DNA from: Rhodanobacter humi
GTDB lineage: Bacteria > Pseudomonadota > Gammaproteobacteria > Xanthomonadales > Rhodanobacteraceae
DNA: 64,000 bases
Assembly (NCBI RefSeq): GCF_041107455.1
Contig: NZ_JBGBPY010000001.1
Location: 310,001-374,000, forward strand
Reading direction: 5' to 3'
Numbering within the stretch: position 1 is the stretch's first letter; the number at the start of each line of letters is the position of its first letter. The position numbers and the translations under genes are program-made. The notes under the pieces were generated by a model. The model was not told where the DNA came from. It saw nothing but the letters and a program-made list of their open reading frames with translations, and ran no database searches. This document shows positions 1 through 64,000 of this stretch, one piece after another.

Positions 1-1
1 G

Positions 2-64
2 ATCGGCGTCGACGACGTGGTCGAGCGTTTCGAGGCTGCCGCACACGAAATCGGGTTCCCGTAG
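2..64 (+). CDS. 3' end of an unidentified gene (partial)
   Basis: A frame is open from the window edge and ends in TAG; only 20 residues are visible, finishing ERFEAAAHEIGFP. The stop codon lies on the first bases of a REP arm, a common place for such palindromes to sit. The fragment is too short to assign to a family, and the frame could be open by chance. Confidence 0.35.
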   Translation: MGVDDVVERFEAAAHEIGFP

Positions 65-114
65 GAGCGGCTTCAGCCGCGACTGTTCGGAATCGCGGCT
101 GAAGCCGCTCCTAC
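61..114. repeat. Inverted pair of REP-like arms, family A
   Basis: Two perfectly complementary 22-bp arms (61-82 and 93-114), beginning GTAGGAGCGGCTTCAG, are separated by 10 bp. This is the usual form of an intergenic REP doublet in Xanthomonads and pseudomonads. It lies between the stop at 64 and the end of the reverse gene at 128 and could protect or terminate both transcripts. Confidence 0.85.
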
Positions 115-127
115 GGCGCGCTACCGA

Positions 128-526
128 TCATTTCGCGCGGTAATCCTGGTAGGACTTTTCCTCGACCAATTGCGAGCCCAGCTTGAGGTTGATCTCGCGC
201 TTCACCGCGGCACGCTCGTCGTTCCTGAAATACACCGAGCGTGCCAGTTCGATGAAGCCGGCGTCGAAAGCCTGCGCCTTTTCCTTGAGACGGATCTCGT
301 CCTCGATCTCCCACAGCGCCTCGTTCACCGCGAGCAGGCGTGCACGCTCGTCGCGGATGTCGGTGTGCGAAGCGGGGTGCGCGGCCCAGGTCGCGTTGAG
401 CATTTCCAGCTCGGTGCGCACGTTGGCCAATTTCGCCGGATCGACGATGCGCCGCGACTTGATTTCGAGGATGGTGATCTTGTCGATCAGCTCGCCGTAG
501 GACACCGGGGTCTGGATCAGGCTCAT
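128..526 (-). CDS. DUF6165 family protein
   Basis: A 132-residue soluble, charged, largely helical protein with no signal peptide or membrane segment. It opens MSLIQTPVSYGELIDKI and contains an ELARSVYFRNDERAAVKREIN segment, which I recognise as DUF6165. The function of the family is unknown to me; members are often seen near surface-polysaccharide genes. I start at the ATG at 526 because TTGGAG stands 6-7 nt before it, rather than at a TTG four codons upstream. It begins 15 bp after the ammonia-lyase stop on the same strand, so the two are probably co-transcribed. Confidence 0.8.
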   Translation of the reverse strand: MSLIQTPVSYGELIDKITILEIKSRRIVDPAKLANVRTELEMLNATWAAHPASHTDIRDERARLLAVNEALWEIEDEIRLKEKAQAFDAGFIELARSVYFRNDERAAVKREINLKLGSQLVEEKSYQDYRAK

Positions 527-541
527 GGACAACTCCAAGGT

Positions 542-2443
542 TCAGGCCGCATGCGCGGGATGGAAGGCGCCCTGCCGCAGCAGTTCGCAGACGGTACGCA
601 CGTCGCCGTCCAGCGCGCGGTCGCGGTGCAGGAAATCGATGTGCCGGCGCAGCGTGAGGTGGGCCTTGCGCACGTCGGCACCGGCGTGGAAATCGCTGGT
701 GCCCGACAGCGCCTCGGCCAGCTGGCGCACCTCGGCGACGAACTGTTCGTGGTGCGGCTGGCCCTCGTGCGGCGCGTTGGCCACCTTCGCCGCCAGCGCC
801 TGCCAGCCACCACGCTGGGCGAGGCGGCGCGCGGCGTTGAGCATCTCCTGGCGGTAGTCCAGCGCCTGCGCCGCGGTGTACAGCTCCAGCGCAATCACGT
901 GGCCGAGGTCTTCCATCATTTCCATCACATGGCGCGCCTCGTTGGCACCCATCGAGACGTGGTCCTCGGCGTTCGCGCTGGTCGGCACCGAATACACGCT
1001 GGCCGGATGCGCGCGGGTGGCGAGATCGTTGACCAGCGCCGCCGCGGTGTACTGCACGATCATGAAGCCGGAATCGGTGCCGTCCTCGTTGCCGGTCAGG
1101 AACGCCGGCAAGCCGTCATTCGTCGCCGGGTCGACCAGCTTGTTCAAGCGCCGCTCGCTGATCGAGGCCAGCACCGGGATCGCCGCCTTCACGTAACTCA
1201 TCGCCAGCGCCAGCGGCATGCCGTGGAAGTGGCCGGCGGAGATCACCTGCTCCTCGATGAACTGTGCGCCTTCCGCATCGGGGAAGATCAGCGGGTTGTC
1301 GGTGACCGCGTTCAACTCGATGTCGAACACGCGGCAGGCCTGTGCCCAGGCATCGCGCACCGCGCCGTGCACCTGTGGCATGCAGCGCAGGCTGTAGGCG
1401 TCCTGCGGCTGGTGCTTCTTGCCACCCTTGAACGGCAGGAAGCGCGCATAGAACGCCTCGCGGCCGTGGCGCTGGTTGGCCGGCACCCAGTTCCAGCCGA
1501 TGTCGAAGCTGAGCGCCTGGTCGTCGGCTTCGCTCCACGCCTCGGCCGCCCACGGCCGGAAGTGCGGCACCAGGTGATAGGGGATATCGACCAGGGTGGA
1601 ACCCTGCAACAACTCGCGTACATGCGCGGCCACCGCCGTCTGGCCGGGATGCGGACGCAGGGCGTGGACTTCCGGTCGCAAGGCGCCGCTGCGGCCCGCG
1701 AAGGCATCCAGCGTCATCGCCGCTGCAAGATCGGCGGCGTCGAGCAGGCGTTCCAGGTCGTGCAAGGCCAACGTGCCGGTGGCCAGCATCTGCGCGGTGC
1801 CGTTGTTGAGTGCGAGGCCTTCCTTGAACGACAGCCGCACCGGCGTGAGGCCGGCGCGCTTGAGCGCCTCGTCGCCGGGCAGGCGCTCGCCACCAAGGAA
1901 CGCCTCGCCACCGCCCAGCAGCACGATGGCCAGGTGCGAAAGCGGCGCGAGGTCGCCGCTGGCGCCTACCGAGCCCTTCTCCGGCACCACCGGCACCACG
2001 CCGGCATTGAGCATTGCGGTGAGCGCTTCCAACGTCTGCACGCGGATACCCGAGTGCCCGCGCATCAAGGTGTTGATGCGGATCACCAGCATCGCGCGCA
2101 CCACGTCGGCGCCGAACGGCTTGCCCACGCACACGGCGTGGGTCGTGATCAGGTTGTGCTGCAACTCTTCCATCAGCATGCCTTCCGGCACCTGCGCGCG
2201 GCTGCCCGGCAGTTCGTCACGCACGCGATGCGCACCCAGCAGCTTGTCGGCATTGCTGCCGAAGCCGGTGGTGACGCCGTAGGTCGGCTCGCCGCAGCTG
2301 ACCTTTTCGGCGAGGAAATCGGCCGCGCGCTGCACGCGCTGCAACTGCTGCGCATCCAGCGCCACGTTCGCGCCATCGCGGGCCACCGCCACCAGCTGCG
2401 CCCGGGTGAGGCTGCTGCCGTCGAGAAGAATGGTTTCGCTCAC
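542..2443 (-). CDS. hutH: HAL/PAL/TAL-family aromatic amino acid ammonia-lyase, long form
   Basis: A 633-residue lyase that should release ammonia from histidine or another aromatic amino acid using a self-made MIO cofactor. The MIO triad Ala151-Ser152-Gly153 is intact in GSVGASGDLAPLSHL. The catalytic tyrosine is in PTYGVTTGFG (about 55) and QDAYSLRCMPQVHGA carries the carboxylate-binding arginine. Typical bacterial HutH is about 510 residues. Here there is extra sequence (about 280-340: IPYHLVPHFRPW, DIGWNWVPANQRHG) before the YSLR motif and a longer C-terminus. No hutU, hutI, hutG or hutC is nearby, and its partner in the transcript is a DUF6165 gene, so the substrate may not be histidine. 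The family call is firm; the symbol is tentative. Confidence 0.85.
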   Translation of the reverse strand: MSETILLDGSSLTRAQLVAVARDGANVALDAQQLQRVQRAADFLAEKVSCGEPTYGVTTGFGSNADKLLGAHRVRDELPGSRAQVPEGMLMEELQHNLITTHAVCVGKPFGADVVRAMLVIRINTLMRGHSGIRVQTLEALTAMLNAGVVPVVPEKGSVGASGDLAPLSHLAIVLLGGGEAFLGGERLPGDEALKRAGLTPVRLSFKEGLALNNGTAQMLATGTLALHDLERLLDAADLAAAMTLDAFAGRSGALRPEVHALRPHPGQTAVAAHVRELLQGSTLVDIPYHLVPHFRPWAAEAWSEADDQALSFDIGWNWVPANQRHGREAFYARFLPFKGGKKHQPQDAYSLRCMPQVHGAVRDAWAQACRVFDIELNAVTDNPLIFPDAEGAQFIEEQVISAGHFHGMPLALAMSYVKAAIPVLASISERRLNKLVDPATNDGLPAFLTGNEDGTDSGFMIVQYTAAALVNDLATRAHPASVYSVPTSANAEDHVSMGANEARHVMEMMEDLGHVIALELYTAAQALDYRQEMLNAARRLAQRGGWQALAAKVANAPHEGQPHHEQFVAEVRQLAEALSGTSDFHAGADVRKAHLTLRRHIDFLHRDRALDGDVRTVCELLRQGAFHPAHAA

Positions 2444-2481
2444 AAATGCTCCAGCAGGCGTACACGCCCAACGATGTCGTC

Positions 2482-2501
2482 ATTCCCGCGAATGCGGGAA
2501 T
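2482..2501. repeat. Short palindrome, REP-like family B (single unit)
   Basis: ATTCCCGC-GAAT-GCGGGAAT, followed by TCCAT, lies between hutH and the GIY-YIG gene. The same unit occurs as an inverted pair on the other side of the GIY-YIG gene (2839-2918). Confidence 0.75.
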
Positions 2502-2508
2502 CCATCTT

Positions 2509-2805
2509 TCAATCCTGCAAATCATCCCGACGGTCGCACCATCCCGGGTTGGCCGTCTCGACCAGTTCCAGCTTCCAGGCCCTATTCCATTTCCTCAATT
2601 GTTTCTCGCGCTCGATGGCTGAAGGAAAATCGGGGTGCAACTCGAACCAGACTAGGCACTTCACGTCGTAACGCTTGGTAAAACCTTCGACCAACCCCTC
2701 GCGATGCTCCCAGGCACGCAGCTTAAGGTTGCCCGTCACACCGACATACAGCGTGCCACGCTCGCCACTGGCCATGATGTAGACGGCCGGCTGCTTGCTG
2801 GTCAC
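2509..2805 (-). CDS. GIY-YIG nuclease-superfamily small protein
   Basis: 98 residues forming one GIY-YIG domain: AVYIMASGERGTLYVGVTG holds the two beta strands with the Tyr-Ile/Tyr-Val signature, followed by LKLRAWEHREGLVEGFTKRY and the catalytic glutamate region AIEREKQLRKW. It belongs to the small stand-alone group (YhbQ/UPF0213-like) with unproven cellular substrates. I chose a GTG start at 2805 because AAGGAGGAGG is directly upstream. A longer ATG-started reading would translate the palindromic repeat into an artefactual FPRKRES peptide. It sits between units of one palindrome family. Confidence 0.85.
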   Translation of the reverse strand: MTSKQPAVYIMASGERGTLYVGVTGNLKLRAWEHREGLVEGFTKRYDVKCLVWFELHPDFPSAIEREKQLRKWNRAWKLELVETANPGWCDRRDDLQD

Positions 2806-2838
2806 CCCTCCTCCTTGGCATCCCATCCTTCCAGATAG

Positions 2839-2918
2839 CGTCACTCCCGCGAAAGCGGGAATCCATTTTTGCTTTGCAGCCAAGGTCAACATGGATTCCC
2901 GCTTTCGCGGGAATGACG
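2839..2918. repeat. Inverted pair of REP-like palindromes, family B
   Basis: 28-bp arms at 2839-2866 and 2891-2918 are inverted copies with one mismatch, 24 bp apart. Each arm is itself a hairpin (CCCGCGAAAGCGGG). The pair lies between hisS and the GIY-YIG gene. Confidence 0.85.
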
Positions 2919-2956
2919 GCAAAAAGCCAAAGCGGCCTGTCAAATCCAGTGCCGCC

Positions 2957-4333
2957 TCAACCACCCATCGCGGCGGCCTGCTCCAGCTCCACCCGCAGCG
3001 TCTTGACCAGCTCGGCGCGCGCCACCTCGAACTGGTCGCCGCGGCGCAGGTCCTTCACCGTGACCACGCCCTTGGCCAGCTCGTCCTCGCCCAGCACCAC
3101 GGCGAAGCGGATGCCGGCGCGGTCGGCGTACTTGAACTGCTTGCCGAGCTTGCCGCCTTCCAGCACCACCTCGGTGGCGATGCCGGCGGCGCGCAGCTCA
3201 CCGGCCAGCGCGAGGTAGGCCGGCAACTGTGCTTCGTCCATCTGGGTGACCAGCACGTCCACCGTGCTTTGCGCGGTGTGCACCAGGCCGGCTTCGCGCA
3301 GTTGCCAGTACAGGCGCGACAGGCCGATCGAGATGCCCACGCCGGGCAGGTGCGACTTGGTGTACTGGCCGGCGAGATTCTCGTAGCGGCCGCCCGAGCA
3401 GATCGAACCGATCTGCGGGTGGTCATTCAGCGTGGTCTCGTAAACGATGCCGGTGTAGTAGTCGAGGCCGCGCGCGATGGAGAGGTTGAGCGCGTAGTGC
3501 GTCTCCGGCACGCCGAACGCGTGGATCAGGCCCAGCACTTCCTTCAGCTCCGCCCGGCCCTGTTCCAGCGCCTCGGGGCCGGCGCCCAGCGCGTCGAGCT
3601 TGGCAAAGGCATCGGCCAGCGAAGTGGAACGCACCTGCACGAAGGCAAGGATCTTGTCCACCGCCTCCGGCGCCAGGCCAAAGCCTTCGCCGGTGAGCGT
3701 GTCGCGCACATGGTCGGCGCCGCGCTTGTCCAGCTTGTCCACCTCGCGTAGCACCAGCATCTGCTGCTCGGGATCGGCCACGCCCAGGCTCTCGAAGTAG
3801 CCGCGCATCAGTTTGCGGTGGTTGAGCTGGATGGTGAACGGGCCGATCGCCAGCTCGCGGAACACGCTGTAGATCACCGCCGGCAACTCGGCGTCGTAGC
3901 GGATCGACAGGCTGTCCTTGCCGATCACGTCGATGTCGCACTGGTAGAACTCGCGGAAGCGGCCGCGCTGGGCACGCTCGCCGCGATACACCTTCTGCAT
4001 CTGGTAGCGGCGGAACGGGAAGCTCAGCTCGCGCTCGTGCTCGGCCACGTAGCGCGCCAGCGGCACGGTGAGGTCGAAGCGCAACGCCAGATCCGGCTTC
4101 TCGCCTTGCTCCAGCGCGCCGGTCGACTGCACGAAATACACCTGCCGCTCGGTCTCGCCGCCGGTCTTGGTCAGCAACACGTCGGCGTACTCGATCACCG
4201 GCGTCTCCACCGGCAGGAAACCGAAGCGCTCGTAGTTGCGGCGGATCGTGTCGAGCATGCGCTGGAATGCGATCTGGTCGAGCGGCAACAGCTCGAGCAC
4301 GCCGGGCATGGTGCGGGCCGGGGTAAGCGCCAT
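2957..4333 (-). CDS. hisS: Histidine--tRNA ligase
   Basis: A 458-residue class II aminoacyl-tRNA synthetase that charges tRNA-His in the cytoplasm. Motif 2 is visible as [17 protein letters not shown], the histidine A loop as [10 protein letters not shown], and motif 3 as [11 protein letters not shown], followed by the anticodon-binding domain. The fold order and length fit bacterial HisS. The start at 4333 ([11 protein letters not shown]) has AGAGG upstream; an in-frame ATG 12 codons earlier is less likely. It lies 158 bp from tRNA-Pro on the opposite strand. No histidine-biosynthesis genes are nearby. Confidence 0.95.
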
Positions 4334-4491
4334 GGAAACCTCTGCTGACAAGAGAGTGCCGCCGCGCATCCCGCGCGACGACTGCAGCCGCTAAGATTAA
4401 CAGATGGCCCCGCCCCAACCGCGGCCCGATGACGATGGCATGGAAACCTGTTGCCAAGGCCACCGGCCGTCGCTAGGATATGCGGCTCCCG

Positions 4492-4568
4492 CGGGGTGTA
4501 GCTCAGCCTGGTAGAGCGCTACGTTCGGGACGTAGAAGTCGCAGGTTCAAATCCTGTCTCCCCGACCA
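4492..4568 (+). tRNA. tRNA-Pro (anticodon CGG)
   Basis: A 77-nt cloverleaf with encoded CCA end. The anticodon stem CTACG/CGTAG encloses loop TTCGGGA, giving anticodon CGG, which reads CCG proline codons. The T arm is GCAGG-TTCAAAT-CCTGT. The acceptor stem starts CGGGG and ends CCCCG, with one T-T mismatch at pair 6-67. The C1-G72 pair is the identity feature expected for bacterial tRNA-Pro. Confidence 0.95.
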
Positions 4569-4606
4569 AGATTCAAACTCCAGGGTCCATCGATCCCTGG
4601 AACGGA

Positions 4607-4630
4607 AAAGCCGCCCTCTCGGGCGGCTTT
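4607..4630 (+). terminator. Rho-independent terminator after tRNA-Pro
   Basis: Stem AAAGCCGCCC/GGGCGGCTTT with a TCTC loop, followed by a short T-rich tail (CTTGTTT). The A-rich left flank means it could also work for the DUF3887 gene reading the other way, which ends at 4679. Confidence 0.85.
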
Positions 4631-4678
4631 CTTGTTTCCGCTATGCCTCGCACGAGCCGGCCCAGGGCGAGCAGACTT

Positions 4679-5170
4679 TCAGGACTTCGAGCCCGCCGCA
4701 TTCGGCATGAGACCGAACCGCAGCATCACCAGCTGCCCATTCACGCCACAGGCGGCTTCCGCGCCGACCTTCCCCTTGTCGAACTGCATCGGGACCAGCA
4801 CGACGGTATAGCCCTGCACCATCTGGCCCTTGTCCGCGCCGCCGATCGACTTGGCCTTGCCGTATTGCTGCGTCAACGCGCCCCAGGCTTGCTGCAACTT
4901 GTCGCTGGTCGGCTTGCCGTTGGGATCGAACGACTGCGTCGCACCGTTGAAATCGCCCTTGTCCATGGCCGTGAGCGCCTTGTTCACCGCGCCTCCGCAA
5001 CTCGCCGTCTGCTCGGCCGAAGCCGGCGTCGGCGCCGGGGCCTGCTTCGGCGCCTGTTGCGAAGACTGCGCCGGCTGCTGCGCCGGCTGCTGCGCGGGAG
5101 CCGTCTGCGCCTGCACGCTTCCGAAAGCCATCAACATGGCCGGCAGGATGAAAGGAATGGCCTGTTTCAT
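4679..5170 (-). CDS. Exported DUF3887-like protein
   Basis: 163 residues with a signal peptide (MKQAIPFILPAMLMAFGSVQAQ), then a low-complexity Gln/Ala/Pro linker (about 23-52). The globular domain contains ALTAMDKGDFNGATQSFD and KLQQAWGALTQQYGKAKSIG, typical of DUF3887, often found as an N-terminal module in front of periplasmic hydrolases. Here it stands alone. The ATG at 5170 is preceded by GAGGAGAAG. The reading frame extends 63 codons further upstream but has no supporting start. Its role is unknown. Confidence 0.75.
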   Translation of the reverse strand: MKQAIPFILPAMLMAFGSVQAQTAPAQQPAQQPAQSSQQAPKQAPAPTPASAEQTASCGGAVNKALTAMDKGDFNGATQSFDPNGKPTSDKLQQAWGALTQQYGKAKSIGGADKGQMVQGYTVVLVPMQFDKGKVGAEAACGVNGQLVMLRFGLMPNAAGSKS

Positions 5171-5535
5171 GTCGTCTTCTCCTCGAGGGGATCGGAGCGC
5201 GACGGCAAGCGTGTCAGTCAACGGAATTGGAGCGGACCGAAGCGCCGAAAGGTGCGCGAATGAAGCAGCGGGGCCGTCGCGGGGGAAGCGTCGTTTGCAC
5301 GACGCGTCCTCATCCTCGTGAGCCGGAGCACCTCTGTCAAACCGCGCGCCGGCGACCATTCAGCAAGATGAGCGTCCGGTGTCCAAGAGGCCATGGGTTC
5401 GTCCCGCGACAGCCACGCGATCAAACGGTTCGGCAAGACAAGGCAGCGGTTGCTTGCCTTGCATGCGCATGACGCCCAGCTCCGCATCGTGGATCGGACC
5501 GAGACCGGCCGTGCAGTCTCCCCGGCGATGCTTCA
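5171..5535. other. Intergenic stretch without recognisable gene
   Basis: 365 bp upstream of the DUF3887 gene. I find no reading frame with both a ribosome-binding site and protein-like composition, and no repeat that recurs elsewhere in the window. Presumably it carries the DUF3887 promoter. Confidence 0.5.
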
Positions 5536-5570
5536 ACGACAACGGCCGCCCACGAGGCGGCCGTTGTCGT
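5536..5570 (-). terminator. Perfect 15-bp hairpin, probable terminator
   Basis: ACGACAACGGCCGCC and its exact complement flank a CACGA loop. It follows the end (5612) of the reverse-strand exported protein. The T-tract is weak, so termination is inferred from the stem and its position. Confidence 0.65.
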
Positions 5571-5611
5571 TCCGGTTGTGCAGCACGGGATCGCCGATGC
5601 GACAGCCTCGC

Positions 5612-6007
5612 TCAGCCGTTCGACGCCGCGGCACAGTGATCGTCCGGGCAGGCGAAATCCACCTCCGCTCCCCGCCCCACCGTCACAGGAATGTTGGCGC
5701 GGGTATCGACGATCTTGCCGTCCTTCTGCAACGACACCGTGTAGGTCGACATGGGCAGGTTGCGCAAGTTGTAGCGCCCCTTGGCATCGACGGTGACATG
5801 GCGATGCAAGCCGGTGCTGCTTTGCGCGAGCACGGTTTCGCCGGCCGGCGCCTGCCCGAAGATGTGTGCCGTCGTGCTTTGCGCGCTGGCGGACAGCGGC
5901 AGCATGCCGCTCATGGTCACCATGCCGGCGACCATTGCCAGCCGGGACAGTACGCGCACATTCCGAATGACGCGCAGGCGGCGCCTGGCATGCTCAAGCT
6001 TCCTCAT
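5612..6007 (-). CDS. Small exported carboxypeptidase-regulatory-like domain protein (TonB-receptor N-terminus lookalike)
   Basis: 131 residues. A twin-basic N-terminus leads into a signal peptide ending SASAQS. One beta-sandwich domain of the CarboxypepD_reg type follows: GQAPAGETVLAQSSTG, VDAKGRYNLRNLP, TYTVSLQKDG, VTVGRGAEVDF. It ends CPDDHC-AAASNG. This reads like the signal peptide plus first domain of Xanthomonad TonB-dependent receptors, but no plug or barrel follows. A relative lies at 52112-52498 with the same architecture and CX4C ending. The ATG at 6007 has GGGAGAGG upstream. Its function is unknown; secretion to the periplasm is likely. Confidence 0.75.
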   Translation of the reverse strand: MRKLEHARRRLRVIRNVRVLSRLAMVAGMVTMSGMLPLSASAQSTTAHIFGQAPAGETVLAQSSTGLHRHVTVDAKGRYNLRNLPMSTYTVSLQKDGKIVDTRANIPVTVGRGAEVDFACPDDHCAAASNG

Positions 6008-6195
6008 GTTCCTCTCCCTAGACATCCAATGAGTGAGAGCCCTGCCCGCAACGACGGACAGGACATCCCGGTCCCCGCCTTGCCGGACCATGCCGGCACC
6101 CTGATTTCCCCGGGCGGTTCTGCAAGCTAGCGACAAGCGGCGATGCTTCGCAAGTGGAGCAGGTCAGCCCGGAGCGCGATGCTCGACTGACGCAC

Positions 6196-7053
6196 TCAGC
6201 CTGCCATCGCCAGCGCCACCAGCCGGTCCAGCTCGGCCTCGACGAAGCCCGCCTCCAGCCGCGCGGGACGGTTGAACGGGCCGCGCAGGCTCACACCGAG
6301 GTAGTCGCGCAACAGGCCGAAGAAGGTGTCGAACGGATCGACGCCGTCGCGCGCGCAGCACCAGCGGTACCAGCGCGTGCCGGCGGCGACGTGGGCGACC
6401 TCCTCGCGCAGGATCACTTCCAGCACGGCGATGGTGGCTTCGTCGCCGGCATGGCGCAGGCGCTCGATCATGCCGGGCGTCACGTCCAGGCCGCGCGCCT
6501 CCAGCACGCGCGGCACCAGGGCCATGCGCGCGGTATCGGAGTGCGCGGTCTTCTCGGCCATTTCCCACAGGCCATTGTGGGCATCGAAGTCGCCGTAGGC
6601 GTGGCCGAGTTCTTCCAATCGCGCGGTGAGCAGCGCGAAATGGCGCGCCTCGTCATGCGCACAGCTGACCCAGTCGCGGTAATAGGCATCGGGCATGCCG
6701 CGGAAGCGGTACACCGCGTCCCAGGCGAGGTTGATCGCGTTGAACTCGATATGTGCCACCGCATGCACCAGTGCGGCGCGGCCTTCGGCGCTGCCGAGGC
6801 CGCGCTGCGGCACCTGACGGGCACTGACCAGTTGCGGCTTCGCGGGACGACCGGGTGCACCGATGGGTTCGGGCAATGGTGTGGCAGGATCGGGGCGCAG
6901 CTGATCTGATTGCACGGCCGCCCATACGGCATGGGTGAGGCGCAATTTCTCGGCTGGGTCGGTGGCGGCCAGGCAGGCCTTGGCGGCGGCGTGGAGGTCG
7001 ACCATATCCTCCATCAAGACGCATGCGCCCCACTCCCTAGCGGGAGAGGTCAT
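6196..7053 (-). CDS. DUF455 ferritin-like domain protein
   Basis: 285 residues, helical, with ferritin-like metal-ligand spacing: HIEFNAINLAWDAVYRF, then SCAHDEARHFALL (ExxH), and later EVILREEVAHVAAGTRWY. This is the DUF455/MiaE-like group, cytoplasmic proteins thought to bind a di-iron centre; the substrate is unknown. The ATG at 7053 overlaps the last 17 nt of the upstream small membrane gene, suggesting translational coupling. Internal ATG codons at 7014 and 7005 are alternatives. Confidence 0.8.
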   Translation of the reverse strand: MTSPAREWGACVLMEDMVDLHAAAKACLAATDPAEKLRLTHAVWAAVQSDQLRPDPATPLPEPIGAPGRPAKPQLVSARQVPQRGLGSAEGRAALVHAVAHIEFNAINLAWDAVYRFRGMPDAYYRDWVSCAHDEARHFALLTARLEELGHAYGDFDAHNGLWEMAEKTAHSDTARMALVPRVLEARGLDVTPGMIERLRHAGDEATIAVLEVILREEVAHVAAGTRWYRWCCARDGVDPFDTFFGLLRDYLGVSLRGPFNRPARLEAGFVEAELDRLVALAMAG

Positions 7054-7327
7054 CGTCGCTCTCGCCCAGCATCCACTTTCTCCAACTGCGTGGCAGCGCG
7101 TTATGTTGCCCGAGAAAGACCCTGCCTTCGGCCCGGTGTTTCCAGGTACGCCAAAAAAGGACGAGCGAACCAGCCACCAACAGACCTACCTGCACCAACC
7201 CCAACCAGACACCCAGAACCTTCGAATCGAAGGCAATCAAGGCTCCAAGGACGACAAGAAAAACCGCCAGATCCCGGAAGGCTTTCGGGCTGCCCCACGA
7301 GCCACGGCTTGACGGTTTATCTCGCAC
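7037..7327 (-). CDS. Small two-helix membrane protein
   Basis: 96 residues from a GTG start at 7327. Two adjacent hydrophobic helices (about 19-34 and 38-58: LAVFLVVLGALIAF and VLGVWLGLVQVGLLVAG) are followed by a basic cytoplasmic tail ending MLGESDDDLSR. I do not recognise the family. It overlaps the DUF455 gene by 17 nt and probably forms a transcript with it. Upstream lies a half REP (7346-7395). Confidence 0.65.
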   Translation of the reverse strand: MRDKPSSRGSWGSPKAFRDLAVFLVVLGALIAFDSKVLGVWLGLVQVGLLVAGSLVLFWRTWKHRAEGRVFLGQHNALPRSWRKWMLGESDDDLSR

Positions 7328-7345
7328 CGGAAGTGTCCTTTCTCA

Positions 7346-7395
7346 GCTCTGGCGCTGATCGGAAAAAAGCATTCGCGCACAGGGTGCGCTCCTAC
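7346..7395. repeat. REP-like element, family C, one arm only
   Basis: Contains the central spacer and right arm (AGCATTCGCGCACAGGGTGC...) of the doublet found intact at 50211-50285. The two copies are near-identical over this segment, including the GCTCTGGCGCTGATCGGAA spacer, but the left arm is missing here. Confidence 0.85.
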
Positions 7396-7402
7396 ACGTG
7401 GT

Positions 7403-8878
<1,476 letters not shown>

Positions 8879-8891
8879 GATGGATGGCCTG

Positions 8892-9596
8892 CTACGGGTG
8901 ATTCGAGGGAGAGACGGTGGCGGCCGGCACAGGGGCCGCGCCCGGTGTGGAGATGGTGGCTGGCAGTGGCTTGCGCAATGCCTCGGACGGGTCCGCGGAG
9001 CCCAGTTTCCCGTGCAGCGCATCCGATATCACCGCCGGGTCCAGGTGCTCGCGCACGGCGTTCGACATCGCCGCCGGGTCGAGTTTCCCGCGCAGCGATT
9101 CCGACATCGCCGCGGGATGGAAATGCTCGCGCACGCTGGGCGGCACCTGCTGGCCCAGCCAGATCGTGGCGCTCTGGAACGGCGGCAGCAGCAGTGAAGC
9201 CCGCCACGGCGGCTCGCGGGTGAACGTGGTGAACTGGCACAGGAACACCACCACGCACACCAGCAGCACGCCACGCGCCAGCCCGAACACCATGCCGAAC
9301 AGGCGATCCGTGCCGGACAGGCCGGTGCTCACCAGCAGGCGATGGATCAGGAAACGCAGCAGCGCGCCCAGCACCAGCATCAGCACGAAGCACAGTGCGT
9401 AACCCGCGGCCACACGCAGCGCGGGATGGCTGATCACGTCCAGATGCGCGGACACCGTCGGCCCGAGCAGCCAGGCCACCCAGAACGCGGCGATCCAGAT
9501 CACCAGCGCCAGCACCTCGGACACCAGGCCGCGCCACAGCCCGACCAGCACCGATAGGCCCAGCACGCCGAGTATCGTGTAGTCGATCCAGTTCAT
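8892..9596 (-). CDS. cvpA: CvpA family inner-membrane protein with repetitive C-terminal tail
   Basis: 234 residues. The N-terminal 165 or so form the CvpA domain with four membrane helices ([20 protein letters not shown] onward, including [14 protein letters not shown]). The cytoplasmic tail from about residue 165 is unusual. It carries near-repeats of about 17 residues built on [26 protein letters not shown] and [13 protein letters not shown], then a Pro/Ala-rich end. CvpA is linked to colicin V production, envelope stress and biofilm; its mechanism is unsettled. It lies between dedD (25 bp) and purF (13 bp). Confidence 0.92.
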
Positions 9597-9621
9597 GCCC
9601 GGGTCCGCGCCAGTGTGCCGA

Positions 9622-10704
9622 TCAGGGGACGTTGACCACGTTGCCGCCGATGCCGAACTTCGCCTTGATCTCGTCGCGCACGCGCTCGGCGTCGGCACGC
9701 TGGGTCTGCGGACCGGCGCGCACGCGCCACAGCTGCTTGCCGCCCGCGCTCACCGTGTCCACGAAACCGTCGAAGCCGCCCGCGCGCAGCTTGTCGCGCA
9801 GCGCATTCGCGTCGGCCTCGCTGCCCAGCGCAGCCAGCTGCACGGCGTAGCCGCCGGCGCGCGGCGGCGTGCCGGCGGCTGCAGTGGCCGGCGCGGCGCT
9901 CGTCGTGGTGATTGTCTTGACCGGCGTAGCCGCGATGTTGGAGTCGGCATGGCCCAAGCCCTCCACCAGCTTCGCCGGTACACCGGGGATGGCCTGGGTG
10001 ATCTTCAGTCGCGCCGCTTCGGCACTGGTGCGCGAATCGAACGGGCCGGCGGTCACCAGGGTGAGCTGCTTGCCGGCCTGGGTGATGACGCGGGTGAGCA
10101 CCGGATAGCCGAGCGAGCGCACGCGGCGCACCAGGTGATCCACGCTGTTCGCGTTGGCGTAGGCGCTGAGGTTGAGCACATAGAGCGCATGGTCCGCGGA
10201 CGCGGATGCTGCCGGCGGCGTGGCCACCGGTGCCGGGCTGGGCGTCGCCGCCGGAACCGCGGCCGTCTTCGTCGGCGCCTTGGCGATGGGCGGCGTGGCG
10301 GCGGTGCCGCCCTGTCCCTGCAACGGGATCACCGGCTGCGACGGCGAGGCGCCGGAACCCATCACCGGCCCGGCCGGCGGCTGTGCCTTGGGCGCCGCCG
10401 CGTCGGTGCCCACGTCGGTGGGACGGCGCGAGGCGATGTTCACCGTGGCGAGCTGGTCGCCCTGCGCCGGCGTCGCCGCCGTGGTGGCTGGCGCCGGTGC
10501 CGCGGCACTGCCGGCCATGGCCGGTGCGCCCGGGGTCAGGCTCATGGTACGGGTCTGCAGGTTGCTGTCCTGCGCGGGTGGGATCGCCAGGCCTACGGAC
10601 TGGTCGCTGGCGGTGGCCGGCGGCGGATTGCTGGAGAAGAACATCGGCACGAAGATGACGAGCAGGGCTATCAGGACGGCAGCCCCCAGCAGACGTGTTT
10701 TCAA
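9622..10704 (-). CDS. dedD: DedD-like SPOR-domain membrane protein
   Basis: 360 residues: one N-terminal anchor (LLGAAVLIALLVIFVPMFF), a long Pro/Ala/Thr-rich periplasmic linker, and two tandem SPOR-type domains. The first is about 165-245 (LYVLNLSAYANANSVDHLV, LTLVTAGPFDSRTSAEAARL) and the second about 284-360 (GGYAVQLAALGSEADANALR, LWRVRAGPQTQRADAERV). SPOR domains bind denuded septal peptidoglycan, so a division role is expected. E. coli DedD has a single SPOR domain; two is uncommon. It is encoded between folC and cvpA. Confidence 0.9.
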   Translation of the reverse strand: MKTRLLGAAVLIALLVIFVPMFFSSNPPPATASDQSVGLAIPPAQDSNLQTRTMSLTPGAPAMAGSAAAPAPATTAATPAQGDQLATVNIASRRPTDVGTDAAAPKAQPPAGPVMGSGASPSQPVIPLQGQGGTAATPPIAKAPTKTAAVPAATPSPAPVATPPAASASADHALYVLNLSAYANANSVDHLVRRVRSLGYPVLTRVITQAGKQLTLVTAGPFDSRTSAEAARLKITQAIPGVPAKLVEGLGHADSNIAATPVKTITTTSAAPATAAAGTPPRAGGYAVQLAALGSEADANALRDKLRAGGFDGFVDTVSAGGKQLWRVRAGPQTQRADAERVRDEIKAKFGIGGNVVNVP

Positions 10705-10780
10705 GAGTTCGCTCCGCGGCGGCCGGCACGGCCCGCAATCCGGCGATTATACCTGCCCCGCTCCGCGCACCGCCCGCGGC

Positions 10781-12061
10781 TCACTGGTCGTGTTCAGCGA
10801 TCACCGCCGCAGCCACGAAGAACGAGCCGAACGCGAGGATGCGTTCGCCCGGCCGCGCCGCCGCGCGCGCCGCCGCCAGTGCCGCGGCCACGTCGGCATG
10901 CCGGTCCGCCTTCGCCTGCGGCAGGGTCTGCTGCAGGACTTCCGCCAACGCATCCATCGCCAGACCGCGCGGGCTGGCGCCGTCCAGGCCGGCGAGGTGC
11001 CAGTGGGCGATGCGCGCGCCCAGCGCGGCGATCACGCCGGCCACGTCCTTGTCCGCCAGCGCGCCGTACACCGCATGGGTGTGCGCAGGCGGCTGTGCGT
11101 CCAGCCATGCGGCCAGCGCGCGCGCGGCCTGCGGGTTGTGGCCCACGTCCACGATCAGCGGTGGGTCGCCGCCCAGCGATTGCAGGCGCGCCGCCACGTG
11201 CGCATGGCGCAGGCCGCGGCAGACCGCGGCATAGGCATCCTGCGGCGCCAGCGGGCCGCCTTCGATCCACAGCGCATGCAGCGCGGCGATCGCCGCCGCG
11301 GCGTTCGCGATCTGCACCGGCGCGACCAGCGCGGGCATGGGCAGCTCCATCGCGGTGCCGTCGCGATGCTGCCAGCGCCAACCGTCCGCATGCCGTTCGG
11401 TGCGGAAATCCGTGCCCGCGCGTTCGACGCGCGCGCCGCTGGCGGCCAGCGCGTCGAGCAGGCCCTGCGGCGGATCGAGCTCGCCCACGATCGCCGGCCG
11501 CCCGGCACGGGCGATGCCGGCCTTCTCGCGTCCGATGCTGTCGCGGTCCGGCCCCAGCCACTCCATGTGGTCGAGGTCCACCGTGGTGATCACCGCGACA
11601 TCGGCGTCGACGATGTTCACCGCATCCAGCCGCCCACCCAGGCCCACCTCGAGGATCGCCACGTCGAGCTGCGCGCGGGCGAACAGGTCGAGCGCGGCCA
11701 GCGTGCCGTACTCGAAATAGGTCAGCTGCGTGTCGCCACGCGCCACCTCGATGCGCTCGAAGCTGGCGACCAGCGCCGCGTCGTCCGCGTCACGGCCGGC
11801 TATGCGCACACGCTCGTTGTAGGCCAGCAGGTGCGGCGAAGTGAACGCACCGACGCGCAGCCCCGCGCCCTGCAGCATCGCCTCCAGCAAGGCCACGGTG
11901 GAACCCTTGCCGTTGGTGCCACCCACCGTGATGACCCGCCGCGCCGGTACCGGGGCGCCCATCCGCTGCCACGCGCCGCGCACGCGCTCCAGGCCCAGCG
12001 CGATGCTGTGCGGGTGGACCTGTTCCTGATAGGCCAGCCATTCGGCGAGGGTGCGTGACAT
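10781..12061 (-). CDS. folC: Bifunctional folylpolyglutamate synthase/dihydrofolate synthase
   Basis: 426 residues; adds glutamate to dihydropteroate and folates in the cytoplasm. The P-loop GGTNGKGSTVALLE, the folate-side FTSPHLLAYNER, EVGLGGRLDAVN and the C-terminal Mur-ligase domain with DVGHNPQAARAL are in the expected order. The start at 12061 (MSRTLAEWLAYQEQVHP) matches the family N-terminus. It is first in the folC-dedD-cvpA-purF block. Confidence 0.95.
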   Translation of the reverse strand: MSRTLAEWLAYQEQVHPHSIALGLERVRGAWQRMGAPVPARRVITVGGTNGKGSTVALLEAMLQGAGLRVGAFTSPHLLAYNERVRIAGRDADDAALVASFERIEVARGDTQLTYFEYGTLAALDLFARAQLDVAILEVGLGGRLDAVNIVDADVAVITTVDLDHMEWLGPDRDSIGREKAGIARAGRPAIVGELDPPQGLLDALAASGARVERAGTDFRTERHADGWRWQHRDGTAMELPMPALVAPVQIANAAAAIAALHALWIEGGPLAPQDAYAAVCRGLRHAHVAARLQSLGGDPPLIVDVGHNPQAARALAAWLDAQPPAHTHAVYGALADKDVAGVIAALGARIAHWHLAGLDGASPRGLAMDALAEVLQQTLPQAKADRHADVAAALAAARAAARPGERILAFGSFFVAAAVIAEHDQ

Positions 12062-12135
12062 GCTCGGACTTCGCGTGCTGCGGGAAGGCGCGCAGCTTAG
12101 AACCTCGCGCCCCTCGCGCACAGGGCGACGCCCTC

Positions 12136-12426
12136 AGAGCCTGTTCAATGTCTCCGCGTGGCCCGCGCCGGGAGCTGTTTGCGCGCAGGCCAAGGAAGAA
12201 CGAGGGAGTGGACGTCCGTCCACGACCGAGTGATGACGCGGGGATGCGGGCAAACAGACCCGGCCCCATGGGTTGCCCACGAATGGCCACCATGCAGCAG
12301 CGCGCGGCTTGACCCCCGCTTTCGCGGGGGCAGGCTCTGCCAGCCAGGCAGGCGCTGCGCCACGCGCCACCACCCGACGGCCATTCGTGGGCAACGCGAG
12401 CTACGTGGAGACATTGAACAGGCTCT
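12136..12426. mobile_element. MITE-like 291-bp nested inverted-repeat element, no ORF
   Basis: The ends are perfect 20-bp inverted repeats (12136-12155 and 12407-12426, AGAGCCTGTTCAATGTC...). Inside, a second perfect 17-bp inverted pair (12272-12288 and 12379-12395, GTTGCCCACGAATGGCC) encloses a CCCCCGC/GCGGGGG hairpin. No protein-like frame is present. The right end finishes on the last base of the stop codon of the small membrane gene at 12426. It could fold into one long structure and may end both neighbouring transcripts. Mobility is inferred; no second full copy is seen. Confidence 0.6.
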
Positions 12427-12590
12427 CAACCGAACGGATGGATGCCGCTGTAATGCAGCGCCATGTACATGCCGAACACGGTCCAGAACATCTTCTTCAG
12501 CGCCCGGGCGGACAGCAGCACCACGAGCAGGCCGAGCAGCAGCGGCGCGTGTTTCTCCAGCGTGCCGCGCAGGTCGTCGACGGTATTCAT
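12426..12590 (-). CDS. Tiny membrane protein 2 downstream of copA
   Basis: 54 residues: MNTVDDLRGTLEKHA, then two hydrophobic segments (PLLLGLLVVLLSARAL and FWTVFGMYMALHYSG). GAGGAGGG lies 4-5 nt before the ATG. Its N-terminus (MNT-x4-R-x2-L, then a hydrophobic run) resembles the gene 10 bp upstream, so the two look like diverged copies. The last base of its stop codon is the first base of the inverted-repeat element. Function unknown. Confidence 0.7.
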   Translation of the reverse strand: MNTVDDLRGTLEKHAPLLLGLLVVLLSARALKKMFWTVFGMYMALHYSGIHPFG

Positions 12591-12600
12591 GGCGCCCTCC

Positions 12601-12735
12601 TCAAACCAGCGGACGGATGACTGCGTGCAGCGACCAGACCAGGCCGAAACCGATCGACGCACTGGAGAACAGGGCCAGCAGCAGCGGGAGTGCGTAGCGG
12701 TCCAGGGCATCGCGAATCGTGGCAATCGTGTTCAT
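12601..12735 (-). CDS. Tiny membrane protein 1 downstream of copA
   Basis: 44 residues: MNTIATIRDALDRYALP followed by a single hydrophobic helix (LLLALFSSASIGFGLVWSLHAVI). AAGGAGA precedes the ATG but is partly covered by a hairpin (12742-12771). It is the third gene after the MerR regulator and CopA on the same strand, 135 bp from the copA stop, followed 10 bp later by its look-alike. I infer a membrane peptide that may act with the ATPase; no family recognised. Confidence 0.65.
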   Translation of the reverse strand: MNTIATIRDALDRYALPLLLALFSSASIGFGLVWSLHAVIRPLV

Positions 12736-12741
12736 GGGGCA

Positions 12742-12771
12742 TCTCCTTCGACCCGTGATTGGGTGCGAAGG
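12742..12771 (-). promoter_or_regulatory. Hairpin overlapping the ribosome-binding site of tiny membrane gene 1
   Basis: On the minus strand CCTTCGCACCC pairs with GGGTCGAAGG (one bulged base, six-nt loop). The right arm ends inside the Shine-Dalgarno AAGGAGA that serves the ATG at 12735. In the folded form the SD would be partly hidden. Control of translation is inferred from the overlap alone. Confidence 0.45.
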
Positions 12772-12870
12772 AAATGCTCCGCCGACGCGCCGCCCCGCGG
12801 CAGGATCGATCGTCAGCGATCGCGAATGACAGCCGTCACCAAGGAGCCTGCGCGGCAGCCACATGTGTTC

Positions 12871-15485
<2,615 letters not shown>

Positions 15486-15489
<4 letters not shown>

Positions 15490-15911
15490 GCCTGCCCCTC
15501 CTCGTCGCTCAGCGCACGCAGGATCGGGCACTCTTCCGGCTTGCCGTGGCCGGGGCAGGAAGCCACCAGCTGCGCCAGTCCGTCGCGCACGCGCTGCAGT
15601 TCGGCGATGCGCTGCTCGATCGCCGCCAGCCGCTGCTCGGCGCGCTGCTTCACCGCCTTCACGCCGCGCTGGCGATCCGCCGACAACGCCAGCAGCTCGC
15701 GGATTTCCTCCAGCGTGAAGCCCAGCTCCTTCGCGCGGCGGATGAAGCGCAATTGCGCGACGGTGCCCTCGCCGTAGCTGCGATAACCCGAGGCGCGCCG
15801 CAGCGGCTCCGGCAGCAGGCCTTCGCGCTCGTAATAACGGATGGTGTCGATGGCCACGCCGACGCGCTTGGCGACGGCACCGATGGTGAGGGACTGCGCT
15901 GGAGTGTTCAT
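15486..15911 (-). CDS. MerR-family heavy-metal-responsive regulator (CueR-like)
   Basis: 141 residues: winged helix ([26 protein letters not shown]), a dimerising coiled coil (about 85-112) and a C-terminal cysteine loop [11 protein letters not shown] likely to bind the metal. It overlaps copA by 4 nt, and its own promoter carries a MerR-type dyad, so it should activate itself and copA on copper stress. The C-terminal loop is longer than the short CueR loop, so Cu, Pb or another soft metal cannot be told apart by sequence. The predicted transcript starts at or next to the ATG. Confidence 0.9.
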
Positions 15912-15917
15912 GGCACA

Positions 15918-15949
15918 AGTCTAGACCTTTGATTCAGGTCCAGAGTCAA
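15918..15949 (-). promoter_or_regulatory. MerR-type promoter/operator of the regulator-copA transcript
   Basis: On the minus strand: -35 TTGACT (15949-15944), a 20-bp spacer, -10 TAGACT (15923-15918). Inside the spacer GACCT and AGGTC form a dyad, the layout of MerR operators where over-long spacing is corrected by DNA distortion. A start about 7 nt after the -10 falls on the A of the ATG at 15911. Confidence 0.75.
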
Positions 15950-15966
15950 GCGCAGTGCGAAACCGG

Positions 15967-16440
15967 TTACACCGGCAACGCCGTCGTCCGTTTCACCGTG
16001 CGCAACGCCAGCGTGGACTGCACGCGCACCACACCGGGCAGCTGGGTGAGGATGTCGGTGTGGATGCGCTCGAAGTCGGCGGCGTCGGCGTAGGCCACGC
16101 GCACCATGTAGTCGGCCGCACCGGCGAGCAGGCAGCACTCGGTGACTTCCGGGTGGCGCTGGATCGCCGCCTCGAACGCGTCCAGCGCGCTGCGACCTTG
16201 CTGGTCCAGTGTCACCAGCACGAAGGCGGTGCCCGGCAGGCCCACGGCCTTTTCGTCCAGCAGCATCACGTAGCGCGCGATCAGCCCGCGCTCCTCCAGC
16301 AGCTTCACCCGGCGCAGGCAGGCCGAGGGCGAGAGGTTGATCTGCTGGGCGAGCTCCAGGTTGGTCAGGCGACCGTCCTGCTGCAGCAGTTTGAGGATCG
16401 CGCGATCGCGCTCGTCGAGGGCTGGATCGGGATGCGGCAT
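15967..16440 (-). CDS. Lrp/AsnC family transcriptional regulator
   Basis: 157 residues: helix-turn-helix (LDERDRAILKLLQQDGRLTNLELAQQIN, SPSACLRRVKLLEERGLI) and an effector-binding AsnC domain (TAFVLVTLDQ ... EVTECCLLAGAADYMVRVAY). It is divergent from alanine dehydrogenase with 164 bp between the starts, so I infer control of ald in response to alanine or leucine, as for other Lrp/ald pairs. Confidence 0.9.
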   Translation of the reverse strand: MPHPDPALDERDRAILKLLQQDGRLTNLELAQQINLSPSACLRRVKLLEERGLIARYVMLLDEKAVGLPGTAFVLVTLDQQGRSALDAFEAAIQRHPEVTECCLLAGAADYMVRVAYADAADFERIHTDILTQLPGVVRVQSTLALRTVKRTTALPV

Positions 16441-16604
16441 GGAATTTCAGTCACCAGGCATTTCACCGGCAAACATTCTACAAACAGACCAAGGCACGAT
16501 TGAAATCGGCGAGAAATTGCGTGGCACGACGATCATACTGCCGCTCCATCGGCGTGCATTCCTGCCGGCCCGCTACCTCGCTTCCCAGCCAGAGACCTGT
16601 AGCC
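16441..16604. promoter_or_regulatory. Divergent promoter region lrp-type / ald
   Basis: 164 bp between divergent starts and richer in A and T than its surroundings (for example GGCAAACATTCTACAAACAG). A TAGAAT -10 candidate for the regulator lies on the minus strand at about 16476-16481. I cannot fix Lrp boxes by eye. Confidence 0.4.
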
Positions 16605-17723
<1,119 letters not shown>

Positions 17724-17731
17724 GCCCCCGC

Positions 17732-17770
17732 GGTGCGACCGTTCCGCGATGGTCGCGGAACGGTCGCACC
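17732..17770. repeat. Perfect 18-bp REP-like hairpin after ald
   Basis: GGTGCGACCGTTCCGCGA and its exact complement flank a TGG loop, 9 bp after the ald stop. There is no T-tract, so I prefer an intergenic REP-like palindrome, possibly shared as a stop by ald and the convergent AraC gene. Confidence 0.7.
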
Positions 17771-17828
17771 CACCCGTGCGTGGCTTTGGTGCATCAGTCC
17801 ATCCGGATCGACGACCGAGCCCGGTGGC

Positions 17829-18602
17829 TCAGGCGATCATCCGCCTGCCGTAGCCGGTGGGCGTGATGCCCATGACCTGGCGGAACATGACGCAGAAGGC
17901 GCTGCAACTGGCGTAGCCGGCGTCACGCGCCACGCTCTTGATCGAAGCCCCTGCATTCAGCCGGCTCAATGCACGAGCCAGCCGCACGTGCTGCCGCCAA
18001 CGCACGAAGCTCATCTTCAATTCGCTCTCGAAGAGCCGCGCCAGGGTTCGACTGCTCGCGCCGACCTGCTGCGCCAGCTGGTCGAGCGTATCGGTCCGGG
18101 AAGGGTCGGCCAGCAGACGGCCACACACCTTCCTCAACCGCGGATCCGACGGCGTGGGAATGTGGATGGCCGACTCGTCGGCACCGTGCAGCTCGTGCAA
18201 CAGCAGCGGCAACATCATGTGCATGCGTTGCGCGTCCCTGGCCCCGTATGCGCCGACCATTGCCAGGATGAGCTCGCGGAGCAAATCCGTGATCGCCAGG
18301 ATCCTGCAATGGTCGCCCAGCAGCGACCCCGCGGCTCGATCCAGATACAGCGTGCGTACGGCGACATGGCCTTCCATATGGATCTCGTGCGGCATCGCGG
18401 CGGGCACCCACAACGAACGCTGCGGCGGCACTATCCAGATGCCTTCGCGGGTCGTCACCTGCATCACGCCCGACGCAGCGTAGATGAGCTGTCCGCGCTT
18501 GTGCCGGTGCCGCGGGATGAGGCACCCCTTCGGATAATTCTTGGTCAGCGCGGTCGCCGGCCATGCCGTGGCCGAACCGGCACGTTGTCTGGAATGCGAC
18601 AC
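17829..18602 (-). CDS. AraC family regulator with N-terminal cupin
   Basis: 257 residues from a GTG at 18602 with AGGAG eight nt upstream. The N-terminal cupin-like half has HRHKRGQLIYAASGVMQV; the C-terminal half has two HTH motifs (DTLDQLAQQVGASSRTLARLF and SIKSVARDAGYASCSAFCVMFRQVMGITPTGY). The frame stays open far upstream, but that part overlaps the divergent DUF1501 gene and is not protein-like. Its probable target is the divergent gene at 18745; the effector is unknown. Confidence 0.88.
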   Translation of the reverse strand: MSHSRQRAGSATAWPATALTKNYPKGCLIPRHRHKRGQLIYAASGVMQVTTREGIWIVPPQRSLWVPAAMPHEIHMEGHVAVRTLYLDRAAGSLLGDHCRILAITDLLRELILAMVGAYGARDAQRMHMMLPLLLHELHGADESAIHIPTPSDPRLRKVCGRLLADPSRTDTLDQLAQQVGASSRTLARLFESELKMSFVRWRQHVRLARALSRLNAGASIKSVARDAGYASCSAFCVMFRQVMGITPTGYGRRMIA

Positions 18603-18744
18603 AGTATGGTCTCCTGTCGATATACGGACACCACTAGGCTGATTCTGGGCGAATGGCGACCTCACGGCAACGCGGCGTTTGCCCGGATTTCGCCGACACA
18701 TCCGCGGCGCCGCTCGCGAAACAAGCACGACTGGAGACAATCCG

Positions 18745-19800
18745 ATGAACGACCGTCCCATCTCGCGGCGCGCGATACTCAAGGCAGGCGCAGCCATTGC
18801 GGGGACGCTCGCGCTGGGCGAATGGCCCCTCCGCGCCGAAACCCGCGACGCCCCCGAACAACCGACCCTCGTCGTACTCTGGCTCAACGGCGGGCCGGCC
18901 GGCTTGTTCAACAGCGCGGACTCGTTCCTTGCCAGCGGCGCTTTCGGCGTAACCGCCGACAACGTCCGCCATCTCGACAATGGCCTTTGCGTCGATGCGG
19001 GTTCGTTTGGTGCGCTGCCCGAAACGGCCATGGCGCACATGGCGTCGATCGATTTCCGGCATGGCCTTTACCCCCATGCGGATGCACGGGCGGCGATGTT
19101 GGAGCGGGCTTCGCGCAGCCAGCTGCTGCGCATGGCTGCGGCCATGCCGGGCAAGGCCATCCGCTGCGCGGTGGTGAACAGTCTAGGCCTGCCGGTCGGG
19201 GTCGCGACGACGCCTCCGGCGGAAGGCCACATCACGCTGGAACGCATCGCCAGCCTTGACGATGCACGTGGGCACCTTCCCACCGTGCAGCTCAACGCCA
19301 TCCGGAGCGCCTACGGCGTACCTGCCGTGAGCACCCTCATTGACAGCCAGTGCTCGACCTTCGCCGGCATCGAATCGCTGATCCATGCCGGCGTCGGCGT
19401 GATCTTCGCGCAACCGGCCTACACCGGACGGCCCGACCGGCAGTTCGACACGCATCACGACGACGTTGGGACGCTGGCGCGCGACATCATGGCCCCCATC
19501 ACACCATCGCTGATCACCTTCCTCGACCGCGTGATGGCCTTGCCACGGCGCAATGTGGTGACGCTGCTGACCGGTGAATTCAGCCGGACACTGCCGGGCT
19601 CGGATCATGCGCCGGGCGGCACCGCAACGGTCATCGGCAAGTACGTCAAGACCGGCACCGCAGGACGACAGGGGCCTGGCGGCTCGCCGCCCGAACACGC
19701 AACATCGCCGGAAGGTCTCTGGGCCTACGTCGCGGCCGCCTTGCGCCTGAGCGGACCGGCGTCGTTCGGCCGCAATCCGCACCGCGAGCTGATCGCCTGA
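18745..19800 (+). CDS. Tat-exported DUF1501 family protein
   Basis: 351 residues. A twin-arginine signal (ISRRAILKAGAAIAGTLAL) leads to a DUF1501 domain in the alkaline-phosphatase superfamily: LVVLWLNGGPAGLFN near the start and VVTLLTGEFSRTLPGSDHAPGG near the end. It is somewhat shorter than most members (about 400-480), so part of the domain may be reduced. The twin-arginine signal implies export folded, perhaps with a metal. It is divergent from an AraC regulator; the usual DUF1800 partner is absent. Confidence 0.8.
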   Translation: MNDRPISRRAILKAGAAIAGTLALGEWPLRAETRDAPEQPTLVVLWLNGGPAGLFNSADSFLASGAFGVTADNVRHLDNGLCVDAGSFGALPETAMAHMASIDFRHGLYPHADARAAMLERASRSQLLRMAAAMPGKAIRCAVVNSLGLPVGVATTPPAEGHITLERIASLDDARGHLPTVQLNAIRSAYGVPAVSTLIDSQCSTFAGIESLIHAGVGVIFAQPAYTGRPDRQFDTHHDDVGTLARDIMAPITPSLITFLDRVMALPRRNVVTLLTGEFSRTLPGSDHAPGGTATVIGKYVKTGTAGRQGPGGSPPEHATSPEGLWAYVAAALRLSGPASFGRNPHRELIA

Positions 19801-19876
19801 ACCGGTGGCGCTGACAAAGAACCTCCGATGCGGAGCGATGCGGCGATAGCTCGCCGCCGAAGCAAATGCGCGACCG

Positions 19877-21721
<1,845 letters not shown>

Positions 21722-21942
21722 GGGGAGCGCACATCATGCGGGGAGATGCCTAGCGTGGGTGCACGCCCGCCGGTTCGCAAGAGAGGGTGAGTCCTTCCTC
21801 GTCCGCACCCCTGCATGCAGCCGCCCTCCAAACGCGCAGCACACCTGTCCCAAAAGCCACCCAACCGCACGTGCGCCCCGGCTGAACGCCAGCCCCGCTT
21901 GCACGACCCCGCCGATTGACCACCCGCGACGTCACCCGGATC

Positions 21943-24399
21943 ATGCCGGGCATGCCTACCCTGCTTCGTCGCCTGCCGGCGTTCCCGGCCTTCCTGCTGG
22001 CCTTGGCGCTGGCCTTCGGCGCCGCCCCCGCCTGGGCGCATGCCGACGCGGACACCACGGCCTCCGCCGCCACGCCGGCGCAAACCCTGCAGCAGCTGAG
22101 CGATCAGCTCGACACGGCGAAGGCGGCGCTGAAGGATGCGCAGAACGGCAAGGCCGGCAGCACGCCGCTGGCCGACCTGCGCACCAGCGCGATGCAGGTG
22201 CAGGACCAGGCGCGTCAGCTGGCCGACAGCCTCGCGCCGCAGATGACGGCGCTGCAGGCGCAGCTCACCGTGCTGGGACCACCGCCGGCCAAGGGCGCAC
22301 CGCCGGAGGCACCGGAAGTGGCCGCGCAGCGCCGCCAGCTGGACAAGGCGCAAGCCAGCCTCAACGCGCAGATCGTGCAGGCGAAATCGCTGGGCCTGGA
22401 TGCCTTGCAACTGGTGGCGCAGATCACCGGCCTGCGCAACGACCAGTTCCAGGCGCGCCTCGCCGCGCGCACGGACACGCCGCTCGGCCATGCGTTCTGG
22501 TCCGATCAGGCGCGCTCGCTGCCGAACGACCTGACCCGCTTCCAGCGCCTTGCCGCGCGCTGGTCCGAAGCCTGGGGTGACGCCTGGCAGCCACCGAACC
22601 GACAGCCGCTGCTGCTGTGCCTGGCCGCCGCCGTGCTGCTGCTCGCCGGCGGCCGCTGGACGCTGCAGCGGCTGTGGCAGTTCGTCGCCGCGCGCTGGCT
22701 GCCGGACGGCCACCTGCGCCGCAGCGCGATGGCGGCGGTGATGGCGCTGTCCACCACCCTGGTGATCGGGCTGGCCGCAAGGCTGGTGCATCTGGGCCTG
22801 GCCTGGAACGACACGCTGGACGCCGACCTCGACGCGATGGCCGCCTCGGCGGTGCACACCGTCAGCTTCGCCGCGCTGATGGCCGGGCTGGGCAGTGCGC
22901 TGCTGTCGGCGCGACGCACCTCGTGGCGACTGCTGCCGCTGTCGGACTTCGCCGCGCAACGGCTGCGGCGCTTTCCGTGGCTGCTCGGCGGCGTCGCGCT
23001 GCTGACCGGCCTCACCGAGCGGGTCATCCGCAGCATCGGCTCCAGCCTGCCGGCCACGGTGCTGCTGCATGCCTTGCTGGCGCTGCTGATCAGCGCGCTG
23101 ATCGGCCTGGTGCTGCTGCACCTGCGCCATGCGCGACGCGAGGCCGATGCGACGGGCGACACCCAGGCGCGCCGGCCGTTGTGGGTGGGCCTGCTGAGCT
23201 TCGCCGCCGCGCTGGGCGTGGCGTTGTGCTGGCTCGCAGTCTGCACCGGCTTCATCGCGCTGGCCTTCTTCGTCGCGGTGCAGATGTTGTGGACCGGCTT
23301 GGTGGCCGCCTGCCTGTACCTGCTGATGCAGCTGGTGCGCGACCTGTTCGAGGTGCTGCTGTCGCCGCACGGCCGCAGCGGCAAGCATCTGCAAGCCGGC
23401 TTCGACCTCGCTCCCGGCACGCTGGAGCAAGCTGCCACCGTGCTCACCGGCGTCACCCGCGTGCTGCTGGCGCTGGCCGCGCTGGCGCTGGTGCTGGCGC
23501 CGTTCGACGCCGGTCCGACGGAACTGGCGCAGCGCACGCTGCAGCTGTTCAGCGGGCTCAAGCTAGGCCAGCTCAACATCGAGCCCGGCACCGTGCTGGG
23601 CGCGGTCGCGGTGTTCGTCCTGGGGCTGGTGGCGCTGCGCATGCTCAAGCGCTGGCTGCGGGACCAGTTGCTGCCCGCCACCGCGATGGACCCGGGCATG
23701 CGCGACTCCATCGTCACCCTGCTCGGCTATCTGGGCGGCGTGCTGGTGTTCGCGCTGGCGCTGGCTGCGCTCAACGTGAGCCTGCAGAGCATCGCGTGGA
23801 TCGCCAGCGCACTGTCGGTGGGCATCGGCTTCGGCCTGCAGGCGGTGGTGCAGAACTTCATCTCCGGCCTGATCCTGCTGGTGGAGCGGCCGGTGAAGGT
23901 GGGCGACTGGGTGAGCCTGAGCAGCGAGGTCGAGGGCGACATCCGCCGCATCAACGTGCGCGCCACCGAGATCCAGCTGTGGGACCGCTCCACCGTGATC
24001 GTGCCGAACTCGCAGCTGATCACCCAGAACGTGCGCAACGTGACCCACGCCAGCGCGCAGGGCCGCGTGCGCATCCTGCTGCCGATGCCGCTGGACACCG
24101 ATGCGGCGCGCGCGCGCCAGCTGATGCAGGACGCGTTGAAGGCACACCCCGCCACGCTGAGCACGCCGCCGCCCGTGGTGCGGCTGGACAACATCAACGC
24201 CAGCTCGATGACCTTCAGCATCACCTCCTACGTGCGCAGCCCGCGCGACGTGACGGCGGTGAAGAGCGACATCCTGTTCGACATCCTGGCCCGCCTGCGC
24301 ACGGCGAACCTGCCGCTGTCCACGCCGCAGAGCATGGTGGTGCGCACGCTGGGGCCGCTGGGCGAGGACAGCCCCGCCGCGCCATCGCAGGCCGGTTGA
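21943..24399 (+). CDS. Large MscS-type mechanosensitive channel with DUF3772 domain
   Basis: About 818 residues. A signal peptide (ending APAWAHA), then a periplasmic coiled-coil DUF3772 region (about 45-165) rich in Gln/Ala/Leu heptads, roughly ten membrane helices, and the MscS core: IAWIASALSVGIGFGLQAVVQNFISGLILLVERPVKVGDWV with the pore-lining Gly/Ala pattern, then the beta domain IRRINVRATEIQLWDRSTVIVPNS. It opens on membrane tension to release solutes. No clear ribosome-binding site is visible, so the ATG at 21943 or 21952 may be the start. Confidence 0.9.
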   Translation: MPGMPTLLRRLPAFPAFLLALALAFGAAPAWAHADADTTASAATPAQTLQQLSDQLDTAKAALKDAQNGKAGSTPLADLRTSAMQVQDQARQLADSLAPQMTALQAQLTVLGPPPAKGAPPEAPEVAAQRRQLDKAQASLNAQIVQAKSLGLDALQLVAQITGLRNDQFQARLAARTDTPLGHAFWSDQARSLPNDLTRFQRLAARWSEAWGDAWQPPNRQPLLLCLAAAVLLLAGGRWTLQRLWQFVAARWLPDGHLRRSAMAAVMALSTTLVIGLAARLVHLGLAWNDTLDADLDAMAASAVHTVSFAALMAGLGSALLSARRTSWRLLPLSDFAAQRLRRFPWLLGGVALLTGLTERVIRSIGSSLPATVLLHALLALLISALIGLVLLHLRHARREADATGDTQARRPLWVGLLSFAAALGVALCWLAVCTGFIALAFFVAVQMLWTGLVAACLYLLMQLVRDLFEVLLSPHGRSGKHLQAGFDLAPGTLEQAATVLTGVTRVLLALAALALVLAPFDAGPTELAQRTLQLFSGLKLGQLNIEPGTVLGAVAVFVLGLVALRMLKRWLRDQLLPATAMDPGMRDSIVTLLGYLGGVLVFALALAALNVSLQSIAWIASALSVGIGFGLQAVVQNFISGLILLVERPVKVGDWVSLSSEVEGDIRRINVRATEIQLWDRSTVIVPNSQLITQNVRNVTHASAQGRVRILLPMPLDTDAARARQLMQDALKAHPATLSTPPPVVRLDNINASSMTFSITSYVRSPRDVTAVKSDILFDILARLRTANLPLSTPQSMVVRTLGPLGEDSPAAPSQAG

Positions 24400-24421
24400 G
24401 CACGGCGCGCGGGGCAAGCCG

Positions 24422-25231
24422 ATGGCCTGGCACAGCATCGTCCCCGCGCCGCCGCTGGATGCCCTGATCGAGACGATCTGGGACTGGGACATGCCGCCGG
24501 CCGCCTCCGCCCGCGAACGCATCCTGCCGGTGCCCGGCACCTCGCTGATCGTCAACCTGCACGAAGACGAGACCCGCGTCTGGCACGACGACGGCCGCTG
24601 CGAGCGCGCCTCCGGCAGCGTGATCGGCGGCCCGTACCAGCGCAGCTGGATCATCGACACTGCCGAGCAGATCCGCGTGATGGGGCTGACGTTCCGTCCC
24701 GGCGGTGCACACGCGCTGATCGGCATAGACGTCGGTGAGCTGGGCCGGCGCGACGTGGATCTCGACGCGCTGTTCGGCGCTTCCGCGCGCCGGCTGCGCC
24801 AACGCCTGCTGGAGACGCCCGAACCGCTGCGCCGGCTGGCGCTGCTGGAAGGCTGGCTATGTGGCCTGCGCGCCGAACCGGCACTCGATCCGGTGATCGC
24901 CCATGCCGTCGCCGTGCTTGGCCGCGTGCCGCAACTGGTGCGCATCGGTGCGCTGCAACGCGACAGCGGGTGGTCGGCGCACCGCTTTGGCACGCGCTTC
25001 CGCGAGCAAGTGGGCATGACGCCCAAGCAGTTCGCCCGGCTGCTGCGCTTCCGTGCCGTGGTGGCGCAGGCGCACCCACATACGGAAGTGCGCTGGAGCG
25101 AGCTTGCCGCCGACAGTGGTTACAGCGACCAGGCTCACCTCAACCACGAATTCCGCGCCTTCGCCGGTATCACGCCGGGCGAGTTCATGGCCTGCCGCGG
25201 CTCCGGCCCGAACCATCTGCGGCTGGACTGA
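24422..25231 (+). CDS. AraC family regulator with DUF6597-like sensor domain
   Basis: 269 residues. The N-terminal domain has WDWDMPPAASARERILPVPGTSLIVNLHED and GGPYQRSWIIDT, typical of the sensor (DUF6597) found in this AraC subgroup; the C-terminal HTH pair ends LAADSGYSDQAHLNHEFRAFAGITPGEF. It starts 22 bp after the channel gene and is followed 76 bp later by a VOC protein, a common AraC-VOC arrangement, so it may control that gene. Confidence 0.88.
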   Translation: MAWHSIVPAPPLDALIETIWDWDMPPAASARERILPVPGTSLIVNLHEDETRVWHDDGRCERASGSVIGGPYQRSWIIDTAEQIRVMGLTFRPGGAHALIGIDVGELGRRDVDLDALFGASARRLRQRLLETPEPLRRLALLEGWLCGLRAEPALDPVIAHAVAVLGRVPQLVRIGALQRDSGWSAHRFGTRFREQVGMTPKQFARLLRFRAVVAQAHPHTEVRWSELAADSGYSDQAHLNHEFRAFAGITPGEFMACRGSGPNHLRLD

Positions 25232-25307
25232 CACGAGCGGAAAAATCTACAAGACCGCCCTCCGCGGCAAGCGTAGGCTGCATCCGCCAACCACCACGGA
25301 GCACGCC

Positions 25308-25733
25308 ATGTCGGACGCCATCCACGGCAGCACCCTGATCCCCTGCCTGCGCTACCGCGACACCCACGCCATGATCGCCTGGCTGTGCCGCGCCTTCGGC
25401 TTCGAGAAACATGCGGTTTACGACGACGATGCCGGCGGCGTGGCGCACGCCCAGCTCGTGCACGGCCACGGCATGCTGATGCTGGGCAGCGTGCGCGACG
25501 ACGCGTTCGGCCGGCACATCGCCCAGCCCGACGAGGTCGGCGGCCGCGAAACCCAGTGCACCTATGTGATCGTCGCCGACTGCCGGGCCCACTACGAACA
25601 CGCCAAAGCCGCCGGCGCGGTGATCGTGGACGACTGCGAGGAGAAGGACTACGGCGGCACCGGCTACAGCTGCCGCGACCCGGAAGGCCACCTGTGGTCG
25701 TTCGGCAGCTACGATCCGTGGCGGACTGAGTGA
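25308..25733 (+). CDS. VOC/glyoxalase-fold protein
   Basis: 141 residues with one VOC pseudo-repeat pair: PCLRYRDTHAMIAWLCRAFGFEKHAVYDDD, AQLVHGHGMLMLGSV and CRDPEGHLWSFGSYDPW. The conserved H and terminal E/W positions suggest metal binding, as in glyoxalase or bleomycin-resistance relatives; the substrate is unknown. GGAG lies before the ATG at 25308. It lies downstream of an AraC regulator. Confidence 0.85.
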   Translation: MSDAIHGSTLIPCLRYRDTHAMIAWLCRAFGFEKHAVYDDDAGGVAHAQLVHGHGMLMLGSVRDDAFGRHIAQPDEVGGRETQCTYVIVADCRAHYEHAKAAGAVIVDDCEEKDYGGTGYSCRDPEGHLWSFGSYDPWRTE

Positions 25734-25948
25734 AAGCGGTATCCGTGAGTAAAACGGAATCCGTTCGCCCGGAACCTGGCGCCGAAGGCGCGACGCGGAG
25801 AGTGCACATGGACGTCCGCACTTCGAGAGCGAGGAAGTCGAAGGGACTCGTGTTTGCGTGAGGGGGTTGTTTCGACTGCGCGGAACTTCGTTCCGCTACG
25901 CTCAACACGATCGGGTTTCGGGACAGCCGTTCGAGGCATCACGAAAAC

Positions 25949-25974
25949 GAAGGCCGGCTTGCGCCGGCCTTCGC
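25949..25974. terminator. Bidirectional terminator
   Basis: CGAAGGCCGGC/GCCGGCCTTCG stem with a TTGC loop, A-rich on the left (GAAAA) and T-rich on the right (GTTTCT). It separates the VOC gene from the convergent DUF3761 gene. The 215 bp before it hold only a degenerate CTTCG...CGAAG repeat. Confidence 0.8.
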
Positions 25975-26002
25975 GTTTCTGCAGCGGCTGCCGTGCCGGG
26001 GT

Positions 26003-26512
26003 TTATGGCGTGCAGGCCTTGCCATGTTCGGCGTGGTTGCCCTTGGCCTTGGCGTCGGCCTCGCTCATGTACTCGCCGTGCTTGGTCTTGCCGTACCACT
26101 TGTCGCCGGAGCAGTGGTAGACCTTGCTGCTGTCGTTGACCCAGACCATGCCCGGACCGCCGCCCGGCGCCGCGGTGGCGGCCGGCTTGGTCCAGGCCGT
26201 GGATTTCTTCGACGCAGCCGCAGGAGCCGCGGCGGCAGCCGGTGCGGCGGCAGCTGCAGGTGCAGCCGCTTCCGCGGCGGCCTCCTTCTTCGACTCATGC
26301 TTCGACGCCTTGGCCGGGGCGGCGTCGGCGGCGTACCACTCCTTCACGCCCTTGTGGCCCTTGCAGGAGCCGCGCTTGGTGGCGTTGCTGGTGTAGCTGC
26401 CGTCCTTGCACTGGCCGGTGGAACCAGCGGGCGCAGCGGACTGCTGCGCCTGAACGGCCGGCATGGCCAGCAGGCAGCCAAAGGCCAGGGAAAACACGAT
26501 GGACGCTTTCAT
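26003..26512 (-). CDS. Exported DUF3761 protein
   Basis: 169 residues: signal peptide (ending PAVQAQ), a DUF3761 segment with paired cysteines (GQCKDGSYTSNATKRGSCKGHKGV), an Ala/Pro-rich linker (about 68-105), and a C-terminal motif MVWVNDSSKVYHCSGDKWYGKTKHGEY...HGKAC common in small periplasmic proteins of Xanthomonads and Burkholderia. Both ends carry Cys pairs suited to disulfides. Function unknown. The ATG at 26512 follows GGAGGGAG. Confidence 0.82.
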   Translation of the reverse strand: MKASIVFSLAFGCLLAMPAVQAQQSAAPAGSTGQCKDGSYTSNATKRGSCKGHKGVKEWYAADAAPAKASKHESKKEAAAEAAAPAAAAAPAAAAAPAAASKKSTAWTKPAATAAPGGGPGMVWVNDSSKVYHCSGDKWYGKTKHGEYMSEADAKAKGNHAEHGKACTP

Positions 26513-26734
26513 CTTCAGACTCCCTCCTGCGCGATGGTGATCTTGGTGCGACCGGCCCTGCCCTCGCCTCAGTATGCCGTGTCGTTCGTCACGCGCCGGC
26601 AACGCTTCACGTGGGAAGCGACTGCCAGCACCTGGCGTCCGGGCGCGGAGAAGTCCGCACCGGCCGCGCGACTATGCCGCAAAACCATGTCGATGCGATG
26701 CGAAGCCTGCCGCAACGGCAGGCTTCCATCGTGC

Positions 26735-28381
26735 TCAGGGCTGCGCCGGCGGCTTCAGCGCCGAATGCGGCCGCGCCACCGCGTACATCTGCCAGCTGAT
26801 CTCCTTCAACAGGCCCTGGCGATCCTTGCCGACGGCGTACAGGTCGAAATGCGTGCGATCCGGGATGAAGCGGATGTCGGACTTCGCGTGCAGGCCGTCC
26901 AGCACCGCCTTGAGCTTGTGCGCGGCGCCGTCGAGGTAGAACGTGTCGGCGGTGCCCACGTAGAGATGGATCTTGCCGTCAAGCTCGGGCTTCAGTTCGG
27001 GCCAGTGCTGCTGCAGGCGGTGCGCGATGTCGTAGTGCTCGCGCCAGTAGGCCACCACGGCAGGATCGACGTCGCCGGTGTCGCGGTCGAACATCGGCTC
27101 GGGCCGACCATCCTTGCCCTTGGGCGAGAACACCCAGTCGAACGAGGCCATCTGGCCGCCGTAGGGGCCGAGCACGCGTTCCAGCTGGGCGAACTGCTGG
27201 AAGGTGGCCAGCACCTTGCCCTTGTCGCGCACCAGCGGATAGGCCGTGCCGTCGGGCTTGCGGTAGACGTTGGCGTGCGGCGCATACAGGTCCACGCCGG
27301 TGAAGTCGTGGAAGTCGCTGGGGTCGGGCGAGGTGGACCAGGTGCCGCCGAAGATCTTCGGATAGCGCGTCTGCAGCCACAGCGTGGCCCAGCCGCCCGA
27401 CGAATGGCCTTGCAGGAAGCGGCCGCTCGACTTCGCATCCATGCGATAGGTCTTTTCCAGCTGCGGGATCAGCTCGGTGGTGAGCGCGACGCCCCACGGA
27501 CCGTTGTTTACCGAATCGGCGAACTCCGTGGTGCCGGTGGGGCTGGATTGGTCGAGGAACACCCAGATCATCGGCGGCATCTGCTTTTCCGCCGTGGCGC
27601 CGTAGACCATCGCGGCACTGCCCGCCAGCGTGTTCGCGTCGCCGCCGTAGCCGTGCGTGTAGTACACCGTGGGATAGGTCGTCGCGGCCTTGGCGTCGTA
27701 GCCTGGCGGCAGCATCACCCAGCCATGCATGTGGATCGGCCGGCCCCAGAACGCGCTCAACGCGGGGCTGACGAAGTCGATGGCCTGCGTGTGCTGGCGC
27801 GCCTCGTCGAAATGCTTGAGCGAGGTCTCGCTCATGTAGCGCTTCGGGATGTCCCACGCCTTGCGCTCCGGCAATGTATCCGTGAGCGTCAGGTCGGGTA
27901 TGGCCGCAGTCGGCAGATGCAGCTTCACCACCTTGCTCACCAGGTCGCCGCCGTCGCGGCCGTGGTAGTTGTAGTCGTGGTGCACGTCGAGCACGGCCTG
28001 CACGTAGTAGTCGCCCGGCGCCAGCTGCGACCAGCCGGTGGGAAACGCAGTGTGGTCGGCGTCGATGTCGACCGCCTCTCCCGGCACGAGCCGGCTCACC
28101 TCGCGCGCGGCCACCGCGGTCTGGGTGGGAAAGAACGGGCTGGTGTCCACCTCCTCCACCTTGCCGTCGCCGCCGTGCTCCTTCGCCGCGGCCTCGGCAT
28201 CCTTCGCGTCGATTGCGAACAGCAGCAGCCGGCCGGACACCGGCTGCGTCCCGGCACTGCCGAGTTGGACATGGAAGAAACGGTGCGCGGGTACGGCTGG
28301 CGCGGTGTCGCGCGCGAACGCGGTGGCGGAGAACAGCAGGCCGCAACTGAGCAGCGCGGCGACGACGGGACGACTACGCAT
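26735..28381 (-). CDS. Exported esterase of the Fes/esterase D type
   Basis: 548 residues with a signal peptide (ending TAFA). The N-terminal beta domain (about 30-220) precedes an alpha/beta hydrolase core: TYPTVYYTHGYGGDA (oxyanion region), nucleophile elbow GRFLQGHSSGGWATLW, and a late DRTHFDL histidine. The family includes putative esterases and siderophore or feruloyl esterases; the large N-terminal domain and long insert resemble periplasmic enzymes of unknown substrate. The ATG at 28381 is chosen for the signal peptide. Confidence 0.85.
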   Translation of the reverse strand: MRSRPVVAALLSCGLLFSATAFARDTAPAVPAHRFFHVQLGSAGTQPVSGRLLLFAIDAKDAEAAAKEHGGDGKVEEVDTSPFFPTQTAVAAREVSRLVPGEAVDIDADHTAFPTGWSQLAPGDYYVQAVLDVHHDYNYHGRDGGDLVSKVVKLHLPTAAIPDLTLTDTLPERKAWDIPKRYMSETSLKHFDEARQHTQAIDFVSPALSAFWGRPIHMHGWVMLPPGYDAKAATTYPTVYYTHGYGGDANTLAGSAAMVYGATAEKQMPPMIWVFLDQSSPTGTTEFADSVNNGPWGVALTTELIPQLEKTYRMDAKSSGRFLQGHSSGGWATLWLQTRYPKIFGGTWSTSPDPSDFHDFTGVDLYAPHANVYRKPDGTAYPLVRDKGKVLATFQQFAQLERVLGPYGGQMASFDWVFSPKGKDGRPEPMFDRDTGDVDPAVVAYWREHYDIAHRLQQHWPELKPELDGKIHLYVGTADTFYLDGAAHKLKAVLDGLHAKSDIRFIPDRTHFDLYAVGKDRQGLLKEISWQMYAVARPHSALKPPAQP

Positions 28382-28577
28382 GGTGATCCCCTTTGGCAAA
28401 CAACGTGGCTGAAACAATCTCCCTTCTCCCTCCGGGAGACAAATCGGCAGGATTGCCGATTTGCACGGCGAAGCCGCCGCAGGTGAGGTACATGGATGTG
28501 CCGAATGAAGGTGCCCGAAGGGCGGATGAGGGTTCGGCGAGCATCAACGCCCAGCTTCGACCGGACCCTCTCCCCAA

Positions 28578-28600
28578 CCCCTCTCCCGGCGGGAGAGGGG
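28578..28600. repeat. 10-bp hairpin in the gap between two hydrolase genes
   Basis: CCCCTCTCCC/GGGAGAGGGG with a GGC loop, preceded by a related CCCTCTCC. It follows the serine hydrolase stop on the minus strand and lacks a T-tract. The type looks like a common Xanthomonad intergenic palindrome. The rest of 28382-28608 shows no gene. Confidence 0.55.
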
Positions 28601-28608
28601 CTCAAAAC

Positions 28609-30264
28609 TCAATCCTGCTTGTCGGTGACCTGCACCGGCACCGGCCGCAGATCCTGGAAATCGAAGCTGAAGTCGGTCATCGGCGAGATGGGCCGAATGC
28701 GCATTTCGCGCACGTGGCCGTCGTCGTCCAGCGCGAAGTTGACGAAAGCATCGGCGTTCAGCGAGCGGTCGTCCCAGCGCACGATGAAAGTGTCGTGCTG
28801 CCACGGCGTCATCGTGCCGACCAGTTGCTTCGTCTTGCTGAAGCGCAGGCGCAGCTTGCTGCCTTCGCTGCTGACCAGGATGTCGCCGTACCACGGGTCG
28901 CGGTAGGTGCCGACGTAGCCGGCGAGCGGCAGCGAAGGCTTGGCGTTCTTGTCGCGCGCGGCCTCGTGCTTGGCCCAGCTGTCGTCGGCGCGCGCCTCGC
29001 TCTTCTTCACCGACTTGTCGTAGGCCGCCACCCAGTCGGTCTTGTGCTCGGGGTTCAAATACGCGTCGAGCACGCGGTAGGTGATCGCGTTGAACGCGGC
29101 GCCGGACTCCTGGTTGGTCAGCACCACCACGCCCAGATGCTGGCCCGGCACCAGGGTGAGGCGCGAGACGAAGCCCGGCCAGCCGCCGGTGTGCCACACC
29201 AGTTTCTTGCCCATGTAGTCGCTGAGGAACCAGCCCTCGCCGTAGCCGGAGAACTGCGGCACCAGTGGCGTCAGCTCGGGGATCGAGGGCTTGCCGATCG
29301 GGATCGGCGTCAGCATCGACCACATCTCGCGATGCGCCTTCTCGGAGAACAGCCGCTTGCCGTCCGGCAGTTCGCCGCCGGCCAGTTGCACGTTCATCCA
29401 TTTGGCGAGGTCGTCGACGCTGGCGTAGATGCCGCCTGCGCCGGGGTCGTTGAGCCAGGCCATCGGCGGCACCGGCTTCACGTCCTTGAAGTCGTAGGGC
29501 GCGTGGCCGGTGGCCGCGTCCATGCCAGGCTTGAGGTAGGTCATGTCGACCAGCGATTCGTCCATGCCCACCGGCTGGAAGATGTGCTGGCGGATGTAGT
29601 CGGCGTAGCTCTGGCCGGAGACCTTTTCGATCACCAGCGTGGCCACCGCGAACAGGATGTTGTCGTAGGCGTAGTGGCCGCGGAAGCTGTTCTTGATCGG
29701 CACGTCGGCGAGGCGCTTCACCACGTCCGCGGTGGTGTAGCTGGTCGGCGGCCAGTACAAGAGGTCACCCGCGCCGAGGCTGAGGCCGCTGCGATGCGCC
29801 AGCAGGTCGCGGATGCGCATCTCGTGCGTCACGTAGGGGTCGCTCATGCGGAACCCCGGCAGGTAGTCGATCACCCGGCCGTCCATGTCCAGCTTGCCTT
29901 GGTCGGCCAGCATCTGCAGCGCCGCGGCGGTGAACGCCTTGGTGTTGGAGGCGATCGCGAACAGCGTGTCCGCATCGACCTTGTCCGGCTTGCCCAGCTC
30001 GCGGACGCCGTAGCCCTTGGCCAGCACGACCTTGCCGTCCTTCACGATGGCCACCGCGATGCCAGGCACCTTGAAGGTCTTCAAGGTGTCGGCCATGTAG
30101 GCGTCGAAGTCCTGCAACTGGGCCGGCAGTGCCGGCTGCACGGCAGTCGCCGCGGCGGTCGTCGACGGCACCGGCGCCGGTGCGACTTGCGCCGCCGCCG
30201 CGGTGGCGAGGGTGAGCAGCGCGCTGCACACGGCAAGGCGCAGGGAAAGCTGACGCTGGAACAT
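28609..30264 (-). CDS. Exported serine hydrolase, class C beta-lactamase fold
   Basis: 551 residues; signal peptide ending AAAAQ. Catalytic SxxK is in AIASNTKAFTAA, the YxN-type motif is HYAYDN, and the third box is VWHTGGW. A C-terminal DUF3471-like domain (about 430-540, LAGYVGTYRDPWYGDILV) follows. This architecture is usual for PBP4*/esterase-like hydrolases that trim peptides or peptidoglycan; true beta-lactamase activity is not implied. It is co-directional with the esterase downstream. Confidence 0.9.
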   Translation of the reverse strand: MFQRQLSLRLAVCSALLTLATAAAAQVAPAPVPSTTAAATAVQPALPAQLQDFDAYMADTLKTFKVPGIAVAIVKDGKVVLAKGYGVRELGKPDKVDADTLFAIASNTKAFTAAALQMLADQGKLDMDGRVIDYLPGFRMSDPYVTHEMRIRDLLAHRSGLSLGAGDLLYWPPTSYTTADVVKRLADVPIKNSFRGHYAYDNILFAVATLVIEKVSGQSYADYIRQHIFQPVGMDESLVDMTYLKPGMDAATGHAPYDFKDVKPVPPMAWLNDPGAGGIYASVDDLAKWMNVQLAGGELPDGKRLFSEKAHREMWSMLTPIPIGKPSIPELTPLVPQFSGYGEGWFLSDYMGKKLVWHTGGWPGFVSRLTLVPGQHLGVVVLTNQESGAAFNAITYRVLDAYLNPEHKTDWVAAYDKSVKKSEARADDSWAKHEAARDKNAKPSLPLAGYVGTYRDPWYGDILVSSEGSKLRLRFSKTKQLVGTMTPWQHDTFIVRWDDRSLNADAFVNFALDDDGHVREMRIRPISPMTDFSFDFQDLRPVPVQVTDKQD

Positions 30265-30385
30265 CGCGGACTCCGGTGGCATGAACCGCGCCACTATCGC
30301 GGCAATTTCGCGACAGGGCCAGCGCTGGAAGTCACGACCGCCATCCGGCAAGCTTCGCCGTCACCCAGAAGCCTGCCGGAGCCCC

Positions 30386-31165
30386 ATGGACGCCCTCCCT
30401 CTCTGGATCAGCCAGCACGCCCTGACGCTGTGGGCCGTCGTGCTGGTCCTGGCCCTGTTGGTCGCCGACTTCGGCTGGCGCCGCGCGCGCCGCCGCCGGC
30501 TGGCGGCGACCGGCCGGGAGGGTTACCTCGCGTTGCGCCCGGGCACGGCCGCGGTCCTGCTGGCGCTGCTGGCGGCACTGTTCGGCCTGCTGGCCTGGGC
30601 GGTGTGGGCACAAACCGCGCTGGTGCGCTTCGACGCGGCGCTGGCGCAGCACCTGCACGATAGGCTCTCGCCGGGAATGCTGCAGGCCATCGATCTCGTC
30701 ACCCAGCTGGGCGATCCCGTGCTGATCGCGTTGGGCGCCGGCGTGGTCGCCCTGGTGCTGGCGCTGCGCCGGCGCTGGCGGCTGTTCCTGCCCTGGTGCG
30801 TCGCGCTGGGCGGCACTGCGGGCAGCTGTCACCTCGTCAAGCAGTTCGTGCAACGGCCGCGTCCGTTCGGCGGCCACGGCTTCATCGCCGAGGCCGGCTT
30901 CAGCTTCCCCAGCGGCCACGCCGCGGGATCGATGGCGTTCTTCGGCCTGCTCGCCTACCTGCTGCTGCGCCAATGGCCGCCGCCGCGCCACCGCGACACG
31001 GTCGCCGTCGCGGTGGCGCTGGTCACCATCGTCGGCTTCAGCCGGGTGCTGCTGCAGGCGCATTACCTGTCCGACGTGCTGGCCGGCTACGCGCTGGGCG
31101 CCTTCTGGCTGGTGATCGGCATTGCGCTGGCCGAGCAGCTGCGGCGCGGCGATCAGGCCCGGTAG
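30386..31165 (+). CDS. PAP2 family membrane phosphatase
   Basis: 259 residues, six membrane helices. The three phosphatase motifs are present: KQFVQRPRP, PSGHAAGSMAF and SRVLLQAHYLSDVLAG. It likely dephosphorylates undecaprenyl pyrophosphate or another lipid phosphate at the outer face of the inner membrane. Its last 13 bp overlap the end of the convergent peptide transporter. Confidence 0.92.
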   Translation: MDALPLWISQHALTLWAVVLVLALLVADFGWRRARRRRLAATGREGYLALRPGTAAVLLALLAALFGLLAWAVWAQTALVRFDAALAQHLHDRLSPGMLQAIDLVTQLGDPVLIALGAGVVALVLALRRRWRLFLPWCVALGGTAGSCHLVKQFVQRPRPFGGHGFIAEAGFSFPSGHAAGSMAFFGLLAYLLLRQWPPPRHRDTVAVAVALVTIVGFSRVLLQAHYLSDVLAGYALGAFWLVIGIALAEQLRRGDQAR

Positions 31166-32697
31166 TTGTCGACTTCGCGATAGCGCCGCGCATACAGGCC
31201 GAAAGCCAGCGCGGCGAGCAACGCGAACGCCGCGAAAAAGAACATCTGGAACGCCACCAGGCCCAGGCCGGTGCCGGCGATCGCGCCGGTCACCGCCTCG
31301 TTGCGCACCGCCGCGTTGGCCAAGAGCACCCAGAGATTGCCTACTGTCGTGGTGAGGTTCCAGAAGCTCATCACCACGCCCTTCATCGAGGCCGGCGCCT
31401 GGCTGTAAGCGAACTCCAGCCCGGTCGCCGAGACCAGCACCTCGCCCAGGGTGAGCAGCGCATACGGCAGCACCTGCCAGAAGATCGACAGCGGCGTGCC
31501 GCCGTCGAGCAGCAGTTGCAAGCCGCCCACCACGATCCAGGCCAGGCCGCTGAACGCGATGCCCGCGGTCATCCGGCGCAGCGCGGTGGGTTCCCAGCCG
31601 CGGCGACGCAGCAGCGGGTACAGCACCAGGTTGTTGAACGGGATCAGCAGCATCACCAGCAGCGGATTCAGCGCCTGCATCTGCGCCGACTGGAACCACG
31701 CCGGCATCGTCATCTCGTTGCCCTGCAGCACCCAGGTCGAAGCCTTCTGGTCGAACAGCGAGAAGAACGGTGTGGTGAGCGCGAAGATCACCAGCACGCG
31801 CAGCACGTTGCGCGCGCCGTCCACCGCGGCATCCGGATGCGTGCCGCGGGCACGCTCCATCTGCAGCCAGGCGCCGCCGCCCACGCCGCCGATCAGCGCC
31901 ACCAGGGCGAGGCAGGCGACGACCACGAAGCCGAGCTGGGGCAGCAGCGCGAACGCGGCACCGGCCGCCGCCACGCCGGCCACCGCCACCCACAAACCCG
32001 GCCGCGCCTGCCCCGGCGCCTGCGCCAGCAGGGCGGTGCGGATCACCCGCGAGAACGCGTGCGGGTCGGGCGGCGCCGGCGGCAGCATCACGTACTGCTT
32101 GCGCCCGGACCAGAACACCACGGTGGCCACGAACATCAGCGCGCCGGGGATGCCGAACGCCACCGCGGCGCCGAACTGGCGCAGGAAGATGGGCATCAGC
32201 AGCGAGGCGAAGAACGAGCCGAAGTTGATGATCCAGTAGAACGCGTCAAACACCACTTTCGCGAGGTGTTTGTTCGACTGGTCGAACTGGTCGCCCACGA
32301 ACGAAGCCACCAGCGGCTTGATGCCGCCCGCGCCCAGCGCGATCAATCCCAGGCCGATGAAGAAGCCGGTGCGGTGGTGCTCGAAGATCGCGAGGCAGGC
32401 ATGGCCCAGGCAATACACCAGGCTCATCCACAGCACGGTCGAGTACTTGCCGAAGAAACGGTCGGCCAGCCAGCCGCCCAGCAGCGGGAAGAAGTACACG
32501 CCGATCACGAAGCTGTGGAACACGTCCTTCGCCGCGCCGGGCCGTTCCGACTCGGGCAGGTACAGCAGCAGGCTGGTGATCAGGAACGGCGTGAGGATGT
32601 TGCGCATCCCGTAGAACGAGAAACGCTCGCAGCCCTCGTTGCCGATGATGTACGGGATCTGTCGCGGCAAGCGCGCGCGGTCGCTGGCGATGTTCAA
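31153..32697 (-). CDS. POT/PTR family proton-dependent oligopeptide transporter
   Basis: 514 residues, 12-14 membrane helices. EGCERFSFYGMRNIL is the ExxERFxxYG proton-coupling motif on helix 1; GGWLADRFFGKY and GAGGIKPLVASFVGDQF are further family signatures. It imports di- or tripeptides with protons. It reaches the convergent PAP2 gene with a 13-bp 3' overlap, so the genes cannot have separate terminators between them. Confidence 0.92.
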   Translation of the reverse strand: MNIASDRARLPRQIPYIIGNEGCERFSFYGMRNILTPFLITSLLLYLPESERPGAAKDVFHSFVIGVYFFPLLGGWLADRFFGKYSTVLWMSLVYCLGHACLAIFEHHRTGFFIGLGLIALGAGGIKPLVASFVGDQFDQSNKHLAKVVFDAFYWIINFGSFFASLLMPIFLRQFGAAVAFGIPGALMFVATVVFWSGRKQYVMLPPAPPDPHAFSRVIRTALLAQAPGQARPGLWVAVAGVAAAGAAFALLPQLGFVVVACLALVALIGGVGGGAWLQMERARGTHPDAAVDGARNVLRVLVIFALTTPFFSLFDQKASTWVLQGNEMTMPAWFQSAQMQALNPLLVMLLIPFNNLVLYPLLRRRGWEPTALRRMTAGIAFSGLAWIVVGGLQLLLDGGTPLSIFWQVLPYALLTLGEVLVSATGLEFAYSQAPASMKGVVMSFWNLTTTVGNLWVLLANAAVRNEAVTGAIAGTGLGLVAFQMFFFAAFALLAALAFGLYARRYREVDNYRA

Positions 32698-32833
32698 GCT
32701 TCGGCTCCTGGCGGATCGACGGCACCTCTCGCCGCGACCGGACCACCGAGTGTGCGCAATTTCTTGCGCACAGGGAAGCCGGGCCGCGAAAAGCCGATGC
32801 TAGACTCGCCTCCCGCCCGCCACCGGTCATCGC

Positions 32834-33247
32834 ATGCGTTCCTGGAAACCGCTGCTCGTGCTCGCGATCGTCGTGGTCGCACTGTGGTGGAGCCGGCAGG
32901 CGCATACACCGGCCCCGGTCCCCCCGGCAAGCGCGCCCGCTGCCACGGCGAACGACGGCAACGGCGCCACGCTGCCGGCCTTTCTGCCGCCCGAGGCGCA
33001 CGACACGCTGGCGCTGATCGCCCGGGGCGGCCCGTTCCCGCACCGTCAGGACGGCGTGGTGTTCGGCAATTACGAAGGCCTGCTGCCGAAGCAGCCGCGC
33101 GGCTACTACCACGAGTACACGGTGGACACGCCCGGTGCGCACAACCGCGGCACGCGGCGCATCATCACCGGCGGGATACCGCCCGAGGTGTACTACTACA
33201 CCGACGACCACTACCGCAGCTTCCGCCAGTTCGCGGTGCCTCGATGA
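32834..33247 (+). CDS. Barnase-family guanyl-preferring ribonuclease
   Basis: 137 residues; an N-terminal hydrophobic helix (LLVLAIVVVALWW) acts as signal or anchor, followed by a Pro/Ala linker and the microbial RNase domain. Catalytic residues fit barnase: Glu94 (YYHEYTV), Arg105-Arg109 cluster (HNRGTRRIITG) and His126 (YTDDHYRSF). FGNYEGLLP is the substrate loop. Its stop overlaps the start of a barstar gene (ATGA), so enzyme and inhibitor are translated in step. It is likely exported and may act on nutrients or competitors. Confidence 0.92.
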   Translation: MRSWKPLLVLAIVVVALWWSRQAHTPAPVPPASAPAATANDGNGATLPAFLPPEAHDTLALIARGGPFPHRQDGVVFGNYEGLLPKQPRGYYHEYTVDTPGAHNRGTRRIITGGIPPEVYYYTDDHYRSFRQFAVPR

Positions 33248-33687
33248 ACGCGCTGCCGCTCGATCCCGACCTCACCCGCCCCAGCCAGAACGGCGTGTAC
33301 TTCGTGGGCGATGCCGATCTCGCGCGGCTGGCCGCGAACGCCACGCGCGATGAGCTGGCCGTGTGCCGCACCGACCTCGCCGGCTGCCGCGACAAGGCCG
33401 CACTGCTGCAGCGCCTCGCCGCGTCGCTGGCACTGCCCGCCGATTTCGGCCACAACTGGGACGCGCTGGCCGACTGCCTGCGCGACCTCGGCTGGTTGCC
33501 GGCCTGGGGCCACGTGCTGCTGTTCGAGCACATCGGGGAACTGCAGCACGACGCCGATCGCGACTACGACGTGCTGCTCGGCATCCTCGACGATGCCGCC
33601 ACCTTCGCGCAGGAAACGGACCGCCCGTTCTTCGCCTTCCTTGCGCTGCCGGCGGACATGCCCGCCGCCATCCCTGCCACGCACTAA
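33244..33687 (+). CDS. Barstar-family ribonuclease inhibitor
   Basis: 147 residues. The barstar core is clear: DKAALLQRLAASLALPADFGHNWDALADCLRDLGWL, including the NWDAL helix that blocks the RNase active site. An N-terminal extension of about 50 residues precedes it. The start at 33244 overlaps the RNase stop. The inhibitor would stay in the cytoplasm and protect against enzyme that is not exported. Confidence 0.92.
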   Translation: MNALPLDPDLTRPSQNGVYFVGDADLARLAANATRDELAVCRTDLAGCRDKAALLQRLAASLALPADFGHNWDALADCLRDLGWLPAWGHVLLFEHIGELQHDADRDYDVLLGILDDAATFAQETDRPFFAFLALPADMPAAIPATH

Positions 33688-33703
33688 TGCAAACCGGAAC
33701 GCC

Positions 33704-33928
33704 ATGGCCCATCACGAATTCGAACTGTACGGCGACCACGTCGAGCTGAACCTGCTGCTGAAACTGGTCGGCCTGTGCGACAGCGGCGGCGCCGGCAAGC
33801 ACCTGGTGGCCAGCGGCGTGGTACGTGTGGATGGCGCCGTCGAACTGCGCAAGACCTGCAAGATCCACGCAGGCCAGGTGGTGAGCATGGGCGACGAGGA
33901 GATCCACGTGCTGGCCGACCCGAACTGA
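33704..33928 (+). CDS. RNA-binding S4 domain protein (YbcJ-like)
   Basis: 74 residues forming one S4 fold: VELNLLLKLVGLCDSGGAGKHLVASGVVRVDGAVELRKTCKIHAGQVV. Members are implicated in RNA or ribosome binding; the exact target is unknown. It starts 16 bp after barstar and probably shares its transcript, which places two RNA-related genes with the ribonuclease. Confidence 0.9.
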   Translation: MAHHEFELYGDHVELNLLLKLVGLCDSGGAGKHLVASGVVRVDGAVELRKTCKIHAGQVVSMGDEEIHVLADPN

Positions 33929-33941
33929 CTGGTTTGCCGGG

Positions 33942-34757
33942 CTACCCGGGCAGAACGTCCAGCCGCCGCTGCAACGCGGCGCGGTCGGGCAGCCGCAGTC
34001 CGAACTCCTGCTCCAGCACCCGGCACACCTCCGCGCTGTCGCCCAGCGTGCGCCGCTCCGGCTCCGCGCCGGGCCGGCGCACGGTGAACTCGCGGTCGCG
34101 CAGGGTCAGCCGGCGGTCGCGCAGGGTGCGCGCCGCGATCAGGTGCTGCACGAAATTCGACTCCGGGTACGTGGACACGTAGTGGTTCGCCACCACGTAG
34201 TCGATGAAGGCGCGCGGCTGCAGGTCGAAGCGGTACAGCGTCAGCCAGTCGCCGCGCACGCAGGCCTGCATGCGCCATTCGCCACCCCGTTCCAGCAGCC
34301 GGAACGGCTCCAGTTCCGTGGCCTGCGCCACGCCGGGTTCCAGCCGCAGCGCCCCAGCCAGGTTCATGCTGCCGAAGCCCACGTCGGTCAGCCAGCTGTC
34401 GCCGTCCACTTCCACCTGGAGCAGCATGTGGGTCTGCGCGGTGACCGCGTCCTCGGGCTGGTTCCACAACACGCGCGCGATCAGGCCGTGCACCGTGTAT
34501 CCGATCGCGCGCAGCGCGGCGGCGAACAGCAGGTTCTGTTCGAAGCAGTAGCCGCCGCGGCCTTCGTGCAGCAGCTTGCGTTCCAGCGCATCGAGCTCCA
34601 GCCGCACCGGCATGCCACACAGCGGATCGAGGTTCTCGAACGGGATCGCCGCCGCATGCGCCACCGCCAGCGCGCGCAGCGTGGGCAGGTCGGGCGCCGG
34701 CGCGTCGCGGTAATCGATGCGTTGCAAGTAGGCAGCCAGGTCGATCGCGTCGGACAT
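33942..34757 (-). CDS. nat: Arylamine N-acetyltransferase
   Basis: 271 residues; transfers acetyl from acetyl-CoA to arylamines or hydrazines. The Cys-His-Asp triad is visible in RGGYCFEQNLLF, THMLLQV and WLTDVGFGSMN. IPFENLDPL is the family N-terminal signature. The start at 34757 is chosen because it gives the standard N-terminus. Convergent with the S4 gene, 13 bp apart. Confidence 0.93.
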   Translation of the reverse strand: MSDAIDLAAYLQRIDYRDAPAPDLPTLRALAVAHAAAIPFENLDPLCGMPVRLELDALERKLLHEGRGGYCFEQNLLFAAALRAIGYTVHGLIARVLWNQPEDAVTAQTHMLLQVEVDGDSWLTDVGFGSMNLAGALRLEPGVAQATELEPFRLLERGGEWRMQACVRGDWLTLYRFDLQPRAFIDYVVANHYVSTYPESNFVQHLIAARTLRDRRLTLRDREFTVRRPGAEPERRTLGDSAEVCRVLEQEFGLRLPDRAALQRRLDVLPG

Positions 34758-34864
34758 GCGGGGACTCCAGTGAAGGCGGCACGGTAGCATCGGGCGCGGC
34801 GCGCAGGTAACCGGCCCGCCCCTGCCGGCGAATAGCGTATCGAAGCATCCTCGCGAGGTCCGCC

Positions 34865-35539
34865 ATGTCCACTTGCCGCCATCCCCTCCGTACCCTGGGC
34901 GCCACGCTCGCCCTGGGCCTGCTCGGCGCCTGCACGCTGCCGCCCGCGGCCGCCGCGAAGCTGCCGCCACCGGCCGTGGACGCACCACGCGCCGCCGCCC
35001 ACGGCGAGCAGGTCGCGGTGTTCGCCGGCGGCTGCTTCTGGGGCGTGCAGGAGGTGTTCGAACACGTCAAGGGCGTGCGCAAGACCTGGGCCGGCTACAG
35101 CGGCGGCAGCGCCGTCACCGCGCATTACGACTTGGTCAGCGAAGGCGACACCGGGCATGCCGAATCGGTGAAGGTGGTGTTCGATCCGAGCCAGGTCAGC
35201 TACGGCCAGCTGCTGCAGGTGTTCTTCTCGGTCGCCACCAACCCCACCGAACTCAATCGGCAGGGGCCGGACAGCGGCACGCAATACCGCTCGATGATCT
35301 TCTACGCCAGCCCCGAGCAGCAGCGCATCGCCGCTGGCTACCTTGCCCAGCTCGGCAAGGCCGGGATCTACGCCGCGCCCATCGTCACCCAGCTGGTGCC
35401 GCTGAAGGCCTTCTATCCGGCGGAAAGCTGGCACCAGGACTACGCCAGCCACCACCCCGACGACCTCTACATCGCGATCAACGACACGCCCAAGGTCGCC
35501 AACCTGCGGCAGTGGTTCCCGGCGCTGTACATGAGGTAG
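34865..35539 (+). CDS. msrA: Peptide methionine-S-sulfoxide reductase, exported lipoprotein form
   Basis: 224 residues. The N-terminus is a lipoprotein signal with lipobox LLGAC; the MsrA domain begins near residue 48 with the catalytic GGCFWG and includes YSGGS, GHAES and YRSMIFY. It repairs oxidised methionine in envelope proteins. Most MsrA enzymes are cytoplasmic, so the lipid anchor implies a periplasmic task; resolving cysteines are not obvious near the C-terminus. It ends 2 bp before the convergent GGDEF/EAL gene. Confidence 0.92.
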   Translation: MSTCRHPLRTLGATLALGLLGACTLPPAAAAKLPPPAVDAPRAAAHGEQVAVFAGGCFWGVQEVFEHVKGVRKTWAGYSGGSAVTAHYDLVSEGDTGHAESVKVVFDPSQVSYGQLLQVFFSVATNPTELNRQGPDSGTQYRSMIFYASPEQQRIAAGYLAQLGKAGIYAAPIVTQLVPLKAFYPAESWHQDYASHHPDDLYIAINDTPKVANLRQWFPALYMR

Positions 35540-35541
35540 GC

Positions 35542-38286
35542 CTACGGCTTGGGCGGCACCAGACTCAGGCGCGCCGGCGTCGGACGCGGGTTCATCAGGC
35601 GCTCGAGCGCGGCGGCCGGCAGCGGGTACGAATACAGGTAACCCTGCCCCTCGTCGCAGCCGGCCTTCAGCAGGAACTGGTGCTGGGCCTCTTGCTCGAT
35701 GCCCTCGGCGATGGTGCCCAGGCCCAGGCTGCGCGCCATCGCCAGCATCGCCTCGACGATCGCCACGTCGTTGACGCCCTTCGGCAACCCGGTGATGAAC
35801 GAACGGTCGATCTTCAACCAGGTCACGGCAGGCAGCTTGAGATAGGCCATCGAGGAATAGCCGGTGCCGAAGTCGTCGATCGCCACCTCGATGCCCAGGT
35901 CGTGCAGCGCGCGCATGGTGCGCTCGGTGTCGTCGCCCAGCCCCAGCATGGCGCCCTCGGTGATCTCCAGCACCAGCCGCTGCGGGGCGACCTGGTGTTC
36001 GCGCAGCGACCGGCCCAGTCCGTCGACGAAGGCGGGATGGGCCAGCCAGCGCGCGGACACGTTCACCGCCACCCGGATCTGCGGCATGCCGGCGCGGTCC
36101 CAGTCGCGAATCTGCCGGCAGGCGGTGCGCATCACCCATTCGTCGATACGGCGGATCAGGCCGAGGCTCTCGGCCACCGCGACGAATTCGCCCGGCGGCA
36201 ATTCGCCACGCTCCGGGTGTTCCCAGCGCAGCAGCGCCTCCACTCCCACGATGCGGCCGCTGCGCAGGTCCATGCTGGGCTGGTAGCGCAGGCTGAATTC
36301 CTCGTTCGCCAGCGCCCGCCGCAACTCGGACACCAGCTGCAGGCGCTGGCGCGCATCGGCCTGCATGATCGGCGTGTAGAACCGCAGCGTGTTGCGCTCG
36401 GTGCTCTTGGCCACGTACATCGCGGCATCGGCATTGGCGATCAGCGTGGTCGCGTCGCCGCCGTCCAGCGGGTAGCCGGCGATGCCGATGCTGGCGCTCA
36501 GCACGATCTCGCAGTCGTCCACCACCATCGGCTCGGCCAGGCAGGCGAGCAGGCGCTCGGCCACCACGCCGGCGTCCTCGCGCAATTCGAGCCGGTCCAG
36601 CAGCACGGTGAACTCGTCACCGCCGATGCGACCGGCCACATCCCGTTCGGAAAGCTGCCGCCCGATCCGCTCGGCGACCTTCTGCAACACGCGGTCGCCC
36701 AACGCATGGCTGTAGCTGTCGTTGACGATCTTGAACGCGTCCAGGTCGATGAACAGCACCGCGATCGCGGTGCGCGTGCGCGACGCGGCGGCGATCGCGG
36801 CGCTGGCCTGCCGCTCGAACGCAACGCGGTTGGCCAGCCCGGTCAGCGGATCGTGCGTGGCCATGTACTCCAGCCGCTGCCGCTGCGCCTTGGCCACATG
36901 GATGTTGCTGAATACGGCCACGTAATGCAGCACGTGGTGCTGCACGTCGCGGATCGCGCTGATGCTCAACTGCTCGGGGTAGCTGCTGCCGTCCTGGCGC
37001 CGGCTCTGCACCTCGCCATTCCAGTGGCGGCCGCCCGCCAGCCCGCTCCAGACGGACTCCGGCAGGGGTTCGCCATCGGGCATGCGACGGGTCTCGTCGA
37101 AGCGCCGCCCCAGCAAGGCCTGCGCGTCGAAGCCGGTGATTTCGGCATGGGCGGCATTGACCGAGACCACCCGGCGTTCGGCATCGGCGATGATCACGCC
37201 CTCGGCGATGCCGGCCAGCGCCTCGGCGGCCACCCGGCGCTCGCGCTCCATCGTCACGCGCTCGGAAATGTCGCGGATGATCGCCTGCCGCACCTGACGG
37301 CCGCTCCAGGTGACCAGGCTGCTCTCGATCTCCACCGGGCGCTGCTTGCCGTCGTCGGTCAGCAGCATGCCGATCGTGCCCCGCTTGGCCTGCGGCTGCA
37401 GCCCGCCGGCGAAGATCGTGTCGAACGGGCGCCCTTCCAGCAGGCCCCTGGTGCAACCGATCCAGGCCTTGGCCGTGTGGTTCGCCTCGAGGATTCGGCC
37501 GCGGCTTTCGTCGATCATCAGGATCGCGTCGTTCGCGCTGTCGAACAGCAGGCGATAGCGCTCCTCGCTGCTGCGTATGCCTTGCAGGATGCGGCGCGCC
37601 ATGCGCAACCACAGCAGCGAGGCGAGCACGGCCGCCGCGAGCACGGTCAGGAACAGCACGGTGCCGATCCAGGCCGCGCCGTCGGCGATCTGCGACGAGA
37701 ACAGGTTGCTGCGCGGTTCGATGAACCGATTGGACTCCGCGATGCGTTCGCGTGCGGCCGCCGCCATGGCGGGCGTGATGCTGCCGTCGGCGTGGGCCCG
37801 CTGCAATTCGTCGGCGATGCGGTCCAGCCCGTCGATGGTGGCATCGGTGGAATACCACGCCGCGATGGCCTGGTTCATGTAAGGCGCCGAGGAGAAGTAA
37901 TGCAGCATGAAAATCATGCCGTCGATCGCTTCCGGTATCACGTGCGCATCGCGGAACGACTGCCGAACCCTCGCATGGTCGAAATGGCCGCTGGCGATCG
38001 CGTCGCGGGCCCAGCGGTCCGCGGCGAGCACCGCCATGTTCTTCCGGTAGTCGGCCAGCAGGTCGGTGCGACCGCTCTGGGCGTAGCTCTCGAGGTCGAT
38101 CACCGCCTGCTTCTGCGCCTTGGACCAGACACTCTCGCCGTTGAGGAAACCGGCGAGAGTGACCTGGATCTGCAGGGCTCCCCAAGTCAGGGCGAGGACC
38201 AGGCCGACCACCAACGACAGCGCCACCGCCAGCGGTAGCAGGTGCTGCGACAATGATCTTCGCTGGTTGGAAGTCATGCTCTGCAT
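35542..38286 (-). CDS. PAS-PAS-GGDEF-EAL cyclic-di-GMP signalling protein
   Basis: 914 residues. Two membrane helices (about 15-45 and 205-228) enclose a periplasmic sensor; then PAS domains (about 242-355 and 356-475), GGDEF (RIGGDEF at 555-559, intact) and EAL (EALLRW from 683, with DDFGTGYSS). Both output motifs look active, so it may make or degrade c-di-GMP according to its signal. The start is uncertain between ATG at 38286 and 38277; neither has a strong ribosome-binding site. The periplasmic domain is not one I recognise. Confidence 0.92.
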   Translation of the reverse strand: MQSMTSNQRRSLSQHLLPLAVALSLVVGLVLALTWGALQIQVTLAGFLNGESVWSKAQKQAVIDLESYAQSGRTDLLADYRKNMAVLAADRWARDAIASGHFDHARVRQSFRDAHVIPEAIDGMIFMLHYFSSAPYMNQAIAAWYSTDATIDGLDRIADELQRAHADGSITPAMAAAARERIAESNRFIEPRSNLFSSQIADGAAWIGTVLFLTVLAAAVLASLLWLRMARRILQGIRSSEERYRLLFDSANDAILMIDESRGRILEANHTAKAWIGCTRGLLEGRPFDTIFAGGLQPQAKRGTIGMLLTDDGKQRPVEIESSLVTWSGRQVRQAIIRDISERVTMERERRVAAEALAGIAEGVIIADAERRVVSVNAAHAEITGFDAQALLGRRFDETRRMPDGEPLPESVWSGLAGGRHWNGEVQSRRQDGSSYPEQLSISAIRDVQHHVLHYVAVFSNIHVAKAQRQRLEYMATHDPLTGLANRVAFERQASAAIAAASRTRTAIAVLFIDLDAFKIVNDSYSHALGDRVLQKVAERIGRQLSERDVAGRIGGDEFTVLLDRLELREDAGVVAERLLACLAEPMVVDDCEIVLSASIGIAGYPLDGGDATTLIANADAAMYVAKSTERNTLRFYTPIMQADARQRLQLVSELRRALANEEFSLRYQPSMDLRSGRIVGVEALLRWEHPERGELPPGEFVAVAESLGLIRRIDEWVMRTACRQIRDWDRAGMPQIRVAVNVSARWLAHPAFVDGLGRSLREHQVAPQRLVLEITEGAMLGLGDDTERTMRALHDLGIEVAIDDFGTGYSSMAYLKLPAVTWLKIDRSFITGLPKGVNDVAIVEAMLAMARSLGLGTIAEGIEQEAQHQFLLKAGCDEGQGYLYSYPLPAAALERLMNPRPTPARLSLVPPKP

Positions 38287-38352
38287 CGTGCCGATTCTAA
38301 AGCAACAAGCGCGCCATGTTGCCGGCGCGCCCCCTGTCAAAGGCCCGTGGAA

Positions 38353-39129
38353 TCAGGCTGCGGCCCCTGCCCGCACATCCAGCCTGCCCTGCCTCTCGAT
38401 GCAATGATCCAAGGTGATGCACATGCTCGTGTAACTGCGGCGCACGCATTCGCCCAGATGACGGACCTGGTCTGCCCCCGGCGTCGTGCCGACCAGGGCG
38501 CAGACGATCTCCAGCGCCTCCCAAGGATGAGTATCGTCATAGGCCGCGTGAAGTTGAAGCCAACGCAAGCTCCTGGCGCGCCCCTCCTTCGGCAGGCTTT
38601 CCGCGTAGGCGGTGCTTTCAAAGATCCGCTGCGACCATTCGCCGGTGGCTCCCTCCACGGCGTAATTGGTGGCCACGATGCCTGCCGCCAGGTCGCCGCT
38701 GCGGCTCGCCTCCTCGCACCACGCGGCCAGCGCCTGACTGCCCACCGGCGGCCGCCCCGTCGTCACCTCCTCCTCCGGCACTCCGGCCCCCTCGGCCCAG
38801 TTCAGCCAGTACTCGGCGTGGTTCTGCTCGACGCGGATGTTGCGCACCAGCCAGCGCCGGGCGAGGTTGTCGCCCGGGCTGCGGCCGTAGCGGGTCTTCA
38901 ACAGGTTGTGGGCCATGTAGGCCGGGAAGCGTTCGATCACCGGCCACACGCCCACCATGAAGTTGCGCGTGGACGCCGGGTCGAGGCGGGCCTCGCTCAT
39001 CCGCGCCCACACTTCATGGCCGAGGATGCCCTGCTTCGCCTGCTCGCAATCGGCCACCATGTCCTGCGCCCACTGCGGGTAGCTGCCCAGTTCGGTGAGC
39101 GGACCGGTACGTTCAAAACGGGTATGCAT
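38353..39129 (-). CDS. TenA/PqqC-like haem-oxygenase-fold protein
   Basis: 258 residues, all-helical: HEVWARMSEARLDPASTRNFMVGVWPVIERFPAYM, IRVEQNHAEYWLNWAEGAG and ATNYAVEGATGEWSQRIF. These match TenA-like proteins grouped as iron-containing redox enzymes (CADD/PqqC branch). The thiamine-salvage TenA cysteine cannot be assigned, so an oxidative role is as likely. No thiamine or PQQ genes are nearby. Confidence 0.8.
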   Translation of the reverse strand: MHTRFERTGPLTELGSYPQWAQDMVADCEQAKQGILGHEVWARMSEARLDPASTRNFMVGVWPVIERFPAYMAHNLLKTRYGRSPGDNLARRWLVRNIRVEQNHAEYWLNWAEGAGVPEEEVTTGRPPVGSQALAAWCEEASRSGDLAAGIVATNYAVEGATGEWSQRIFESTAYAESLPKEGRARSLRWLQLHAAYDDTHPWEALEIVCALVGTTPGADQVRHLGECVRRSYTSMCITLDHCIERQGRLDVRAGAAA

Positions 39130-39532
39130 GTGATTCTCCACTGTCGGTTGTGATGCCCGGCGGGGTACTGCCGTCCGACGGCCGACTCGGGGGCCGGGCG
39201 CCCGCAAACCGGCCGTGCCCCGTCGCCATGCCGGCGACGGATGTCCTCGTGTGCTGAAGCCCGATTGTCACGCGGCCCGGCGGATGCTGCCGCCCTCATG
39301 CCGCGGATGCTGCATGTGCCGGGCGACGGCCCCCGGACCGGCCGCGAGCCTGCGCCGATTAAGCTGCGGTACGGAAAGCCGCCAGCCCTTGGCGCACAAG
39401 GCCTGCCATGGAAACAGCCGATCCCCGGCAGGTACGCGGCGCTGAACCGATGCGCAACCCGCCACGGAAGGTCCGTCGCCAGCACGACCGCTCCTGCGTT
39501 ATTGATGCACACACAGCCACCGGGAGGTCGCC
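39130..39532. other. 403-bp intergenic region
   Basis: Lies between the divergent TenA-like and YXWGXW genes and must hold both promoters. No convincing gene is visible. GGGAGG precedes the ATG at 39533. Several short GC-rich dyads occur, none repeated elsewhere in the window. Confidence 0.5.
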
Positions 39533-40744
39533 ATGCACAACCGCATCACCACGAACGGCTTTTCACTGCGCCAGCAATGGCTGGTGCGCGGCGCGGCAGC
39601 CCTGCTCGCTGCGGCCGCGCTTGCCGCCGTACCGGGCCGCGCGCATGCCGGCGTGTTCGTCTCGGTGAACATCGCACCGCCCGCGCTGCCGGTCTACGTG
39701 CAGCCGGCGATCCCCGGCCCGGGCTACATCTGGACACCGGGTTACTGGGCCTGGGACGGCTACGAGTACTACTGGGTGCCGGGCACCTGGGTGCTGGCGC
39801 CGTTTGTCGGCGCGCTGTGGACGCCGGGCTACTGGGGCTGGAGCGGCGGCGTCTACCTCTTCCATGCCGGCTACTGGGGTCGCCACGTGGGCTTCTACGG
39901 CGGCATCGACTACGGCTACGGCTATGGCGGCCGCGGCTATGACGGCGGCTACTGGCGCGGCAACGGCTTCTACTACAACCGCACGGTGAACCACGTCACC
40001 AACAACATCACCAACGTCTACAACAGGACGGTGATCAACAACACCACGATCGTCAACCGCACCAGCTACAACGGCGGCCCGCGCGGCATCGCGGCACGCG
40101 CCACCCCGGAGCAGCTGGCCTGGAGCCGCGAGCCGCACACCGCACCGGTGGCGGCACAGCTGCAGCAGCGCGCCATGGCCAGCCGCATGCCGTCGCTGCG
40201 CGCCTCGCAGAACCACGGCCAGCCGCCGATCGCGGCTACGCCGCGGGCGGGCGTGTTCAATGGGCACGGCGTGGCGCCGGCGGCGGTCCGCGAAACGCGG
40301 CTTGCGCCGCAAACTGCCGGCAACCCGCAACGCGGCAACGCGCTGCGTTCGGCCAGCTTCGCGCCGCATGGCAATGCGGCGATGCGATCCGATGCGGCGA
40401 TGCGACCGATCGGCGAAAACCGCTACAACCCGGCGTCCCCGAACCGCGAGCAGGCGAGGCCGAATGCCTACGGGGCGCAGCCCAACCGTACATCGGCCCG
40501 TTACCAGCCGACGGACAACGGTGGGCGCGGCATGCCGTACCGGCCGCAGGGCGCGCCGTCGCAGGCTTATCGTCCGGAGCCGCATTACGCGCAGCCTGCC
40601 TATCGACCGGCCCAGCAGCACTACGCGCAGCCCGCGTATCGACAGGCCGAGGCCCGCCCCGCCCAGTACACGCATACGGCGGCCCCGCAAGGCCGGGCCG
40701 CGCCGGCCGCGCACCAGGACCGTCGCGACGACAAGCGCCACTGA
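39533..40744 (+). CDS. Exported YXWGXW-repeat protein with Tyr/Pro/Gln-rich tail
   Basis: 403 residues: signal peptide (ending GRAHA), then a region of PGYIWTPGYWAWDGYEYYWVPGTWV-type repeats (about 60-115) that define the YXWGXW group, a Gly/Tyr-rich stretch and an Asn/Thr-rich segment (VNHVTNNITNVYNRTV). The tail from about 330 repeats HYAQPAYRPA and YRQAEARP and is probably disordered. Likely surface or periplasmic; function unknown. A strong hairpin follows. Confidence 0.82.
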   Translation: MHNRITTNGFSLRQQWLVRGAAALLAAAALAAVPGRAHAGVFVSVNIAPPALPVYVQPAIPGPGYIWTPGYWAWDGYEYYWVPGTWVLAPFVGALWTPGYWGWSGGVYLFHAGYWGRHVGFYGGIDYGYGYGGRGYDGGYWRGNGFYYNRTVNHVTNNITNVYNRTVINNTTIVNRTSYNGGPRGIAARATPEQLAWSREPHTAPVAAQLQQRAMASRMPSLRASQNHGQPPIAATPRAGVFNGHGVAPAAVRETRLAPQTAGNPQRGNALRSASFAPHGNAAMRSDAAMRPIGENRYNPASPNREQARPNAYGAQPNRTSARYQPTDNGGRGMPYRPQGAPSQAYRPEPHYAQPAYRPAQQHYAQPAYRQAEARPAQYTHTAAPQGRAAPAAHQDRRDDKRH

Positions 40745-40765
40745 TTCGTCACGGCATGCGCAAAG

Positions 40766-40797
40766 CGAACAGGCCCACCGCATGGTGGGCCTGTTCG
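40766..40797 (+). terminator. Terminator hairpin after the YXWGXW gene
   Basis: A perfect 14-bp stem CGAACAGGCCCACC/GGTGGGCCTGTTCG with a GCAT loop, 21 bp after the stop; weak T-tail (TTCGTGT). Confidence 0.75.
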
Positions 40798-40923
40798 TTC
40801 GTGTAGGCCATGCGTTGCCTTGCCGGATCGGACCGAGCCACGCAAGATGCCCCGTCAACCTGCCCGCGCCGACGCGGCGCGCACCACCGCGCGTCGACCG
40901 GGCGCATGCCACGGGGAACCTGC

Positions 40924-43125
40924 ATGTCCGCACGCCATCCGACTTCCGTCCTGCGCCGCGCCCGCCCGTGGCTGCTCCTGCTCGCGCTGGGCTTCACCGC
41001 CGCGGCGCCGGCGCAGACCACCGAGCACGCACGCCTGCAGCGCGAGGCGCAAGCCGTCACCATCACCCGCGACGACTGGGGCATCGCCCATGTGCACGGC
41101 AAGACCGACGCCGACGCGGTATTCGGCATGGCCTACGCCCAGGCCGAAGACGACTTCAACCGCGTGGAGACAAACTACCTCACCGCGCTGGGCTGGACGG
41201 CGCAGGCCGAGGGCGAAACCGCGATCTGGCAGGACCTGCGCCAGCAGTTGTGGGTCAATCCGGTCAAGCTGAAGAAGCTCTACGCGCAAAGCCCCGACTG
41301 GCTGCGCAAGCTGATGGACGCCTGGGCCGACGGCCTCAACTGGTACCTCGCCACGCACCCGGACGTGCACCCGAAGGTGATCGCGCATTTCGAACCGTGG
41401 ATGGCGCTGTCCTTCACCGAGGGCAGCATCGGCGGCGACATCGAGCGCGTCTCGCTGAAGGATCTCGCCGCGTTCTACGGCGACGCGCATCCCGCGCTGG
41501 CCACAGTCAACCCGCCCAGCTGGGCCGAGCCCACCGGCTCCAACGGCATCGCGATCGCGCCGAAGCTCACCACCGACGGCCATGCACTGCTCTTGATCAA
41601 CCCGCACACCTCGTTCTATTTCCGCTCCGAACTGCAGATGACGAGCGACGAGGGTCTGGATGCCTACGGCGCGGTGACCTGGGGCCAGTTCTTCGTCTAC
41701 CAGGGCTTCAACCGGCACATCGGCTGGATGCATACCTCCACCGGCCTCGACGCGGTGGACGAATTCGCCGAGACCATCGAACACAAGGACGACAAGCTCT
41801 TCTACCGCTACGGCAAGGCGCTGCGCCCGGTGACCGAGCGCGAGATTGCGGTGCGCTACCGCGCAGCCGATGGCACGTCGAAGACGCGTCGCTTCACCGC
41901 GTACTTCACCCACCACGGCCCGATCGTGAAGCGCGAGAACGGCAAGTGGATCGCCGAGGCGCTGATGGACAAGCCCATCGCCGCGCTGGAGCAGAGCTGG
42001 CTGCGCACCAAGGCGCACGACTACGCCAGCTACATGCAGGTGGCCGAACTCAAGGCCAACTCCTCCAACAACACGTTGTTCGCCGACGACAAGGGCGAGA
42101 TCGCGTTCCTGATGCCGCAGTTCGTGCCGAAACGCGACAACCGCTTCGACTACACGAAACCCGTGGACGGCAGCGACCCGGCCACCGATTGGCAGGGACT
42201 CACGCCATTGAACGAACTGCCGCAGGCGGTGAACCCGCCGAGCGGCTGGGCGATGAACACCAACGATTGGCCGTATTCCGCCGCCGGCAGGTACAGCCCG
42301 AAGCAGGCCGACTTCCCGCGCTACATGGACACCTTCGGCGAGAACCCGCGCGGCCTCCACGCCACGCGGATGCTCACCGATGCACGTGGCTTCTCGATGC
42401 CGAAACTGATCACCACCGCGTTCGACTCGTACCTGCCCGAGTTCGCGAAGCTCATCCCCCTCCTCGCGCAGGACTACGACGCCCTGCCCGCCCACGATCC
42501 GTTGAAGGCGAAGCTGGCCGGCCCGGTGGAACTGCTGCGGCACTGGGACTGCCGCTGGGGCATCGCCTCCATGCCTACTTCGCTGGCGGTGTTCTGGGGC
42601 GACACGCTGTGGGACGAAAGCGTGCCCAAGGCGAAGGCCGCGGGCGTCTCGCCCTACGATTACATCGTCCGCGCGAACGGTGCGCAGGAACGCCTGCGCG
42701 CGCTGGGCGAAGCGGTGGATCGCCTGCAACAGGATTTCGGCAGCTGGGGCGTGGCCTGGGGCGAGATCAACCGCTTCCAGCGCCTCGACGACGCGATCAA
42801 GCCGCACTTCGACGATGCGAAGCCCAGCATGCCGGTGCCGTTCGTCTCCTCGCGCTGGGGTTCGCTGGCCTCGTTCGGCGCGCACCGCTGGCCCGGCACC
42901 AAGCGCTACTACGGTTCCAGCGGCAACAGCTTCGTGGCGGTGGTGGAGTTCGGCCCGCGAGTGAGTGCACGCGCCGTCACCGCCGGCGGCGAAAGCGGCC
43001 ATCCCGGTTCACCGCATTTCGCCGACGAGGCCGAACGCTACGCCAGCGGCAACCTGCGCACGGTGTATTTCTGGCCCGACCAGCTCAAGGGGCACACCGA
43101 GCGCACGTACCACCCCGGCCAATGA
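40924..43125 (+). CDS. Penicillin acylase family protein (Ntn hydrolase)
   Basis: 733 residues with a signal peptide (ending AAPAQ). RDDWGIAHVHGKTDADAVFGMAYAQAEDDF opens the alpha subunit. After a spacer, the autocatalytic cut would expose Ser196 in PTGSNGIAIAP, the N-terminal nucleophile of the beta subunit; the later SSNNTLFADDKGEIAF supplies the oxyanion asparagine. Relatives cleave acyl groups from beta-lactams, aculeacin or acyl-homoserine lactones; the substrate cannot be read here, but a quorum-quenching role is possible. Terminator-like hairpins flank the gene on both sides. Confidence 0.92.
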   Translation: MSARHPTSVLRRARPWLLLLALGFTAAAPAQTTEHARLQREAQAVTITRDDWGIAHVHGKTDADAVFGMAYAQAEDDFNRVETNYLTALGWTAQAEGETAIWQDLRQQLWVNPVKLKKLYAQSPDWLRKLMDAWADGLNWYLATHPDVHPKVIAHFEPWMALSFTEGSIGGDIERVSLKDLAAFYGDAHPALATVNPPSWAEPTGSNGIAIAPKLTTDGHALLLINPHTSFYFRSELQMTSDEGLDAYGAVTWGQFFVYQGFNRHIGWMHTSTGLDAVDEFAETIEHKDDKLFYRYGKALRPVTEREIAVRYRAADGTSKTRRFTAYFTHHGPIVKRENGKWIAEALMDKPIAALEQSWLRTKAHDYASYMQVAELKANSSNNTLFADDKGEIAFLMPQFVPKRDNRFDYTKPVDGSDPATDWQGLTPLNELPQAVNPPSGWAMNTNDWPYSAAGRYSPKQADFPRYMDTFGENPRGLHATRMLTDARGFSMPKLITTAFDSYLPEFAKLIPLLAQDYDALPAHDPLKAKLAGPVELLRHWDCRWGIASMPTSLAVFWGDTLWDESVPKAKAAGVSPYDYIVRANGAQERLRALGEAVDRLQQDFGSWGVAWGEINRFQRLDDAIKPHFDDAKPSMPVPFVSSRWGSLASFGAHRWPGTKRYYGSSGNSFVAVVEFGPRVSARAVTAGGESGHPGSPHFADEAERYASGNLRTVYFWPDQLKGHTERTYHPGQ

Positions 43126-43206
43126 ACGAGCGAGCCCGCTGATCCACCCGGTGCCGTCGCCAACCTTTGGCGAACGCGCGCCCTGATGTGGTGACTTGCG
43201 GCATTG

Positions 43207-43236
43207 CGAAGGCGGCCCGGGTCCGGGCCGCCTTCG
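43207..43236. terminator. Terminator hairpin after penicillin acylase
   Basis: CGAAGGCGGCCCGG and CCGGGCCGCCTTCG around a two-base centre; the innermost pairs would open into a loop. It lies between the acylase and the convergent small lipoprotein gene. No strong T-tract. Confidence 0.65.
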
Positions 43237-43308
43237 ACGATCATCTGCACGTGTCGTGGCAGGCCATCCATGGTCCGCGCAACGACCTCGATACTTTCGG
43301 AGGTGTCG

Positions 43309-43557
43309 CTACTGCTGCGGGTTCGCCCCGCTTGCGGCGGTCGAGGCCGACGGCGGCGCGGCGCCGGTCGCCGCGGGCTCGGGAGCGGTGGCCGGCGTCG
43401 CTGGCGGTGGCGTGGCCGGTGGTGTCGCCGCCGGTGCCTGTGCGCTCGCCGCGTGATCGGGAGCCTCGGACGAGGGTGTCATCTCGCCGCTCTTGCCGCA
43501 CGCCGACAATGCCAGCGCAGCTGCAACCAGCAGCCCTGCCGTGACTAAACCTTTCAT
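43309..43557 (-). CDS. Small Pro/Ala-rich lipoprotein
   Basis: 82 residues: lipoprotein signal with lipobox LSAC (cysteine at about 20), then a low-complexity tail of Ala, Pro, Thr and Ser (PAATPPATPPPATPATAP) with no folded domain. GGAG lies upstream of the ATG. Probably a disordered envelope lipoprotein; no specific role can be given. Confidence 0.65.
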   Translation of the reverse strand: MKGLVTAGLLVAAALALSACGKSGEMTPSSEAPDHAASAQAPAATPPATPPPATPATAPEPAATGAAPPSASTAASGANPQQ

Positions 43558-43823
43558 ATGTGAGGTCTCCGTTGCGGGGGTTGGGTGCGAGCGCGGCGCT
43601 GTTGCAGCCTCATGCTCCACTTCCACGGCGAAACCGAGATGCCGCGCTCGCACAGGGACCCTACCGGGGCATTTGTCGATATTCCGGAGTCATTGCATGA
43701 AGGCGCGTTTAACATCGCCACGACGCGGAAAGCTGCGGATTCCGGCAACAGCCGGGCAGTATTCCGATGCGTCGGAAGCTCGCTGGCACGCTGGACCGCT
43801 CCCGCCACCAAACCGCACACGCA

Positions 43824-44576
43824 TCAGTCATCGTGCATGCCTGCAGGCGTCCCGTCCGACCAGTTCGGGGCCGCGACCAGGAACACGAGTATTGACGGCA
43901 ACCCCTTCGCTTGCGGTTGTTCCGAGGGAGCGATGAACCAGTAGGGACTGGACATGACCGGCGATCCCGCCGCGCCAGCGCCCCAATCCCTGCCATCCTT
44001 GACGCGCGTGTAGAACATGAGATGGGGCATGTCGTGGCCCCCTTCATCGGTCAGATAGGCCGACTTCGACATCATGTAATCCATGGCGCCGCTTTCGAGA
44101 TCCGGCAGCTGTCCGTTCCCGAACGCCGCCTTGAGTGCCGACACGGTCTCCGCCCTGGAACGACCCGCCAACACCATCCTGGCGCGCAGATCAACGATGG
44201 GCACGACCGAACGTGCCGCCTGGGGATTCAGGCAATCGGCGGCCCGCACCTTCGGGTTCCAGAATTCGGGCCAGTCGAACGGCCCCAGCCAGCTCCTGCC
44301 CACGAAGCAGACAAAACCGTTCCTGCCTGCGACCGCTGTCTCGTAACCCTTGCGTCCCAGGACCAGGACCGTCGCATCGCGGGAAATGGATTCCGGCGCC
44401 GCACTGCGCGCCAAGGCGATCTCCGCGCCCCGATCCGCCATGAGGTACTGGTCGACCGGAGCCATCTTCGGATAGCGGGCCGCGGCATCCTGCGCGAACA
44501 CCAGGTGTGCCGTGCCAAGTCCGACCAGCCATGCGAAGCACTGGATCGCGGTTGCGCCGATCCTGTTCCCACGCAT
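43824..44576 (-). CDS. Exported protein of unknown function
   Basis: 250 residues from the ATG at 44576 (GGAAG upstream), giving a normal signal peptide (IGATAIQCFAWLVGLGTAHLVFA). An ATG at 44621 with GGGGAA upstream would add 15 residues. The mature part has no domain I recognise: RKGYETAVAGRNGFVCFVGRSW, DYMMSKSAYLTDEGGHDMPHLMFYTRVKDG, PYWFIAPSEQ. Two cysteines (FVCF and ADCLN) could pair. Upstream on the same strand is a TGTCGA-N17-CGTC promoter identical in core to those before the SRPBCC and DGPF genes. Confidence 0.75.
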   Translation of the reverse strand: MRGNRIGATAIQCFAWLVGLGTAHLVFAQDAAARYPKMAPVDQYLMADRGAEIALARSAAPESISRDATVLVLGRKGYETAVAGRNGFVCFVGRSWLGPFDWPEFWNPKVRAADCLNPQAARSVVPIVDLRARMVLAGRSRAETVSALKAAFGNGQLPDLESGAMDYMMSKSAYLTDEGGHDMPHLMFYTRVKDGRDWGAGAAGSPVMSSPYWFIAPSEQPQAKGLPSILVFLVAAPNWSDGTPAGMHDD

Positions 44577-44667
44577 GGTCGCTTCCACGGAATCGGCTTT
44601 TGAATGCAGCGTCGCGCGCATCGTCTGTTCCCCGGACAAGGCCGGCCCACCCGGCCTTTGCGGAAAC

Positions 44668-44694
44668 GACGAATGGCGTCGTCGGAAATCGACA
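44668..44694 (-). promoter_or_regulatory. ECF-type promoter P3 (TGTCGA-N17-CGTC)
   Basis: On the minus strand TGTCGA (44694-44689), 17 bp ending GACGCCATT, then CGTCGT. The spacer starts TTTC and ends GCCATT like P2 (54276-54302), and the -10 matches P1 (53138-53164). Transcription would start near 44661, 40 nt before the ATG at 44621 or 85 before 44576. Confidence 0.65.
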
Positions 44695-44756
44695 GGGCAC
44701 CGGGGATTTTTCAGCGGCTGTCGCGCGGGACGCCACCCGGGGATGCCACCGTGGAC

Positions 44757-45629
44757 TCAAACTGACGCGGCGATCCGCCCCACTTCGGCCAGCACGGCGC
44801 TGCGCCCAGCCGCGTCCGCCGTCGAGCCTGCCAGGTAGGTCGTCACCAGCAATGGCTTGCGTTGCGGCGGCCAGAAGATCGCGACATCGTTGGTTTCATC
44901 GTGGGCGCCGCTGCCGGTCTTGTCGCCCGCCTGCCAGCTGGAGGGCATGCCGGCACGCAGCTTGTCGAGGCCGGTGCTGGCGGCGCGCATCCACGCCGCC
45001 AGCCGCTCGCGCGAAGCCGCGGACAGCATGTCGCCGAGCAGCAGGGCGCGCAGGTTGCCGACCATGGCATCCGGCGTGGTGGTGTCGCGCAGGTCGCCCG
45101 GCGCGCCGTCATTGAGCTCGGGTTCGTAGCGGTCCAGCCGGGTGAGAGGATCGCCCAGCTTGCGCGCGAACGCCGTCACCGCAGGCGGCCCGCCCAGGTT
45201 GCGCAGCAGCAGGTTGTCCGCCGTGTTGTCGCTCACCGTGATCGCCGCCTCGCACAGTTCGGCCACGCTCATGCCCGGCGCACCCACGTGCTTGCTGGTC
45301 ACCGGCGCCCAGGACAACACCACGTCGCGCCCGAACACCACGCGCCGGTCCAGCCGTTCGACGCCGCGATCCACCCGCGCCAGCACCGCACCCACCGTCA
45401 GCAGCTTGTGCGTGCTGCACATCAGGAAGCGTTCGTCCGCGCGATGGCCGTGGCGACGACCATTGCCGGTGTCGAGGATGGCCACGCCCAGGCGCCCGCC
45501 ATGGCGCCGCTCCAGCGCGGCCAGCCGGGCTTCGACATCCGATGTGCGCCCAGCGCGCGCGAACGCGGGGCCGAGGGCGAGCGCCGAGGCGCCCAGCAAG
45601 GTGGTTTTCAGCAGGGTACGTCGATCCAT
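44757..45629 (-). CDS. bla: Class A beta-lactamase, Tat-type signal
   Basis: 290 residues. MDRRTLLKTTLLGASALAL is a twin-arginine signal. Active-site boxes are complete: S72-T-H-K75 (SxxK), S133-D-N135, E169-P-E-L-N173 (the Glu166 loop) and K237-T-G239. Ser-His in place of the common Ser-Thr-Phe-Lys is a mild variation. It should hydrolyse penicillins and perhaps cephalosporins in the periplasm. No ampR-type LysR regulator is adjacent. The methyltransferase gene lies upstream on the same strand, 107 bp away. Confidence 0.95.
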   Translation of the reverse strand: MDRRTLLKTTLLGASALALGPAFARAGRTSDVEARLAALERRHGGRLGVAILDTGNGRRHGHRADERFLMCSTHKLLTVGAVLARVDRGVERLDRRVVFGRDVVLSWAPVTSKHVGAPGMSVAELCEAAITVSDNTADNLLLRNLGGPPAVTAFARKLGDPLTRLDRYEPELNDGAPGDLRDTTTPDAMVGNLRALLLGDMLSAASRERLAAWMRAASTGLDKLRAGMPSSWQAGDKTGSGAHDETNDVAIFWPPQRKPLLVTTYLAGSTADAAGRSAVLAEVGRIAASV

Positions 45630-45736
45630 GGGAGTTCCTTGACGGGTGCACGGGAAACGCATCGAGCCGCCACTCTGCATGCATGCCCGGACTTTTCCGG
45701 GCGGTGCATGTGGCAAGGTCGAGGCAGCTCGCCGGC

Positions 45737-46567
45737 TCAGCAGCGCGTGCGGAAGATCGCCACGCGGCCGTGCATCGGCGCATCCTCGCCGGCCAGCCAT
45801 GGCTCGGCAGCCAGCACGCCCGTGCACGGTCCGAAACCGCACACGCGGAAAGCGCGGCACAACGCCTCGTGCCGCAACGCATCCAGCACGCGGCGCAGGA
45901 CCGAGCCGGTGAACGGCGTGTAGAGGTAGAACACGCTGCCGACGGCGAAATCCGTTGCACGCGCATCGCCGTGCACGAACTGCGCGTTCGCCAGTTGCAG
46001 CGCTTGCGCGCAGGCGCGCGCAACCGCCACGTAGGCCGGCTCGATCTCGATGCCGATGCCGCGCGCCGGCGTGCGGATCGCGGTGAGCAGCGGCACATGG
46101 CCGAGACCCGAACCCAGGTCGACCAGCACGTCGTCCGCATCCAGCGCAAGACGATCGAGCAGGTCGAACACATGCCGCGCCGGCGTGGGCTGGTAGAACA
46201 CCATCTCCGGCGCCAGCGCGGCCGCTTCCCCCGGTTCACCGAACGGCAACACGCCGGCGACCAGTTCGTCGCGCCAATCGTAGGCGTCGCCGGCGCGGCA
46301 TGCCTCGTCATCGTCGGCAAGCCCGAGCGCATCGCGGCCCCCGCCCCGCCGGATCGCCGCGCGGATGGCTTCGAACTGCAGCGCGTTGGCCGCCTCCAGC
46401 CGCTGCCGGATCGCCCGGGCACGCCGAGCGAGCGCCCCCTCGTCCTCGGCAGGCGCGAGCGCATCCAGACGATCGAGCGCCTCGATGCGCTCACGCAGGC
46501 GATCCGGGGCATCCAGCGAACGCTCGTGTTCCAGCGCTTCGACCAAGGCAAGCAAGGCGTCGCCCAT
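45737..46567 (-). CDS. SAM-dependent methyltransferase-like protein
   Basis: About 276 residues. The helical N-terminal half is rich in Arg/Ala/Glu; the C-terminal half holds a Rossmann SAM fold: DVLVDLGSGLGHVPLLTAI (motif I), IGIEIEPAYVAVARA, and FVHGDARATDF. VFYLYTPFTGSVL resembles DOT1-like methyltransferases. Target unknown. GTG codons at 46576 and 46570 also fit the ribosome-binding site GGAG, so the exact start is open. Confidence 0.8.
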   Translation of the reverse strand: MGDALLALVEALEHERSLDAPDRLRERIEALDRLDALAPAEDEGALARRARAIRQRLEAANALQFEAIRAAIRRGGGRDALGLADDDEACRAGDAYDWRDELVAGVLPFGEPGEAAALAPEMVFYQPTPARHVFDLLDRLALDADDVLVDLGSGLGHVPLLTAIRTPARGIGIEIEPAYVAVARACAQALQLANAQFVHGDARATDFAVGSVFYLYTPFTGSVLRRVLDALRHEALCRAFRVCGFGPCTGVLAAEPWLAGEDAPMHGRVAIFRTRC

Positions 46568-46625
46568 CACGCGCACGGTCTCCGGCTCGCATCGCCGAGA
46601 CGGAAGAGTCGGCCACCCGTCCGCC

Positions 46626-47135
46626 TCATGTCGCCGCCATTACCGCCAGCTTGGCGACGGTGTTGAGGTTGCGCGCCGTGCCGGCCTTGGCCGCGGGAAT
46701 GCGCAGGCGCGAATCGGCCATGCCTTCGCCGTAGTGCACGTAGATCTCGCGCCGGCCCAGCGCCATCGCTTCGTGCCTGCGACCACTGGCGTGTTCCAGC
46801 GCGTCGGCCGGCGGCGGGCTGTCCAGGAAGATCGCCACCACGCGCTTGCCCGGCGCGTCGGGAAACGGATTGGCCGCCAGCACCTCGGCCATCTCGGCCG
46901 CCGTGCGCACCAGCACGCCCACCGGCTTGCCGGCATACGCCGCCAGCCGCGCCTCCAGTGCCGCCGCCACCTTGTGTTCCGGCAACGCGCTGCGGAACAC
47001 CACGTTGCCGCTGGCGATGTAGGTGCACACGTCCGCGAAGCCCGCCTGCTCGCACATCGCGCGCAACTCGGCCATCGGCAGCTTGCCGGTGCCGCCCACG
47101 TTCACCGCGCGCAACAGGGCGATATGGGTTTGCAT
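46626..47135 (-). CDS. DUF1697 family protein
   Basis: 169 residues: MQTHIALLRAVNVGGTGKLPMAELRAMCEQAGF and TYIASGNVVF are the family signatures; LNTVAKLAVMA closes it. Cytoplasmic, of unknown biochemical role. It is flanked by the methyltransferase and an NAD-dependent reductase on the same strand. Confidence 0.9.
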   Translation of the reverse strand: MQTHIALLRAVNVGGTGKLPMAELRAMCEQAGFADVCTYIASGNVVFRSALPEHKVAAALEARLAAYAGKPVGVLVRTAAEMAEVLAANPFPDAPGKRVVAIFLDSPPPADALEHASGRRHEAMALGRREIYVHYGEGMADSRLRIPAAKAGTARNLNTVAKLAVMAAT

Positions 47136-47187
47136 GTGGAATCTCCGTGGTCGGGGACTGGAGTCGTCGCGTGGCGCGCGCCATCGT

Positions 47188-48216
47188 TCATGCCTTGAGC
47201 AGGCCCAGTTTCACCAGGCTCTCGGCCGTGGCGACCACGGCGTCCCGGTTCGGGCGCGGCGACCAGCCGAGCACGCGTTGCGCCTTGGCGCTGGTCGCGT
47301 TCTTGCGCTTGCCGAGTTCCGGAAGGATCTGCTTCACCGACGGATCGCGCAACGCCGCAAGCCGCACCAGCCAGTTCGGCAGCCGCAGCGTGGGCACCTT
47401 GCGCGCCGCGCTGCCCATGCGCTCTTTCAGCGTGACGGCGATGTCGCGGATCGACATGAAGTCGCCGGCCACGGCGAGGAAGCGCTCGCCCTTGGCGGCC
47501 GGATCGCTCATCGCGCGCAGGTGCAGGTCGGCCACGTCGCGCACGTCCACCACGCCGAAATGCAGCTGCGGACAGCCGGGCATGGCGCCGTCCATCAGGC
47601 GCTGAACCAGCAGGATCGAGGTGGAATAGTCCGGCCCTAGCACCGGGCCGAACACGCCGACCGGATTGACCACGGACAATTCCAGCGCGCCGCCCTCGCG
47701 CGCGATGAAATCCCAGGCCGCGCGTTCCGCGAGGGTCTTGGACTTCGCGTAGGGCTGCACGTCGTCGCCGTCGGCATTCGTCCAGCTGGTCTCGTCGAAC
47801 GGCGCCGCCTGTTGCGAGTGACCGTAGCCGACCGCGGCGAACGAGGAGGTCAGCACCACGCGCTTCACGCCGGCATCGCGCGCGGCGCGCAACACGCGCA
47901 GCGCACCTTCGCGCGCGGGCACGATCAGCTCGTCCTCGTGCTTCGGCAAGGTCGGCGGAAACGGCGAGGCCACGTGCAGCACGTAGTCGCAACCGGCCAC
48001 CGCCTCCGGCCAGCCGGCATCCCGTTCCAGATCGGCCTCGACGAACGACAGCCGCGCGCCCGATCCGGCGTCGCCCTGCTCCAGCATGGCGCGCACCGCG
48101 GCCTCGCGCTGCAGGCTGCGCACCGTGGTGCGCACCTCGTGGCCCGCCGCCAGCAGTTGCAGGATGCAATGACTGCCGATGAAACCCGAACCGCCCGTCA
48201 CCAATACCTTGCTCAT
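47188..48216 (-). CDS. NAD-dependent epimerase/dihydroflavonol-reductase-like SDR
   Basis: 342 residues; extended SDR. VLVTGGSGFIGSHCILQLLAAGH is the nucleotide loop; DYVLHVASPFP and YAKSKTLAERAAWDF (YxxxK) supply the active site. Likely reduces an aldehyde or ketone (DFR/methylglyoxal-reductase group); substrate open. It is 42 bp from the GST gene upstream. Confidence 0.92.
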   Translation of the reverse strand: MSKVLVTGGSGFIGSHCILQLLAAGHEVRTTVRSLQREAAVRAMLEQGDAGSGARLSFVEADLERDAGWPEAVAGCDYVLHVASPFPPTLPKHEDELIVPAREGALRVLRAARDAGVKRVVLTSSFAAVGYGHSQQAAPFDETSWTNADGDDVQPYAKSKTLAERAAWDFIAREGGALELSVVNPVGVFGPVLGPDYSTSILLVQRLMDGAMPGCPQLHFGVVDVRDVADLHLRAMSDPAAKGERFLAVAGDFMSIRDIAVTLKERMGSAARKVPTLRLPNWLVRLAALRDPSVKQILPELGKRKNATSAKAQRVLGWSPRPNRDAVVATAESLVKLGLLKA

Positions 48217-48258
48217 CGCCGCTCTCCCGCCAGTCCGTTCAATGTGCCGGAACCGTGC

Positions 48259-48963
48259 TCAGCCCTTGGACGGAATCTTCAGTCCACGCTGCACGGCAGG
48301 CCGCGCCAGGCCGCGCTGCAGCCAGGCATCGACGTGCTTGAAGCGCTCGTATTCCACCAGCTCGCGCGCCTCGTACCAGGTGATCAGGTTGTTCACCCAG
48401 CCCAGCGTGGCGATGTCGGCAATGGTGTACTCGTCGCCCATGATCCAGTCGCGCCCGGCGAGACGCCCGTCCAGCACGCCGAGCAGGCGCTTCGACTCGT
48501 TGACGTAGCGCGCCAGCGGCCGCTTGTCCTCGTATTCGCGGCCGGCGTATTTGTGGAAGAAGCCCACCTGGCCGAACATCGGCCCGATCGACGCCATCTG
48601 GAAGTACAACCACTGGATCGTCTCCCAGCGCCGTGCCGGGTCGGCAGGCAGGAACTGGCCGGTCTTCTCCGCGAGGTACTCCAGGATCGCGCCCGATTCG
48701 AACAGGCCGAGCGGCTTGCCGTCGGGGCCGTGGGGATCGATCAGCGCGGGGATCTTGCCGTTCGGGTTCAGCGCGAGGAACTCCGGCAGGTGGCTCTCGT
48801 CTTGGCCGATGTCGACCAGATGCGCCTCGTAAGGCAACCCGGTTTCCTCCAGCATGATCGACACCTTCACGCCGTTCGGCGTGTTGAGCGAATACAGCTG
48901 GATGCGATCGGGGTGCTGCGCGGGCCAGCGGCGATTGACGGCGAACGCGGACAGATCGGACAT
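48259..48963 (-). CDS. Glutathione S-transferase, YfcG/YghU-like disulfide reductase
   Basis: 234 residues. SLNTPNGVKVSIMLEETGLPYEAHLVDI is the thioredoxin-like start with the Thr-Pro-Asn typical of the nu-class YfcG group, which binds two glutathiones; NPNGKIPALIDP and ESGAILEYLA follow. The helical C-terminal domain is complete. The start at 48963 (MSDLSAFAVN) is chosen over an upstream ATG. Divergent from alcohol dehydrogenase. Confidence 0.92.
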   Translation of the reverse strand: MSDLSAFAVNRRWPAQHPDRIQLYSLNTPNGVKVSIMLEETGLPYEAHLVDIGQDESHLPEFLALNPNGKIPALIDPHGPDGKPLGLFESGAILEYLAEKTGQFLPADPARRWETIQWLYFQMASIGPMFGQVGFFHKYAGREYEDKRPLARYVNESKRLLGVLDGRLAGRDWIMGDEYTIADIATLGWVNNLITWYEARELVEYERFKHVDAWLQRGLARPAVQRGLKIPSKG

Positions 48964-49145
48964 GGTGGACTCACGATGGGGACAGTCCCGCCATGATGGG
49001 CACCGCATCACCGCGCTTCAATGGCACCGGCGCATGCCGGCCTTTGCAAACGTGACGCGCGCCCCCATGACATCCGCTGCGACCGCGCTTCGCCGCAAGG
49101 CGTAAGCTTTGGCCACTTTCCCGCTCCCCGCATCGGAGAACCCGC

Positions 49146-50195
49146 ATGTCCCAGACCCGCGCCTATGGCACCGCCTCCGCCAGCCAGCCGCTGGCCCCGC
49201 TCAGCATCGAACGCCGCCAGCCGGGACCGCACGACATCAGGATCGACATCCTGTATTGCGGCGTCTGCCACTCCGACCTGCACACCGCACGCAACGAATG
49301 GCACAACACGCTCTACCCCTCCGTGCCCGGCCACGAGATCGTGGGCACCGTGGTCGCGGTGGGCGACCACGTGACGAAGTTCAAGCCGGGCGACACCGTG
49401 GGCGTGGGCTGCATGGTGGACAGCTGCCAGCATTGCGCCTCCTGCGCCGACGGCGAGGAGCAGTACTGCGAGAACGGTTTCACCGGCACCTACAACGGCC
49501 CCTTGTTCGGCGGCGAGAACACCTGGGGCGGCTACTCCGAGAACATCGTGGTGAACGAGAAGTTCGTGCTGCGCGTCGGCCACGAGGCCAGGCAGCTCGC
49601 CGCCGTGGCGCCACTGCTGTGCGCCGGCATCACCACGTATTCGCCGCTGCGCCACTGGGGCGCCGGTCCCGGCAAGAAGGTAGGCATCGTGGGCCTGGGC
49701 GGCCTCGGCCACATGGGCGTGAAGCTGGCCCACGCGATGGGCGCGCACGTGGTGCTGTTCACCACCTCGCCCGGCAAGCAGGCCGACGCGAAGCGCCTCG
49801 GCGCCGACGAGGTGGTGATCTCGAAGGATCCGGCGCAGATGGCGCAGCACACCGGCAGCTTCGACTTCATCCTCAACACCGTGGCCGCGCCGCACGACCT
49901 CGACGCATTCATCACCCTGCTCAAGCGCGACGGCACCATGTGCCTGGTTGGCGCCCCCGCCACGCCGCACCCCTCGCCCAACGTGTTCAACCTGATCCTT
50001 GGGCGCCGCCGGCTCGCCGGCTCCGCGATCGGCGGCATCCGCGAGACGCAGGAGATGCTGGATTTCTGCGCCGAACACGGCATCGTCTCCGACATCGAGA
50101 TGATCGCGATGAAGGACATCAACGAAGCCTACGAACGCATGCTCAAGGGCGACGTGAAATACCGTTTCGTGATCGACATGGCCACGCTGGGCTGA
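49146..50195 (+). CDS. Zinc-dependent NADP alcohol dehydrogenase (YahK/cinnamyl type)
   Basis: 349 residues. Catalytic zinc ligands: Cys in YCGVCHSDLH, His-Glu in PGHEIVG and Cys in PLLCAGIT; structural zinc cysteines in DSCQHCASCADGEEQYC. The Rossmann loop is GLGGLGHMGVKLA. It reduces aldehydes broadly with NADPH. A REP doublet lies 16 bp after the stop. Confidence 0.95.
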   Translation: MSQTRAYGTASASQPLAPLSIERRQPGPHDIRIDILYCGVCHSDLHTARNEWHNTLYPSVPGHEIVGTVVAVGDHVTKFKPGDTVGVGCMVDSCQHCASCADGEEQYCENGFTGTYNGPLFGGENTWGGYSENIVVNEKFVLRVGHEARQLAAVAPLLCAGITTYSPLRHWGAGPGKKVGIVGLGGLGHMGVKLAHAMGAHVVLFTTSPGKQADAKRLGADEVVISKDPAQMAQHTGSFDFILNTVAAPHDLDAFITLLKRDGTMCLVGAPATPHPSPNVFNLILGRRRLAGSAIGGIRETQEMLDFCAEHGIVSDIEMIAMKDINEAYERMLKGDVKYRFVIDMATLG

Positions 50196-50210
50196 CCACC
50201 ACCGCACTGT

Positions 50211-50285
50211 GTAGGAGCGCACCCTGTGCGCGAATGCTCTGGCGCTGATCGGAACAAAGCATTCGCGCACAGGGTGCGCTCCTAC
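50211..50285. repeat. Complete REP-like doublet, family C
   Basis: Perfect 28-bp inverted arms (50211-50238 and 50258-50285; GTAGGAGCGCACCCTGTG...) with a 19-bp spacer. A half copy, sharing spacer and right arm, lies at 7346-7395. Confidence 0.9.
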
Positions 50286-50302
50286 AGACAGGTTTGTTCA
50301 CC

Positions 50303-51154
50303 ATGACCCCGCTGCAGCACTTCATCGAGTCCCACCCGCGCCTGTTCGTGCTCACCGGCGCGGGCTGCAGCACCGCGTCGGGCATTCCCGACTACCGCGA
50401 CCGCGATGGCCTGTGGAAACGCGCACCGCCGGTCACCTTCACCGCCTTCATGCAGGAGTTGCCCACCCGCCGCCGCTACTGGGCGCGCAGCCTGGTGGGC
50501 TGGCGCCGCTTCGGCCACGCCCAGCCGAACGCCACGCATCACGCGCTGGCCGCGCTGGAACGGCAAGGCAAGGTCGAACTGCTGGTGACACAGAACGTGG
50601 ACGGCCTGCACCAGCGCGCCGGCAACGCGAACGTGGTCGACCTGCACGGCCGGCTCGACACCGTGCGCTGCATGGCCTGCGACTGGCGTGGGTCGCGCCA
50701 CGATTTCCAGCGCGCGCTGGTCGAGCGCAATCCGCACTGGGCCGACCTCGACGCCGCCGATGCGCCGGATGGCGACGCCGACCTGGAGCACCAGGACTTC
50801 GCCAGCTTCGACGTGCCGCCGTGTCCGCGCTGCGGCGGCATCGTGAAACCGGACGTGGTGTTCTTCGGCGAAAACGTGCCGCGTGATCGCGTGGCCGCCG
50901 CCATGGACGCCTGCCGCAGCGCCGACGCGATGCTGGTGGTCGGCTCCTCGCTGATGGTGTATTCCGGCTACCGCTTCGCCCACGCCGCAGCGCAGGCCGG
51001 CAAGCCCGTCGCCGCCGTCACGCTGGGCCGCACCCGCGCCGACGCGCTGCTCGCGCTGAAGGTGGATGCGCCGTGCGAGGAAGCGCTGGACTTCATGCTC
51101 GCATCTGCCTCGCCAGACATGGCGCTCCACGCCGTCACGGCGCCCGCTGCCTGA
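50303..51154 (+). CDS. SIR2-family NAD-dependent protein deacylase
   Basis: 283 residues. NAD-binding LTGAGCSTASGIPDYRD, catalytic His in VDLHGRLD, TQNVDGLHQRAG, and zinc Cys pairs CMAC and CPRC are all present; it resembles the SIRT4-like class II group. It probably removes acyl groups from lysines in the cytoplasm. The ATG at 50303 is preferred to a TTG three codons upstream. The 75 bp encoding TRADALLALKVDAPCEEALD recur, 92% identical, at 51932-52006. Confidence 0.93.
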   Translation: MTPLQHFIESHPRLFVLTGAGCSTASGIPDYRDRDGLWKRAPPVTFTAFMQELPTRRRYWARSLVGWRRFGHAQPNATHHALAALERQGKVELLVTQNVDGLHQRAGNANVVDLHGRLDTVRCMACDWRGSRHDFQRALVERNPHWADLDAADAPDGDADLEHQDFASFDVPPCPRCGGIVKPDVVFFGENVPRDRVAAAMDACRSADAMLVVGSSLMVYSGYRFAHAAAQAGKPVAAVTLGRTRADALLALKVDAPCEEALDFMLASASPDMALHAVTAPAA

Positions 51155-51304
51155 ACACGCCAATCCCGCGCCACCCAGCGGCGCGCCCATGGTCGGCACC
51201 CGATCATCAGCAGGAAACGGTGCCGTCCGGCACTGACGCCGCGCGAGCAGCCGTGATCGTTTCCGACCCGCCCACGAGAACGGACGCGGCATGATCGAAG
51301 ACGG

Positions 51305-51589
51305 TCAGCTGCGTTTCTTCGCAGTGAGATAGACCAAACCCTTGTCGCGCCTGCAGACCGCGATCACGGTGACCAGCACGACTTTGTCGTCCACCTGATA
51401 GACGAGCCGATAACCGGCCGTGCGCAACTTGATCTTGTAGCAGTCCGGCATGCCGTGCAGGCGTGCGGATGGCACGTGCGGCTGTTCCAGCCGCTCAGCC
51501 AGCTTGTGCTTCAGTTGCTCGCGGATGCCAGGCGCCAACTTGCGCCATTCCTTGAGCGCCGATTCCACGAACGCCAGGCTATAGCTCAT
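51305..51589 (-). CDS. RelE/ParE-superfamily toxin
   Basis: 94 residues: MSYSLAFVESALKEWRKLAPGIREQLKHKL, LHGMPDCYKIKLRTAGYRLVYQVDDKVVLVTVIAVCRRD. The basic core and the RLVYQV strand fit RelE-type mRNA interferases that cut mRNA on the ribosome. It overlaps the antitoxin by 11 nt and reads after it. Confidence 0.92.
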   Translation of the reverse strand: MSYSLAFVESALKEWRKLAPGIREQLKHKLAERLEQPHVPSARLHGMPDCYKIKLRTAGYRLVYQVDDKVVLVTVIAVCRRDKGLVYLTAKKRS

Positions 51590-51824
51590 CGAGCTTGACC
51601 TTCACCCGTTTCTCGCCGTTGCGCTCGCGCACCAGCTCGGCAAGCTCGAGATCCTCCAGCCGTTCCAGCAGGCGCTTGTACGTCTCGGCAGGCACCAGGT
51701 AGGCGCTTGGCTTGTTGTGCACCAGCACCGCGACCGACTCGCCGTCGGCCGCCTCGATCACGGCGCTGGGATTGCGCTTGAGCTCAGTGATGCTGATGCT
51801 TGCATCGGCAAGGATGGCTTCCAT
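51579..51824 (-). CDS. Type II antitoxin, Phd/YefM (RelB-like) family
   Basis: 81 residues: SISITELKRNPSAVIEAADGESVAVLVHNKPSAYLVPAE is the Phd/YefM DNA-binding fold; the acidic helical tail LERLEDLELAELVRERNG would wrap the toxin. It is first in the operon, and its start codon lies inside an 11-bp inverted repeat, the probable site of autorepression by the toxin-antitoxin complex. Confidence 0.92.
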   Translation of the reverse strand: MEAILADASISITELKRNPSAVIEAADGESVAVLVHNKPSAYLVPAETYKRLLERLEDLELAELVRERNGEKRVKVKLDEL

Positions 51825-51854
51825 ATTCGTCTCCTGATTATGGGACGAATATGG
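51821..51854 (-). promoter_or_regulatory. Autoregulatory operator of the toxin-antitoxin operon
   Basis: Perfect 11-bp inverted repeats CCATATTCGTC and GACGAATATGG (51821-51831, 51844-51854) are separated by 12 bp that hold the ribosome-binding site. The antitoxin ATG is in one arm. Binding here would block initiation directly. Confidence 0.7.
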
Positions 51855-51920
51855 CGTGAAATATCACTCACATCAACCGTGACATGATCGTTCACGGAGC
51901 GCTGAAGACGAAAGGACGGC

Positions 51921-52034
51921 ATGACCGACAGCCGCACCTGCGCCGATGCGTTGCTCGTGCTGAAGGTGGATGCGCCGTGCGAGGAAGCGCTGGATTTCCT
52001 GCTCGCGGACGCAGCTGCCGCATCCTTCGCCTGA
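51921..52034 (+). pseudogene. Remnant of a second sirtuin gene (3' end only)
   Basis: The frame reads CADALLVLKVDAPCEEALDFLLADA before its stop, matching the end of the intact sirtuin (51028-51102). 69 of 75 bp agree, and five of the six differences are silent C/T changes at third positions. That pattern means both copies evolved under protein selection before this one lost its upstream part. The toxin-antitoxin module lies between the two copies. Confidence 0.7.
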
Positions 52035-52035
52035 A

Positions 52036-52069
52036 GGAAAGGCCCGGCGGTTTCCCGTCGGGCCTTTCC
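52036..52069. terminator. Terminator-like hairpin
   Basis: GGAAAGGCCCG/CGGGCCTTTCC stem with a 12-nt loop, just after the sirtuin remnant and before the convergent exported protein gene ending at 52112. Confidence 0.7.
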
Positions 52070-52111
52070 GTTCCATCCACGGCGCATCAGGGCATCGACA
52101 TGCCCGTTGGC

Positions 52112-52498
52112 TCATTTCGCGTCGGCAATCTCGCCGCACTTGATCTTGCTGCAGTCGAAATCCACCTCGACGCCGCGGCCCACGATCACTTCCACGTTCG
52201 GGTGCTTGGCGACGGCCTGATCCTTGTCCTTCAAGGTAACCGTGTAGACGCCATTGGGCAGTTCCCGGGCGGAATAGCGGCCGCTGTCGTCCACGTGGAC
52301 CGTGCGCCCGGTGCCGGTGGTCGCGCTGCGGACCGAAACGGCGTAGCCCGCCGGCGCCTTGCCGAACACCGAGCCCGTGGTGGACTGCGCGCTGGCGGTG
52401 GAAACCCCGGCCAGCGCGAACACGCCGGCGATGCCGGCCAGCATCAGGCCACGGCCAAGGCGACGCGAAACAGGCTGCTTCGAGAAAATGCTGTTCAT
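52112..52498 (-). CDS. Small exported carboxypeptidase-regulatory-like domain protein, second copy
   Basis: 128 residues: signal peptide ending STASAQS, then GSVFGKAPAGYAVSVRS, TGRTVHVDDSGRYSARELP, VYTVTLKDKD, VEVIVGRGVEVDF and the ending DCSKIKCGEIADAK. It matches the protein at 5612-6007 in order, length and the final CX4C. It looks like the first domain of a Xanthomonad TonB-dependent receptor standing alone. The start at 52498 is set by the signal peptide. Role unknown; perhaps a periplasmic binding module. Confidence 0.75.
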   Translation of the reverse strand: MNSIFSKQPVSRRLGRGLMLAGIAGVFALAGVSTASAQSTTGSVFGKAPAGYAVSVRSATTGTGRTVHVDDSGRYSARELPNGVYTVTLKDKDQAVAKHPNVEVIVGRGVEVDFDCSKIKCGEIADAK

Positions 52499-52824
52499 GG
52501 TTATGGCTTCCATTTGATATCAGTGGGGGAAAGCACGGACACGCCAGGGGTTTGACCATGTGCCCGTGAAACGTGGCGGACCGTGCCGCCCAAAACCGGC
52601 ATGTCGCCGGAAACTCTCGATGCACATCGATCCGCCGCCACCCGATGAAAACCTCGTCGGATGACGGCGCGCAGACTACTGCCCGGAAACACCAACTCCC
52701 ATGGGCAGGAGGTCATGCATGCCGAATGACACATCCGCAACAACATCGAAAGAACAGGCATGCGCGCAAGACGAAGCGGCATGCGCGGAAGCGACCGGCG
52801 AAGCTCGCCGACGCCTCGATCCGC
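52499..52824. other. Intergenic region without recognisable gene
   Basis: 326 bp upstream of the small exported protein. Base composition is less GC-skewed than in the genes, and every frame here lacks protein-like character. It presumably holds that gene's promoter. Confidence 0.45.
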
Positions 52825-52914
52825 TCACGCCAGCAACATGCCGCCGACGGTCATCACACAGATCAGCAGGCAAGCGGTGAACAGGCTCTGCAGCATCAGG
52901 GTCTCGAATTTCAT
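52825..52914 (-). CDS. Possible 29-residue single-helix membrane peptide
   Basis: MKFETLMLQSLFTACLLIC followed by VMTVGGMLLA forms one hydrophobic helix. GGAGAG is placed 6 nt before the ATG. No family recognised; the good ribosome-binding site and helix favour a real gene, but chance cannot be excluded. Confidence 0.5.
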   Translation of the reverse strand: MKFETLMLQSLFTACLLICVMTVGGMLLA

Positions 52915-53034
52915 GACGGCTCTCCGTTGAGTGCAAATGAAGCTTTCGAGATGGATATGGCAAGCACCGTGCCAACGCAGGCGAGGCCCGGAAACCCGCA
53001 TTCCCAAGCCATTCCCGTGTCGGCCATCAACGAA

Positions 53035-53085
53035 CGGACATCCGTCCGCGGACACTCGCAGCGGACATCGGACGCGGTACGGACA
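53035..53085. repeat. Four direct CGGACA repeats
   Basis: CGGACA starts at 53035, 53049, 53062 and 53080 (spacing 14, 13 and 18). They lie between the small membrane peptide and promoter P1, where an activator array could bind. Confidence 0.45.
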
Positions 53086-53137
53086 CGCGTGCTGACATGA
53101 TGACCACGCACGATCGGAAAAATCGGTACGCCACCCG

Positions 53138-53164
53138 TGTCGATGTGCGGCTCGCCCGTTCGTC
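53138..53164 (+). promoter_or_regulatory. ECF-type promoter P1 (TGTCGA-N17-CGTC)
   Basis: TGTCGA at 53138-53143, 17 bp, CGTCGTCAC from 53161. The predicted start near 53171 leaves about 36 nt to the ATG at 53207, enough for the GGAG site. The same core recurs at 54276 and at 44694 (minus). TGTCGA/CG(A/T)C is, as I recall, the ECF42 sigma motif. Confidence 0.7.
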
Positions 53165-53206
53165 GTCACAGTGAAGACCGCCCTGCCACCCATCTGGAGA
53201 TCCACC

Positions 53207-53650
53207 ATGTCCGGCACCGTTCGCCTGCTGCGCGTGTTCACCGCTCCACCCGAACGCGTCTATCGCGCCTTCCTCGACCCCGCCGCGCTGGCCAAGTGGC
53301 TGCCGCCGGACGGCTTCACCTGCACCGTGCACGAACTCGACGCGCGCGTCGGCGGCCGCTACCGCATGAGCTTCAACAACCTCAGCAGCGGCAACGGCCA
53401 CAGCTTCGGCGGCACATACCTGGAACTGCAGCCGAACCGGCGCATCGTCCACGACGACCGCTTCGACGACCCCAACCTGCCCGGCACCATGGTCACCACC
53501 ATCGCCTTGCGCGAGGTGAGCTGCGGCACCGAAGTGCAGATCGAGCAGGCCGGCATCCCCGACGTGATCCCCACCGAGCAGTGTTACCTCGGCTGGCAGG
53601 AATCGTTGACTCTGCTGGAACGGCTGGTGGAACCGACGATCCCGGGCTGA
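53207..53650 (+). CDS. SRPBCC/AHSA1 (Aha1-like) family protein
   Basis: 147 residues: VFTAPPERVYRAFLDPAALAKWLPPDGFTC is the START-like signature, with GGRYRMSF and TLLERLVEP at the end. These proteins hold hydrophobic ligands in a helix-grip fold; the substrate is unknown. GGAG precedes the ATG. It opens a run of stress-type genes (VOC, DGPF/YciI, GST) and lies directly behind promoter P1. Confidence 0.9.
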   Translation: MSGTVRLLRVFTAPPERVYRAFLDPAALAKWLPPDGFTCTVHELDARVGGRYRMSFNNLSSGNGHSFGGTYLELQPNRRIVHDDRFDDPNLPGTMVTTIALREVSCGTEVQIEQAGIPDVIPTEQCYLGWQESLTLLERLVEPTIPG

Positions 53651-53710
53651 GCCGCCTTCGCCACAGGCCATGAAACAGCGCGTTCAACGCGCCACACCAG
53701 GAGAATCCCC

Positions 53711-54190
53711 ATGACGAGCAAGAACACGATCTGCCTCTGGTACGACGGCACCGCCCTCGACGCCGCGACGTTCTACGCCAGGACGTTCCCGGACAGCGCC
53801 GTGGGCGCCGTCCATCGCGCACCCGGCGACTACCCCGCGGGCAAGCAGGGCGACGTGCTGACGGTCGAGTTCACGGTCATGGGCATCCCGTGCCTGGGCC
53901 TGAACGGCGGCCCCGGCGTCCCGCATACCGACGCGTTCTCGTTCCAGGTGGCCACCGACGACCAGGCCGAAACCGACCGCCTGTGGAACGCGATCATCGA
54001 CAACGGCGGCCAGGCCAGCGCCTGCAGCTGGTGCAAGGACAAGTGGGGCCTGTCGTGGCAGATCACCCCGCGCATGCTGATGGCCGCGATCACCGACCCG
54101 GACCCCGCCGCGGCCAAGCGCGCGTTCGACGCCATGATGACGATGACGAAGATCGATATTGCAGCGATCGAGGCGGCGCGGCGCGGCTGA
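53711..54190 (+). CDS. VOC family protein, PhnB/3-demethylubiquinone-methyltransferase-like fold
   Basis: 159 residues: TICLWYDGTALDAATFYARTFPDSAVGAVHRAPGDYP, GIPCLGLNGGPGVPHTDAFSFQV and SWCKDKWGLSWQITPRML are the hallmarks. Despite the database name no methyltransferase activity is implied. AGGAG precedes the ATG. It starts 60 bp after the SRPBCC gene and should share P1. Confidence 0.92.
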   Translation: MTSKNTICLWYDGTALDAATFYARTFPDSAVGAVHRAPGDYPAGKQGDVLTVEFTVMGIPCLGLNGGPGVPHTDAFSFQVATDDQAETDRLWNAIIDNGGQASACSWCKDKWGLSWQITPRMLMAAITDPDPAAAKRAFDAMMTMTKIDIAAIEAARRG

Positions 54191-54275
54191 CGATGGCAAC
54201 GATCTGTCGCCGAACATGGGGCAAGACCTGCGACTCAAAATGCATCTTGTCATGCAACGTCAATTTCGACAGTAA

Positions 54276-54302
54276 TGTCGATTTCGACAGGCGCCATTCG
54301 TG
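54276..54302 (+). promoter_or_regulatory. ECF-type promoter P2 (TGTCGA-N17-CGTG)
   Basis: TGTCGA at 54276-54281, 17 bp ending GCCATT, then CGTGGTAAC. Compare P1 CGTCGTCAC and P3 GCCATT-CGTCGT. Two inverted TCGACA copies (54266 and 54284) surround the -35, making a TCGACA-GTAA-TGTCGA type dyad. The predicted start is near 54309; the gene starts at 54394. Confidence 0.6.
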
Positions 54303-54393
54303 GTAACCGTGGCACGCCTCGATGTGGCCGCCGCCCCGGCCGGCAAGGTCCGCCGGTTTCACTCCAGCCTTCACCCCCAAGGAGCAATACGCA

Positions 54394-54750
54394 ATGCGGT
54401 ACATGATGTTCATCAAGCACCCCACGGACTATGACCACAGCGACGTCCCGCCCGCCCTGTTCGAAGCGATGGGTGGATTCATCGCGGAATACGTGCAAAA
54501 GGGCATGTTCATCGACGGTGCGGGGCTGAAACCACTCGCGAAGGGAACGCGCGTCCGCCTCACCGGCGGCAAGGTGATCGCGTCCGATGGTCCATTCGCC
54601 GAGGCGAAGGAGGTCGTAGGCGGATATTCCCTGATCGAGGCCCCCACGCACGCGGACGCCGTCGAGCTGGCCACGAAGTTCATGGAGCTGCACCGCACCT
54701 ACTGGCCCGGGTTCGAGGGCGAGTCCGAGGTACGTCCCCTCGAGGAATGA
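54394..54750 (+). CDS. YciI-like DGPF domain protein
   Basis: 118 residues: MRYMMFIKHPTDYD, then LTGGKVIASDGPFAEAKEVVGGYSLIEAPTHADAVELA, with the DGPF motif at about 68-71. DGPF proteins are the standard genomic neighbours of ECF41/ECF42-type sigma factors, but here no sigma gene is adjacent; the next gene is a GST. AAGGAG lies before the ATG. Biochemical role unknown. Confidence 0.92.
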   Translation: MRYMMFIKHPTDYDHSDVPPALFEAMGGFIAEYVQKGMFIDGAGLKPLAKGTRVRLTGGKVIASDGPFAEAKEVVGGYSLIEAPTHADAVELATKFMELHRTYWPGFEGESEVRPLEE

Positions 54751-54756
54751 GGGAGC

Positions 54757-54816
54757 AAGGTGTCAGGGACCATTCGCACGCACAGACAGCCTTCCAAGGA
54801 TTGTCCCTGACACCTT
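54757..54816. repeat. 14-bp inverted repeat with adjacent tandem 12-mer
   Basis: AAGGTGTCAGGGAC (54757-54770) and its exact complement (54803-54816) lie between the DGPF and GST genes. GACACCTTTTCT then occurs twice in tandem. It may end the DGPF transcript; the T-rich tail supports this. Confidence 0.65.
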
Positions 54817-54863
54817 TTCTAGACACCTTTTCTCCAAGCTGAAGGCACCAGGAGTCCCCCCCC

Positions 54864-55517
54864 ATGATCCCCACCATCACCGCCTTTGAAAGCTCGCCCG
54901 ACCGCGGCCAGGGCCTCGCGCGCGACATGCGCGTGCGCTGGGCGCTCGAAGAAGCGGGCCAGCCTTGCGACGTTCGCCTGGTTTCGTTCAAGGCGATGAA
55001 GGAACCCGCGCATCGCGCGCTGCACCCGTTCGGGCAGATTCCCACCTACGAGGAAGGCGAACTCGTCCTGTTCGAATCGGGCGCCATCGTGTTCCACATC
55101 GCGCAGCACCATGCGGGCTTGCTGCCGCAGGACGCGAACGCCCGGGCGCGCGCAATCATGTGGATGTTCGCCGCGCTCAACACGGTGGAGCCGCCCATCC
55201 TCGAACTGCAAACCGCGAAGTTCACGGAAGGCGACAAGCCCTGGACCGGGGAGCGCCTGCCGCTCATCAAGGATCGCATCCGTCACCGGCTGGGCGAGCT
55301 TGCCGTCCGCCTCGGCGAGGCCGACTGGCTCGACGGCGCGTTCAGCGCGGGCGACCTGATGATGGTGCACACGCTGCAGCGGCTGAGGCCCTCGGGCCTG
55401 CTGGACGAGTATCCGAGCCTTGCCGCCTATGTCGCGCGCGGTGAAGCACGGCCGGCGTACAAGCGAGCGTTCGCGGCGCAGTTGGCAGTGTTCACTGGCA
55501 AGCCGCCGGCCGGCTGA
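54864..55517 (+). CDS. Glutathione S-transferase family protein
   Basis: 217 residues: thioredoxin-like N-terminal part (ITAFESSPDRGQGLARDMRVRWALEEAGQPC, HPFGQIPTYEEGELVLFESGAIVFHIA) and a helical C-terminal domain. It likely conjugates or reduces electrophiles with glutathione. AGGAG precedes the ATG. It follows DGPF/YciI and may be co-expressed, though the inverted repeat between them could stop transcription. Confidence 0.92.
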   Translation: MIPTITAFESSPDRGQGLARDMRVRWALEEAGQPCDVRLVSFKAMKEPAHRALHPFGQIPTYEEGELVLFESGAIVFHIAQHHAGLLPQDANARARAIMWMFAALNTVEPPILELQTAKFTEGDKPWTGERLPLIKDRIRHRLGELAVRLGEADWLDGAFSAGDLMMVHTLQRLRPSGLLDEYPSLAAYVARGEARPAYKRAFAAQLAVFTGKPPAG

Positions 55518-55580
55518 CGGGAGCGCACTCCAAGGAATCGCGTCGGAAACCATTCGAACACCCGGCCAGCCTTCCGCGCA

Positions 55581-55747
55581 CCTGATTAGTGACGACGCTC
55601 AGCCCATGTCCCACCGTTCACCCTGAGCGTAGGCCCGCAGGGTCGAAGTCGAAGGGTAATCACTGCCTGACGCTTCGACTTCGCTTGCTATCGCAAGCTA
55701 CGCTCAGCGCGAACGGAATCTCTGACTGAGCGTCTTCGCCAATCAGG
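55581..55747. repeat. 167-bp nested imperfect inverted-repeat element
   Basis: Outer arms CCTGATTaGtGAcGACGCTC (55581-55602) match the complement of 55726-55747 at 19 of 22 bases. Inner arms around CTACGCTCAG also pair, and a CTTCGACTTCG/CGAAGTCGAAG core lies in the middle. No reading frame. It resembles a small non-autonomous repeat. Confidence 0.6.
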
Positions 55748-55852
55748 TCCAGGCATTGCCCATGGCACTTCTGCTTCTCCAGCCAATGGCACATGCACGG
55801 CGGGTTGAAGCATTCCAGCATGCAGCCACATCCCTCTGCGGCCGGTGCTTGC

Positions 55853-57073
55853 ATGCCAGTACCCTCTCTGCGCCAACTCGTCGTTCGGGCGAGCTTTGCA
55901 ACCGCAATCGTCGCGGCCTCGCTTGCCGCCTGTACGCCTGCGGAGCAACCGCCTGCCCATGTGGCTGCACCGGTCACGCCCGTACCGGCCGGACATGGCG
56001 TGGGTCGCAGCGAGCTGGCATGGACGGATACCACGCGCAGCGATGCCGACACGCCATCGGGCAAGCGCGAGTTGAGGGGCTGGCTTTACTACCCCACCAC
56101 GCAAGCGCCCGCCGTCGAAGGCGTCGCACTGGATGGGGCGTGGGCTGACGCCTATCGGCCCAGCCTTGAACGCAGGCTTGGAGTCGCCGCAGCGAAGGCG
56201 ATGTTGACGGCGCACTGGCACGCCAGCGATGCACCTGCAGCACCCGGTCGGTTCCCGGTGCTGGTTTTCGCGCATGGCTATCACCAACTGCCGACCAACT
56301 ACAGCGCTCTGCTTGAAGGGCTGGCTTCGCGCGGTTACGTCGTGCTGGCGATGGCCTCCCCCGGCATCGCCGAAGTCGTTCCGCTGGCCGGGAACCGGAT
56401 GGCGCCCAACCGGCCGCTCGATGATCGCAGCTACGACACGATGGCCAGGGACATCGTCTCGGCCATCGGCGAACTGCCTGCGCTGGACGCATCAGCAGGC
56501 AAGCCCTACGCCGGCCACCTCGATCTGGATCGCGTTGACGTGTTTGGCCATTCGGTGGGTGGGGCTGCCGCCATGCTTGCGGCGGCGCGCGTGCCACGGG
56601 TGCACGCCGCGGCGAATCTGGACGGCGATTACGTCGGCCCCTCGGCTGTAGCGCAGCCACGCGTGCCGCTGCTGTACGTCACGTCGCAGCCACCGGACCG
56701 GCCCGCCCAGCCCAAGAGCGACTGGGACACCGAGCGCAATGAAGTCCGCCGCGGCCGCCTCTGGCGCCATCTCGCCAGCCGCAGTCCGCGCGCGCTTCGA
56801 GTCCGCGTCGGTGGCATGTTCCACGCCAACTTCGAGGATTCGGCGTTGCTTCCGGCCTCCGCCATGCCGCGGAAGCTGCGCGAAAACCGCTACGGCTCCA
56901 TCGATGGCGCGCGCGGCCTGGACTTGACCGTGCGCCTGCTGGCCGGATTCTTCTCCGAGACCTTGGGCGGGGCACCGATGGATAGCGTGCAGGCCGTGGT
57001 CCGGCAGTTTCCGGAGGCCGACCTACAGGTCCTGACTCGCATGCCCGATCGTTCGAAATCCGGGTCCGAGTAG
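55853..57073 (+). CDS. Alpha/beta hydrolase lipoprotein (PAF-acetylhydrolase/dienelactone-like)
   Basis: 406 residues: lipoprotein signal with lipobox SLAAC, then a hydrolase core with FPVLVFAHGYHQLPTNY (oxyanion), the nucleophile elbow DVFGHSVGGAAAML, and a late GGMFHANFED histidine. It resembles chlorophyllase/PAF-acetylhydrolase-type esterases attached to the membrane. No strong ribosome-binding site is visible; the ATG at 55853 is chosen because the lipoprotein signal begins there. Confidence 0.85.
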   Translation: MPVPSLRQLVVRASFATAIVAASLAACTPAEQPPAHVAAPVTPVPAGHGVGRSELAWTDTTRSDADTPSGKRELRGWLYYPTTQAPAVEGVALDGAWADAYRPSLERRLGVAAAKAMLTAHWHASDAPAAPGRFPVLVFAHGYHQLPTNYSALLEGLASRGYVVLAMASPGIAEVVPLAGNRMAPNRPLDDRSYDTMARDIVSAIGELPALDASAGKPYAGHLDLDRVDVFGHSVGGAAAMLAAARVPRVHAAANLDGDYVGPSAVAQPRVPLLYVTSQPPDRPAQPKSDWDTERNEVRRGRLWRHLASRSPRALRVRVGGMFHANFEDSALLPASAMPRKLRENRYGSIDGARGLDLTVRLLAGFFSETLGGAPMDSVQAVVRQFPEADLQVLTRMPDRSKSGSE

Positions 57074-57191
57074 GTCCGCCGAAGGAAACGAAAATTGTCC
57101 ATGGCACCTTTTCCCGGAGAGTAGACTGGCGACACAGGTTCAAGGTCCCATGTCGGAGCGAGGCGGCTTCCAAACCCCGAGCCACCCGGTC

Positions 57192-58061
57192 ATGTCCAGA
57201 ACGAAATGCTTTCCGCAATCCATCCTGCGCAGCGCCGCCATGCTGCTCGTGGCCACTGGATGGGTCAGCCTTCCGGCGCACGCAGACGACGACAGCTGGC
57301 ATGTGGCGGTCCAGGCCGAACAGGCCGTACCCAACGGCTGGGTCCGCGTGCGGGAAAACGCCATCCAGGGCACGCAGTTGTCCATCCATGACGGGCTGCG
57401 CGTCAGCCATATGCAGACGATCAGGCTGAATGCCTGGAAGCCGCTTTCCGACACCAGCGAATTGCACTTCGGCTTTTCCACCAGCCGACTGAACGGCCAC
57501 GCGCTGATCGACGCACCGGTGTACTACAACGGCACCACCATCGCCCCCGGACGCCTGGATACCACCACTCATTTCCAGGACTTCATCGCATTCGACGCAT
57601 CGTACTGGCACCGGCTGGTCGACTTCGGCAACGGCGGCCGCCTGTGGGGCAGCGTGGGGGCGACCTACGTGATGCTCAATTTCAGGCTCGACGGCACCAT
57701 CGCCGCCGACAGCATCGGTCACGAACTGAAGGAGGACTTCTACGTGCAGGAGTTGCCCGTGCCTATGCTAGGCCTGCACCTGCGCTATCCGTTGACCGAT
57801 GCGCTGAAGCTCACGGCAGACGTCACGATGGGGCGGCTGCCCTGGGTCAACAGCCTGCGCACCGAAGGGGGCGAGGTGCGGCTCGCGCAGACCGACAAGG
57901 AAGAAGAACTGGGTCTGGAGTACCGGTTCGCGCCGCACTGGCAGGCGGTCGCCTACGTCGTCCATCGTTACCTCGGGCAGGACGAACGCAGCCGGGAAGA
58001 CGGCAACGTCATCCGCCTCGGCTCCAACGGCATCGGCCTCGGCGTCGATTGCCAGTTCTGA
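57192..58061 (+). CDS. Outer-membrane beta-barrel protein
   Basis: 289 residues: signal peptide ending SLPAHA; alternating beta strands rich in aromatic residues (ELHFGFSTSRL, GRLWGSVGATYVMLNFRL, LELGLEYRFAPHWQAVAYVVHRYL) and a terminal phenylalanine (VDCQF), as in autonomous outer-membrane barrels. The pattern is OmpW/porin-like but family membership is not certain. An ATG at 57150 is an alternative start with AAGG before it. Confidence 0.8.
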   Translation: MSRTKCFPQSILRSAAMLLVATGWVSLPAHADDDSWHVAVQAEQAVPNGWVRVRENAIQGTQLSIHDGLRVSHMQTIRLNAWKPLSDTSELHFGFSTSRLNGHALIDAPVYYNGTTIAPGRLDTTTHFQDFIAFDASYWHRLVDFGNGGRLWGSVGATYVMLNFRLDGTIAADSIGHELKEDFYVQELPVPMLGLHLRYPLTDALKLTADVTMGRLPWVNSLRTEGGEVRLAQTDKEEELGLEYRFAPHWQAVAYVVHRYLGQDERSREDGNVIRLGSNGIGLGVDCQF

Positions 58062-58145
58062 GTCTTCGAGGGCCACCAGCGGTAATGGCGCCCGAAGAGG
58101 ATGGAGGGAATTCCGGAATCGGGGCCGCCTCCGATGCGACGCCCT

Positions 58146-59282
58146 TCAATCCAGCGGCCACGGCAACTGGTCGCTCAACCGCCCGCTGATCGCGGGCTCG
58201 GGCGGTTCGGGTTTGACCAACGACCTGTCGCCCACGGCTTGGCCACGTCGCCACCACGGCTGCACTTCGCGGCGCTCGACGGGTTCGGCCGGCTCGCCGA
58301 GGCGCGGCAGCAGCAGCGCGGCGGCGTCGGGATCGGCCAAGGCGAGCAGGTCTTCGACCGGCTCGTCCCAGGCATGCGTGGATAGCGCGAACGTGCCCCA
58401 GTGCACCGGCATCAGCACGCCGCCGCCGAGCAGGCGATGCGCCGCCAGCGCATTGGCAGGCCCTAGGTGGATATCGCCCCAGGAGGGGTGGAACGCGCCG
58501 ACTTCGAGCATGACCAGGTCGAAGGGACCGAGCCGCTCGCGGATGGATTCGTATTCGGTGGTGAGCCCGGTATCGCCACTGAAGAACACGCGATGGCGCT
58601 CGCCGGCCATCACCATCGACGACCACAGCGTCTGGTTGCGATCCTTCAAGCCACGGCCGGAGAAATGCTGCGAAGGCGCGGCGGTGATGGTGAGGCCGGT
58701 GCCGGGCACGCGATGGCTTTGCCACCACGCCAGTTCGGTGATGCGCGAAGGCGCGATGCCCCAGTTTTCGAGGTGGGCGCCGACGCCGAGCGAGGTGACG
58801 AACGGTACCTTCGACTTCGCGAGCGCGCGGATCGTCGGATAGTCCAGGTGGTCGTAATGGTCGTGCGAAATCACCACGGCATCGATCGCCGGCAGGTCGC
58901 GCAGCCCGACCGGCACCGGCTGGAAACGCTTCGGCCCGAGCAACGCGAACGGCGAGGCGCGCTGGCCCCACACCGGATCGGTGAGGACCCGCCATCCGTC
59001 GATCTCCAGCAGCACCGTCGAGTGGCCCAGCCAGGTGGCGCGCAGCCCGCTCGCAGGCCTGCGCAACCACGCCTCGCGCGGGTCATGCGCGGGCAAGGGC
59101 TGCGGTGGCGTGCGGTTGTCGTCGCCGCACAGGAACTCGCGCAGCGTAGGTCGCGGCGCTTGCGGATCGCGCAGGCCGGGCAGCACCGGATGGATGTTGC
59201 GCAAGCGCTCGCCGTCCCACATCGGCAGATCGTGCAACCGTTCCAGCCGCTCGCCCTGCGGCGCCTTGCCGAAGGATTTCAT
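58146..59282 (-). CDS. MBL-fold hydrolase, NAPE-PLD/UlaG-like
   Basis: 378 residues: VVISHDHYDHLDYPTI supplies the HxHxDH zinc motif, with VFFSGDTGL and MPVHWGTFALS giving later ligands. LRATWLGHSTVLLEIDGWRVLTDPVWGQRASPF is the N-terminal signature of this group. It probably cleaves a phosphodiester or lactone; the substrate is unknown. The start at 59282 has the standard N-terminus MKSFGKAPQGER. Confidence 0.92.
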   Translation of the reverse strand: MKSFGKAPQGERLERLHDLPMWDGERLRNIHPVLPGLRDPQAPRPTLREFLCGDDNRTPPQPLPAHDPREAWLRRPASGLRATWLGHSTVLLEIDGWRVLTDPVWGQRASPFALLGPKRFQPVPVGLRDLPAIDAVVISHDHYDHLDYPTIRALAKSKVPFVTSLGVGAHLENWGIAPSRITELAWWQSHRVPGTGLTITAAPSQHFSGRGLKDRNQTLWSSMVMAGERHRVFFSGDTGLTTEYESIRERLGPFDLVMLEVGAFHPSWGDIHLGPANALAAHRLLGGGVLMPVHWGTFALSTHAWDEPVEDLLALADPDAAALLLPRLGEPAEPVERREVQPWWRRGQAVGDRSLVKPEPPEPAISGRLSDQLPWPLD

Positions 59283-59566
59283 GCTCCGCTCTCCATCACC
59301 GCCAGCCACTTCCCGGAAACCATGGGGGCGCAGCACACCGGGCCCAAGATGGCCAATGTCAGGAACCGGAAGATCTCCGGAGCGGGTTCAGAACCGGCTT
59401 TCCTCAACCAGGCCGACTCATGGACCGGGTCCGGTAGTGTCCCCAGCGTCCTTTCCCGGCCCCTCTTCCGTGCAGGCAGATGCCTTATCGATAACGTCAC
59501 TGGCGGCTAACGATCGCTGGCGCAGATTCGCTGCTCTGGCCGTGGCATGCGCAGAAGGTCCTGACC

Positions 59567-59794
59567 ATGAAACTCGAATCGCACCCCCAATCGCCGCTGC
59601 ACTTCCGGGCATGGGTCCATTACTTCACGCACATCATGCATCCGTCATCGACGGCTGCGTCGGACCGGGCCTTGCGGCCGATGACGATGCGGCAGCAGTT
59701 GCTTGAAGCGCAGGAGCTGAAGCGGCGCGCACAGCGGGAACACATGCTTGAACTTCTTCGCGAAGTGAAGGAAAGGCATCGGCCCAGCGTTTGA
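59567..59794 (+). CDS. Small basic helical protein, hypothetical
   Basis: 75 residues with a coiled-coil-prone C-terminal half (MRQQLLEAQELKRRAQREHMLELLREVKER). GAAGG lies before the ATG and a strong terminator follows the stop, which favours a real gene. No family recognised. Confidence 0.55.
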   Translation: MKLESHPQSPLHFRAWVHYFTHIMHPSSTAASDRALRPMTMRQQLLEAQELKRRAQREHMLELLREVKERHRPSV

Positions 59795-59814
59795 GACATC
59801 CGCAAGCAGCCATT

Positions 59815-59844
59815 GCAAAGGCCCGCAGCGATGCGGGCCTTTGC
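59815..59844 (+). terminator. Strong Rho-independent terminator
   Basis: GCAAAGGCCCGCA/TGCGGGCCTTTGC stem with a GCGA loop and a TTTT tail, about 20 bp after the small hypothetical gene. Confidence 0.88.
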
Positions 59845-59965
59845 TTTTGCCAAACCTGTGGACGTGCAGCTAGAACCGCGTCCACCCAAGCCCGGGGACT
59901 CATGCCGCCGCATCCGGGCGATCCGTGTGACCATGCCGAACACCCCGTCCGACAGAGGCAAGCCC

Positions 59966-60685
59966 ATGAAACCCATCGGCCAGCGTTTCCTGACGATCTA
60001 TGCCGGCGTGCTCACGGTGGTATTCGCCGCCACGGTGTTGAGCGGCTTTGCGCAGGCACCGAAAAAGCTCTCGCTCGACGAGCTGGATGTGCAGCGCATC
60101 AACGTGCGCGAGCCCGACGGCACGCTGCGGCTGGTGATCTCCGATGCCGCCTCCGCGCCGGGCATCATCATCAAGGGCAAGGAATATCCGCACCCTGATC
60201 GCAAGGCCGCCGGCATGATCTTCTACAACGACGAAGGCACCGAGAACGGTGGCCTGATCTTCGGCGGCGAGAAGAACAAGGACGGCACCAGGGAATCGTA
60301 CGGCCACCTGTCCTTCGATGCCTACGAGCAGGACCAGACCATGGCGCTGGAATCCCAGCAGGAAAAGGATGGCCGCTACACCAGGCTGCAGTTCAACGAC
60401 TACCCGGACTATTCGATCCTGGAGGAAATCCATCTGGTGGATTCCATCAAGCACCTGCCGGCGGACCAGCGACAGGCCCGGATCAAGGCCTTCTTCGCCG
60501 AACACGGCGGCCCAACCCGGCGCATGGTGCTCGGCCGCAACACCGACGGCAGCGTGCAGCTCGCGATGGACGACCTGCAGGGCCGCCCACGCATCGTGAT
60601 GAAGGTCGCCAGGGACGGCTCGCCATCGTTGCAGATGCTGGACGCCAACGGCAAGGTGACGGGCGAGCTGGTGCCCAGGCACTGA
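59966..60685 (+). CDS. Membrane-anchored or exported protein of unknown function
   Basis: 239 residues: N-terminal helix (FLTIYAGVLTVVFAATVL) then a soluble domain with LDVQRINVREPDGTLRLVISD, KAAGMIFYNDEGTENGGLIFGGEK, LSFDAYEQDQTMALES and a final repeat-like SLQMLDANGKVTGEL. The strands end in turns of the type DGT, NDEG and DANGK. I do not recognise a family. AGAGG precedes the ATG at 59966. Confidence 0.75.
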   Translation: MKPIGQRFLTIYAGVLTVVFAATVLSGFAQAPKKLSLDELDVQRINVREPDGTLRLVISDAASAPGIIIKGKEYPHPDRKAAGMIFYNDEGTENGGLIFGGEKNKDGTRESYGHLSFDAYEQDQTMALESQQEKDGRYTRLQFNDYPDYSILEEIHLVDSIKHLPADQRQARIKAFFAEHGGPTRRMVLGRNTDGSVQLAMDDLQGRPRIVMKVARDGSPSLQMLDANGKVTGELVPRH

Positions 60686-60704
60686 TCCAAAGCAAGCGCT
60701 GCGG

Positions 60705-61577
60705 TCAGGCGTGGGCGCCTATCGTCGCCAGCTCGACCAGCGCATCCCCGTCGAGTCGGATCGTCGCGGCCGCCAGGTTCTCGCGGAAGTGGGCGAGCGA
60801 GGACGTGCCAGGGATCAGCAGGATGTTGGGCGCGCGAGCCAGCAGCCACGCCAACGCCACCTGCAACGGCGTGAAGCCCAGCCGACGGGCCACGTCCGAC
60901 AAGGTGTCCGACTGCAGCGGGGTGAAGCCGCCCAGCGGGAAGAACGGCACGTAGGCGATGCCCGCACGGCCGAGTTCGGCTATCAGCGCATCGTCCTCGC
61001 GGTGGGCCAGGTTGTAGTGGTTCTGCACGCAGACCACCTCGGCGATGCCGCGCGCCTCGGCCAGCTGCGTCGCGGTGACGTTGCTCAGGCCCAGGTGGCG
61101 GATCAGGCCGCGTTGCTGCAGTTCCGCCAGCGCGGTGAACTGTGGCTCGATCGAGCCCTCGGACGGTGCATGCACGTTGCCCATCACGCGCAGGTTCACC
61201 ACGTCCAGCGCGTCCACGCCGAGGTTGCGCAGGTTGTCGTGCACGGCCGAGACCAGCTCGGTCGGGCTCTGCGCCGGGTTCCACGAGGCATCGGCGCCGC
61301 GTAGCGCGCCGACCTTGGTCACGATCACCAGGTCGTCCGGATACGGATGCAACGCTTCGCGGATCAGCCGGTTGGTCACGTGCGGGCCGTAGAAGTCGCT
61401 GGTGTCGATATGGTTCACCCCGCTCGCCACCGCCTCGCGCAGCACCGCCAGCGCCGCGGTGGGATCCTTCGGCGGCCCGAACACGCCCGGCCCGGCCAGC
61501 TGCATGGCGCCATAGCCCATGCGGTTCACCGTGCGATGGCCCAGGGCGAAGGTGCCTGCGTTCGTCAGCTTGCTCAT
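60705..61577 (-). CDS. Aldo/keto reductase
   Basis: 290 residues; TIM barrel. GVNHIDTSDFYGPHVTNRLIREAL holds the catalytic Asp-Tyr, VIVTKVGAL the lysine, and IPGTSSLAHFREN the NADPH site. It reduces aldehydes or ketones; closest in layout to YdbC/pyridoxal-reductase-like members. Divergent from a LysR regulator with 111 bp between, so it is the probable target. Confidence 0.92.
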   Translation of the reverse strand: MSKLTNAGTFALGHRTVNRMGYGAMQLAGPGVFGPPKDPTAALAVLREAVASGVNHIDTSDFYGPHVTNRLIREALHPYPDDLVIVTKVGALRGADASWNPAQSPTELVSAVHDNLRNLGVDALDVVNLRVMGNVHAPSEGSIEPQFTALAELQQRGLIRHLGLSNVTATQLAEARGIAEVVCVQNHYNLAHREDDALIAELGRAGIAYVPFFPLGGFTPLQSDTLSDVARRLGFTPLQVALAWLLARAPNILLIPGTSSLAHFRENLAAATIRLDGDALVELATIGAHA

Positions 61578-61688
61578 GATCGTCTCCGGACAAGGGCGGC
61601 CAGGTGGCGCCGAGGCCCGCACTGTACGCCGCGGTCACCTGGCCGATAATCCCGTGCAATCGGCACGGGCCGTGCGGGAATCAGGACA

Positions 61689-62600
61689 ATGGACACAGAC
61701 CTGCGGGATCTCTTCGCCTTCCTCGCCGTGGTGCGCGCCGGCGGCTTCCGCGAAGGCGCACGCAGCAGCGGCACGTCGGCCTCGCGCCTGAGCGAGAGCG
61801 TGCGCCGGCTGGAAGCGCAGCTGGGCGTGCGCCTGCTCCACCGCACCACGCGCCACGTCGCCCCCACCGAGGCGGGTGAGCGCCTGGCCGAGCGACTCTC
61901 GCCCGCGCTGGGCGAAGTGCGCAGCGCGCTCGATGTGGTGAACCACTACCGCGACCGCCCCGCCGGCACGCTGCGGCTCAACGTGCCAGCCGTGGCGGCG
62001 CGACTGGTGTTGCCCGCCATCGTCACACCCTTCCTCAAGGCCTACCCCGACATCCGGCTGGAAGTGATCGTGGAGGACAGCTTCGTGGATGTGCTCGCGG
62101 CGGGCTGCGACGCCGGCATCCGCTACGACGAACGGCTGGAGAAGGACATGATCGCCGTGCCGATCGGCCCGCGCGTACAACGCATGGCCACCGCCGCCGC
62201 GCCGGAATATCTGGAGGCGCACGGACGTCCGCGCCATCCCCGCGACCTGCTGCAGCACGCCTGCCTGCGCGGTCAATTCGCCAGCGGCGCCATCCCGACC
62301 TGGGAATTCGAGCGCAAGGGCGAGATCGTGCGCGTGGACCCCAGCGGCCCCCTGCTGGTGCGCCTGGGCGCTGCGGTGGACCTCAAGGTCGCCGCGGCGG
62401 TGGACGGGCTCGGCATCATCCACCTGTTCGAAGCCTGGCTGCAGCCGCACCTGGACAGCGGCGCCCTGGTGCCGCTGCTCAAGCCATGGTGGCAAGCCTT
62501 CAGCGGACCGTACCTCTACTACCCCGGCCGCAAGCACCTGCCCACACCGCTGCGCGCGTTCGTCGACTTCGTCAGGGCCGCCGGGAACGGGCATCCGTGA
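61689..62600 (+). CDS. LysR family transcriptional regulator
   Basis: 303 residues: winged helix (LFAFLAVVRAGGFREGARSSGTSASRLSESVRRLEAQLGVRLLHRTTRHVAPTEAGE) and a two-lobe effector domain. It resembles the DsdC/PtrR-type group acting on a neighbouring oxidoreductase. Inferred target: the divergent aldo/keto reductase. Confidence 0.93.
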   Translation: MDTDLRDLFAFLAVVRAGGFREGARSSGTSASRLSESVRRLEAQLGVRLLHRTTRHVAPTEAGERLAERLSPALGEVRSALDVVNHYRDRPAGTLRLNVPAVAARLVLPAIVTPFLKAYPDIRLEVIVEDSFVDVLAAGCDAGIRYDERLEKDMIAVPIGPRVQRMATAAAPEYLEAHGRPRHPRDLLQHACLRGQFASGAIPTWEFERKGEIVRVDPSGPLLVRLGAAVDLKVAAAVDGLGIIHLFEAWLQPHLDSGALVPLLKPWWQAFSGPYLYYPGRKHLPTPLRAFVDFVRAAGNGHP

Positions 62601-62727
62601 GCGCGAGTGCAAGAGTCTGTTCAAAGGCTCCGCATGGGCGGCGCCTGGTGGACTGCATCTTTCTGGCCCGGGCTTCACGCCCAGGGGCTGGACTCGACGA
62701 TTGCGCTTCGGTGAGCATAAGCCACCG

Positions 62728-64000
62728 ATGCCCGCCCCTCTCACGCCGTCCGAAGAACTGTTGCAACTGCTGCCCGACGCGGTGGTGCAAACGGACGCAT
62801 GGTGGATCATCACCTACTTGAATCCCGCCTGGCACAAGCTCACGGGCCATCCGGTGGAGCGGACGCTCGGCCAGTCCCTGCTCGACTTCGTGCATCCCGA
62901 CGACACCGGAGCCTTGCGAGCGGGCATGCCGGTGTTCCGCTTGCGCTTCGCCGACTCGGCCCATCGCTGGATGCGCCTGCAGCTGCATCCGAAGACCGAC
63001 GCCGCGGATCGCGTGATCAGTCGCCAGGGCGTCCTGATCGAGATCACCGAGATCGGCGAGCAGGTATTGATGGAGGACCGCCAGCGCTTCCTGCGGCTGC
63101 TGGAAACCATCGACGGCGTCGTGTGGGAAGCGGAGCTTGGCGTGGGCAATACCTTCCTCAGCCCGCAGGTCGAGCGCCTGTTCGGCTACTCGGTGGAAGA
63201 GTGGCGGGCCGACCCGGGCTTCTGGCGGGCGCACGTGCATCCCGACGACCTGGCGGAAGCCCTGGTCATCGACGATGCCGCCTACTACGCCAAGCACAGT
63301 TATGCGTACGAGATGAGCTACCGGTTGATCGCCAAATCCGGCGACGTCGTGTGGGTGCGCGACCTGTGCCGCGTGGATGTCGACGATGGCCGCCCAAACC
63401 GCATGATCGGCCTGATGATCGACGTGACCGAGCAGAAAAGCACCGAACTCGAACTGGTGCGATCCGACAACCGCTACGCACTCGCCACCCGCGGCTCCAA
63501 CGACGGCATCTGGGACTGGAACCTGCAGACGGACGTGCTGCACGTGTCCCAGCGCTTCCATGAGATTGTCGGGCTGGACGACACCGGCCACCTGCATGAA
63601 AACGGCTGGCAGTTCCTGCAACAGCTCATCGATCCCGACGACCACCAGCGCGTGGAGGCGGCCTACCGCAGGCACCTGTCGGGCCACCACCCGAACTTCT
63701 CGGTGGACTTTCGCGCCCGTCATGGATCGGGGCGGCTGGTGTGGCTCAACTGGCGCGGCATCGCCCAATTCGAAAACGGCACCGCCGTGCGCATGGCCGG
63801 GTCACTGAGCGACCTGGCGGAACGGGGCAGCTCGTACGACGCCCTGACCAACCTGCCCGGCCGGCCGCTGTTCCGCGACCGCCTCGAACACGCCATCGCG
63901 CTGCACCGGGACGGCGCGTCGAAAGGCGGCGACGCGCCGTCACCAGGGCACACCACCACGTTCGCCGTGCTGCTGCTGGACCTCGACCGGTTCAAGGCCG
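62728..64000 (+). CDS. PAS-PAS-PAS-GGDEF signalling protein (5' part)
   Basis: 424 residues are visible before the window ends. Three PAS folds with PAC tails (about 5-120, 121-245 with SYRLIAKSGDVVWVRDLCRVDVD, 246-365 with FRARHGSGRLVWLNWRG) are followed by YDALTNLPGRPLFRDRLEHAI and LLLDLDRFK, the opening of a GGDEF domain. No membrane helix, so a cytoplasmic sensor. An EAL domain may follow outside. The ATG at 62728 is the first plausible start; only GGTGAG is upstream. Confidence 0.88.
   Translation, partial: MPAPLTPSEELLQLLPDAVVQTDAWWIITYLNPAWHKLTGHPVERTLGQSLLDFVHPDDTGALRAGMPVFRLRFADSAHRWMRLQLHPKTDAADRVISRQGVLIEITEIGEQVLMEDRQRFLRLLETIDGVVWEAELGVGNTFLSPQVERLFGYSVEEWRADPGFWRAHVHPDDLAEALVIDDAAYYAKHSYAYEMSYRLIAKSGDVVWVRDLCRVDVDDGRPNRMIGLMIDVTEQKSTELELVRSDNRYALATRGSNDGIWDWNLQTDVLHVSQRFHEIVGLDDTGHLHENGWQFLQQLIDPDDHQRVEAAYRRHLSGHHPNFSVDFRARHGSGRLVWLNWRGIAQFENGTAVRMAGSLSDLAERGSSYDALTNLPGRPLFRDRLEHAIALHRDGASKGGDAPSPGHTTTFAVLLLDLDRFKA

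Follow-up and report, generated by a model that had tools for sequence, protein, structure and literature searches.

Candidate promoters of a distant ECF42-group sigma factor before scattered genes of Rhodanobacter humi

Introduction

Two short sites in the genome of Rhodanobacter humi, one before an SRPBCC–VOC gene pair and one before a DGPF (YCII) gene, resemble each other and the promoters of ECF sigma factors, and the question raised by this locus is which sigma factor, encoded where, would read them. The original prediction, made from a stretch of 64,000 nucleotides (hereafter the window, C1:310001-374000 in contig coordinates), was that both sites belong to an ECF42 sigma factor encoded at another locus.

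The ECF42 motif that it gave, TGTCGA/CG(A/T)C, agrees with what is reported for RpoE10, an ECF42 factor of Sinorhizobium meliloti: three promoter sequences are given for it, all of the form TGTCGG-N17-CGTC (spacers counted here), and its gene lies downstream of a YCII gene (PMC6180224). In the same report, overexpression of RpoE10 raised six genes; its targets include a gene pair for a predicted hydrophobic-ligand binder and a glyoxalase-like protein, and it also activates an operon on the megaplasmid pSymB, that is, in trans (PMC6180224). Control in trans of such genes by an ECF42 factor was thus already known. ECF42 factors can also function in a foreign host: a switch based on one from Xanthomonas campestris is reported to have worked in S. 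meliloti (PMC10880074). Other members of the group are Sven_0747, Sven_4377, and Sven_7131 of Streptomyces venezuelae (PMC8999054; PMC9023288) and ECF-10 of Pseudomonas putida, which has been linked to oxidative-stress and antibiotic sensitivity (PMC8999054). The TPR extension of ECF42 factors is described there as needed for activity, with both its partner and the cue unknown (PMC8999054; PMC9023288).

Promoter-Like Sites in the Window and the Genes behind Them

The first site, P1, occupies 53138..53164 on the forward strand: TGTCGA (53138-53143) is followed after 17 bases by CGTCGTCAC (53161-53169), which gives TGTCGA-N17-CGTC, and an ATG of the SRPBCC gene lies 42 bases downstream. P2 (54276..54302, same strand) likewise has TGTCGA (54276-54281), 17 bases, and then CGTGGTAAC (54299-54307), 91 bases ahead of the ATG of the DGPF gene; its single departure from the consensus is CGTG in place of CGTC. 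The list of sites in the original prediction was right for these two and missed a third, P3 (TGTCGA-N17-CGTC, 44694-44668 on the reverse strand, i.e., 44668..44694), which stands 46 bases ahead of the gene for a 265-aa protein. The layout TGTCGA-N17-CG[AT]C is therefore matched in full at P1 and P3, and P2 is one base off. The TGTCGA of P2 is flanked on both sides by TCGACA half-sites (at 54266 and 54284), and the site overlaps a 17-nt tandem near-repeat at 54256-54290 (AACGTCAATTTCGACAG / AATGTCGATTTCGACAG).

Behind P1 lie the SRPBCC (AHSA1) gene (53207..53650, forward strand, 147 aa; Pfam PF08327, 1.4e-30) and a VOC-type gene of the 3-dmu-9_3-mt family (53711..54190, forward strand, 159 aa; PF06983, 1.8e-45). 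For the former, ATG 53207 is the more likely start, since the alternative GTG at 53171 would coincide with the expected start of transcription. P2 precedes the DGPF/YCII gene (54394..54750, forward strand, 118 aa; PF03795, 1.9e-8), which is followed on the same strand by an inverted repeat (54757..54816; 17-nt arms, 94% complementary, with 26 nt between them) running into TTTT. This repeat may end the DGPF transcript ahead of the glutathione S-transferase (GST) gene (54864..55517, forward strand, 217 aa; GST_N, 4.8e-11); a terminator scan with a loop limit of 8 did not call it. The gene behind P3 (43824..44621, reverse strand) encodes a protein whose N-terminus looks by eye like a signal peptide and which has no match in Pfam or NCBIfam.

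Two other features of the window were noticed. A Beta-lactamase2-domain gene (44757-45641, reverse strand) ends about 63 bases before P3 and runs in the same direction as the gene for the exported-looking protein. A toxin–antitoxin pair of the ParE/YefM type (51305-51824, reverse strand), downstream of a Sir2-family gene, is flanked by two 76-nt copies, 92% identical, of the 3' end of that gene (51027-51102 and 51931-52006), as if the pair had arrived with a partial duplication.

The Extended Consensus Carries the Signal

The loose motif TGTCGA-N17-CG was given too much weight in the original prediction. Its 8 occurrences in the window compare with an expectation of 4.19, and 6 of 100 shuffles reach this number, which is thus within chance; genome-wide it has 31 matches against 18 for the reversed pattern, and it was rejected as stand-alone evidence. 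Significance resides instead in the extended consensus TGTCGAT-N11-CC[GA]TTCGTC. Thirteen sites, namely 11 of the 12 exact genome matches to TGTCGA-N15-TTCGT (the one before a GH39 gene being excluded) together with L014 and L060, yield TGTCGAT-N11-CCGTTCGTCGT. The likeness between P1 and P2 does extend past the core, as had been claimed; the trailing "nAC" that they share falls outside the consensus, which ends at about CGTCGT.

When the 10 of these sites that lie beyond the window, themselves chosen by pattern, are turned into a weight matrix, P3 scores 30.8, P1 29.3, and P2 26.1 bits. The best other position in the window reaches 12.4 bits, and the top score in 12 random 64-kb sequences from an order-2 Markov model is 16.4 bits. 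The two matching sites first noticed, P1 and P2, therefore stand far above background.

Genome-wide, TGTCGAT-N16-CGT has 14 matches against 2 for the reversed pattern. Three of these (L007, L009, and L011), which have neither TTCGT nor CTCGT and no recognised gene of the set described below in their frames, were dropped. A search allowing one mismatch was too noisy (41 matches against 20 reversed), and of the 29 hits that contained a mismatch L060 (CGTCGA) and L014 (CTCGTCG) alone were retained. L020 and L028, first met in the loose-motif search of the genome, belong to the 12 strict matches. The reversed-pattern control understates the background: a wrong-spacer pattern (N16) matched 333 times over the 147 genomes of the family, or about 2 per genome, unrelated to the presence of the sigma factor, so that single matches prove little.

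A Single DUF6596 Sigma Factor Encoded Far from the Window

No Sigma70_r2 match lies within the window, and the nearest one (C1:251111-251308) is about 59 kb outside it; for this domain, the statement that no sigma factor is nearby holds. The genome has 19 Sigma70_r2 matches in total and one match to DUF6596, the ECF42-type extension, so that the search for a factor of this type, suggested with the original prediction, ends at a single ECF sigma factor of 425 aa (C1:3825718-3826995, minus strand). DUF6596 is, in 97% of cases, the C-terminal part of sigma proteins, and a survey of 16,854 prokaryote genomes found genes with it in 30% of them (PMC11119718). The extension expected of an ECF42 factor is about 200 residues long, lies at the C-terminus, and contains TPR. 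In the R. humi protein, Pfam places region 2 (PF04542) at residues 23-79, region 4 (PF08281, r4_2) at 119-170, and DUF6596 at 188-288; it reports no sigma region beyond 2 and 4, and no TPR repeats in the extension at E 0.001. Among named genomes, Rhodanobacter sp. C06 and DHB23 carry its closest relatives (97% and 92%, respectively).

The sigma gene is the last of four in an operon, DGPF–VOC–RibD_C–sigma, which lies behind a motif site of its own (L013). The YCII gene (L013:1029-1448) comes first. An ECF42 factor is expected to have no anti-sigma gene beside it; here the three genes ahead of the sigma gene are those for YCII, VOC, and RibD_C, and downstream of it the adjoining 1218 bases contain no same-strand, ATG-started frame of at least 70 codons. 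The sigma gene and P1 are separated by 3.46 Mb in contig coordinates; should the 4.09-Mb contig be circular, the distance the other way round would be about 0.62 Mb. A DGPF gene present at the window without a linked sigma gene had suggested control from another locus, and a sole DUF6596 sigma factor, far away and behind the same promoter, supports this.

A Candidate Regulon Scattered over the Genome

About 13 such candidate promoters are scattered over the genome. Each of the 12 strict matches has a reading frame starting 31-120 bases downstream (starts chosen by eye); the motif, which might have been as common inside genes as upstream of them, thus stands before a reading frame in all 12 cases. 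Eleven of the 12 precede genes of recurring families or paired exported proteins, a set that was defined by these same sites, so that the independent check on it comes from other genomes. In addition to SRPBCC–VOC behind P1, the downstream genes encode DGPF proteins (P2, L006, L008, and L012), two paralogous exported-looking proteins (P3 and L004), YceI (L005), RibD_C (L020), GST (L028 and L060), DUF899 and DUF1428 (L014), and the sigma operon DGPF–VOC–RibD_C–sigma (L013 and L071). The twelfth strict match (L010), which has a poorer -10 and lies before a GH39 gene, is probably there by chance. Of the YCII genes of the genome, 5/8 stand directly behind such a site.

Motif and Sigma Factor in 147 Genomes of the Family

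Across 147 genomes of the family, the strict motif TGTCGA-N15-TTCGTCG has 509 matches against 8 for its reversed form. It is present in 106 of the 115 genomes with the sigma factor (506 matches; the other 9 sigma-bearing genomes are without it) and in 3 of the 32 without the factor (3 matches), where presence was scored as a DUF6596 match, 12 of the 32 sigma-less genomes were assigned by exclusion, and some of the assemblies without the factor are incomplete (76% at the lowest). The association is strong (Fisher p 1.5e-19, uncorrected for kinship), and it recurs inside genera: in the 13 genera that hold both states, the mean motif count is higher with the sigma factor in 12 and tied in 1. The wrong-spacer pattern N16 occurs 2.38 times per genome with the sigma factor against 1.84 without (p 0.19); a background exists, yet it does not track the sigma factor. 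YCII genes number 152 in 25 sigma-bearing genomes, picked from the 115 to match the sigma-less ones by genus, against 42 in all 32 sigma-less genomes.

The motif also recurs before the same kinds of genes. Among the motif loci listed by the search, 30 were compared, each in a different genome and all in four genera (g5, g14, g24, and g26) that do not include Rhodanobacter itself; the downstream frame matches a protein of the R. humi set in 21 cases; L094, with a YCII match at only 16.9 bits, was left out of these. Six further loci precede genes for DUF1428 (4), DUF1801 (1), or DUF4287 (1), and DUF1428 is shared with the R. humi site L014. At the remaining three (L089, L092, and L094) no gene of the set was recognised downstream, and two of them, L089 and L094, lie in genomes without the sigma factor. 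The promoters of L099 and L103 are identical and thus not independent, and SRPBCC does not recur among the 30 loci.

The tie to the sigma factor is less uniform for the exported family. The R. humi protein behind P3 has a paralogue (L004:680-1393, reverse strand) with an ECF42-type promoter ahead and, like it, no match in Pfam or NCBIfam; family matches, some of them weak, were found in 52 of the 147 genomes, and none of 25 members has a Pfam family. At 30 loci of the family, that of R. humi included, the 400 bases ahead of the match contain the strict motif in 14 and a looser one in 3 more, and several of the closest relatives are without it; this indicates that the link to the sigma factor is not uniform. 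For the copy in the window, the predicted structure has a mean pLDDT of 80.2, with values of at least 90 for 138 of its 265 residues, i.e., a confident predicted core, and the predicted fold matched no solved structure at E 0.001 in a library of solved structures.

Sites before Relatives of the Sigma Factor in Many Phyla

Eighty loci of relatives of the sigma factor, from many phyla and with 63-97% identity, were chosen by sequence likeness to the factor. Within 2 kb upstream, TGTCG[AG]-N17-CG[AT]C was found at 54 of them on the same strand and at 2 on the other, with 7 of the contigs ending inside this span. When the -10 is restricted to CGTC, a spacing of 17 occurs at 38 loci and each other spacing from 12 to 23 at no more than 5, except 20 (12 loci), which is probably an echo of CGTCGTC. 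The -10 itself appears to vary with lineage: it is CGAC mostly before actinobacterial, acidobacterial, and gemmatimonad sigma loci (e.g., L110, L113, L126, L133, and L140) and CGTC mostly before gammaproteobacterial and Paenibacillus loci (e.g., L107, L115, and L148), with exceptions such as L121. Perhaps this difference reflects a lineage split in ECF42 promoter preference.

The SRPBCC Locus within the Genus

An orthologue of the SRPBCC gene is present in 9 of 15 genomes of the genus (71-100% identity), and P1 is retained at 8 of the 9 loci, where TGTCGA lies 65-72 bases ahead of the matched region and the site scores 23.0-31.7 bits. The sigma factor was found in 7 of the 8 genomes that keep P1 (G147 stands outside that count). 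The ninth genome, G127, has no DUF6596 match in an assembly that is 95% complete; its SRPBCC gene is 94% identical, and its P1 site falls to 17.4 bits. Two conserved bases are changed there: the -35 is TTTCGA instead of TGTCGA, and TCCGTC stands in place of TTCGTC, with the core CGTC untouched. Since the core is kept and two sigma loci elsewhere (L123 and L125) are likewise preceded by TCCGTC, most weight falls on the altered -35. The promoter thus appears to have weakened in a sigma-less relative, one genome counting as one event.

The arrangement around the VOC gene differs among these relatives. In 3 of 8 (G095, G147, and G127) the GST gene directly follows VOC, with P2–DGPF sitting between the two in R. 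humi; in the other five, no GST gene was seen near VOC within the stretch compared.

Discussion

Together, these comparisons favour the reading that an ECF42-group sigma factor, whose gene lies elsewhere in the genome, uses P1, P2, and P3 as its promoters, a prediction from sequence to which we give a probability of about 0.9. The R. humi factor is like RpoE10 in its link to YCII, in the N17-CGTC layout, and in its glyoxalase-like candidate targets in trans; like the ECF42 factors of S. venezuelae, it has a C-terminal extension (with TPR in those factors) and a YCII-type neighbour, which is conserved in the group, and ECF-10 of P. putida belongs to the same group. It differs from RpoE10 in the -35, which ends in A here against TGTCGG there, and in the number of its candidate promoters, about 13 against six raised genes in S. 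meliloti (PMC6180224).

Another ECF factor with a similar -10, for example of the ECF41 type (TGTCAC/CGTC), could in principle be the one that reads these sites: the genome has 19 Sigma70_r2 matches to choose from, and the ECF41 promoter of S. meliloti likewise ends in CGTC (PMC6180224). We consider this unlikely, since the motif tracks the DUF6596 factor over 147 genomes and inside genera, and precedes the loci of relatives of this very factor in many phyla. Nor is TGTCGA-N17-CGTC likely to be the operator of a DNA-binding repressor or activator, a very improbable reading that the inverted half-sites at P2 (TCGACA ... TGTCGA ... TCGACA) might suggest. No such half-sites were seen in the sequence inspected around P1 and P3; upstream of the sigma loci, 17 is the commonest spacing, and the motif lies almost always on the same strand as the sigma gene (54 against 2 of 80); and the RpoE10 promoters, as reported, share the layout (PMC6180224). 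A chance likeness, such as GC-rich DNA (68% in the window) might produce, would account for the lack of significance of the loose motif there and for the roughly two wrong-spacer matches per genome, and is nonetheless hardly credible for sites that score 26-31 bits against a random maximum of 16.4, that belong to 12 strict genome matches of which 11 precede genes of the recurring set, and, in the case of P1, that are retained at 8 of 9 orthologous loci.

If P1–P3 are indeed ECF42 promoters, an ECF42-type sigma factor, active via its C-terminal extension and some cue, would join RNA polymerase, and the resulting enzyme would recognise TGTCGA at -35 and CGTC at -10. Transcription would then proceed from P1 into SRPBCC–VOC, from P2 into DGPF and perhaps GST, and from P3 into the gene for the exported protein, and, besides its own operon, DGPF–VOC–RibD_C–sigma, the factor would drive some nine other units at scattered positions. 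Recruitment of the polymerase by the factor and control through the extension are inferred by analogy with characterised ECF42 systems. Positive feedback of the factor on its own operon is suggested by the operon promoter alone; activation of that operon is predicted here, in contrast to S. meliloti, where the site before the sigma operon of RpoE10 is reported as not activated (PMC6180224), which calls for caution in assuming autoregulation in R. humi.

More generally, we lean towards the view that ECF42 factors in this bacterial family govern a large regulon dispersed over the genome and are not local self-regulators. One sigma factor would serve at least a dozen unlinked units, all taken from a common repertoire (DGPF, VOC, SRPBCC, RibD_C, GST, YceI, DUF899, DUF1428, DUF1801, DUF4287, and the exported family); units would be gained as promoter-plus-gene pieces, as P2–DGPF between VOC and GST may have been, and promoters would erode after loss of the factor. 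This broader proposal is weighted lower than the assignment of P1–P3 because G127 keeps the core CGTC, with two bases changed. What this case adds is the apparently larger size of the predicted regulon, its scatter, and its loss together with the sigma factor. A scattered ECF42 regulon this large was not found in the literature searched, a search that lay outside the main ECF42 papers.

The enzyme families involved invite the guess that the regulon serves to clear reactive or foreign small molecules, and its content suggests that it may act in the detoxification or repair of small-molecule damage or of small molecules themselves. The candidate target promoters, with the sigma-less relative as a natural control, would provide ready reporters for finding the cue to which ECF42 factors respond.
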